Source: Cyclobacteriaceae bacterium
GTDB lineage: Bacteria > Bacteroidota > Bacteroidia > Cytophagales > Cyclobacteriaceae
Direction of reading: 5' to 3'
Assembly: GCA_023151255.1 (NCBI GenBank)
Contig: JAKLJG010000020.1
Location: 1 to 34,524, forward strand
Length of the DNA: 34,524 bases
Numbering within the stretch: the first letter of the stretch is position 1; every line of letters starts with the position of its first letter. The notes under the pieces were generated by a model that did not search any database, was not told the origin of the DNA, and worked only from the letters and a program-made list of their open reading frames with translations. The translations under genes and the position numbers were made by a program. Shown piece by piece: positions 1 through 34,524 of the stretch.

Positions 1-28
1 GCGGGGTTCTCACCCCGACAAGTTTTTT

Positions 29-57
29 ACGGCAATCATTCTGATTGCCGTTTTTTC
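29..57 (+). terminator. Rho-independent terminator of an upstream gene outside the window
   Basis: A perfect 9-bp stem (CGGCAATCA at 30-38, TGATTGCCG at 42-50) with a 3-nt loop, extended by an A-T pair, is followed by TTTTTTCTTTT. This is a canonical intrinsic terminator for a plus-strand gene to the left. Just before it, at 2-17, CGGGGT and ACCCCG form a second 6-bp hairpin around a TCTC loop; it may end the same transcript or be the end of the preceding gene. Confidence 0.85.
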
Positions 58-190
58 TTTTACATGATGGCATTAAACATTCTGTCCGTGCGGGTTAGCG
101 TCACCCCTCGGGGGTAATCATTTAGCGAGATGGGTAGGTGATGACAGGGAGTTCGAAAATAAATACCTTTATAAGCTAATCTTCTCTTCT

Positions 191-1819
191 ATGAACAGAG
201 TCAACTCCTTCCTGATATCATTCTGCCTCCTGGGTATGCTGCTTCAGGCTCAGCCGGTTGATACCCTCGAGCAGGTAGATAAACTTTTTTCTTCGTGGAA
301 CAATGCCACACCCGGCATGGCCGTAGCCATTGATCGCAATGGCCAACTGATTTACAACAAAGCATTCGGGTTGGCCGATCTGGAACGCCTTGTGCCGAAC
401 ACAACCAATACCATTTTTGAATGCGGCTCGGTGTCCAAACAATTTACCGCTGCTGCCATTCTGCTGCTGGTTAAGGAAGGTAAACTTTCACTTAGCGATA
501 ATGTAAGGAAATACATTCCTGAATTACCTGAATACGATGCCCCCATCACCATCCAACACCTGCTTAACCATACCAGCGGGCTAAAAGACTGGGGTGTGAT
601 TTACGGGTTGGCCGGCTGGCCTCGTTCAACGCGGGTGTACACACAGGAACTGAGTTTTGATATTGTGTTCAGGCAGCGCTCACTCAACTTCACGCCAGGT
701 AGTCAGTATTCCTACAGCAATTCAAACTATGTTTTACTGGTGCTGATTGTGGAGCGGGTATCGGGGCAATCGCTTGCGGAGTTTACAGCTAACCGTTTTT
801 TCAAACCACTTGGATTAATTCACACGCAATGGCGCGATAACTTCCGTGAGGTAATACCTAATCGTGCCGAAGCTTACCGTAAAAACCAAAGCAAATACGA
901 ACACGACATGCCATTCGAAAATGTGCACGGCCCCGGAGGTTTGCTAACGACCACAGCAGATTTGCTGCGCTGGAACAAATTGCTTGAAACTTCCGAGATT
1001 CTCGGGCCTGAAATTTCTGCTCTGCGGATTAAACCAGGTAAGCTTACCACCGGAAGTGAAATTGATTATGCTGCCGGTTTAAGCATTGGCCAGGTAAATG
1101 GGTTTAAAGAGATAAGCCACTCAGGTGCCACAGCCGGCTACCGGGCCTGGCTGGCGTACTATCCTGAAAAGAAATTATCTGTTGCCATCCTGAGTAATGA
1201 TGGAGGTTTCAATCCCGCACGGACAGGCCGCCACGTTGCCGAAGTGTTTCTCGGAAAACAGCAGGAAGTAAACATTGCCGAACCCACCCGGTTTATTGAC
1301 CTATCCGAAACTGAAGCTAAACGCTACGAAGGTTTATTCCGCATTGCTGATCAGGATCATGTTATAAAAATTGATAATAACCTGGGTAAACTCAGCATCA
1401 AGGGCGATCCGGTAAAGGCGGTACATCCGGATACACTTTGCTTAGGCAGGCTCGAATGGTTGATTTATACTTCCAATGGGTTGTTGCTAAAATCCTCCGG
1501 ACGAACTTACAACCTTATTCGAACCAGTGCACCACTTTCAAGCCTGAAAGAGTTAAGTATATACAACGGAACGTACACCAGCACCGATGCGGATGTCAGC
1601 TTCCGCATTGAAGCTAAGGAAGGTTACCTGCTGGTTCATCGAAAACCGGGAGACTCATTTAAACTGGAGCCTGTTTTCAAAGACGGTTTTCGCACCGGTG
1701 ATTCTTCGGTGTTTGAGTTTATCCGAGACAACCGTGGCCGGATTACCGGCTTTACAGCAACTTTATCGCGAGCTCGACATGTTCCATTTATCAAAACAGC
1801 AGGATCAACTTTACGATAA
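191..1819 (+). CDS. Secreted serine hydrolase, beta-lactamase/class C family
   Basis: The protein has 542 residues and begins with a signal peptide (about 1-20, ending LLQA-QP), so it is probably periplasmic or surface-exposed. Class C beta-lactamase/PBP-type motifs are in order: SxxK as S80-V-S-K83, YxN as Y175-S-N177, and H310-S-G in place of KTG. This set is typical of the broad beta-lactamase-related hydrolases (esterases, D-amino peptidases, peptidoglycan enzymes), so the substrate cannot be named and resistance should not be assumed. After the catalytic domain (about 25-355) there is a C-terminal beta-rich region (about 370-535) like the lipocalin/DUF3471-type tails of these proteins. 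The ATG is preceded by AT-rich sequence without a Shine-Dalgarno. The 5' leader contains a small ACCCC/GGGGT hairpin (103-115). Confidence 0.88.
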   Translation: MNRVNSFLISFCLLGMLLQAQPVDTLEQVDKLFSSWNNATPGMAVAIDRNGQLIYNKAFGLADLERLVPNTTNTIFECGSVSKQFTAAAILLLVKEGKLSLSDNVRKYIPELPEYDAPITIQHLLNHTSGLKDWGVIYGLAGWPRSTRVYTQELSFDIVFRQRSLNFTPGSQYSYSNSNYVLLVLIVERVSGQSLAEFTANRFFKPLGLIHTQWRDNFREVIPNRAEAYRKNQSKYEHDMPFENVHGPGGLLTTTADLLRWNKLLETSEILGPEISALRIKPGKLTTGSEIDYAAGLSIGQVNGFKEISHSGATAGYRAWLAYYPEKKLSVAILSNDGGFNPARTGRHVAEVFLGKQQEVNIAEPTRFIDLSETEAKRYEGLFRIADQDHVIKIDNNLGKLSIKGDPVKAVHPDTLCLGRLEWLIYTSNGLLLKSSGRTYNLIRTSAPLSSLKELSIYNGTYTSTDADVSFRIEAKEGYLLVHRKPGDSFKLEPVFKDGFRTGDSSVFEFIRDNRGRITGFTATLSRARHVPFIKTAGSTLR

Positions 1820-1884
1820 TCCATTATGTAATTATCATTGGTTAACTCTGTATTTTGTAGGTTTACTTAATTAAACGAATTGCT

Positions 1885-2640
1885 ATGAAAAGATTATTGT
1901 TAAGTCTTGTTCTCATTTGCACAAGCGTACTGACACAAGCCCAAAGTTTCGAGGGAATCATTACCTGGACCAGTAAATCCGATATCAAATTATCGGATGA
2001 ACAGGTACAGCAAATGAAGGCCGCTAAGAAGCAACTGGAGGCCCAGATGAATAATCCGGAGTTTAAGAAACAGATGGATGCAAACCCCGCACTGAAGGAA
2101 ATGATGGAAAAACAACTCAAAAACCTTGACGGCATGCAGGGAGGCGGAGCAATCAACTTCATGCCCGAAAAAATGGTTACCAAGGTGAAGGGGAAAAATA
2201 CCCGCAGCGAAATGGGAACAACGGTGTTTATTTACCGGGGCGACCAGGATAAAACATGGTCGGTGGATACGGAAAACAAAACCTACTCTGAGATCAAGTC
2301 AACGCCTTCGGAATCGACTAACGGCAAATTATCGGTAACAAAAACGACTGAGACGGCCACCATTAACGGATATAATTGTACCAAGTACCTGATGAACGCA
2401 GAAGGATCAGCCATGCCACCTCAATGGATATGGGTAACAAAAGATATTAAAGATATTGACCCAGCCCTATTTAAAAGGAGCGGAAACGAAAACTTATTCA
2501 TTAAGGATATTGACGGCATCCCGGTAAAAATTGAAATGAATACACCGCAGGGAAAAATGACCATGGAGATGACCGAACTGAAACGTGTTAAACTGCCCGA
2601 CAGTGACTTTCAAATTCCGGCCGGGTATTCGAAAAAATAA
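1885..2640 (+). CDS. DUF4412 domain-containing exported protein
   Basis: The 251-residue protein starts with a signal peptide (about 1-19, LTQAQ-SFEG). The mature part opens with FEGIITW and contains a Lys/Gln/Met-rich helical insert (about 35-80), then beta-rich sequence with TINGYNCTKYL and a closing FQIPAGY. These are the recurrent landmarks of DUF4412 proteins of Bacteroidota, which are exported and of unknown function. It lies 65 bp after the serine hydrolase on the same strand; no terminator separates them, so co-transcription is possible. It converges with the minus-strand gene ending at 2646 with only 5 bp between the stop codons. Confidence 0.85.
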   Translation: MKRLLLSLVLICTSVLTQAQSFEGIITWTSKSDIKLSDEQVQQMKAAKKQLEAQMNNPEFKKQMDANPALKEMMEKQLKNLDGMQGGGAINFMPEKMVTKVKGKNTRSEMGTTVFIYRGDQDKTWSVDTENKTYSEIKSTPSESTNGKLSVTKTTETATINGYNCTKYLMNAEGSAMPPQWIWVTKDIKDIDPALFKRSGNENLFIKDIDGIPVKIEMNTPQGKMTMEMTELKRVKLPDSDFQIPAGYSKK

Positions 2641-2645
2641 GGCAT

Positions 2646-2993
2646 CTAATACGTCCGTCCTTTTTCCTTTACCAGCAACGATCCGGTAAGCGTTGAAAAG
2701 CCGCCTACCAACCCACCTATAACAGCGGTACTTACCATCAGCAAGGTTTTGCTCTGCACAATCAGCAAGGAGGCTACCTTTTCAGTAAGCGGAGCGGACG
2801 CATTGCGATCAATAAGCCACGCGTGAACAAACCACAACAAGGCGATGGCAACAAAACCGGCTGTAAAATTGGCTTTTGATTTTCCGAAATACCCGCCCAT
2901 AAAGCCGGCCAGCGCAATGCTCCACCAGGGCAAAAACAATGAAAAGAGCCAGCCCAGTATAACTACATACAGTACCTGTATAAAAAACTTCAT
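2646..2993 (-). CDS. Small integral membrane protein, function unknown
   Basis: The protein has 115 residues with three probable membrane helices: about 4-25, 42-60 and 82-108. The last is rich in Gly, Ser and Thr (AVIGGLVGGFSTLTGSLL), and the C-terminus is basic (KEKGRTY). I do not recognise a named family. Its ATG (2991-2993) lies one base after the TGA of the penicillin-acylase-family gene (2995-2997), so the two are almost certainly translated from one mRNA and coupled. It may help membrane placement of that product, but this is only a guess from position. Confidence 0.75.
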   Translation of the reverse strand: MKFFIQVLYVVILGWLFSLFLPWWSIALAGFMGGYFGKSKANFTAGFVAIALLWFVHAWLIDRNASAPLTEKVASLLIVQSKTLLMVSTAVIGGLVGGFSTLTGSLLVKEKGRTY

Positions 2994-2994
2994 A

Positions 2995-5433
2995 TCAATC
3001 CGGTTTTAAGGTGGTTGTAAATAAAGACCCTGCCGGTTGCTTGTCCGGTTGCAGGAACATCAGGTTAAAATATTTTCCATCGGCCCAACGGCCAAGCATA
3101 GAGTTATAATGGGCGCTTCCCGGGTTACCCGATTGCCCGCCCGGGTAGGTGGCAAACGCTTTCGGGCCGTTTGGTTCCACGCTTACAATCATGCGCCATG
3201 AGGGCCCGTGCCTGCGCGAAGAGGCGTTTACCGCATCGCCATGGCCGCCATGCTGTACATGGTAACTGAAGGGCTCCATGCGGGTAAGGTGTTCAACATA
3301 AGTATCTTTATAATCTGCCCACAGTGGTATCATGCCTTTCTCCTTCTTCCAATCCTCAACCTCCGTTACACTTTTTTTGAAAGCCTGCCGCACCAGGTGA
3401 GTTAGCGTTTCTTTTTCGGGTGTTGATTGATCATCGAAAAAGACAAAATCAGGTCTCGTTTTTATCAGGTGGATAGTATTCCAGGCCGTAGGGTAAGCCA
3501 GCGACAAGGAGTCGCTCCGCAGTTCATCCCATATCGAAGCATACAACGTGCGCCACCAGTTTTCAAAATAAGCAGGGGCCTCTGCTTCCTTCTTATAATA
3601 GTAATCCCAGTTCTTCAGCAAACGCAGCGCTTCACTTTCTTCGTTTGTCAAAATGGCTTCATCCACATAACCCATCAAAACCGGCAGCAACTCCTCGGCT
3701 TTTATGCTGTAGGTATCCAGTTGCAGATCCATCATATCGGATAATGTAATAGCATTGCCCTGCCTCAGCAGGTTGTTGATCCTTCGGTTGCGGTAGGCCT
3801 CATAGCTTACCGCATTAATGTAGTATGGATAGGTAGCATCAGCCGGGTATTGATTGGCTGAGCTTACAAAGCCCCGTTCAGGGTTCTTATCCATCACATT
3901 GTGGGCAAACGGAATGTAGGCTTGTGGTCCCTGAGATGATCGGCTGCCATCCAGCACGAACTTGCCTTCGTATTTTTTACGGGCCGGAAATTTTCCCTGA
4001 ATGCGAATGGCAATATCTCCGGTTACAGAAGCGAATATAAAGTTTTGCGCAGGCGATGAATAATGATCAAGTGCACGCATGTAATCGGCATGATTTTTTG
4101 CCCGATTGAGTTTGTAAAAGGTCAGTAATTCTTCCGATTCATCGTGGGCAATCCAGCGGAAAGCATAATGCCTCCGGTTGTTCTCGGCCCTGAAGTGCTC
4201 ATCGTAGGGAACAGGGCCCCAATGGGTATAGATTACAGTGTCATAGAAGGCATCACCTCCCCGAACATTAATTTTCTCAATCACTTTTCGGGTATCCTTC
4301 CAGTCGCCATCGAGTTTATATTTTTCTTTCTGATTGTTCTGAAACGTAATGCGGTACCAGTCCACCAGGTCGCGCTGGGCATTGGTTACGCCCCACGCAA
4401 TGGAATCGTTAAACCCGATAATGACTCCGGGCGCACCTGGCAACGAAACACCCATGCAGTTAATGCCAGGTGCCTGCAACTGGATGGCGTACCAGATGGA
4501 CGGCAACGAAATAGTCAGGTGCGGATCGTTGCACAATATCGGGTACCCCGATTTGGTTTTACTGCCGCTTACCGCCCAGTTATTACTGCCGATGGTTGGA
4601 TCAGGTGTAACCAGCCTTGTAATTTTGATTAGTTCATCGGGTAATGCCATTATCGTATCGCTTAGTGGCACGGGCTCAAAATTCCATTTACCGGGCTTTT
4701 CTACAATCGGGTCGCCCATGGGTTCCAGGTCAGGATAAAGCACCTCCAGCATTTCTCTACCAAACAATTTCAGCGCGTTGGTCATCTGCATGTCTTTATC
4801 ACCCATGTTCAAGGTTTGCGCCATGCTTCGAAGCAACAGGGCCGATTTAAGTATGGTCCAGGGTTCAGGTTTGTAATCGAGCAGTTTGTACTCCAGCGGC
4901 AGCTTTTTATCCGACAAGGAATTGATGTATGCATTTATTCCTTCCGCATAACGGGTTACTACCATTTTAGCGACCGGGTCGCTTTCCATGCTGCGCAGCG
5001 CATTTTCGGCCGCATACACCATGCCGAGCCTGCGCTGCTGTCGATCATAATTCAGTGCAGCATCATCTTTACTCTTTCCCACAATTTCAGAAAGCCTGCC
5101 GGCAGCGGCATGCGTTTGAAACTCCATCTGCCACAACCGGTGAAATGCAGTGATGTAACCTTGCGCATAGTAAAGGTCCTCATCGTTTTGCGCAATGATG
5201 TGCGGGATCATAATACTATCAAAGACAATGGTTACCGGTTGCTTCAGCCCCGGCAGATTAAGGAATTCGGGCAGTTGGTAACCCCTTGGCTCAATATTCT
5301 GCCAGAACCCATGCGAAGGGGCCAGGAATTTTCCGAGAGGAGGAATGGGTATATTACCTGCTGTCCAACGTTTATCCAGCGCCCATACCAACAGTATGGT
5401 TACAGCAAGGCTAATCAGAAACTTGATTTTCAT
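2995..5433 (-). CDS. Penicillin acylase family protein (secreted Ntn hydrolase)
   Basis: This 812-residue protein has an N-terminal hydrophobic segment (about 4-20) serving as signal or anchor. Family landmarks are clear. The alpha-chain region carries EDLYYAQGYITAFHRLWQME. The autoprocessing site is TIG-S283-NNWAVSGSKT, where Ser283 should become the N-terminal nucleophile of the beta chain, followed by LCNDPHL. Near the C-terminus is HGGHGDAVNAS (about 735-745). The family hydrolyses amides such as beta-lactam side chains, acyl-homoserine lactones or cyclic lipopeptides; the substrate cannot be read from sequence. Length agrees with the family (about 750-850 residues). It is the first gene of a pair with the small membrane protein downstream. 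The upstream 94 bp (5434-5527) contain no clear promoter. Confidence 0.92.
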   Translation of the reverse strand: MKIKFLISLAVTILLVWALDKRWTAGNIPIPPLGKFLAPSHGFWQNIEPRGYQLPEFLNLPGLKQPVTIVFDSIMIPHIIAQNDEDLYYAQGYITAFHRLWQMEFQTHAAAGRLSEIVGKSKDDAALNYDRQQRRLGMVYAAENALRSMESDPVAKMVVTRYAEGINAYINSLSDKKLPLEYKLLDYKPEPWTILKSALLLRSMAQTLNMGDKDMQMTNALKLFGREMLEVLYPDLEPMGDPIVEKPGKWNFEPVPLSDTIMALPDELIKITRLVTPDPTIGSNNWAVSGSKTKSGYPILCNDPHLTISLPSIWYAIQLQAPGINCMGVSLPGAPGVIIGFNDSIAWGVTNAQRDLVDWYRITFQNNQKEKYKLDGDWKDTRKVIEKINVRGGDAFYDTVIYTHWGPVPYDEHFRAENNRRHYAFRWIAHDESEELLTFYKLNRAKNHADYMRALDHYSSPAQNFIFASVTGDIAIRIQGKFPARKKYEGKFVLDGSRSSQGPQAYIPFAHNVMDKNPERGFVSSANQYPADATYPYYINAVSYEAYRNRRINNLLRQGNAITLSDMMDLQLDTYSIKAEELLPVLMGYVDEAILTNEESEALRLLKNWDYYYKKEAEAPAYFENWWRTLYASIWDELRSDSLSLAYPTAWNTIHLIKTRPDFVFFDDQSTPEKETLTHLVRQAFKKSVTEVEDWKKEKGMIPLWADYKDTYVEHLTRMEPFSYHVQHGGHGDAVNASSRRHGPSWRMIVSVEPNGPKAFATYPGGQSGNPGSAHYNSMLGRWADGKYFNLMFLQPDKQPAGSLFTTTLKPD

Positions 5434-5527
5434 GTTGACCGGTTCAATAATCAGCCAACTTAAAAAAATTTAGTCAGGAGTATAGCATTGAAAATCCGGT
5501 GTTAGGAAAAATAAATGGCCAGCGGCA

Positions 5528-6613
5528 TTAATCCGGCACCCGGTAAACCAGGGCGTTAATGTTAACGCCTGCACCCAGTGCAGCAAACAGGATGTAGCTT
5601 CCTTTTCGGATTTCGTACCCGTTCAGCTGCTTTTTAGCAATCAAATCATAAAGCGTAGGCACTGTAGCTACTGAACTGTTGCCGAGCCACGAGATGGTCA
5701 TGGGCATTATTTTTTCGGGGGCAATGGGCAATCCGTTTTTTTCAAAGGCGCGTTTCAGAATGGCTTCATCCATTTTGTTATTGGCCTGGTGTATTAGCAC
5801 CAATGAAATATCAGTTAAATCAATGCCTGCCTTTTCAATGCACTCCCTAATAACAGACGGAACCGCAGTAAGGGCGTGTTCATACAGGGTCCTTCCCTGC
5901 ATTTTCAGGAATAAATCATCAGAAGGCAATGCCGGGTTGTATGAGCGATCCATTTTCAACACAAATGTTTTATCACCGGCATTGGTGTTGGTTTTATGCG
6001 CAAGTATTCCTACCGGTGTCTCACTTTCATGTGCCTCCAGGATCACCGCACCGGCACCATCGGCATAGATCATGCAATCGCGATCGTGCGGATCGTAAAT
6101 TCGCGAAAGCGTTTCAGCACCCACTACCAGAATTCGCTTGGCCGTACCGGAGCGAATGAAGAAGTCAGCCTGAATAACACCCTGCAACCAGCCCGCACAA
6201 CCAAAAGGAAGATCGTAACAAATTGTGTTGGGATTACTGATGCCCAGTTTGGCTTTTACCCGTGAAGAAAGCGCAGGTACAAACTCACTTCTGCGTGTAT
6301 CCGCACGGATGTCGCCAAAATTATGGGCAACAATAATGTAGTCGAGTAATTCGCCATCCAGATCTCCGGATCGCAATGCTTCCTGTGCAGCAAAGGCCCC
6401 GATATCCGATGCCACCAAATCATCGGTAACATACCTGCGCTCATAAATTCCGGTGATGTCGCTGAATTTGCGGATAATCTCTTCATTCTCCGTCATGAGT
6501 GGTTTACCATCACTTCCGAAAAAACTGTGCTTCACAAAATGTGTGTTAGGAACACATTGTGTAGGAATGTAACTGCCGCTTGAACGGATGACTGAAAAAA
6601 TTGCAGAACTCAT
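5528..6613 (-). CDS. Beta-ketoacyl-ACP synthase III-like enzyme (KAS III/FabH family)
   Basis: The 361-residue protein has the Cys-His-Asn triad of KAS III: Cys139 in LPFGCAGW, His275 in LIHQANNK and Asn312 in WLGNSSVATVPT. GAGV near the C-terminus completes the thiolase-fold signature. It has an extra segment after residue 30 (about 30-45, FFGSDGKPLMTENEEII) absent from E. coli FabH. FabH condenses acetyl-CoA with malonyl-ACP; homologues also make alkyl quinolones, resorcinols and other products. No acyl carrier protein or other fatty-acid synthase gene is near, so it is more likely an accessory condensing enzyme than the housekeeping FabH, which is inference. Its leader has a perfect 9-bp inverted repeat (6623-6631/6651-6659). 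Confidence 0.88.
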   Translation of the reverse strand: MSSAIFSVIRSSGSYIPTQCVPNTHFVKHSFFGSDGKPLMTENEEIIRKFSDITGIYERRYVTDDLVASDIGAFAAQEALRSGDLDGELLDYIIVAHNFGDIRADTRRSEFVPALSSRVKAKLGISNPNTICYDLPFGCAGWLQGVIQADFFIRSGTAKRILVVGAETLSRIYDPHDRDCMIYADGAGAVILEAHESETPVGILAHKTNTNAGDKTFVLKMDRSYNPALPSDDLFLKMQGRTLYEHALTAVPSVIRECIEKAGIDLTDISLVLIHQANNKMDEAILKRAFEKNGLPIAPEKIMPMTISWLGNSSVATVPTLYDLIAKKQLNGYEIRKGSYILFAALGAGVNINALVYRVPD

Positions 6614-6622
6614 GTGTAGTTC

Positions 6623-6659
6623 ATAACCCGGTTCAATAATAAAAATTAATCCGGGTTAT
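6623..6659 (-). promoter_or_regulatory. Inverted repeat in the leader of the KAS III-like gene
   Basis: ATAACCCGG (6623-6631) and CCGGGTTAT (6651-6659) are perfect 9-bp inverted arms separated by a 19-nt AT-rich loop. The inner arm ends 10 bp before the ATG at 6613. No T-run follows on the minus strand, so it does not look like an intrinsic terminator of the upstream SnoaL-like gene. It could be an RNA hairpin over the ribosome landing site or a split operator. Confidence 0.45.
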
Positions 6660-6738
6660 TATTTCGTTTTACAAAATGTTGTTTAAAAAACATACAACTG
6701 TTCGTTACGGAATGTGTGCTAAAATGTACGAACGTGTG

Positions 6739-7224
6739 TTATGATTTCTTGTCCAACAGGAAAACTGCTAACCTTTTCGCTGCCGTTGCCTGAACTTTTT
6801 TACGGAAGACGGAGGTCCATCCGAGCAAAATACCGGTCAATCCAAAAGCCATTCTGCTCCATCGGTAAAAATCAAATGTATCGGTGTGGGCACTAATCTT
6901 ACCTTCTTTAAACTGAAAATGTGCATCAATGATGTTGTGCACTTTTCTTTCGGTGAGTGAAAACGTGTAGTGTGCTTCCCACCGGCAGGAACCGGTGGTT
7001 TCAGTTGCGCGGATGTTGCTAACCTCCAATTTCCAATCGGCCGGGTTTTTCTTCAGCGCCTCAACAAGCATAGCCCACATTGCCCCGGCTTCTTTTCCAC
7101 TTAAATTCGGAAAAGCAGGATCAGAGAAACGAATATCATCATGGTAACAGGCCTGCATATTGATGGCATCCAGTTGTTGGAAACTAGTGTAAAATTTATA
7201 GATGAGTTGCTCGTTTGAATTCAT
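6739..7224 (-). CDS. SnoaL/NTF2-like family protein
   Basis: The protein has 161 residues. Residues 1-115 have the pattern of an NTF2-like cone fold: an opening helix (NEQLIYKFYTSFQQLD), then CYHDDIRFSDPAF, and a beta region ending in DAHFQFKEGKISAHTDTFD. This resembles SnoaL-like polyketide cyclases and small ligand-binding proteins. The C-terminal part (about 120-161) adds an amphipathic to hydrophobic stretch (RMAFGLTGILLGWTSVF) and a basic tail, which may be membrane-associated. The gene lies 15 bp after the DUF456 gene on the same strand, so they likely form an operon; the KAS III-like gene follows after 125 bp. Function unknown. Confidence 0.8.
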   Translation of the reverse strand: MNSNEQLIYKFYTSFQQLDAINMQACYHDDIRFSDPAFPNLSGKEAGAMWAMLVEALKKNPADWKLEVSNIRATETTGSCRWEAHYTFSLTERKVHNIIDAHFQFKEGKISAHTDTFDFYRWSRMAFGLTGILLGWTSVFRKKVQATAAKRLAVFLLDKKS

Positions 7225-7239
7225 GATCAGGGTTTCAAA

Positions 7240-7710
7240 TTACAGGGCCTTTATCACATACCAGGCCATCACTACACAGGTTACCAGTTTTAGTAAGGTA
7301 CTAAAAACAAATCCGATAAACGAACCAACAGCAGCACGCAAAGCTTGTTCGGATTGGTTGCTGGCCAGCAGTTCGCCAACAAATGCGCCAACAAACGGCC
7401 CTGCTATAATGCCTGCCGGGCCGAACCACACTCCGGCAACCAGGCCGATGGCACAACCCCACACCCCGTATTTGGTGCCGCCAAACTTTTTGGTTCCATA
7501 CAATGGCACTACATAGTCAATCACCTGTACGATAACCACCACCACTAACCAAATAATTAAAAACCTTAGCGTAAAAGCAGGCTCTTCGCGCAACTGCAAC
7601 ACCAGCATACCGGCATAGCTCAAAGGCGGGCCGGGCAACAACGGCAACACACTGCCCACCAGGCCGGCCAGCATCAGGCAACATGCTAATACTGTCCATA
7701 GTAAATCCAT
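7240..7710 (-). CDS. DUF456 family membrane protein
   Basis: The preferred start is the ATG at 7708-7710, giving 156 residues (MDLLWTVLACCLML). An upstream ATG at 7743 would add 11 residues before the first membrane helix and is not needed. Features typical of DUF456 are visible: a first helix with GLVGSVLPLLPGPPLSYAG, a hydrophobic IIWLVVVVIVQVIDYVVP, then FGGTKYGVWGCAIGLVAGVWFGPAGIIAGPFVGAFVGEL, a Gly-rich double segment. About five membrane segments are expected in the inner membrane. Role unknown. It appears to be first in an operon with the SnoaL-like gene. Upstream, TAATTTTTG on the minus strand has three rather than two bases between TA and TTTG, so the promoter is uncertain. Confidence 0.85.
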   Translation of the reverse strand: MDLLWTVLACCLMLAGLVGSVLPLLPGPPLSYAGMLVLQLREEPAFTLRFLIIWLVVVVIVQVIDYVVPLYGTKKFGGTKYGVWGCAIGLVAGVWFGPAGIIAGPFVGAFVGELLASNQSEQALRAAVGSFIGFVFSTLLKLVTCVVMAWYVIKAL

Positions 7711-7832
7711 GCGTAACGAACATACAAAAATTACGGATGACATGACTTCCCGTGTGCAGACCGGATTGAATCTCCTTACGTTCAGGCCAACGGGCAGTGC
7801 CTCATGTTTTTATACCGGGCCACTCAATACCT

Positions 7833-7854
7833 GTGAAAATTGTCTAATTTTCAC
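7833..7854. promoter_or_regulatory. Perfect palindrome before a Crp/Fnr gene, candidate autoregulatory operator
   Basis: GTGAAAAT (7833-7840) and ATTTTCAC (7847-7854) are perfect 8-bp inverted arms around TGTCTA. The total of 22 bp equals the span of a Crp-family dimer site. It ends 18 bp before the TTG start of the Crp/Fnr gene and overlaps a weak -7-like TAATTTTC (7845-7852). Binding there would most simply repress, so self-repression is the natural inference. Confidence 0.6.
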
Positions 7855-7872
7855 CAGTAAAAACCAAAAAAA

Positions 7873-8469
7873 TTGATTTCGGCTGAACTACTGGAGCAGT
7901 ACAAGGCGCGGCTCGTTCGGGTACGTAAAGACCAGGTATTATTTGAACAAGGCGACATGGCTGCTGACTATTTTCAGGTGGAAGAAGGCCAGGTGCGCAT
8001 GTACATCCTCAACCACGAAGGCCAGGAGTTTACACAGGGTATTTTTCATGCTGGCGAAAGTTTTGGCGAACCTCCCCTGCTTGGAAATTTTCCCTATCCC
8101 GCAACGGCAATTGCTCTCATACCCGGCAAGGTGTGGCGGTTGCCCAAAGCCGAATTCCTGCTATTACTTAAAAACAATTTTGACTTGCACCTGAAACTAG
8201 ACCACGTTCTGTGCAACCGCTTACAGTACAAGTCGATGATACTGACTGAGATCTCCTCGCACACACCCGAGCACCGCCTTACCACGATATTAAAGTACCT
8301 TAAATCCAAAATCGATCCCGGAGGTAGCAGCCAGCCGATCATAATACCTTACACCCGGCAGCAACTGGCCGATATGACCAGCCTGCGCGTGGAAACCGTG
8401 ATACGCACCATTAAAAAGATGGAGCACAGTGGCAAAATTAAATTACAAGGGCACAAAATTTTGTTTTGA
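7873..8469 (+). CDS. Crp/Fnr family transcriptional regulator
   Basis: The 198-residue protein has a cyclic-nucleotide-binding-type beta barrel (about 10-115; LFEQGDMAADYFQVEEGQVRMY and FGEPPLLGNFPYPATAIA) and a C-terminal helix-turn-helix (about 150-180; YTRQQLADMTSLRVETVIRTIKKME). The start is the TTG at 7873. An in-frame TAA at 7858-7860 blocks anything further upstream, and the next ATG would remove the first strand of the barrel. No Fnr-type cysteine cluster is present, so an iron-sulfur oxygen sensor is unlikely; the ligand is unknown. It is a single plus-strand gene between two minus-strand blocks. The palindrome at 7833-7854 is probably its own operator. Confidence 0.9.
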   Translation: MISAELLEQYKARLVRVRKDQVLFEQGDMAADYFQVEEGQVRMYILNHEGQEFTQGIFHAGESFGEPPLLGNFPYPATAIALIPGKVWRLPKAEFLLLLKNNFDLHLKLDHVLCNRLQYKSMILTEISSHTPEHRLTTILKYLKSKIDPGGSSQPIIIPYTRQQLADMTSLRVETVIRTIKKMEHSGKIKLQGHKILF

Positions 8470-8572
8470 TAAGGCAGCGGGTCGTGCTGCGTGTAACTAA
8501 AGGTTATTAAAGTAACCATTACCTCGCCTCCATGCGGTGCAAAGCACCTGCACAGGTTGCCGGTAAACCCGG
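8470..8572. other. Convergent gap with three short inverted repeats
   Basis: Between the convergent Crp/Fnr and S46 peptidase genes are GGTTA-N6-TAACC (8502-8517), a tight GGTGC-AAA-GCACC hairpin (8536-8548) and GTAA-N6-TTAC (8563-8576), the last overlapping the peptidase stop codon. None is followed by a T-run on either strand, so they are not canonical terminators, though they may end or stabilise transcripts. Confidence 0.4.
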
Positions 8573-10726
8573 TTACTTCAGCACCAGTTCATTGATAATA
8601 TTTTTTGCACCACCCAGTTTATCAATGCACCAGAGCACGTACCGGATGTCAACACAAATGGTGCGGTTCATGTTTTTGTCAAAAGCAATTTTATGGCTCA
8701 GTGCTTCGTAGTTGCCGTCAAACGCAAGGCCGATGAGTTCGCCATTGCCGTTGAGCACCGGTGAGCCGGAATTGCCTCCGGTAATATCGTTGGTGGTGAT
8801 GAAGCATACTACCAGGTCGTTGTACTTTGGATCTTTGTACATACCAAAGTCCTTTTTCTTAGCGGCCTCAATCAGATTTTTCGGCAAGTCGAATTCATAG
8901 TCGCCTGGTTTATATTTTTCAAGCACCCCGCTCATCGTACACACATAATCATAAAACACCGCATCGCGTGGCCGGTATGATTTTACGGTACCGTAGCTCA
9001 TACGCATAGTAAAGTTTGCATCCGAATAAGTAACCTTACCGGGGTTCATGCTCATCACGCCCTTCATGTATACGCGGCCCAGGTCATTGAGCCGGTTGTT
9101 ATACTCGATGGAATATTTTCCAAACCGTTCATTATAATTTTTCAGGAAGGCGCTTACATACCGGTAGGCCGGATCGTTTTGCAGGCTGGATGAATCGGGC
9201 TTCGCCAAGAAGGCACTCCACCGGGCATCGTCAAAAATCATGGTTTTAGCAAAGACATCGGCTGCAAACTTTTTGTAGGTATCCTCATCGGCCAGATCGC
9301 CATATTGCGAACGGATGCTGTTGTAATATGCTTCGGGGTGTTGGGCTTTGTCAATAGCCGTATAAAACATATGGCAGGTGGCGGCCAGAATATTTTGATC
9401 GGATGGTTTGTTCTCGTTCTCTAAAAAGGTTTGTCGGCTTCGCTTCAGCGTCTCGGTAATCCGGGTCAGTTCCTCGGCATTTATTGTTTTACGTGTAAGC
9501 GCACGCTCTAGTGCCTGCAGCGATGCAGCATAAGCAGCTAAGGGTGAGCCGAGGATGCCTTCGTTCATGTAAATTCGATGCTTGGCATATGGCTGCCAGT
9601 CGGCATAAGCTCTTTCATACTCCGCAAACACCTGCTCATATTCCGGTTTGCCTTTGGCCCACTGGATGAACTTTTCTTCATCGGCCTTTTTCTGTCCATA
9701 CACATCGTATTTTACTAATTGTTTGGCTTCGCCATCGTAAAACTTCCAGTAGTTGGCAATGCTGGCATACGATGAAGCGAGTTGCAGCCGTACAGCCGGA
9801 TCTTTTTTCATCTCATCGAACATCAGCCGCAGCCGCACATCGCGCAGGTTTACAATGGCGGGGTTTTCGATTTCGGTTTTCAATTTAACACCGTAGGAAG
9901 TTTCGTACCGGTTGGTACTGCCGGGGTAGCCGTAAATCATGGCAAAGTCGCCATCCTTAACGCCCTTGGTGGAAACGTTTAGAAAATATTTTGGCTGCAG
10001 GGGAATGTTATCGGCCGAATACGATGCCGGTTTTCCGTCTTTGCCGGCATACACGCGGAACACGGCAAAGTCGCCTGTGTGGCGGGGCCACTCCCAATTG
10101 TCGGTATCACCGCCAAACTTGCCGATGCTTTCGGGCGGTGTACCCACCAGGCGGATGTCGCGGTAGCGTTCGTACACAAAAAGCAAAAACTGGTTGCCTT
10201 TGTAAAAGGGTACCACGCGTGCTTCGTACCCGGTACCGTCAACCGCTTTCTTCACAATCTCCTGCGATACGGATTGCAGTTTGGCATTCCACTCACTGCC
10301 TGAAAGGCCCTTCAACACCTCATCAACCTGTTTGGTTACATCTTCGATGCGGACCAGGAATTGCACCGTAAGTGAAGGCGCTGGTATTTCCTCGGCTTTC
10401 GTTTTTGCCCAGAAGCCATCGCGCAGGTAATTTTTTTCAACCGAACTGGCGGCCGCAATGGCGCTGTAGCCGCAGTGGTGGTTTGTAAAAATCAGGCCTT
10501 CGCGGCTTACGATTTCGCCTGTACAACCGCCACCGAAAATAATAATGGCATCCTTCAGGCTCGACTTGTTTATGCTATAAAGTTGCTCCCTGCTCAGCTT
10601 AAGGCCCATCTTAACCATGTCGTTATACACCTGGTCGCCAAGCAGGTACAGCAGCCACATGCCTTCATCGGCACGGACAACGGTAAGCACAAATACAAAA
10701 AGCAGCGAAAGTATTTTTCGTTTCAT
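8573..10726 (-). CDS. S46 family dipeptidyl-peptidase, DPP7-like
   Basis: The 717-residue length matches S46 peptidases (about 700-720). A signal peptide (about 1-19, VVRA-DEGMW) sends it to the periplasm. The chymotrypsin-like triad can be placed: His84 in TNHHCGY, Asp219 in PRHTGDFAVFRVY and Ser653 in TGGNSGSP. The specificity position after the serine reads LAFDGNYEAL with Gly671, as in DPP7 (hydrophobic or broad P1), whereas DPP11 has Arg there and prefers acidic residues. The expected role is release of dipeptides from the N-termini of oligopeptides for amino-acid nutrition. It has its own promoter (10747-10776). Confidence 0.95.
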   Translation of the reverse strand: MKRKILSLLFVFVLTVVRADEGMWLLYLLGDQVYNDMVKMGLKLSREQLYSINKSSLKDAIIIFGGGCTGEIVSREGLIFTNHHCGYSAIAAASSVEKNYLRDGFWAKTKAEEIPAPSLTVQFLVRIEDVTKQVDEVLKGLSGSEWNAKLQSVSQEIVKKAVDGTGYEARVVPFYKGNQFLLFVYERYRDIRLVGTPPESIGKFGGDTDNWEWPRHTGDFAVFRVYAGKDGKPASYSADNIPLQPKYFLNVSTKGVKDGDFAMIYGYPGSTNRYETSYGVKLKTEIENPAIVNLRDVRLRLMFDEMKKDPAVRLQLASSYASIANYWKFYDGEAKQLVKYDVYGQKKADEEKFIQWAKGKPEYEQVFAEYERAYADWQPYAKHRIYMNEGILGSPLAAYAASLQALERALTRKTINAEELTRITETLKRSRQTFLENENKPSDQNILAATCHMFYTAIDKAQHPEAYYNSIRSQYGDLADEDTYKKFAADVFAKTMIFDDARWSAFLAKPDSSSLQNDPAYRYVSAFLKNYNERFGKYSIEYNNRLNDLGRVYMKGVMSMNPGKVTYSDANFTMRMSYGTVKSYRPRDAVFYDYVCTMSGVLEKYKPGDYEFDLPKNLIEAAKKKDFGMYKDPKYNDLVVCFITTNDITGGNSGSPVLNGNGELIGLAFDGNYEALSHKIAFDKNMNRTICVDIRYVLWCIDKLGGAKNIINELVLK

Positions 10727-10746
10727 GGTGATTGTATTAAGGGAGT

Positions 10747-10776
10747 TAAAGTTAACGGATAGTTGAGAAGATGCAA
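10747..10776 (-). promoter_or_regulatory. Candidate promoter of the S46 peptidase gene
   Basis: On the minus strand TTG (plus 10774-10776), a 19-bp spacer and TAACTTTA (10747-10754) fit the Bacteroidota TTG-N19/20-TAnnTTTG pattern with one mismatch in the last base. The expected transcript start is about 15 nt before the ATG at 10726. Confidence 0.5.
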
Positions 10777-10786
10777 GATTCAGGAT

Positions 10787-12136
10787 TTAAAGCTCAAGGT
10801 TTGAGATTATCCTGATTAAACAATCCTGCAGGTAGGTTCCGTTGCCGGGCCCATACCAGTTCATCGTTTGGGTTTCGTATGCATCCAAATCATAATACCG
10901 GTCGGGTGTAATGTAGCCGATATAGCCTCCATTAAAACTGGTGATGAATGCATGTACATTATGCCGGGCGGCTGCATGGTAAATTTCCGGTGTAAGCAAT
11001 CCTGAAAAATCGCACGGTGTTCCGAGCATCACCACCTCGCCAATTTTCAACACGCTAAGGTTAACAGTGTGCTCACCCATGAGCCACGAACTGAGCCACG
11101 ACCGCACCCGCCAGTTGGGTAGTATTTTTACCTGTCGCTGTCCCAGATTAAGCGGAATATTGACTAGGTAAACGTTACCTGGCCTTACCGGCTTTAAGGA
11201 ATCTTTCTTAAAAGCCTCCGCCAGCAGGTTTCCCATAGTTTTAATTTTTGAATCACCGCTTGGCTGCCGGATAGGCGCGTGGCTACCTACGGCACCGGCC
11301 ATGAACATGGCGAATGTGTACCCGCTGGTTTGCAGCCGATCAACCAACTCGCCCGGGTAATCGCGGGAAAGGCGCAAATCTTTTGACGACATGCACGTAG
11401 CATGGGCAGTAAAAGAAGTGAGTATGCCTTTCGTTCCGTCATCGCGGATAACTTCCAGTATGTGCAGCAGCGAATCAACCGGTCCGCTACCAACCAGCCG
11501 GTTAGTAACGGCATCGGGTACTGCAACGGCTCCGTAGTTAAAGTTACCCGGCTTCAGGTCAGCAACAGCATGATGCATGCTTCGGATAATTTGCTCTCTT
11601 AGAAAATCCACCAATTCCGAATTATAATCACCCGCATATATTTCGCCTACCACACTATCATCCCATTGACCAATGCTGTTATGCGTGTGCGTTGCACCTA
11701 GAAAAACCTGATCAATCGAGTAACCGTAGGCAGGAAGTTGTTCCTTTAGCTGCCTATACAACAAGGGCGGTACGATGAGCATATCAAGGCTCACTATAAA
11801 GTACATCCGACCTGATTTGTTAATCGCCATAGTTCGCACAAAAACGGAATCACGCACAGCTGAAAAAATCTTCCTTTTACGCTTCACATAACCAGCCGTG
11901 GCAGTTGGGTAAGCCGGTGTAATGGATGCTTTGCCAAAACCAACAGAAAGATCAGTTGTGTCGGTTGCCGATTGCAGATTTACCGCGCTGTCAATCCGGC
12001 TCATCATCTCAATATAAAAGGATTGGTCAACCGGCAAGGTTCGATTAACGGGAGCTATTGAAACGGATAGAACCAATAAACCGACAGCGAATGTCCCCAA
12101 CACGATTCGTCCGCTGATGCTTAAAACCCTTCTCAT
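10787..12136 (-). CDS. Membrane-anchored neutral/alkaline ceramidase-like hydrolase
   Basis: The 449-residue protein has one N-terminal membrane helix (about 9-30) followed by a domain like the N-terminal catalytic part of neutral/alkaline ceramidases. Landmarks are VGFGKASITPAYP (about 65-77), the zinc-site-like GATHTHNSIG with His150 and His152, FTAHATCM (His245), GAVGSHAP, and GGYIGYITPDRYYDLDAYETQT near the end. Ceramidases cleave the amide bond of ceramide, and many Bacteroidota make sphingolipids, so a lipid amidase role is plausible. The C-terminal immunoglobulin-like domain of full ceramidases (about 650-700 residues) is absent, and the substrate remains uncertain. It is divergent from the Gfo/Idh/MocA gene, with a 100-bp gap lacking a clear -33/-7 pair on either strand. 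Confidence 0.82.
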   Translation of the reverse strand: MRRVLSISGRIVLGTFAVGLLVLSVSIAPVNRTLPVDQSFYIEMMSRIDSAVNLQSATDTTDLSVGFGKASITPAYPTATAGYVKRKRKIFSAVRDSVFVRTMAINKSGRMYFIVSLDMLIVPPLLYRQLKEQLPAYGYSIDQVFLGATHTHNSIGQWDDSVVGEIYAGDYNSELVDFLREQIIRSMHHAVADLKPGNFNYGAVAVPDAVTNRLVGSGPVDSLLHILEVIRDDGTKGILTSFTAHATCMSSKDLRLSRDYPGELVDRLQTSGYTFAMFMAGAVGSHAPIRQPSGDSKIKTMGNLLAEAFKKDSLKPVRPGNVYLVNIPLNLGQRQVKILPNWRVRSWLSSWLMGEHTVNLSVLKIGEVVMLGTPCDFSGLLTPEIYHAAARHNVHAFITSFNGGYIGYITPDRYYDLDAYETQTMNWYGPGNGTYLQDCLIRIISNLEL

Positions 12137-12236
12137 AGTCAGCTGGCAATTTAGCAGGAATAGCCTCTTAATAACATCGGGAAATGAGTAACTTAAACCC
12201 TAATTTTTAATAACAACCTCATCCCATTCCAAACCA

Positions 12237-13613
12237 ATGCGCAAAAACTGGTCGAGACGAGATTTACTGAAAGCTGTTGGGCTTACTGCGGGTGGCCTGG
12301 CGGCTTTGCCCGTATCGTCCTGGGCAAAAAATGAACAGGGTCAACCATTAATTCTGCCGGATTCCTTATACCCGGTAAAGCTGGTAAAACCCATCACAGC
12401 AATAACCTGCGGAGCCGGTGCGCGTGGTAACGTGTACGGTAATTATGCCATTCAATATCCCGAACACTTAAAAATCGTTGGCGTAGCCGAGCCCATTCAA
12501 CTGCGCAATGAACGCTATGCAGTAAAGCACAGCATTGAAAATACCAATAGGTTCACTACGTGGGAACATGTTTTTCAACGGCCCAAATTTGCCGATGCCA
12601 TTATCATTACCACACCCGATGACCTTCACTACGGGCCTTGCATGGAGGCGTTAAAACTGGGTTATGATGTGCTGCTGGAAAAGCCCATCTCACCAAGCGA
12701 AAAAGAATGCCGCGATATTCTTGCTTTGACAAAGAAAACCGGGCGAATAGTAGCGGTATGCCATGTGCTGCGCTACGCGCCCTACTTTATTCAACTGCAT
12801 AAACTTATTCAGAGCGGTGCCATCGGTGAACTGGTAAGCATCCAGCACCTGGAACCCATCGGCTACGACCACATGGCGCACTCGTACGTGCGCGGCAACT
12901 GGCACAACAGCAAAAAAACTACACCTATCATTCTGGCAAAAAGCTGTCACGACCTGGACATCCTCCGGTGGATGGTTGACAAACCGTCCAAATCGATTCA
13001 AGCCTTTGGCGATGTGAAGTGGTTCAGAAAAGAAAATGCGCCACCCGGCAGCACCGCCCGCTGCACCGATGGCTGTGCCATAGAAAGCACCTGTCCGTAT
13101 TCGGCAATTGAGCACTATCAGCGCAGGCGTTCACGGGTGTATACCCTCGACCTTCCCGATGACAGAACCAAATGGGATGAAGTAATCCTTGATCGATTAA
13201 AAACTACCAACTACGGCCGGTGCGTTTACCGGATGGAAAACGACCAGCCCGATCATTACATCGCCAACATTTTATTCGAAAACAACATTACGGCAAGCTT
13301 CAGTATGGAGGCCTTCACCTCGTACGAAGGCAGGCGCACACGGGTAATGGGCTCCACCGGTGATATCGTGGGTGACATGAATTCGTTTGTGCTTACTGAT
13401 TTCCGAAGCGGCCAGAAAACGGAGTGGAAACAGACAACCGATGGGCACGGGGGTGGCGACTGGCGGCTGGTGGCCAATTGGATACAGGCCATCACTGAAA
13501 AAAATCCGGCCCTGCTGTCATCGACAATCGATCAGTCAATTGAAAGCCACCTGATGGGGTTTGCGGCAGAGAAAAGCCGGCTGGAAAAACGAGTGACCGA
13601 TATAACCCTGTAA
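12237..13613 (+). CDS. Gfo/Idh/MocA family oxidoreductase with Tat signal
   Basis: The 458-residue protein opens with a twin-arginine signal (S6-R-R-D-L-L-K12, hydrophobic core to about 30), so it is exported folded to the periplasm. The Rossmann motif follows as GAGARGNVYG (59-68), then the family hallmark EKP (149-151) and a C-terminal alpha/beta substrate domain. Exported members carry a tightly bound NAD(P) and act on sugars or cyclitols, some as NAD-dependent glycosidases. An unusual cysteine cluster, C276-x3-C280-x5-C286 with CPYS, sits in the substrate domain. The substrate is unknown. The M28 peptidase follows after 96 bp on the same strand; a functional link is not evident. Confidence 0.9.
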   Translation: MRKNWSRRDLLKAVGLTAGGLAALPVSSWAKNEQGQPLILPDSLYPVKLVKPITAITCGAGARGNVYGNYAIQYPEHLKIVGVAEPIQLRNERYAVKHSIENTNRFTTWEHVFQRPKFADAIIITTPDDLHYGPCMEALKLGYDVLLEKPISPSEKECRDILALTKKTGRIVAVCHVLRYAPYFIQLHKLIQSGAIGELVSIQHLEPIGYDHMAHSYVRGNWHNSKKTTPIILAKSCHDLDILRWMVDKPSKSIQAFGDVKWFRKENAPPGSTARCTDGCAIESTCPYSAIEHYQRRRSRVYTLDLPDDRTKWDEVILDRLKTTNYGRCVYRMENDQPDHYIANILFENNITASFSMEAFTSYEGRRTRVMGSTGDIVGDMNSFVLTDFRSGQKTEWKQTTDGHGGGDWRLVANWIQAITEKNPALLSSTIDQSIESHLMGFAAEKSRLEKRVTDITL

Positions 13614-13709
13614 CTTCCTGTGGTAACAAGCACCAGCAGGTTGCCATAAAATTGATCTTAACCATTCACAGGAATTCGGTATCATTACTTCACTAAAAAG
13701 GTTAATAAC

Positions 13710-15368
13710 ATGAAACAATCAATTTTTCTGCTACTCATATTCCTCACTGTTTCCTGCTCAAAAAAAGATAACGTATTCACACGTGAAGACGGACTCTCCT
13801 CTTTTAGCGTAAGCGGATTGGAGCAACATTTAAAGACCCTCGCTTCCGATGACTTTATGGGCCGCATGCCCTTTACCGAAGGCGAGAAAAAGACACTGGC
13901 TTACCTGGAAGAGCAACTAAACCAACTTAGCATCGAGCCTGGCAATGGCACCAGCTACCTGCAGGAGGTACCCCTGGTAAAGATTACCGCTACCGCTGCA
14001 CCGACCATGACGATTACTTCCAAAAAAGGATCGTTTACGCTTGATGGCCTGAAAGACTATGTTATCTGGACCGAACGCACCGATGAAAAAATTGAACTTC
14101 GTGATGTTGACCTGGTGTTTGCCGGCTTCGGCATTGTGGCGCCCGAATACAACTGGAACGATTACGAAGGACTTGATGTGAAAGATAAAGTTGTTTTAGT
14201 GATGGTGAATGATCCGGGTTTTGGTTCAGGTGACTCCACCCTGTTTAAAGGCAACACCATGACCTACTACGGCCGGTGGACATACAAGTTTGAAGAGGCT
14301 GCTCGGCAAGGCGCAAAAGGTGTTCTGATTATTCATGATGATGTTGCGGCCGGTTACGGTTTCTGGGTAGTTCAAAACAACTGGAATACCTCACGCCTGT
14401 ACCTCGACAGGCGCGCAACCAATCCGTACTTTTGCGAAATGGTGGGCTGGGTTACCAATCCGGCAGCAAAAAAACTTTTTGAATCGGCCGGAGTGGATTG
14501 GGCCGCTACAGTTTCAGCAGCACGTAAACCTGGGTTTAAAGCAATACCCATGAACCTGAAACTTTCGACTACGCTTTCGGTGCAGGCAACATATGATAAA
14601 TCGTATAACGTGATTGGAAAAATTACAGGTGCACAGCAGCCTGATGAATACATTATCTACTCCACCCACTGGGATCACCTCGGCATCGGCAAGGCCGATG
14701 AACGCGGTGATACCATTTATAACGGTGCGCTCGATAATGCCAGTGGCACAGCCGGCATGTTGGAGTTAGCCAAAGCATTTAAATCGGTTAAGAACAAGCC
14801 CAGCCGCAGCATTGTTTTTCTGTTTGTAACAGCCGAAGAACAAAACCTGCTCGGTTCGGCCCATTATGCGGCCAACCCCATTTACCCGATAGAAAAAACG
14901 GTGGCTAACATTAATATTGACGGCATTAATCCCTACGGCAAAATGAACGATATTGTGGTAGTAGGCATCGGCCAATCTGATTTGGAAGATTATCTGAATG
15001 AAGAGGCGAAAGCCGTTGGGCGTTACACCTCACCCGAGCCCAACCCGGTTGCCGGGTACTACTTTCGTTCCGATCATTTCAGTTTTGCAAAAGTGGGTGT
15101 GCCGGCACTCTATACCGGCACCGGTATCAATCATTTCGAAAAGGGAACTGATTACGGAAAGCAACTTCAGGATGAGTATGTGGCTAAATACTATCACAAA
15201 CCATCGGATGAATACGATACATCACGCTGGAATCTGGAAGGTGCAGTAGAAGACTTGAAACTTTTATTCAATGTAGGCAAACGCCTGTCGCTTGAAAATA
15301 CCTGGCCCTGGTGGAAGCTTGGATCGGAGTTTAGGGCCATTCGGGAAAATCATCCGAAGCAACCATAA
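13710..15368 (+). CDS. M28 family metallopeptidase, lipoprotein with PA domain
   Basis: This 552-residue protein has a lipoprotein-type leader (LLLIFLTVSC16), so it is probably anchored to a membrane by acylated Cys16. A protease-associated (PA) insert lies at about 125-270 (VFAGFGIVAPEYNWNDYEGLDVKDKVVLV). The M28 catalytic domain carries a full two-zinc set: His320 and Asp322 in THWDHLG, bridging Asp342 in GALDNASG, Glu376-Glu377 in TAEEQ, Asp404 in NIDG and a late His (about 504) in YYHKPSDEYD. It is expected to be an aminopeptidase or carboxypeptidase-like enzyme working on extracytoplasmic peptides, consistent with the S46 peptidase nearby. Transcription ends at the hairpin 15397-15417. 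Confidence 0.92.
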   Translation: MKQSIFLLLIFLTVSCSKKDNVFTREDGLSSFSVSGLEQHLKTLASDDFMGRMPFTEGEKKTLAYLEEQLNQLSIEPGNGTSYLQEVPLVKITATAAPTMTITSKKGSFTLDGLKDYVIWTERTDEKIELRDVDLVFAGFGIVAPEYNWNDYEGLDVKDKVVLVMVNDPGFGSGDSTLFKGNTMTYYGRWTYKFEEAARQGAKGVLIIHDDVAAGYGFWVVQNNWNTSRLYLDRRATNPYFCEMVGWVTNPAAKKLFESAGVDWAATVSAARKPGFKAIPMNLKLSTTLSVQATYDKSYNVIGKITGAQQPDEYIIYSTHWDHLGIGKADERGDTIYNGALDNASGTAGMLELAKAFKSVKNKPSRSIVFLFVTAEEQNLLGSAHYAANPIYPIEKTVANINIDGINPYGKMNDIVVVGIGQSDLEDYLNEEAKAVGRYTSPEPNPVAGYYFRSDHFSFAKVGVPALYTGTGINHFEKGTDYGKQLQDEYVAKYYHKPSDEYDTSRWNLEGAVEDLKLLFNVGKRLSLENTWPWWKLGSEFRAIRENHPKQP

Positions 15369-15396
15369 CCAACTTACCTGATATCATAAAAAAATA

Positions 15397-15420
15397 AAGG
15401 CCGGTAAATCCGGCCTTCTT
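15397..15420. terminator. Bidirectional Rho-independent terminator
   Basis: AAGGCCGG (15397-15404) and CCGGCCTT (15410-15417) form a perfect 8-bp stem with a TAAAT loop. The plus strand continues CTTCTTTATT, and the minus strand continues TTATTTTTTT, so it can end both the M28 peptidase transcript and the converging sulfur-operon/FKBP transcript. Confidence 0.88.
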
Positions 15421-15434
15421 TATTAAGAAACAAT

Positions 15435-15917
15435 TTAATGATGATGTCCACCCGCACCATGAACATGGCCGTGGGCAATTTCTTCAGTAGTTGCATTGCG
15501 AACATCCATTACTTCAACCGAAAAATTCAGTTCAACACCAGCCAGCGGATGATTACCATCTACTGTTACTGACTCCAACCCTACTTCGGTTACGGTAACC
15601 ACCTGCGGCCCCGCACCGGTTTCAGCCCTGAACTGCATACCTTTACGCACTTCCTGGCTGCCAAAAGCCGACCGGGGAACTTTTTGCAACAGGCGCTCAT
15701 CGCGCACACCATATCCCTTTTCCGGGCTAACTTTAATGTGAAGTTTATCGCCTTTGCTTTTTCCTTCAAGGCCCTCTTCCATACCCGGTATTAAGTTGCC
15801 AACACCTTGCATATATACCAGCGGACTACGGCCTTCGCTGCTATCAAGTGTGTTGCCTGCGTTGTCCTTCAATGTATAGTGAATGGAAACAACTTTGTGC
15901 TTTGCTATCTGCATCAT
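15435..15917 (-). CDS. FKBP-type peptidyl-prolyl isomerase, SlyD-like
   Basis: The 160-residue protein has the SlyD arrangement. A short FKBP half (about 5-70; VSIHYTLKDNAGNTLDSS, GVGNLIPGMEEGLEGKSKGD) is followed by an insert-in-flap region with YGVRDERLLQKVPRSAF and GNHPLAGVELNFSVEV. The C-terminal tail is His-rich (HGHVHGAGGHHH, 149-160) and could bind nickel or other metals. SlyD proteins are cytoplasmic prolyl isomerase chaperones, some with metallochaperone roles. Two adjacent ATGs (15917 and 15914) are possible. It lies 32 bp after the rhodanese gene with no terminator between, so it may be the last gene of the sulfur operon. A bidirectional terminator lies just past its end. Confidence 0.92.
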   Translation of the reverse strand: MMQIAKHKVVSIHYTLKDNAGNTLDSSEGRSPLVYMQGVGNLIPGMEEGLEGKSKGDKLHIKVSPEKGYGVRDERLLQKVPRSAFGSQEVRKGMQFRAETGAGPQVVTVTEVGLESVTVDGNHPLAGVELNFSVEVMDVRNATTEEIAHGHVHGAGGHHH

Positions 15918-15949
15918 CTGTTAAATTAAGCGACCAAGGTAGGTAAATT

Positions 15950-16285
15950 TTACCGGATAACCTTTCCGCTCCAGCTGCTGATGCCGCCCCGCATGTTAAT
16001 GGTTTTAAAGCCCCGCTCAGCCATGATAGCACAGGCGCGGGCACTGCGACCACCGCTTAAGCAGTATACAAGCCAGGTTTTATTCTTATCAAGTTGTTCA
16101 ATTTTGTTCATAAAGGACGAAGACGAAATATCAGCATGAACAGCTTTAGGTATGTACCCGCCACGAAATTCGCCTTGTGTTCGTACATCCAGAATGCCAA
16201 TGGATTTATCGCTTTCAATCAGTTGTGCTGCTTCCGAAGCGCTGATGTCTTCGTAATTTTTAGTACGTGAAAATAATCCAAACAT
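15950..16285 (-). CDS. Single-domain rhodanese-like sulfurtransferase
   Basis: The protein is one rhodanese domain of 111 residues. ILDVRTQGEFRGGYIPKAVH (31-50) is the typical CDC25-like entry, and the active-site loop is VYC75LSGGRS with catalytic Cys75, so it should be active as a persulfide carrier. There is no signal peptide, so it is cytoplasmic. It lies 53 bp after the CstB-like fusion on the same strand with no clear promoter of its own, and probably receives or hands on sulfane sulfur in the same pathway. Confidence 0.93.
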   Translation of the reverse strand: MFGLFSRTKNYEDISASEAAQLIESDKSIGILDVRTQGEFRGGYIPKAVHADISSSSFMNKIEQLDKNKTWLVYCLSGGRSARACAIMAERGFKTINMRGGISSWSGKVIR

Positions 16286-16338
16286 AATTTAGTTATTAAG
16301 TTATTGGTTAAAAGAAAACAGTTACTTGTTAGAAGTGA

Positions 16339-17754
16339 TTACTTACTGGCTGTTGTTGAGCAGGTGTAATCCGTTTTAGGAACACCGGCAGCTACCATGG
16401 CTTTAAAGCCCCCGGCAACATCCACCAGGTTATTCCAACCACGGGCTTTTAGAATAGAAGAGGCCGTCATTGAGCGGTAGCCGCCCGCGCAATGGATGTA
16501 AACGGTTTCATTCTTTGGAATTTCAGCCAGGTGTTCATTCAGGTATTCCAGTGGAATATTAATTGCACCTTCCATGTGCTCGGCACTATGCTCTCCAGGC
16601 TTGCGCACATCAATCACTTTAATTTTGCTTGTTTTTGCACGCATGGCAAATTCTGTAGCCGGTATTGATTCAATTTTATCAACATCCTTTCCGGCATTTT
16701 TCCAAGCCTCGAATCCGCCTTTCAGATAGCCCAACGTATTATCATACCCTACCCGGGCAAGCCTTGTAACCGCCTCCGTCTCTCGTCCGGGTTCGGCAAC
16801 AATCAAAATCGGATGATTTACTCCGGGGATCAGTGTTCCGGCCCAGGGAGCAAAGTTTCCGTCAAGACTGATGTTAATTGAATTAGGTACAAATCCCTCA
16901 GCAAAGGTTTGTTGATGGCGTGTATCCAGCACCAGTGCACCGGTTTCATTAGCGGCAGCTTCAAATTCGTCACAGGTAAGTGCCCGGGTACCCTTCTTTA
17001 ACACCGTATCAATATTTTCATAACCTTCTTTATTCAGCCTAACATTCTCAGGGAAATAAGCCGGAGGCGGAAGAAGGCCATCGGTAACTTCTTTTATAAA
17101 TTCTTCGCGTGTCATATTGCTACGAAGGGCATAGTTTACTTTTTTCTGGTTGCCCAGGGTATCTACAGTTTCTTTCATCATGTTTTTACCGCAGGCAGAA
17201 CCTGCACCGTGTGCCGGGTACACAATCACATCATCGGCTAACGGCATAATTTTAGTACGCAGCGAATCGAATAAAAGACCAGCCAATTGCTCCTGTGTCA
17301 TGTGCGCTGCTTTCTGGGCCAGATCAGGCCGGCCTACATCACCCAGGAACAACGTATCGCCACTAAAAATGGCGTAATCTTTTCCGTGTTCATCCTTAAG
17401 CAAGTAGGTGGTTGACTCCATGGTGTGTCCGGGCGTATGAAGTACCTTGATGGTAAGCTTACCAACTTTTAGCTCTTCGCCATCGGTGGCAATGTGGGCT
17501 TTGAAAGAAGGTGTTGCGGTAGGTCCATAGACAATAGTCGCTCCGGTTTTGGAAGCCAGATCAATATGCCCTGAAACAAAATCAGCATGAAAATGTGTTT
17601 CCAATACATACTTGATTTTTGCCCCGTTCTTTTCGGCCTTTTCAATGTACGGGCTGGTTTCACGCAGCGGATCAACAATGGCAGCTTCGCCAGCTGATTC
17701 AATATAATAGGCACCTTGAGCGAGGCAACCGGTGTAAATTTGTTCAACTTTCAT
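16339..17754 (-). CDS. CstB-like persulfide dioxygenase / pseudorhodanese / rhodanese fusion
   Basis: The chosen start (MKVEQIYTG) gives 471 residues. Starting at 17823 would place 23 extra residues across the -7 box and part of the operator, so it is rejected. The N-terminal metallo-beta-lactamase domain (1-230) has H54-F-H56-A-D58, His110, Asp133 and His182, the mononuclear iron set of ETHE1-type persulfide dioxygenases. Cys188 in GSACGK may match the extra cysteine of S. aureus CstB. The first rhodanese domain (about 255-355) has no active-site cysteine (VAEPGRE at 319-325), a pseudorhodanese. The second (about 365-460) has active Cys422 in HCAGGYRS. The order matches CstB, which converts low-molecular-weight persulfides to thiosulfate. 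It sits downstream of tauE and upstream of the rhodanese. Confidence 0.93.
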   Translation of the reverse strand: MKVEQIYTGCLAQGAYYIESAGEAAIVDPLRETSPYIEKAEKNGAKIKYVLETHFHADFVSGHIDLASKTGATIVYGPTATPSFKAHIATDGEELKVGKLTIKVLHTPGHTMESTTYLLKDEHGKDYAIFSGDTLFLGDVGRPDLAQKAAHMTQEQLAGLLFDSLRTKIMPLADDVIVYPAHGAGSACGKNMMKETVDTLGNQKKVNYALRSNMTREEFIKEVTDGLLPPPAYFPENVRLNKEGYENIDTVLKKGTRALTCDEFEAAANETGALVLDTRHQQTFAEGFVPNSINISLDGNFAPWAGTLIPGVNHPILIVAEPGRETEAVTRLARVGYDNTLGYLKGGFEAWKNAGKDVDKIESIPATEFAMRAKTSKIKVIDVRKPGEHSAEHMEGAINIPLEYLNEHLAEIPKNETVYIHCAGGYRSMTASSILKARGWNNLVDVAGGFKAMVAAGVPKTDYTCSTTASK

Positions 17755-17778
17755 GATGGTCTTCAATTTATTGTAGTA

Positions 17779-17824
17779 CAAAGATAGCAGATTAAAGTAC
17801 GGGTTCTCCGTGATTTTTGTCACG
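17779..17824 (-). promoter_or_regulatory. Promoter and Crp-like operator of the cstB-like gene
   Basis: On the minus strand a perfect -7 box TATCTTTG lies at 17779-17786, 24 bp before the ATG at 17754. No TTG is found at the -33 distance. Instead CGTGA-N6-TCACG, a perfect 16-bp palindrome with Crp-like half-sites, occupies 17809-17824, its centre 37.5 bp upstream of the last base of the -7 box. This is the class II activator position. The palindrome begins 2 bp after the tauE stop codon. Confidence 0.72.
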
Positions 17825-17826
17825 CC

Positions 17827-18624
17827 TTATAAAAATTCGCTGAGCAGAATATAACTGGCCATCGCAACCACAAACCATCCAAATCCTTTTTTAAGGTTAC
17901 TTCCGGAAATAAAACGCGACATGTAAATGCCAATAAAAATACCGGCAATAGCAATAGCTGAAACAATGAACAGAAAAGTAAAGTTTATAGTTTGCCCTGA
18001 CCCCACATCGCCCAAAAAGCCAATCAGTGATTTCGCTGCAATTATTAACAACGATGTACCAACTGCCTTTTTCATTGGCAGTTTGGCCAACAGTACCAGT
18101 GCAGGTATTATCAGAAACCCTCCTCCGGCACCAACAATACCGGTTAATACTCCAACAACTGTTCCCTCAAGGGCTATCATCGGATAATTGTATTTAATTA
18201 CTGAATCTTCCTGATCCAGGCGCTTATCCGCTATCATACTGTATGCAGCTGCCAGCATAATCAATGCAAAGAATACCATGATGGCCATATCGCGGCTTAT
18301 CATTAAAGAGCCAATACTAAACAGCACATCCGGAACCGCGGGAATGATAAATCTGCGTGTTAAATAAACGGCAATAAAAGAAGGAACAGCAAATACAACG
18401 GCCGTGCGTAAATCCACCTGGTTATTCAGTGCACTGCGAATACCGCCAACCAAGGCCGTTATCCCTACAATAAATAAAGAATACGCAGTAGCCAGCGTGG
18501 GTTCTATGGCAAACAGGTAAACGAGTACCGGTACGGTTAAAATTGATCCTCCTCCCCCAATCAGGCCGAGAGCAATACCAATTAAAGCAGATGCGAAATA
18601 TCCCAGGAGTTCCTGTGTCTCCAT
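17827..18624 (-). CDS. TauE/SafE family sulfite/organosulfur exporter
   Basis: The 265-residue membrane protein shows the duplicated TauE/SafE motif: LIGIALGLIGGGGSILTVPVL (about 14-34) and VVGVLTGIVGAGGGFLIIPAL (about 155-175), with seven to eight predicted membrane segments. The family exports sulfite, sulfoacetate or related anions, or takes up small organosulfur compounds. Placed directly before a persulfide dioxygenase fusion, export of sulfite or thiosulfate is the most natural role, as proposed for TauE in the staphylococcal cst operon. The gene is 68 bp after the Crp/Fnr gene, and 72 bp holding a promoter separate it from the cstB-like gene. Confidence 0.93.
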   Translation of the reverse strand: METQELLGYFASALIGIALGLIGGGGSILTVPVLVYLFAIEPTLATAYSLFIVGITALVGGIRSALNNQVDLRTAVVFAVPSFIAVYLTRRFIIPAVPDVLFSIGSLMISRDMAIMVFFALIMLAAAYSMIADKRLDQEDSVIKYNYPMIALEGTVVGVLTGIVGAGGGFLIIPALVLLAKLPMKKAVGTSLLIIAAKSLIGFLGDVGSGQTINFTFLFIVSAIAIAGIFIGIYMSRFISGSNLKKGFGWFVVAMASYILLSEFL

Positions 18625-18652
18625 ATTCTACACTGTTGAAAATATCGTGCTG

Positions 18653-18697
18653 CAAAGGTCAGCAAATATCCGGCACCATTATGTGACCCGGGTTACA
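18653..18697 (-). promoter_or_regulatory. Promoter and Crp-like operator of the tauE gene
   Basis: On the plus strand TGTGA-CCCGGG-TTACA (18682-18697) is a near-perfect 16-bp palindrome with one asymmetric position; it overlaps the stop codon of the crp gene. On the minus strand GACCTTTG (18653-18660) matches TAnnTTTG in 7 of 8 bases, its last base 36.5 bp from the palindrome centre. An alternative 7/8 match, GATATTTG, lies at 18663-18670. No -33 TTG is present. Confidence 0.6.
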
Positions 18698-19322
18698 AAT
18701 TGATATTGGTAATCTCGTTCCGAGAGATGGCAACTCGTTTCTGGTTTTCGAGTTTTTTAAGCAAGCGGGATATAACTTCGCGGGAGGAATTAAGGTCATC
18801 GGCAATTTGCTGATGGGTAATCGTAAGTGAGTTGCCCAGCGTATCAAATTGGCGCTTCAGGTAAAACTCCAGCTTTTCGTCCATGGAGTGAAAGGCAATC
18901 TGATCAATTACGGTAAGCAGTTCTTCAAACCGTGAACGGTAAGTTTCCAGCACAAAGTAATACCAGTTGCGGTGGTCGCGCATGAGGGTATCCATGTGCT
19001 GCAGTGGAATTGCAAGAGCTTTAACGTACGTTAAAGCCTTAGCCTTAATGGCGCTTGCCTCATTTTTTGTGGCACAAATCATAGAAAGCGCACACGCATT
19101 GCCCGGTTCCAGGTAATAAAGAAAAAACTCCTCACCGTTTTCGCCTTCTCGATAAAGTTTTACCCGGCCTTCCAGGATAACAAGCGAATTTTTAAAATAC
19201 TGACCGGGGCGCATCAGTAACTCGCCTTCGTTGAACTCTACCTCGTTCCCTACTTTTTCAATAAACTCCATCAAGGAGGAGTCGAACTGCGGGAAGAGTT
19301 GCTGAACTTGTGTGGTTTGCAA
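18693..19322 (-). CDS. Crp/Fnr family regulator of the sulfur operon
   Basis: The protein has 209 residues with a TTG start at 19322. The longer reading (ATG at 19379) lies inside the tRNA-Leu gene. Starting at the first downstream ATG (19271) would delete QLFPQFDSSL, which belongs to the family's N-terminal helix. The effector domain (about 22-125; ILEGRVKLYREGENGEEFFLYYLEPG) is followed by the long dimer helix and a helix-turn-helix (about 167-192; ITHQQIADDLNSSREVISRLLKKLE). Cys77 and Cys83 lie in NACALSMIC, facing the place where cAMP would bind in Crp, and no cAMP-type R-S/T signature is seen. Inference: a redox or persulfide sensor for the genes that follow. Its stop codon overlaps the tauE operator. 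Confidence 0.9.
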   Translation of the reverse strand: MQTTQVQQLFPQFDSSLMEFIEKVGNEVEFNEGELLMRPGQYFKNSLVILEGRVKLYREGENGEEFFLYYLEPGNACALSMICATKNEASAIKAKALTYVKALAIPLQHMDTLMRDHRNWYYFVLETYRSRFEELLTVIDQIAFHSMDEKLEFYLKRQFDTLGNSLTITHQQIADDLNSSREVISRLLKKLENQKRVAISRNEITNINL

Positions 19323-19338
19323 AGCTAAGAGGATTTTG

Positions 19339-19422
19339 TACCCGGGGCCGGAGTCGAACCGGCACAGTATTGCTACCATTGGTGTTTGAGACCAACGCGT
19401 CTACCAATTCCGCCACCCGGGC
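19339..19422 (-). tRNA. tRNA-Leu, anticodon CAA
   Basis: The minus strand folds as an 84-nt class II tRNA. The acceptor is GCCCGGG/CCCGGGT (one G-U pair) with discriminator A. The D-arm has GCG/CGC around AATTGGTAGA, and the anticodon stem TTGGT/ACCAA has the loop CTCAAAC (anticodon CAA, reading UUG). A 15-nt variable arm contains GTA/TAC, and the T-arm is GCCGG-TTCGACT-CCGGC. The 3' CCA is not encoded. It has a very good promoter upstream (19437-19466), and the crp gene begins 16 bp after its 3' end. Confidence 0.97.
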
Positions 19423-19436
19423 ATGTATCGGGGCAG

Positions 19437-19466
19437 CAAATTTAATTGAAAAGTTGTGCCCGCCAA
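19437..19466 (-). promoter_or_regulatory. Promoter of tRNA-Leu and probably of the crp gene behind it
   Basis: On the minus strand TTG (plus 19464-19466), a 19-bp spacer and a perfect TAAATTTG (19437-19444) match the Bacteroidota primary-sigma consensus. Transcription should start about 10 nt before the mature tRNA 5' end at 19422. No terminator or further promoter is seen between the tRNA and the crp gene. Confidence 0.75.
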
Positions 19467-19479
19467 GTATTCAGAAAGG

Positions 19480-19776
19480 TTAAGCAACTTCGATATATTT
19501 TACGAGCGAAAAAGCCTGTGAGCGTTCGGCAAAAAGCGTTTTAACCCTGCCCCATACACCCGCAAACAATTCCGACTTCCGGTAGGCTTCCAGGCTGGCT
19601 TCATCCACCCAGTGGCTAAGTGTTGTAAATGTATTTTCATCATCCGCATCCTTTAGCAATTCAAGATGGGTGCATCCGTTAAAAGCACGAATAGCATTTT
19701 TGTTGGCGTTGAATATTTCCAGAAATTCATCAACACCCGCTTGGGTGAAGTGCATACGTACAATCCGGATAATCAT
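19480..19776 (-). CDS. Antibiotic biosynthesis monooxygenase (ABM) domain protein
   Basis: The preferred start is the ATG at 19774-19776, giving 98 residues (MIIRIVRMHF). The longer frame to 19851 runs into the preceding gene and adds a non-family leader. The sequence is a single ABM ferredoxin-like domain: IIRIVRMHFTQAGVDEFLEIF, then LELLKDADDENTFTTLSHWVDEASLEAYRKSELF. Such small dimeric proteins include quinol monooxygenases (YgiN), heme-degrading enzymes and many of unknown role. It starts 16 bp after the stop codon of the SAM hydroxide adenosyltransferase homologue, so both are probably one operon. Confidence 0.88.
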   Translation of the reverse strand: MIIRIVRMHFTQAGVDEFLEIFNANKNAIRAFNGCTHLELLKDADDENTFTTLSHWVDEASLEAYRKSELFAGVWGRVKTLFAERSQAFSLVKYIEVA

Positions 19777-19792
19777 GGCAAAAAAGGTTAAT

Positions 19793-20563
19793 TTATTCAA
19801 ACGAGATAACGATGGTACTACCATACTCCAGGCCCAGCAGCCCGGCCGCATTGCCTTTGTAAATACCTATTTCGAGTAGGCCCAACGAGTTGAACAACAG
19901 GAAGCATTCTCCCTCATCGGTTTGGTAATATTGGGAATGAATTTTTCTGAATTTTTCCGACCCCACCTGTATAGTAAAAACCTTGTCTTTACTCAGCACC
20001 ATAAAGGCCTCTTTCGGAATGTTCGTAATAAGGTTACCGAAATTATCAACATGGATAACACTCCCCGTAATTTGTTTCTTCGTTGCCTTTACCAGCCTAT
20101 CAATCATTTTTTTGAATACCGGCAAGGGCTTGCCGAGGCTGGCAATGGCTACACCGCTGGCCAGTTTTGCCGCAGCCGGGGCGAAGATATCGCGCTCAGG
20201 AAAGGTTGTGTCAATGGAATTGATTGAATTCAGTTCAACCAGGTACTGGTGCGATTTGTCGCTAACCAGGCCAAACAAGCCGTTATCAGCACCTACAAAA
20301 AAATGGTCTTCCAATTGCAAGGCAATCGGCTTATCCTGCTCGGTTGCCACCGCGTCTACACCAACCAGGTGAACCGTGCCCTTGGGAAAATCACGAAAAA
20401 CCGAACGTAGTACAAAGGCCGCATGGGCAATGTCGAACGGAGGAAGCCGGTGGGTGATGTCCACAAGCCGGATACCGGGGTTGGTGCTGAGGATCCGGGC
20501 TTTAATGGCTGCCACGTAATGGTCGCTCTCGCCCGAATCGGTTAGCAGGGTAACAATGGCCAT
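19793..20563 (-). CDS. SAM hydroxide adenosyltransferase family protein (DUF62/chlorinase-fluorinase fold)
   Basis: The 256-residue protein shows the family framework: VTLLTDSGESDHYVAAIKA (about 4-22), DITHRLPPFDIAHAAFVL, FVGADNGLFGLV (about 89-100), ERDIFAPAAAKLASG (about 123-137) and SVIHVDNFGNLITNI (168-182). Archetypal members hydrolyse S-adenosylmethionine to adenosine and methionine using an Asp-Arg-His triad (VDPGVGTxRR and TFHGRDIF). Here Asp70 is kept, but the Arg position reads EQDKP and the His position reads TFPERD, so two of three triad residues appear lost by eye alignment. Activity may therefore differ. It is divergent from phoH, with 84 bp between start codons. Confidence 0.88.
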   Translation of the reverse strand: MAIVTLLTDSGESDHYVAAIKARILSTNPGIRLVDITHRLPPFDIAHAAFVLRSVFRDFPKGTVHLVGVDAVATEQDKPIALQLEDHFFVGADNGLFGLVSDKSHQYLVELNSINSIDTTFPERDIFAPAAAKLASGVAIASLGKPLPVFKKMIDRLVKATKKQITGSVIHVDNFGNLITNIPKEAFMVLSKDKVFTIQVGSEKFRKIHSQYYQTDEGECFLLFNSLGLLEIGIYKGNAAGLLGLEYGSTIVISFE

Positions 20564-20564
20564 G

Positions 20565-20595
20565 TTGATGCTCCCGGTGTTCTTTTGTATTTTTG
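20565..20595 (+). promoter_or_regulatory. Promoter of phoH
   Basis: TTG (20565-20567), a 20-bp spacer and a perfect TATTTTTG (20588-20595) match the Bacteroidota consensus. The implied transcript start is near 20600, about 48 nt before the TTG start codon of phoH. The short palindrome GTAA-AA-TTAC (20603-20612) follows at the transcript start. Confidence 0.75.
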
Positions 20596-20647
20596 TACTG
20601 CGGTAAAATTACGCATTTTTAACGCACCTGAATTTTGCTCCTGTAGT

Positions 20648-21622
20648 TTGATAGAAAAAGTAGTTACACTTGACAATATTTCCCTGATAGACTTTCTGGG
20701 GGTTGAAGACAAGACCATCACTTCGCTGGCTACTGCCTTTCCAAAAAGCAAAATTGTTTCCCGCGGTAACCAGATATTAATAAAAGGCAGCACCTCCGAA
20801 GTAATCCAGATTGACGATATCCTGCAAGCACTCATTCATCATTATCACAAATACGGCAGTATCCGCGAAGAGGATGTAAAAACGTATGTAAGCAACGAAA
20901 AAGCATTGGTAGCCGATACTGCCCTTGAAGATGACCAGGTAATTCTGTACGGCACAAAAGGCATTCCGATAAAACCCAAAACCCCCAACCAGCAAAAACT
21001 GGTTAAACTGGTAAAAGACAACGACCTGGTATTTGCACTCGGCCCAGCCGGAACAGGCAAAACCTACATCTCAGTTGCCTTTGCGGTGAAGGCGCTGAAG
21101 AACAAACAGGTTAAAAAGATCATCATCACCCGGCCAGCCGTTGAAGCAGGCGAAAACCTGGGCTTTTTACCGGGCGACCTGAAAGAAAAAATTGATCCAT
21201 ACCTGCGGCCTATTTACGATGCGCTTCATGACATGATACCGTTTGAAAAACTGCAGTATTACATGGAGCGCGAGATCATTGAAATTGCACCGCTCGCTTA
21301 CATGCGCGGCCGTACGCTGAATAATGCATTCATCCTGCTGGACGAAGCACAGAATACCACACCCATGCAAATGAAAATGTTCCTTACCCGCATGGGTCCC
21401 GATTCAAAAATGATTGTTACCGGTGACACCAGCCAGGTTGATTTACCCTCCAAGCAAACCAGCGGACTGAATGAAGCCGTCAGGCTGCTGCAACATGTTA
21501 AGGGCATTGGCTTCATTGAACTTACCCAGCAGGATGTAATCCGCCATAAACTGGTGCGCGATATTATTGAAGCATACACAGCCGGAAGCACCACCAGTAA
21601 ATCCTACACCGGAAAAATCTGA
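20648..21622 (+). CDS. phoH: PhoH family ATPase
   Basis: The chosen start is the TTG at 20648 (IEKVVTLDNISLIDFLGVED), giving 324 residues. The longer frame beginning at 20585 starts upstream of the -7 box and cannot be on the mRNA. An N-terminal region (1-115) precedes the P-loop ATPase: Walker A GPAGTGKT, KKIIITRPAVEAGENLGFLPGDL, Walker B FILLDEAQNTT, and TGDTSQVDLPSKQTSGL. PhoH (YbeZ) proteins are NTPases linked to RNA metabolism and ribosome assembly. The usual partner ybeY is not adjacent. comEC follows 19 bp after the stop codon, so phoH, comEC and the enoyl-CoA hydratase probably share this promoter. Confidence 0.95.
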   Translation: MIEKVVTLDNISLIDFLGVEDKTITSLATAFPKSKIVSRGNQILIKGSTSEVIQIDDILQALIHHYHKYGSIREEDVKTYVSNEKALVADTALEDDQVILYGTKGIPIKPKTPNQQKLVKLVKDNDLVFALGPAGTGKTYISVAFAVKALKNKQVKKIIITRPAVEAGENLGFLPGDLKEKIDPYLRPIYDALHDMIPFEKLQYYMEREIIEIAPLAYMRGRTLNNAFILLDEAQNTTPMQMKMFLTRMGPDSKMIVTGDTSQVDLPSKQTSGLNEAVRLLQHVKGIGFIELTQQDVIRHKLVRDIIEAYTAGSTTSKSYTGKI

Positions 21623-21641
21623 TTTTTAGTAACTTTTACCC

Positions 21642-23714
21642 ATGTTCCAGTGGGTACCGGTTGCATTCGTCAGAATTACTTTATTTTTTATCTTAGGTAT
21701 CCTTATCGGCATTTATCAACCCGGAATACTTAACGAGTTCACGGCTGCAGCAACGCTAATCGTACTGGTTGTTTTGTATTTTATACTTGTGCGATGGAGC
21801 AAACTTAATCCGGGCCCGGTTGGCCTGTTGGCCGTTCTCGTTGCCGGATACATTAACCTGCTAATACATACCGAGGCACGGCATGCGGAGCATTTCAGTA
21901 ACACTGTTACGCCTATTGAAGTTTACAAAGCAGAGCTTGCTGAACCCGCTGAAGAAAAAGCGAACTCATGGAAACAGGTTGCCCATGTAAAAGCTGTTAA
22001 GTCGACAAGCGGTGAATGGATACCTGCCCGTGGAAACGTGCTGTTGTATTTTTCAAAAAACGATTTTGCTGCGCCACTCGGTTATGGTACTGTTCTGCTG
22101 ATTAACGGAGCACCACAGCCGTTAGCACCTCCGGCCAATCCGCATGAGTTCGATTACAAGCGTTTTCTGAGTTTCCGGAATATCTATCATCAACAGTTTG
22201 TACGCACCAACACAGCCCTTCTGTACGACACAACAGGAGGCAACCTGTTTTTGAAAGAAGCGTATGCCCTGCGAAACAAAGCCCTGCAAATTTTAAACAC
22301 CTATATCGATGGTGCGCAACAACAAGCCATTGCTGCGGCATTGCTTTTGGGCGTTAAAGATGGGCTAGATAATGACCTCACCCAAGCGTATGCCGCTTCG
22401 GGTGCCATGCATGTGCTGGCAGTAAGTGGACTGCACGTGGGAATTATCTACGCGATAATTCTTTTTTTGCTTCGCCCTTTAAGTAGCAGCCGGCAGGGTA
22501 AGTGGGCACTCGCGCTTGTAAGCATTGTACTTTTATGGGGTTACGCCACAATAACCGGGTTTTCGCCTTCGGTGCTTAGGGCGGTAACCATGTTTTCGTT
22601 TATAGCGCTGGCGCGCCCGTTACAATACCGCACCAATATTTATAACATTCTTGCGGTATCGGCATTTGTTTTATTGCTCTTTAACCCCTACCTGATCATG
22701 TCAGTTGGCTTTCAGCTTTCTTACCTGGCCGTGATAGGGATCGTATACCTTCAACCGGTTTTCTACAGGGCGTGGAATCCAAGTAGTACTTTGTTAGACA
22801 AGGTTTGGCAGATTACCTGTGTATCGCTGGCTGCACAGCTGGCTACCTTTTCGGTGGGATTACTTTATTTTCACCAGTTCCCGGTTTACTTCCTTTTCTC
22901 AAACTTGTTTGTCATACCCGGTGCCACCCTTATTCTGATTACCGGCCTGGCGTTGCTGGCAATCAGTTGGATTCCTGTTGCAGCCAACGTGCTCGGGGCT
23001 GTTCTTTCGGTACTTATTAAAGCCTTAAACTTTCTGGTGTTTACAACAGAACGATTGCCGTTTAGCATCATTGAAAATGTTTACATCACCACGTTCCAGT
23101 GTTGGCTGCTTATTTTTATTCTTGTTTCGTCCATTTTATTGCTTCACTACCGGAAGTTTCAATTTTTCATCGCTGTGGCCTGCTCTTCATTATTTTTCGG
23201 AGTTACACAATGGCACCATTACTATTCACAAATCAAACCGGCCAAACTGGTGGTGTATCATGTACCCGGTTTCAGCGCTATGGAGTTGATGCAAAATGGC
23301 CGTTCCGGATTTTATGGGGATCCTTCATTAATCAACAATTCCGAACGCATGCGCTTCCACATCAGCCCAAACAGACTTGTTAGTGGCATCTATCATAACG
23401 AAGTAAACTACTCAGCAAATACCATAAGGCTTACACCCCATACGGTAGCAATGTGGTGGCAGAATAACCTGATCGTTCACATACAAAAAAACACTACCCT
23501 GCCGGAAAGCCTCCATGCCGATTACCTTATCATCAGCAATAATGCCATAAAGTCCGCTAGTCAACTACATCAGATTAATGCTAAAACCATCATCCTCGAC
23601 AGCAGCAATTCGTATACCCTTTGCAGCCAATTGCTGGATGAAGTAAAATCACGTTCTTTACCACTTTATTCCGTAATGCATTCCGGAGCGTTCGTTAACC
23701 AACTAATACCATGA
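21642..23714 (+). CDS. comEC: ComEC/Rec2-type DNA uptake channel protein
   Basis: The 690-residue membrane protein begins with two membrane helices and a DUF4131-like OB domain (about 85-185). The competence domain follows (about 215-500) with the hallmark HVLAVSGLHVGIIYAIILFLL and about eight membrane segments. ComEC carries single-stranded DNA across the inner membrane in natural transformation. After the last helix the protein has only about 180 residues, without the HxHxDH motif of the metallo-beta-lactamase domain found in Bacillus ComEC, so this appears to be the form without that domain. Its TGA overlaps the next gene's ATG (ATGA at 23711-23714). Confidence 0.92.
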   Translation: MFQWVPVAFVRITLFFILGILIGIYQPGILNEFTAAATLIVLVVLYFILVRWSKLNPGPVGLLAVLVAGYINLLIHTEARHAEHFSNTVTPIEVYKAELAEPAEEKANSWKQVAHVKAVKSTSGEWIPARGNVLLYFSKNDFAAPLGYGTVLLINGAPQPLAPPANPHEFDYKRFLSFRNIYHQQFVRTNTALLYDTTGGNLFLKEAYALRNKALQILNTYIDGAQQQAIAAALLLGVKDGLDNDLTQAYAASGAMHVLAVSGLHVGIIYAIILFLLRPLSSSRQGKWALALVSIVLLWGYATITGFSPSVLRAVTMFSFIALARPLQYRTNIYNILAVSAFVLLLFNPYLIMSVGFQLSYLAVIGIVYLQPVFYRAWNPSSTLLDKVWQITCVSLAAQLATFSVGLLYFHQFPVYFLFSNLFVIPGATLILITGLALLAISWIPVAANVLGAVLSVLIKALNFLVFTTERLPFSIIENVYITTFQCWLLIFILVSSILLLHYRKFQFFIAVACSSLFFGVTQWHHYYSQIKPAKLVVYHVPGFSAMELMQNGRSGFYGDPSLINNSERMRFHISPNRLVSGIYHNEVNYSANTIRLTPHTVAMWWQNNLIVHIQKNTTLPESLHADYLIISNNAIKSASQLHQINAKTIILDSSNSYTLCSQLLDEVKSRSLPLYSVMHSGAFVNQLIP

Positions 23715-24484
23715 ACACCATAGTATATGCTGTTTCAAACCGCATTGCATCCATTACCCTTAACCGGCCTGATAAACGGAACGCGTTGAATAGTGCAATG
23801 GTAAATGATTTAACTAATGCATTTAATCAGGCCGAACAGGATGATCGCGTTAAAGTAATTATTCTGAAAGCTGCAGGCGAAGCCTTTTGTGCCGGGGCTG
23901 ATCTCAGCTACCTTCAACAACTTCAGAAAAATTCGCTGGAGGAGAACCTGGCCGATTCAACTAACCTGAGAAATCTTTTCCATAAAATCTATACGCTTTC
24001 AAAACCGGTTATCGCACAGGTGCAAGGCCATGCGCTGGCGGGTGGCTGTGGGTTGGCTACCGTGTGTGATTTTTGCTTTAGTGTACCCGAAGCAAAATTC
24101 GGATACACCGAAGTAAAAATCGGATTTATACCGGCTGTTGTAATGGTGTTTCTCATCCGCAAAATCGGGGACGGCAGAGCCCGTGAATTGCTCCTTAGCG
24201 GTAATGCAATAAATGCAGACGAAGCGTTTGAAAAAGGACTGGTTTCCCGCCTTGTTCAGCCTGGTGACCTGGAAAAGACCGTTCGTGATTTTGCCGAACA
24301 CCTGGTTAACACCAACTCAGCCATGAGCATGAAATTAACCAAACAGATGATTGCCGAGGTGCAAAACCTGCCGTTGGATGCCGCATTGGACTATGCAGCT
24401 GCCATGAATGCCCAGGCCCGTGCCACCGATGACTGCAGGCGCGGCATTGCTGCCTTTCTGAACAAAGAAAAAATACTGTGGTAA
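23711..24484 (+). CDS. Enoyl-CoA hydratase/isomerase family protein
   Basis: The 257-residue protein is a complete crotonase-fold enzyme. The oxyanion-hole segments are FCAGADLSYL (59-68) and AGGCGLA (110-116), and the acid Glu134 lies in FGYTEVKIGF. The second catalytic glutamate of mitochondrial hydratase is not evident (PAVVMVFL follows), a state also met in methylglutaconyl-CoA hydratase-like members. The reaction is probably hydration of an enoyl-CoA in fatty-acid or branched-chain amino-acid breakdown. The start overlaps the comEC stop by 4 bp, indicating translational coupling despite no evident functional link. Confidence 0.92.
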   Translation: MNTIVYAVSNRIASITLNRPDKRNALNSAMVNDLTNAFNQAEQDDRVKVIILKAAGEAFCAGADLSYLQQLQKNSLEENLADSTNLRNLFHKIYTLSKPVIAQVQGHALAGGCGLATVCDFCFSVPEAKFGYTEVKIGFIPAVVMVFLIRKIGDGRARELLLSGNAINADEAFEKGLVSRLVQPGDLEKTVRDFAEHLVNTNSAMSMKLTKQMIAEVQNLPLDAALDYAAAMNAQARATDDCRRGIAAFLNKEKILW

Positions 24485-24520
24485 CGGGTAATTTTGCTTT
24501 AAACAATACATCAATCTTAC

Positions 24521-24550
24521 TTGATCGAAGTTTTGAAGTACAAATTTTTG
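24521..24550 (+). promoter_or_regulatory. Promoter of the solute-binding protein gene
   Basis: TTG (24521-24523), a 19-bp spacer and AATTTTTG (24543-24550) match the Bacteroidota consensus with one mismatch (first base of the -7 box). It predicts a leader of about 22 nt before the ATG at 24578. Confidence 0.6.
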
Positions 24551-24577
24551 TAACTCGGTAAGAAACATCCCAAACCA

Positions 24578-25432
24578 ATGAAGACAGTAGCTACATTTTT
24601 GGTATTCGTTGCAAGCCATGCATTGCTTGCACAAGGTTATGTGGGCGACACCTGGGCACAGGTTAAAGCAGCCGGCCAGGGTACCATTTCGCTGGCCTAT
24701 GTTGAAACTCCCGGTTTCTCCTATAAGGACGGCTCCGGAAAACTTACAGGCATTTGCGTTGACATTATGAATGATTTTGTCAACTGGGTAAGCACCAATA
24801 AAGGCGTTAAGCTGCAATCCAAATTTGTTGGCGATGGCTCCAACTTTCAAGGTATGTATGCAAAGGTTAAAACCTCAACCGGTGGCGTATTCGGGCTCGG
24901 AAACATTACGATTACCGATGAGCGAAAACGTGAAGTGAAATTCAGCCCGCCATTCATTACCAACTTCGCCATTCTGATAACCCAGAACAATATACCCACG
25001 TTGGCTAAACTGGAAGATATCTCAACAGCATTTTCAAAACTCACTGCATACACTGCGAAGGGAACGCTAAACGAAAAACGCATCCTGGAACTGAAGCAAA
25101 AGCATTTTCCAACCATGAAGGTTGTTACACTTGATACCAGCCCCGAAGTGTACCAGAAACTCTTTACCGATCCGAACAGTTTTTCATACCTGGATCTGGC
25201 GTTTTACCTTAAGGCCGTAAGTGAGCAGAAACCGGTAAAGCGCCACCCGGTGGGCGACAAGGCAGCCGAACAATTTGGGTTTATTATGCCGCTTAATTCA
25301 GACTGGCAACCGGTACTGGAAGAATTTTTTGCTTCCGGTGGCGGATATACCAATTCATCACAATACAAAAGCATATTAACAAAACACCTTGGTGAAACCG
25401 GCATTAAATTGCTGCAGGCCGCCAATAAATAA
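24578..25432 (+). CDS. Exported solute-binding protein, family 3 (amino-acid-binding type)
   Basis: The 284-residue protein has a signal peptide (about 1-19, HALLAQ-GYVG). The mature part has the type II periplasmic binding fold: ISLAYVETPGFSYKDGSGKLTGICVDIMNDFVNWV (lobe 1 entry), FGLGNITITDERKREVKFSPPFITNFAILI, and the second-lobe sequence TAYTAKGTLNEKRILELK. Family 3 proteins bind amino acids or similar small molecules for ABC importers. No permease or ATPase gene lies nearby, so it may serve a distant transporter or act alone as a sensor-like protein. It is a single-gene unit with its own promoter and terminator. Confidence 0.88.
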   Translation: MKTVATFLVFVASHALLAQGYVGDTWAQVKAAGQGTISLAYVETPGFSYKDGSGKLTGICVDIMNDFVNWVSTNKGVKLQSKFVGDGSNFQGMYAKVKTSTGGVFGLGNITITDERKREVKFSPPFITNFAILITQNNIPTLAKLEDISTAFSKLTAYTAKGTLNEKRILELKQKHFPTMKVVTLDTSPEVYQKLFTDPNSFSYLDLAFYLKAVSEQKPVKRHPVGDKAAEQFGFIMPLNSDWQPVLEEFFASGGGYTNSSQYKSILTKHLGETGIKLLQAANK

Positions 25433-25456
25433 CCGATTACCATCCCCACGGCAATG

Positions 25457-25482
25457 AAGCGGGTTAACAGCCCGCTTTTTTG
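25457..25482 (+). terminator. Rho-independent terminator of the solute-binding protein gene
   Basis: AAGCGGG (25457-25463) and CCCGCTT (25471-25477) form a 7-bp stem with a 7-nt loop, followed by a T-run to 25481. It lies 15 bp before the recQ start codon. Confidence 0.88.
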
Positions 25483-25495
25483 TTAATATTGGTAC

Positions 25496-27415
25496 ATGCA
25501 CGACCCGCTCATTATTTTACGCAAATACTGGAAGCACCCGCACTTCCGGCCGTTGCAGCGGGAAATCATCCATGCCGTGCTGGCCGAACAGGATACGCTG
25601 GCTGTTTTACCAACGGGTGGTGGTAAATCGGTTTGCTTTCAGGTACCGGCCATGATGCGCGAAGGTACCTGCATTGTTATTACCCCGCTAATAGCGCTGA
25701 TGAAAGACCAGGTAGAAAGCCTGGAGCGAAAAGGCATACGGGCCGTAGCTGTACACGCAGGCATGACGCGCGATGCTATTGACATTGCACTGGATAACTG
25801 CGTGCATGGCTCGGCTAAATTTTTGTACATCTCGCCCGAGCGAATCCAGACTGAACTCTTTCAGGTGCGGGTGCAACGAATGAAGGTATGCCTGATAGCC
25901 GTTGACGAAGCCCATTGCATTTCGCAATGGGGGTACGACTTTCGCCCGCCTTACCTGAAGATTGCTGATTTACGGAAACTCCTGCCCAGTGTGCCCCTAA
26001 TTGCATTAACCGCATCAGCTACTCCACAGGTTAAAAGCGATATCATAGAAAAACTGGAATTCAGGCAATCGCACCAAACCTTTCAGCAAACTTTTGCCCG
26101 CGATAACCTGGCATTTGTTGTAAGGAAGACCGAAAACAAAAACAAAAAACTACTGGAAGTACTGCAGAAAGTACAAGGGCCGGCCATCATTTATGTGCGA
26201 TCACGCAAAGCCACACAGGAAGTAGCCACGTGGCTTAACCAGTTGACTATACCAGCAAATTATTACCATGCCGGGCTGACGTTCGAACAGCGCAGCAAAA
26301 GCCAGGAGGAGTGGCTACGAAATGGTAAGCGCGTTATGGTGGCCACCAACGCATTCGGGATGGGTATTGACAAACCTGATGTTCGCACGGTTGTACACCT
26401 GGACCTACCTGAAAACATCGAGTCGTACTACCAGGAAGCCGGCCGTGCCGGACGCGATGGCAAACACGCCTTTGCCGTTATCCTGTACCAGCATGCTGAT
26501 ATTGCCAACCTTGAAGCTAAAGTAAACCAGGCGCATCCGGATGTTCCTTACCTTAAACAACTTTATCAGGCCCTGGCCAACTATTTTCAACTGGCGGCAG
26601 GCAGTGCCGAAGGAGAAAGTTTTGACTTTGATATCCACAGTTTTGCCGAACGGTTTTCATTGCAGATAACGGAAGTGTACAGTGCACTGAAGAAGCTGGA
26701 GGAGGAAGGCCTTATTACTTTTAGTGAGAGTTATTACAGCCCCTCACAACTCCACTTTAAAATGGAACCAGCCGAATTGTATGCCTTCCAGGTAGCTAAT
26801 GCCAGGTTTGACCCCTTAATTAAAATGCTGCTTCGGTTGTTTGGCGGACAGTTGTACAGCGGTTATGTAAAAATTTCGGAAGACTACCTGGCCAAAGCCA
26901 TGAAGCTGTCAGTTGCAGATATCACTTCGATGCTGACCCACCTGCACCAGTTGCATGCCGTTGTGTACCTGCCGCGCAAGGATAGTCCGCAGGTTACGTT
27001 TGTGCTTCCCCGTCAGGATGCCGACCACCTGCCCCTTAACCTGAATCGGCTGAAGGAACGCAAACAACTGGCTGAGTTGCGCATGAAAGCTATGATTGAG
27101 TACGTTACATCGACCCACCGCTGCCGCATGAACCTGATACAGGACTATTTCGGAGAGGAAACCTGGCAACCCTGCGGTAAATGCGATGTGTGTATTGCAA
27201 AAAAGAAGAAAGAAAACGAAGCGGAAGCCTTATTACTCCGACAAGAAATATCGCGACTACTACAGGAGAAAGTGATGACCAGCGAAGAACTGGAAAAGGC
27301 AATTAACCCAGAAGATACCGAACTATTTATTGAAGTAATCCGCGAAATGGTGGATGAAGGCGTGCTGGTCTATGATGAAATATGGCGGTTGAAAACCGTG
27401 AAACAGTCAACTTAG
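25496..27415 (+). CDS. recQ: RecQ family ATP-dependent DNA helicase
   Basis: The 639-residue protein contains the superfamily 2 helicase motifs: motif 0 FRPLQREII (17-25), Walker A TGGGKS (40-45), DEAH (137-140) followed by CISQWGYDFRP, motif III ALTASATP and motif VI QEAGRAGRDG (about 315-324). The RQC zinc-binding cysteines follow (CRMN and QPCGKCDVC, about 540-565). The C-terminal part has a short helical region instead of a recognisable HRDC domain. RecQ is a 3'-5' helicase in recombination and replication-fork repair. The start ATG is only 14 bp after a terminator; a weak -7-like TAATATTG sits in this gap, so the mRNA leader would be very short. Confidence 0.95.
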   Translation: MHDPLIILRKYWKHPHFRPLQREIIHAVLAEQDTLAVLPTGGGKSVCFQVPAMMREGTCIVITPLIALMKDQVESLERKGIRAVAVHAGMTRDAIDIALDNCVHGSAKFLYISPERIQTELFQVRVQRMKVCLIAVDEAHCISQWGYDFRPPYLKIADLRKLLPSVPLIALTASATPQVKSDIIEKLEFRQSHQTFQQTFARDNLAFVVRKTENKNKKLLEVLQKVQGPAIIYVRSRKATQEVATWLNQLTIPANYYHAGLTFEQRSKSQEEWLRNGKRVMVATNAFGMGIDKPDVRTVVHLDLPENIESYYQEAGRAGRDGKHAFAVILYQHADIANLEAKVNQAHPDVPYLKQLYQALANYFQLAAGSAEGESFDFDIHSFAERFSLQITEVYSALKKLEEEGLITFSESYYSPSQLHFKMEPAELYAFQVANARFDPLIKMLLRLFGGQLYSGYVKISEDYLAKAMKLSVADITSMLTHLHQLHAVVYLPRKDSPQVTFVLPRQDADHLPLNLNRLKERKQLAELRMKAMIEYVTSTHRCRMNLIQDYFGEETWQPCGKCDVCIAKKKKENEAEALLLRQEISRLLQEKVMTSEELEKAINPEDTELFIEVIREMVDEGVLVYDEIWRLKTVKQST

Positions 27416-27491
27416 TGAACTAGTAAGGCCATAATTATTACCTATCAAACCAGGGTTGACTGGCTCTTGCTATCGGTTGAAGGGCACTTAC

Positions 27492-27917
27492 TTACTTGAT
27501 CAACACAGATGTGTACGTACATCCATCAAATTCGTCAACACCAGTAGTGGTTAGCGTTAAGCCATCTATAACAAAACTTATCGTTTCACAATCGGGTGGT
27601 ACATCCGGGTAACACAGGGTAATTTCAGTTCCGGAAATCGTATAGGTGCCCTGCTCGGTTTCTTCATCACCATCTTCTAAATACGTAATAACAAATTTTC
27701 CATTGCTTTTAAAGGTGACGGTAACACACTCATCAGGCGTGCAGGTATAGGTGTCCTCATATTCATTCAGCGGGTCAGTACAATCGCTGGCCGACTCGGA
27801 GAGCAGCGTCCAGGTGCCCACAATGGGATGGTTAATCTTCTTTTCGTCATCGTTGCAGGAAACTAACATAGCACCAAAGAACAGCGCACCTAAAATCAGA
27901 ATGTTTAATTTTTTCAT
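27492..27917 (-). CDS. Lipocalin-like lipoprotein
   Basis: The 141-residue protein has a lipoprotein leader (ALFFGAMLVSC21-NDDEKK). The mature part begins HPIVGTWTLLSESASDC, the typical opening of Bacteroidota lipocalin-like domains. Beta strands such as CVTVTFKSNGKFVITY and GTYTISGTEITLC follow, with a final LTLTTTGVDEFDGCTYTSVLIK. Several cysteines in the mature part (about six) suggest disulfides outside the cytoplasm. The acidic residues after the lipid cysteine (NDDEKK) resemble the surface lipoprotein export signal of Bacteroidota, so surface exposure is possible. Function unknown. Confidence 0.85.
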   Translation of the reverse strand: MKKLNILILGALFFGAMLVSCNDDEKKINHPIVGTWTLLSESASDCTDPLNEYEDTYTCTPDECVTVTFKSNGKFVITYLEDGDEETEQGTYTISGTEITLCYPDVPPDCETISFVIDGLTLTTTGVDEFDGCTYTSVLIK

Positions 27918-28281
27918 ACCTATTTTATTGTATCTGTAAAATTAAAGGATTTCCATTTAACTTATTACCTCCACAATTACTCAACCACGCGAAGGGTAAA
28001 TGTACCTTTTTTTTAATAGTATATATTTTGTCAGACGGGTTGATGCTCAACGGAAGCAAAAAAATGAAATCCTCAAAAACAGGAAGGTCATCCTTTTCGC
28101 ACCGGAAAAGACAAGAACTTAGGCTGTCTGCTTTGAATACCTCTTCATCACCCCTTCATCTGTAAAAAGTAAACAACCGTCAAAAAAATCTTACATCAAA
28201 ACTATCATTCCGAAAGGATGTTGCCTTTGTAACACCTGGTGTTTGTTGTGTTGTGCGCTGTTATGGGTTTACCTGCCGCCC
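27918..28281. other. 364-bp gap without a supported gene
   Basis: This is the longest gene-free stretch, between the start of the lipoprotein gene and the end of recN. It is AT-rich, with a pyrimidine tract near 28002-28013. A small AAAGG/CCTTT inverted repeat (28213-28228) lies past the recN stop, but no T-run follows it directly. No ORF here has family features. A -7-like TAATTTTA lies shortly upstream of the lipoprotein start on the minus strand, without a -33 TTG. Confidence 0.5.
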
Positions 28282-29934
28282 CTACCCCACCAGCAACTCC
28301 CTGGCATTTTCAACCGCCACCTTCGAAGGTTTATCTCCGCCTATCATCTTGGCAATTTCTACCACACGCTCAGGTTCGGTAAGCAACTTCACCCCACTTA
28401 CAGTTTTTCCGGCACTACTTTCTTTAAATACAACGTAGTGGGTATTTGCGCGCGCGGCAATCTGCGGCAAATGGGTAATGGCCAGCACCTGGTGCTTCCC
28501 GGCCATGGCGCGCATGAGCTTGCCCAGCTTAAAGGCTGTTTCGCCCGAAACACCCGTATCAATCTCATCCAGCACGAGCGTAGGCATTTCTGTTTTTTCG
28601 GCCATCACGTATTTCACACAAAACATAAGCCGGGCAAACTCACCGCCTGAGGCCACCTGTGCCAACGGCCGTGGAGCAACACCTTTGTTGGCACTGAAGA
28701 GTATATCAACCCGGTCGGCACCGGCAGGTCCGGGCTCCGTTTGCTGGTGATCCACTTTCAGCGCGGCATCGGGTATAGCCAGTTCTTTTAACAACCGGGT
28801 TATTTCAGCGCACAACGGAGTAAAAACGGCTTGCCGTTTTTTACTTAGTTCAGTCGCATTTTTCTTCAGCACGGCACCCGACTTTTCAAATGCTTCCTGC
28901 GCCTGCTTCAATTCGTCATCGAGGTTGGCAGTAAAATTGGCCTTGCGCTGTAGCTCTTCCTGGATAGCTAAAAGCTCTGCAACAGAATTTACCCGGTGTT
29001 TTTTCTGCAGGCGGTAAATCAGGTCGAGCCGTTCGGTAACATCAGCAGCGCGTTCCGGATCAACTTCTACCAGGTTTTCTTCGCGCTCCAGTTCGCTTAC
29101 CAAGTCGCTTAATTCTGCAGTAAGGCTATGCAGCCGCTCCTGCAATTTTTCGTACTTCGTTGCATATGCTGAAATGCCCTGTAAATACTGCCGTGCTTCC
29201 TTTAACGTGGATTCAGTGGCAGCCTCTGAGCGTGAGAGGATCTCAAGCACTGCACTGAGTCGTTCTTTTATCTCTTCTGCGTGTTGAAGTACTTTTGATT
29301 CATCTTCCAGAGTTTCCTGTTCACCGGCCTCCAGGTTTGCTTTTACCAGTTCATCAAGCTGGAAATTTACATAGTCGGCTTCCTGTTGCAAGGTTTGGGC
29401 TTGTGCCTCCAGTTGCAGAAGGGCTGCTTTTTTATCCTGATAATCGCGCCAAGCTTCTTCATAGGTTTCGAGCAATGCCTGGTTGCCAGCATAAGCATCT
29501 ATCAGTTTTAACTGAAAAGCCTGCTTACCCAATTCGAGTGTTTCGTGCTGAGAATGAATATCCATCAGGCGGCTGCCAAGTTTTTTAAGCACCTCCAGTG
29601 TAACGGGTGTATCATTAATGAACGCACGTGATTTCCCTCCCGGACTGATTTCCCTCCGGATGACAGTATGGTGATCATAGTCGAGGTTCTCTTCTTTAAA
29701 AAAATGCTGAAGTCTGTACGGTTTAATATCAAATATCCCTTCGGTAATGCATTTTTCGTTTTCATCCCAAAGCACTTTGGTATCGGCCCGGTTGCCGGTA
29801 AGCAAGCCGATGGCGCCCAGCATAATGGATTTACCGGCACCGGTTTCACCCGTAATCACATTGAGGGTAGCCGATGGCGAAAGTTCCAGGTGGCGGATAA
29901 GCGCATAGTTCTTAATAATGAGCTGCAGCAACAT
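28282..29934 (-). CDS. recN: DNA repair protein RecN
   Basis: The chosen start (MLLQLIIKNYALI) gives 550 residues; the longer frame from 29985 adds a non-family hydrophobic leader. RecN is an SMC-like ATPase that holds broken DNA ends during double-strand-break repair. Visible are Walker A GETGAGKS (29-36), two coiled-coil arms (about 150-210 and 255-370), the ABC signature ASGGEFARLM and Walker B PTLVLDEIDTGVSG, with ITHLPQIAARA completing the head domain. It follows the DUF4835 gene by 68 bp on the same strand. Confidence 0.96.
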   Translation of the reverse strand: MLLQLIIKNYALIRHLELSPSATLNVITGETGAGKSIMLGAIGLLTGNRADTKVLWDENEKCITEGIFDIKPYRLQHFFKEENLDYDHHTVIRREISPGGKSRAFINDTPVTLEVLKKLGSRLMDIHSQHETLELGKQAFQLKLIDAYAGNQALLETYEEAWRDYQDKKAALLQLEAQAQTLQQEADYVNFQLDELVKANLEAGEQETLEDESKVLQHAEEIKERLSAVLEILSRSEAATESTLKEARQYLQGISAYATKYEKLQERLHSLTAELSDLVSELEREENLVEVDPERAADVTERLDLIYRLQKKHRVNSVAELLAIQEELQRKANFTANLDDELKQAQEAFEKSGAVLKKNATELSKKRQAVFTPLCAEITRLLKELAIPDAALKVDHQQTEPGPAGADRVDILFSANKGVAPRPLAQVASGGEFARLMFCVKYVMAEKTEMPTLVLDEIDTGVSGETAFKLGKLMRAMAGKHQVLAITHLPQIAARANTHYVVFKESSAGKTVSGVKLLTEPERVVEIAKMIGGDKPSKVAVENARELLVG

Positions 29935-30002
29935 GGCGCTACAAATTAGCAGTAAATAAGGAATCCCTCCAGCGCACAGAAGCAAAAAACTGCTGCCTGT
30001 TG

Positions 30003-30896
30003 TTACTTGATCATTTTTTCATAACCCGATTGGTTTGACGGGTCCATGGCGATGATTACATCGTACGCTTCGCGCCTGACGGACAGGGCGCCATCGGAAA
30101 AAATATTGGCCAGTTCCTTCGATTTGGTGTCAAAAAAAGAAATGACGATGATGGCATTCGGGTTAATGTCGCGGGCTTTTTTCACATCCTTCAGGCATTT
30201 CAAAATAATTTCACGGCTTTGCTCCGGATTCCTATCGAAGGTATCCAGGGCCAGCCGGTGGTAGCGGTACATGGCCCTGCGGATTTCTACAAATTGCGGA
30301 TTGATGTAATTCTCCACCAGCCAGTAGCGGTTGCGGATGCTGCCCATCGGCTGCCAGCCTGATCGGTTGGAGGCCTGCGCGTTATTGACCACCTGCAATG
30401 CGCGTTGAAAATTGGGGTTTCCGCCCAATTCACTAAAGGTGTCGTTATCAATACCGATGATCATGTAGGCATAAAAGGCCAGCATGGACGTCAGGTTGCT
30501 GATGAAGTTGTTGTCGTTATACTCAAGCGGCTGCGACTCCAGGTACTCAAAGTCCCAGTCGCGGTCGGCAAAGTTGAAGGTCAGGCTCGTGTAGTTGGTG
30601 TTGTACACGGGCCTGGCGGCCTGTACCTGCACAGAGGCATTAAACACGCCAATCGAAGGCATGTCGTTAATGTTTATCAGGATGCTGCAGTTGATTTTCT
30701 CGTGGGTAAGGTAGGTGTCGTTGGTCCATTTACGACTGTTCATAAACTGCTGAAACGCATTTTTCATGTCGCGGAAAACCGACTGGTCAACCGTGCGAAC
30801 CTTCGGACCAACGTTTACCGATACCACGCAATTCAACTCCTGGGCACGTGTTGTTGTTGCCGCCACTAGTAAGCCGATAACGATTATTTTATGCAT
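30003..30896 (-). CDS. DUF4835 family exported protein
   Basis: The chosen start (MHKIIVIGLLVAATTTRAQELNC) gives 297 residues and a clean signal peptide ending at RAQ; the longer frame to 30986 lies inside coaBC. The mature sequence has family landmarks: ELNCVVSVN, FRDMKNAFQQFMNSRKWTND, FNFADRDWDFEYLESQPLEYNDNNF, MLAFYAYMIIGID and a closing SNQSGYEKMIK. DUF4835 proteins are restricted to Bacteroidota and of unknown function, often next to coaBC. The ATG overlaps the coaBC stop codon by 8 bp (30889-30896), so translation is probably coupled. Confidence 0.9.
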   Translation of the reverse strand: MHKIIVIGLLVAATTTRAQELNCVVSVNVGPKVRTVDQSVFRDMKNAFQQFMNSRKWTNDTYLTHEKINCSILININDMPSIGVFNASVQVQAARPVYNTNYTSLTFNFADRDWDFEYLESQPLEYNDNNFISNLTSMLAFYAYMIIGIDNDTFSELGGNPNFQRALQVVNNAQASNRSGWQPMGSIRNRYWLVENYINPQFVEIRRAMYRYHRLALDTFDRNPEQSREIILKCLKDVKKARDINPNAIIVISFFDTKSKELANIFSDGALSVRREAYDVIIAMDPSNQSGYEKMIK

Positions 30897-32091
30897 TAAG
30901 CCGGTCGATAATAGCATGCACAATATCACGGGCAACTGCGTGCTTATCCTTGGTTTCAAACTCCTCCACACGCTGTTGGCGGTCAATCAGGGTAATCTTG
31001 TTGGTATCGTAGCCGAAGCCCGCACCCGGATCGTTCAGGGAGTTCAGAACAATCAGATCAAAATTTTTTGATTCCAGTTTTTTCAATGCATTTGCTTGTT
31101 CGTTTTCAGTTTCCAAAGCAAAGCCAACAATAAACTGGCCGTTATTTTTTTGCTTACCCAGCGTAGCCGCAATGTCGTGCGTCTTCGTCAGCTCAAGTGT
31201 GAGTGTATCCGCTTTCTTTTTGATTTTCTGGTCGGCCCGGGTAACCGGCTTATAATCGGCAACAGCAGCCGCCAGCACGGTTATATCGGCTTGGGGAAAA
31301 ACTTGGGTAACAGCGTTAAACATTTCTTCTGCAGAAATTACCTTTTTAACGGAAATGCCCGGGTAGTTAGTGTGCAAATGAGTAGGACCTGTTATCAACT
31401 CCACATCAGCTCCTTCGCTGGCCAGCGCTTCGGCAATGGCAAAGCCCATTTTGCCGCTGGAGTGATTGCCGATAAATCGTACCGGGTCAATAGCTTCATA
31501 CGTAGGCCCGGCCGTAACAACAGCTTTCTTACCGGTTAACTTTTTTTTTGAGCTGAAAAATGATTCAAGCCAGCGCATGATATCTTCCGGCTCGGCCATG
31601 CGGCCAGTGCCGATCAGCCCGCTGGCCAGTTCGCCATGAGTCGGATCGATAAGTTGGATGCCGAAAGACTTTAGCTTTTCAAAGTTGGATTGGGTTGACG
31701 GATGCTGCAACATATCCAGATCCATAGCCGGAGCAACCACTACTGGGCACCTGGCCGACAGGTAAACCGCCAGCAACAGGTTGTCGCAGATGCCGGTGGC
31801 CATTTTAGCAAGTGTATTGGCGCTGGCAGGGGCAATCACCAACACATCGGCCCACAGGCCCAACTCAACATGGTTGTTCCATTGCCCGCTGGCATCCTTA
31901 ATAAAATCGGACAAAACCGGGTTTTTAGAAAGCGTTGATAGGGTAACAGGCGTGATAAAATCTTTTGCTGAGGGGGTCAGTACCACCTTCACTTCGGCAC
32001 CGGCTTTAACCAGCAACCGGATAAGCATTGCCGCTTTATACGCGGCAATACTGCCGGTTACGCCCAGCAAAATACGCTTGCCCTGCAACAT
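30889..32091 (-). CDS. coaBC: Bifunctional phosphopantothenoylcysteine decarboxylase/phosphopantothenate-cysteine ligase
   Basis: The 400-residue protein has the flavin-dependent decarboxylase CoaC (1-185; LLGVTGSIAAYKA, active His74 in NNHVELG, APAMDLDM, GRMAEPEDI) fused to the ligase CoaB (about 190-400; VVTAGPTYEAIDPVRFIGNHSSGKMG). It performs two successive steps of coenzyme A synthesis from 4'-phosphopantothenate. The CoaC clamp reads ELASGLIGTGRM with Ser where E. coli has the catalytic Cys of ACGD. It lies 7 bp after rpoZ. Confidence 0.96.
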   Translation of the reverse strand: MLQGKRILLGVTGSIAAYKAAMLIRLLVKAGAEVKVVLTPSAKDFITPVTLSTLSKNPVLSDFIKDASGQWNNHVELGLWADVLVIAPASANTLAKMATGICDNLLLAVYLSARCPVVVAPAMDLDMLQHPSTQSNFEKLKSFGIQLIDPTHGELASGLIGTGRMAEPEDIMRWLESFFSSKKKLTGKKAVVTAGPTYEAIDPVRFIGNHSSGKMGFAIAEALASEGADVELITGPTHLHTNYPGISVKKVISAEEMFNAVTQVFPQADITVLAAAVADYKPVTRADQKIKKKADTLTLELTKTHDIAATLGKQKNNGQFIVGFALETENEQANALKKLESKNFDLIVLNSLNDPGAGFGYDTNKITLIDRQQRVEEFETKDKHAVARDIVHAIIDRLNA

Positions 32092-32098
32092 GCTTCAA

Positions 32099-32419
32099 TC
32101 AGGCTTCAGTCTGCTCTTCAGCGCCCCGGATGCGGAAATTCAGTTTTCCTTCCAGAAATTCTTCTGTTGCCGTAGAGGTTGGTTTGGGCATCCGTTCATA
32201 GAATTTCGAGATCTCGATTTGCTCGCGGTTTTCAAACACTTCCTCTAGGTTATCAACCGTGGTTGCAAATTCAGCTAATTTAGAATTCAATTCTTCCTTG
32301 AGGTTAACGGCAATTTGCTTGGCCCGGTTGGAAATAACTACAACCGATTCGTAGATGTTGCCGGTAGGTGCCGAAAGTTTTTCGAGGTCGCGTGTAATAA
32401 TTGATGATTGTATAGCCAT
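32099..32419 (-). CDS. rpoZ: RNA polymerase omega subunit
   Basis: The 106-residue protein matches the Bacteroidota form of omega: SIITRDLEKLSAPTGNIYESVVVISNRAKQIAVNLKEELNSKL, where the segment up to ISNRAKQI is the conserved core that clasps the beta' subunit. The C-terminal half (KFYERMPKPTSTATEEFLEGKLNFR) is typical of this phylum rather than of E. coli. Omega helps assemble and stabilise RNA polymerase. It lies between bamD (16 bp before) and coaBC (7 bp after), the usual Bacteroidota neighbourhood. Confidence 0.93.
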   Translation of the reverse strand: MAIQSSIITRDLEKLSAPTGNIYESVVVISNRAKQIAVNLKEELNSKLAEFATTVDNLEEVFENREQIEISKFYERMPKPTSTATEEFLEGKLNFRIRGAEEQTEA

Positions 32420-32435
32420 AAAGTTAATTGTGTAA

Positions 32436-33236
32436 TTACGATTTCAGTTTGCCCAGTTTATCCAGGCTATTAACATAATACCTCTCTGCTTCTTTTAGAT
32501 AGGAACTATTGGGATAGCGATCGAGAAATTCGATGTAATCGTTCACCACGCTCTGGTAGCGTTCTTTTTGCTTCGATTGAATACTCTGTTCAGCCAACAG
32601 GTAATGCGAAGCTACGATAAGAAAGTGAGCCTCCTCCACATATTTTGAATCGGGAAAATTGTTAACAAAGTTACCCAAGGCAACAATTGCCGATTTGTAG
32701 TTGCGCAGTTTATAATACTGCCGGGCATTGGCAAATCCTTTCTCTTCAAGCCGTGCCTGAATGGTAAAAATTACCTCCAGGGCCTGGTCGCGGAATTTGC
32801 TGGAGGGATACCGGTTTAGAAATTCCTGCATCGAGGTCATAGCCTGCACACTCTCAGTTTGATCCAGGTTGGAGTCGGGTGATGATTTATATAAAGAGTA
32901 AGCGTACATATAGCGGCCCTCTTCAGCCAGGGTTGAACGGCCGTAGGTTTCATAAAACGTTCTGAATTGCTCGCTGGCCAACAGGTACATTTTCTGGTAA
33001 TATTGGCAGTAGGCCAGGTTAAACTGAGCCCGCTCGGCTTCAGGCAATCCACGGATTACCGGCATGATTTGCTCCAACAGTACCGAAGCGCGGTAATAAT
33101 CTTTTTTGGCATAATACGCCAGGCTGGCCTCGTACTTCACGCGCCAGTCGGGGTTCTTCTCAATCTTGCGAAACTTGCCGCAAGAAGTACCCAAAAGAAG
33201 GAAAGAAACCGCAAATACAACCGCTATTAACCGCAT
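32436..33236 (-). CDS. bamD: Outer membrane assembly lipoprotein BamD
   Basis: The chosen start (MRLIAVVFAVSFLLLGTSC) gives 266 residues with a standard lipobox LGTSC19. The ATG at 33257 would add seven residues before the basic n-region and would lie upstream of the -7 box at 33244-33251. The mature protein contains five TPR-like repeats: YYAKKDYYRASVLLEQIMPVI, YQKMYLLASEQFRTFYETYGRS, TSMQEFLNRYPSSKFRDQALEV, YKSAIVALGNFVNNFPDSKYVEEA and VVNDYIEFLDRYPNSSYLKEAER. BamD is the essential periplasmic lipoprotein of the beta-barrel assembly machine. Confidence 0.94.
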   Translation of the reverse strand: MRLIAVVFAVSFLLLGTSCGKFRKIEKNPDWRVKYEASLAYYAKKDYYRASVLLEQIMPVIRGLPEAERAQFNLAYCQYYQKMYLLASEQFRTFYETYGRSTLAEEGRYMYAYSLYKSSPDSNLDQTESVQAMTSMQEFLNRYPSSKFRDQALEVIFTIQARLEEKGFANARQYYKLRNYKSAIVALGNFVNNFPDSKYVEEAHFLIVASHYLLAEQSIQSKQKERYQSVVNDYIEFLDRYPNSSYLKEAERYYVNSLDKLGKLKS

Positions 33237-33243
33237 AAGCCTG

Positions 33244-33251
33244 CAAATATA
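33244..33251 (-). promoter_or_regulatory. Candidate -7 box directly before bamD
   Basis: The minus strand reads TATATTTG here, a perfect TAnnTTTG. The -33 region has only TTA at a spacing of 20, so it is weak. If used, the transcript would start within a few bases of the bamD ATG (33236), giving an almost leaderless mRNA. Confidence 0.35.
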
Positions 33252-33299
33252 GTACATCAGGCAGATATGTGTAAAACGCTGAAACCGAGCTGTTGGTAT

Positions 33300-34007
33300 T
33301 TACTTTTTAACGATGAGTTTGCGGGTCATTACCCCTTCGTTATCAAGGTAAAGGGTGTAAAAGTAGATGCCTCCGCTCAGATCATCGGCCTTTATCTTCA
33401 CCTGGGTTTCAAGAAACGGCAACTCTATTTCTGATAACCGGCTGCCCAGAATATTATGGATGACAATCTTTGCCCGTACCGTTTCGGTGTTAAGCCGGTA
33501 ATTAATAGTGGCATAATCGGTTACCGGGTTGGGGTAAACATCGTGTATGGTGATGAGGCGCGAATTGAAAATTTCTGTACGGGCCGGTTTCTCTTCTGTA
33601 ATGAAATGGTATTCAACTTCAATGGTTTCGGCCGGATTAGCCACGTTGGTGATCCGGTAACGGACACTGCTGGTTATTGGAACCAGGCCGGCTTCCATAG
33701 CAACCGACCAATTGGTTAAACTCTGTTCCGGCTCAATGCGTATGGTTAAATCTTCATTGACCTGCTCTGTTTCGCAAGATGCAGTTAAACAAATAAAATA
33801 CCGCTGAGTTCCTCCCAGTTGAGCAGAACTCTTCCGGATGATTAAGGTTATTGCTTTTTGAGTAGTATTTTTTATGGTAAGGGGTGCAGTAATCCGTTCA
33901 CCAATAAAGCCCCTGTAATTTTCCTGTAATCCCGTAACTTCAAAACTCTGGGCTGATAAAACCACAGCAACCAAAAGCCCGCAAGCCAACAGCAGAAGCT
34001 TTTTCAT
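33300..34007 (-). CDS. Secreted protein with type IX secretion sorting domain (type A)
   Basis: The 235-residue protein has a signal peptide (about 1-19, VVLSAQ-SFEV), a middle beta-sandwich-like region (20-145) with no recognised family, and a type A T9SS C-terminal domain. The CTD shows VYPNPVTDYATINYRL, then AKIVIHNILGSRLSEIEL, and ends GGIYFYTLYLDNEGVMTRKLIVKK. Such domains direct passage through the type IX secretion system and removal or anchoring at the surface. It lies 63 bp before bamD on the same strand and 85 bp after the OstA-like gene, with no clear promoter. Confidence 0.9.
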   Translation of the reverse strand: MKKLLLLACGLLVAVVLSAQSFEVTGLQENYRGFIGERITAPLTIKNTTQKAITLIIRKSSAQLGGTQRYFICLTASCETEQVNEDLTIRIEPEQSLTNWSVAMEAGLVPITSSVRYRITNVANPAETIEVEYHFITEEKPARTEIFNSRLITIHDVYPNPVTDYATINYRLNTETVRAKIVIHNILGSRLSEIELPFLETQVKIKADDLSGGIYFYTLYLDNEGVMTRKLIVKK

Positions 34008-34081
34008 GGGTGAGAGGAGTTGGCATAAAAGATAGCATTTTTTATCGGGGTTTCATAGAAAAGTCAGCAGAAATTAAAAGC

Positions 34082-34096
34082 TTAACGTTACGTTAA
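34082..34096. repeat. 15-bp palindrome between the OstA-like and T9SS genes
   Basis: TTAACGT-T-ACGTTAA is a perfect odd-length palindrome overlapping the stop codon (34093-34095) of the OstA-like gene. It has no T-run and may be a protein site or chance. Confidence 0.4.
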
Positions 34097-34524
34097 CGCA
34101 GTGGTTTTATGCGCTGTGCACCTGATGGTACCGGCCGCTTGACTACATCGTATTTGACCGGGCGACTTTCTTCCTTCCACACAAAGCCTTTAAGCCTGGT
34201 TTTTTCTTTCACCAGTTCATGGGGCGGAATGAATTCAGCCTCTGGTTTTACATAAAAACTGATGTTATTGACTACCCCGTTACGAAACCGGATGGTAATG
34301 TTGCTACAAATAATCTTATTCATGCCCATAAACACATTGGTGCGATCTTCCAGGGCAAAAAAGATACTCTCTCCGTTGCCATCAACCACCACCCTGTCCA
34401 ACTGCTTATTCTTAAAATAGGCTGTCATTTTTCGGCCTTTCATCTGGTTATAATTGTTAAGCGTATCCACCGAGATAATAAAGGCATTGAACACCATAAA
34501 AATCCGGCTGATGGTATTGTTTTC
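34093..34524 (-). CDS. OstA/LptA-like family protein, C-terminal part (cut by window edge)
   Basis: The reading frame stays open to the window edge (ENNTISRIF precedes the first visible ATG at 34497), so this is the 3' part of a longer gene and that ATG is not its start. The visible 143 codons contain VDTLNNYNQMKGRKMTAYFKN, VVVDGNGESIFFALED, MGMNKIICSNITIRFRNGVVNNISFYVKPEAEFIPPHEL and RLKGFVWKEESRP. These match the repeating OstA/LptA beta-jellyroll of Bacteroidota OstA-like proteins, which are thought to take part in lipopolysaccharide transport to the outer membrane. This suits its place ahead of bamD. Confidence 0.85.
   Translation of the reverse strand, partial: ENNTISRIFMVFNAFIISVDTLNNYNQMKGRKMTAYFKNKQLDRVVVDGNGESIFFALEDRTNVFMGMNKIICSNITIRFRNGVVNNISFYVKPEAEFIPPHELVKEKTRLKGFVWKEESRPVKYDVVKRPVPSGAQRIKPLR

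Follow-up and report, generated by a model that had tools for sequence, protein, structure and literature searches.

Two palindromes in a Cyclobacteriaceae locus are, with good probability, class II operators, centered at -41.5 and -42.5, through which a Crp-fold activator, most likely the product of the adjacent regulator gene, would control promoters of reactive-sulfur genes. The support for this reading comes from the operators themselves, their fixed spacing to a -7 box that carries A at -11, the lack of a -33 element, and the conservation of the whole arrangement across Bacteroidota. In the proposed mechanism, the regulator dimer would bind TGTGAC-N4-GTCACA via an Arg-Glu-x-x-x-Arg recognition helix, replace the -33 contact, and recruit RNA polymerase to the otherwise weak tauE and cstB-rhodanese promoters; its further targets in the same genome probably include two thioredoxins and a rhodanese, and perhaps also a YgaP-like membrane protein.

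Predicted operators and promoters in the window

The window, i.e., the whole stretch of DNA that was analyzed, comprises 34,524 nt of contig JAKLJG010000020.1 from the Cyclobacteriaceae bacterium assembly GCA_023151255.1. Its relevant features are the following:

19338-19422, minus strand: tRNA-Leu(CAA), directly 5' of the regulator gene
18693-19322, minus strand: Crp/Fnr-type regulator gene (Pfam match; likeliest start TTG at 19322-19320)
18682-18697, minus strand: predicted tauE operator TGTAACCCGGGTCACA, a palindrome that takes in the TAA stop codon of the regulator gene
18653-18660, minus strand: predicted tauE promoter -7 box GACCTTTG, ending 29 bp from the operator end
17827-18624, minus strand: TauE/SafE family transporter gene (Pfam match)
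17809-17824, minus strand: predicted cstB-like operator CGTGACAAAAATCACG, a palindrome 2 bp past the tauE stop codon
17779-17786, minus strand: predicted cstB-like promoter -7 box TATCTTTG, ending 30 bp from the operator end
16339-17754, minus strand: CstB-like gene encoding a metallo-beta-lactamase domain (persulfide dioxygenase type) and two rhodanese domains (Pfam and PDB matches)
15950-16285, minus strand: single-domain rhodanese gene (Pfam match), probably on the transcript of the cstB-like gene

The gene names used in the preliminary description of this DNA agree with the domain and structure matches: Pfam supports TauE and the Crp-type regulator, and the CstB-like protein aligns over nearly its full length with the PDB chains 3tp9 (E value of 1.3e-71) and 3r2u (E value of 2.2e-60), the latter of which we take to be the CstB protein of Staphylococcus aureus. 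That description also located both palindromes and both -7 boxes correctly, as it did the distances from the palindrome center to the end of the box (36.5 bp for tauE and 37.5 bp for the cstB-like gene) and the absence of TTG at -33 from both promoters. Its claim that other promoters in the window do carry this element stands in part: it holds for tRNA-Leu (TTG 19 bp 5' of TAAATTTG) and phoH (TTG 20 bp 5' of TATTTTTG), and a scan of the listed open reading frame (ORF) starts found no promoter with a -33 TTG at start 10726, taken as that of the S46 gene.

Both operators are packed into gene junctions, with the regulator stop codon lying inside the tauE operator in the context TTG TAA CC. At the other end of the regulator gene, the TTG start lies only 15 nt behind tRNA-Leu(CAA), so that the regulator and the tRNA may share the tRNA promoter (the -33 TTG plus TAAATTTG, the nearest promoter found for the regulator) and be split by tRNA processing.

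In the whole window, the pattern GTRAY-N4-RTYAC occurs only at the tauE and cstB-like sites (0.36 occurrences expected), and the combination of the palindrome with TTTG at 29 or 30 bp is found in the same two places only (0.01 expected), the expectations being derived from 300 first-order Markov sequences. According to the available part of a study of mapped transcript starts in Flavobacterium psychrophilum, the TAnnTTTG box occupies positions -12 to -5 (PMC9723704). With the box so placed, a gap of 29 bp between operator and box end puts the operator center at -41.5, and a gap of 30 bp puts it at -42.5. Judged by this distance to the box, both palindromes lie where class II operators, centered near -41.5, are expected.

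Conservation of the predicted operator and its spacing

Conservation was assessed in 139 loci (855,317 bases) around relatives of the window regulator, taken from a set of 144 from which five loci of the window's own genome were left out and the window's own locus (L003) was kept. These loci are partly nonindependent, as many come from close Flavobacterium relatives and the sites in L005 and L037 are identical. Judging by record titles and the taxonomy of the tree, they span Cytophagales, Chitinophagaceae, Sphingobacteriaceae, and Flavobacteriaceae. One locus (L087) belongs by its title to a metagenome-assembled genome of Sphingomonadales, and its regulator pairs in the tree with one from Chitinophagaceae (support 100/90); the record is perhaps mislabeled.

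The exact pattern GTGAY-N4-RTCAC occurs 117 times in this sample, in 73 of the 139 loci, as against 1, 1, 3, 1, and 2 occurrences of five control (permuted) palindromes and 1 and 2 occurrences when the spacer is altered by one; the FNR-type pattern TTGAY-N4-RTCAA has 9 exact occurrences. When up to one mismatch is allowed, there are 448 site-strands; TTTG follows the 16-mer at a distance of exactly 29 bp in 141 of them and of 30 bp in 14, and each of the remaining offsets from 10 to 59 has it in 0 to 10. Collapsing the 117 labeled gap-29 sites at 75% identity leaves 80 nonredundant ones. Of these, 77 have A at -11, even though the selection was on TTTG only, and 27 have T at -12, so that the promoters look weak without help. 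Positions -31 to -13 carry at most 0.21 bits each, and positions -33/-32 show a preference for G and T/A, with no TTG.

The test proposed in the preliminary description, a search for the operators in orthologous loci, turned out in favor of its class II reading: the predicted operator arrangement is present in 76 of 87 upstream regions of tauE and 39 of 53 of cstB-like genes and in none of either with a reversed-palindrome control, with the spacing kept at 29, or sometimes 30, bp. These counts cover only regions long enough to judge and include some near-duplicate loci. By the same definition, the other 25 of the 140 upstream regions lack a site, and a site with one other mismatch is present in five of the loci concerned (L042, L045, L052, L056, and L112). 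In L027 (position 2301) and L028 (position 2248; coordinates of the locus turned so that the regulator reads forward), an asymmetric sequence, TGTGACTTTTGTTGCAGAC, replaces the palindrome before TauE, and it recurs behind TauE in L028 (position 3125). Allowing one mismatch yields 156 sites in 107 of the 139 loci, and the gene behind the site encodes TauE in 76 cases, a CstB-like protein in 47, the regulator in 4, a rhodanese in 2, and other or unlabeled products in 27, a tally biased towards neighbors of the regulator because the loci were fetched around it. For the 123 tauE and cstB-like sites, the median distance from the predicted transcript start to the ATG is 15 nt.

Two surveys were independent of the regulator. 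One, of 60 genomes of the same family, found 109 occurrences of the exact pattern with a gap of 29 or 30, compared with 20 for the reversed pattern. Among the 30 family loci that were fetched, the site falls within a long ORF or opposite one in 10, and one of these sites (L193) is a cstB promoter all the same. In the phylum, 72 of 392 genomes have an exact gap-29 match. The matches make up 107 rows, 88 of which were compared with regulator positions, the other 19 coming from genomes with no listed regulator match; for 78 of the 88 the genome has a regulator position, for 6 it has a match without a position, and for 4 it has no match. Restricting the comparison to the window's own class or nearer taxa, the exact gap-29 match is found in 36 of 89 genomes with a regulator match at an E value of 1e-15 and in 3 of 16 without one; the exact pattern is blind to the GTTAC half-site seen in many Flavobacterium tauE sites. 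Outside that class, eight pattern rows share one near-identical sequence, presumably a coding motif of ABC ATPases.

In 28 loci fetched from the phylum survey (L217 to L244), the genes behind the sites include those for TauE (4 loci), CstB-like proteins, rhodanese, thioredoxin, peroxiredoxin-like and OsmC-like proteins, cysteine dioxygenase, two pyridine-nucleotide disulfide oxidoreductases, YgaP-like proteins, and a relative of the regulator. Most of these names were assigned by eye; Pfam gave CDO_I for L227 and Pyr_redox_2 for L235 and returned no match for the L220 stretch. Nine of the 28 sites may be due to chance, as six lie opposite coding sequence and three have no called downstream gene.

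In the window's own genome, palindromes counted by themselves, with at most one mismatch, show no enrichment (147, versus 195 for the reversed pattern), so that selectivity would rest on the spacing. A scan with two mismatches was at chance level (59 rows versus 63 for the control), and only rows with up to one mismatch were therefore used. By this definition, there are eight gap-29 rows, five of them placed as promoters:

C33:224112 and C11:359075: sites each before a thioredoxin gene (Pfam)
C11:260739: site before a rhodanese gene (Pfam)
C39:171316: site before a 27-codon ORF and a YgaP-like membrane protein gene (Pfam)
tauE site of the window

The other three (C2:33065, C14:980, and C33:304671) look like chance matches. 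With a gap of 30, there are seven rows, versus two for the reversed pattern; three of them precede the cstB-like gene, a UspA-like gene beside a P-type ATPase-like gene, and a gene for a small membrane protein, the last two named by eye. The UspA-like site lies at C42:82498-82542, and gap-30 matches in L180, L207, and L209 precede similar proteins, by eye maybe cytochromes. These UspA-like and cytochrome-like sites perhaps belong to another Crp/Fnr regulon.

The adjacent regulator and its paralogues

The adjacent regulator belongs to the Crp/Fnr superfamily, with matches to PF00027, PF13545, and PF00325 above the cut-offs. Its AlphaFold2 model has a mean pLDDT of 87.3, and the best Foldseek matches of the predicted structure are 3dv8, NtcA, and CRP. 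In E. coli CRP, the recognition helix reads TGTGA through Arg180, Glu181, and Arg185; the residues aligned with them, Arg182, Glu183, and Arg187, are found in 170, 169, and 170 of 170 relatives, respectively. Crp proper can be set aside: the NCBIfam CRP score is 42.6, against a cut-off of 266, and of the two CRP residues that contact cAMP, Glu72 falls opposite a gap in the alignment and the position of Arg82 is not occupied by Arg, which makes cAMP an unlikely ligand. Nor is the protein an FNR, which has four cysteines for its [4Fe-4S] cluster; the regulator has only two, and its NCBIfam Fnr score is 22.7, against 228.

These two cysteines, Cys78 and Cys84 (numbered as in P0001, which begins one codon before the likeliest start), are highly conserved. 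Cys78 is present in 170 of 170 distinct relatives, and Cys84 is present in 117 of 118 relatives with at least 50% identity, in all 45 with 38 to 50%, and in none of the seven below 38%. The closer relatives (162 of 163 with Cys84) thus share the pattern of two or more conserved cysteines expected of reactive-sulfur regulators. In the model, Cys78 lies just before and Cys84 inside a short predicted helix (residues 79 to 86) at the place of the cAMP-binding loop of Crp; the block of residues 81 to 90, containing Cys84, is its least certain part (mean pLDDT of 65, compared with 85 for the Cys78 block), and a single-chain prediction carries no information on sulfur chemistry. The same Cys-x5-Cys motif is found at the aligned place in 3dv8, the closest protein of solved structure, which comes from Eubacterium rectale (Firmicutes).

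The link between the predicted sites and the adjacent regulator, as drawn in the preliminary description, is a good one. A regulator relative lies within 200 bp of 13 of the 78 phylum matches whose genomes have a regulator position, where the chance estimate is well under one. The association is not exclusive, as only six of these relatives are close (40 to 59% identity; G369, G692, G710, G508, G163, and G700) and the other seven are distant (30 to 37%). Likewise, 11 chosen site-regulator pairs from the family draw, all within 43 bp, comprise four close relatives and seven distant ones.

These observations slightly raise the odds, at the expense of the main reading, of the alternative that the sites are class II operators whose main activator is another Crp-type protein, above all a paralogue encoded in the same genome (C39:170700-171272), or that the two proteins share a regulon. 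This B-type paralogue retains Cys78 and has no Cys84; its recognition helix, S-R-E-V-I-T-R, is nearly the same as that of the window regulator, and 44 bp behind its gene there is a perfect predicted class II site, GTGATCAACGTCAC, with a gap of 29, followed by the YgaP-like membrane protein gene. The distant relatives (28 to 37% identity) in other genomes similarly have a class II site 3 to 44 bp behind them, and the seven relatives below 38% identity, whose loci were fetched via pattern matches, each adjoin a YgaP-like gene. The pairing of the paralogue with a YgaP-like gene recurs in at least six other Bacteroidota loci (L192, L196, L197, L202, L241, and L243). With a helix so nearly identical and a site of this type, cross-talk is likely, and since the paralogue probably reads the same motif, shared control is possible. 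Nevertheless, a leading role for the paralogue appears unlikely. In the tree, the five B-type rows that were retained all lie to the same side of a branch (support 98/92). The A-type gene is syntenic with tauE and cstB across several orders, and the tauE and/or cstB sites are kept in the four family-draw genomes with the nearest relatives of the window regulator (G015, G023, G024, and G028), which show no B-type match. The synteny and these four genomes favor the adjacent regulator, which is most likely the activator at both operators. The window also encodes another Crp-like protein (7873-8469, plus strand); it is an unlikely binder because its helix, V-E-T-V-I-R, is unlike the TGTGA type.

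Signal, alternative readings, and known systems

The likely signal is reactive sulfane sulfur (persulfide or polysulfide), which would be read by Cys78 and Cys84 at the place where Crp binds cAMP. Persulfide sensing is suggested by gene content and conservation. Predicted sites precede tauE, cstB-like, rhodanese, and thioredoxin genes. In its broadest form, the proposal is that a Crp fold whose cAMP pocket has been rebuilt as a two-cysteine persulfide sensor serves as the main activator of reactive-sulfur defense across Bacteroidota, with one rigid promoter design (center at -41.5, no -33 element, NAnnTTTG); this larger picture is tentative, and we lean slightly against it as a whole. There is also a sizeable, if doubtful, possibility that the operator and activator are correctly assigned and the signal is a different one, such as redox state, oxygen, nitrosative stress, or a metal, acting via the cysteines. 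Crp/Fnr proteins sense many signals, and the genes behind the sites include those for thioredoxins, the peroxiredoxin-like protein, and the gap-30 UspA-like protein beside the P-type ATPase-like one (the last three named by eye). Against such a signal stand the commonest targets, which function in persulfide and sulfite handling (TauE and CstB-like proteins account for 76 and 47 of the 156 sites, respectively, in loci fetched around the regulator).

A regulator that binds the same sites and represses, to be released by sulfur as with CstR or SqrR, is quite improbable. An operator next to a promoter could be used for repression, and CstR, SqrR, and BigR, which are known to respond to sulfide, act as repressors, as described in the accessible portions of two reviews (PMC9774590 and PMC8148161). 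However, a spacing fixed to within one bp at -41.5 and a missing -33 element are typical of activation, and such constancy would have no explanation under repression, which is also at odds with promoters that look weak (T at -12 in 27 of 80). That the palindromes reflect nothing beyond chance, or shared ancestry without function, has a negligible probability. Two short palindromes per window are unremarkable by themselves (0.36 expected) and many of the Flavobacterium loci are close relatives, but chance is ruled out by the spacing peak and the control palindromes; function is also favored by the A at -11, which was no part of the site selection, by sites at unlinked sulfur genes of the same genome, and by the matches beside regulators in distant genomes.

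Control by sulfide and persulfide is known mainly via CsoR-type, ArsR-type, and sigma54-linked regulators, according to the consulted part of PMC9774590. The reactive-sulfur regulators named in the accessible sections of that review and of PMC8148161 are CstR, SqrR/BigR, and FisR, and the Crp-family regulators mentioned there are only the CO sensor CooA and FNR. The excerpt of another paper (PMC8014003) ties Crp/Fnr proteins to denitrification. Among the literature matches listed, taken by title and the start of the abstract and with subscription papers mostly outside their scope, none dealt with a Crp-type sulfide or persulfide regulator, in Bacteroidota or elsewhere. If the proposed reading is true, a Crp-type activator would bring a new fold and an activation logic to this control in a large phylum whose members live in soil, the sea, and the gut.

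The cst operon of S. aureus resembles the system predicted here in combining a CstB-type persulfide dioxygenase with sulfur-transfer genes under a dithiol sensor, CstR (PMC9774590 and PMC8148161, in their accessible parts); however, CstR is an all-helical CsoR-like repressor, whereas the window encodes a Crp-fold protein with sites at the activator position. SqrR and BigR, in the same portion of PMC9774590, sense sulfide with two cysteines that form a tetrasulfide bond and control sulfide-oxidation genes, but they are ArsR-family repressors whose fold is unrelated to that of the Crp-type regulator. FisR from Cupriavidus pinatubonensis is an activator that responds to reactive sulfur through cysteines (per that portion of PMC9774590) and, by the title of a reference cited there, is sigma54 dependent, in contrast to the sigmaA-type TTTG box predicted here. 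The closest solved relative in both sequence and fold is EUBREC_1222 (3dv8), in which Cys-x5-Cys is aligned and whose PDB title says just that it is a putative regulator; if the proposed reading is true, the same cysteine pair in this Firmicutes protein would point to an old and wider class of sensors. With E. coli CRP, which binds the palindrome TGTGA-N6-TCACA and whose class II operators are centered at -41.5, the system shares the fold, the Arg-Glu-x-x-x-Arg recognition residues, the palindrome, and the predicted operator position, and it differs in that Glu72 and Arg82 are not kept, the -7 box is of the Bacteroidota type, and the predicted targets are sulfur genes.
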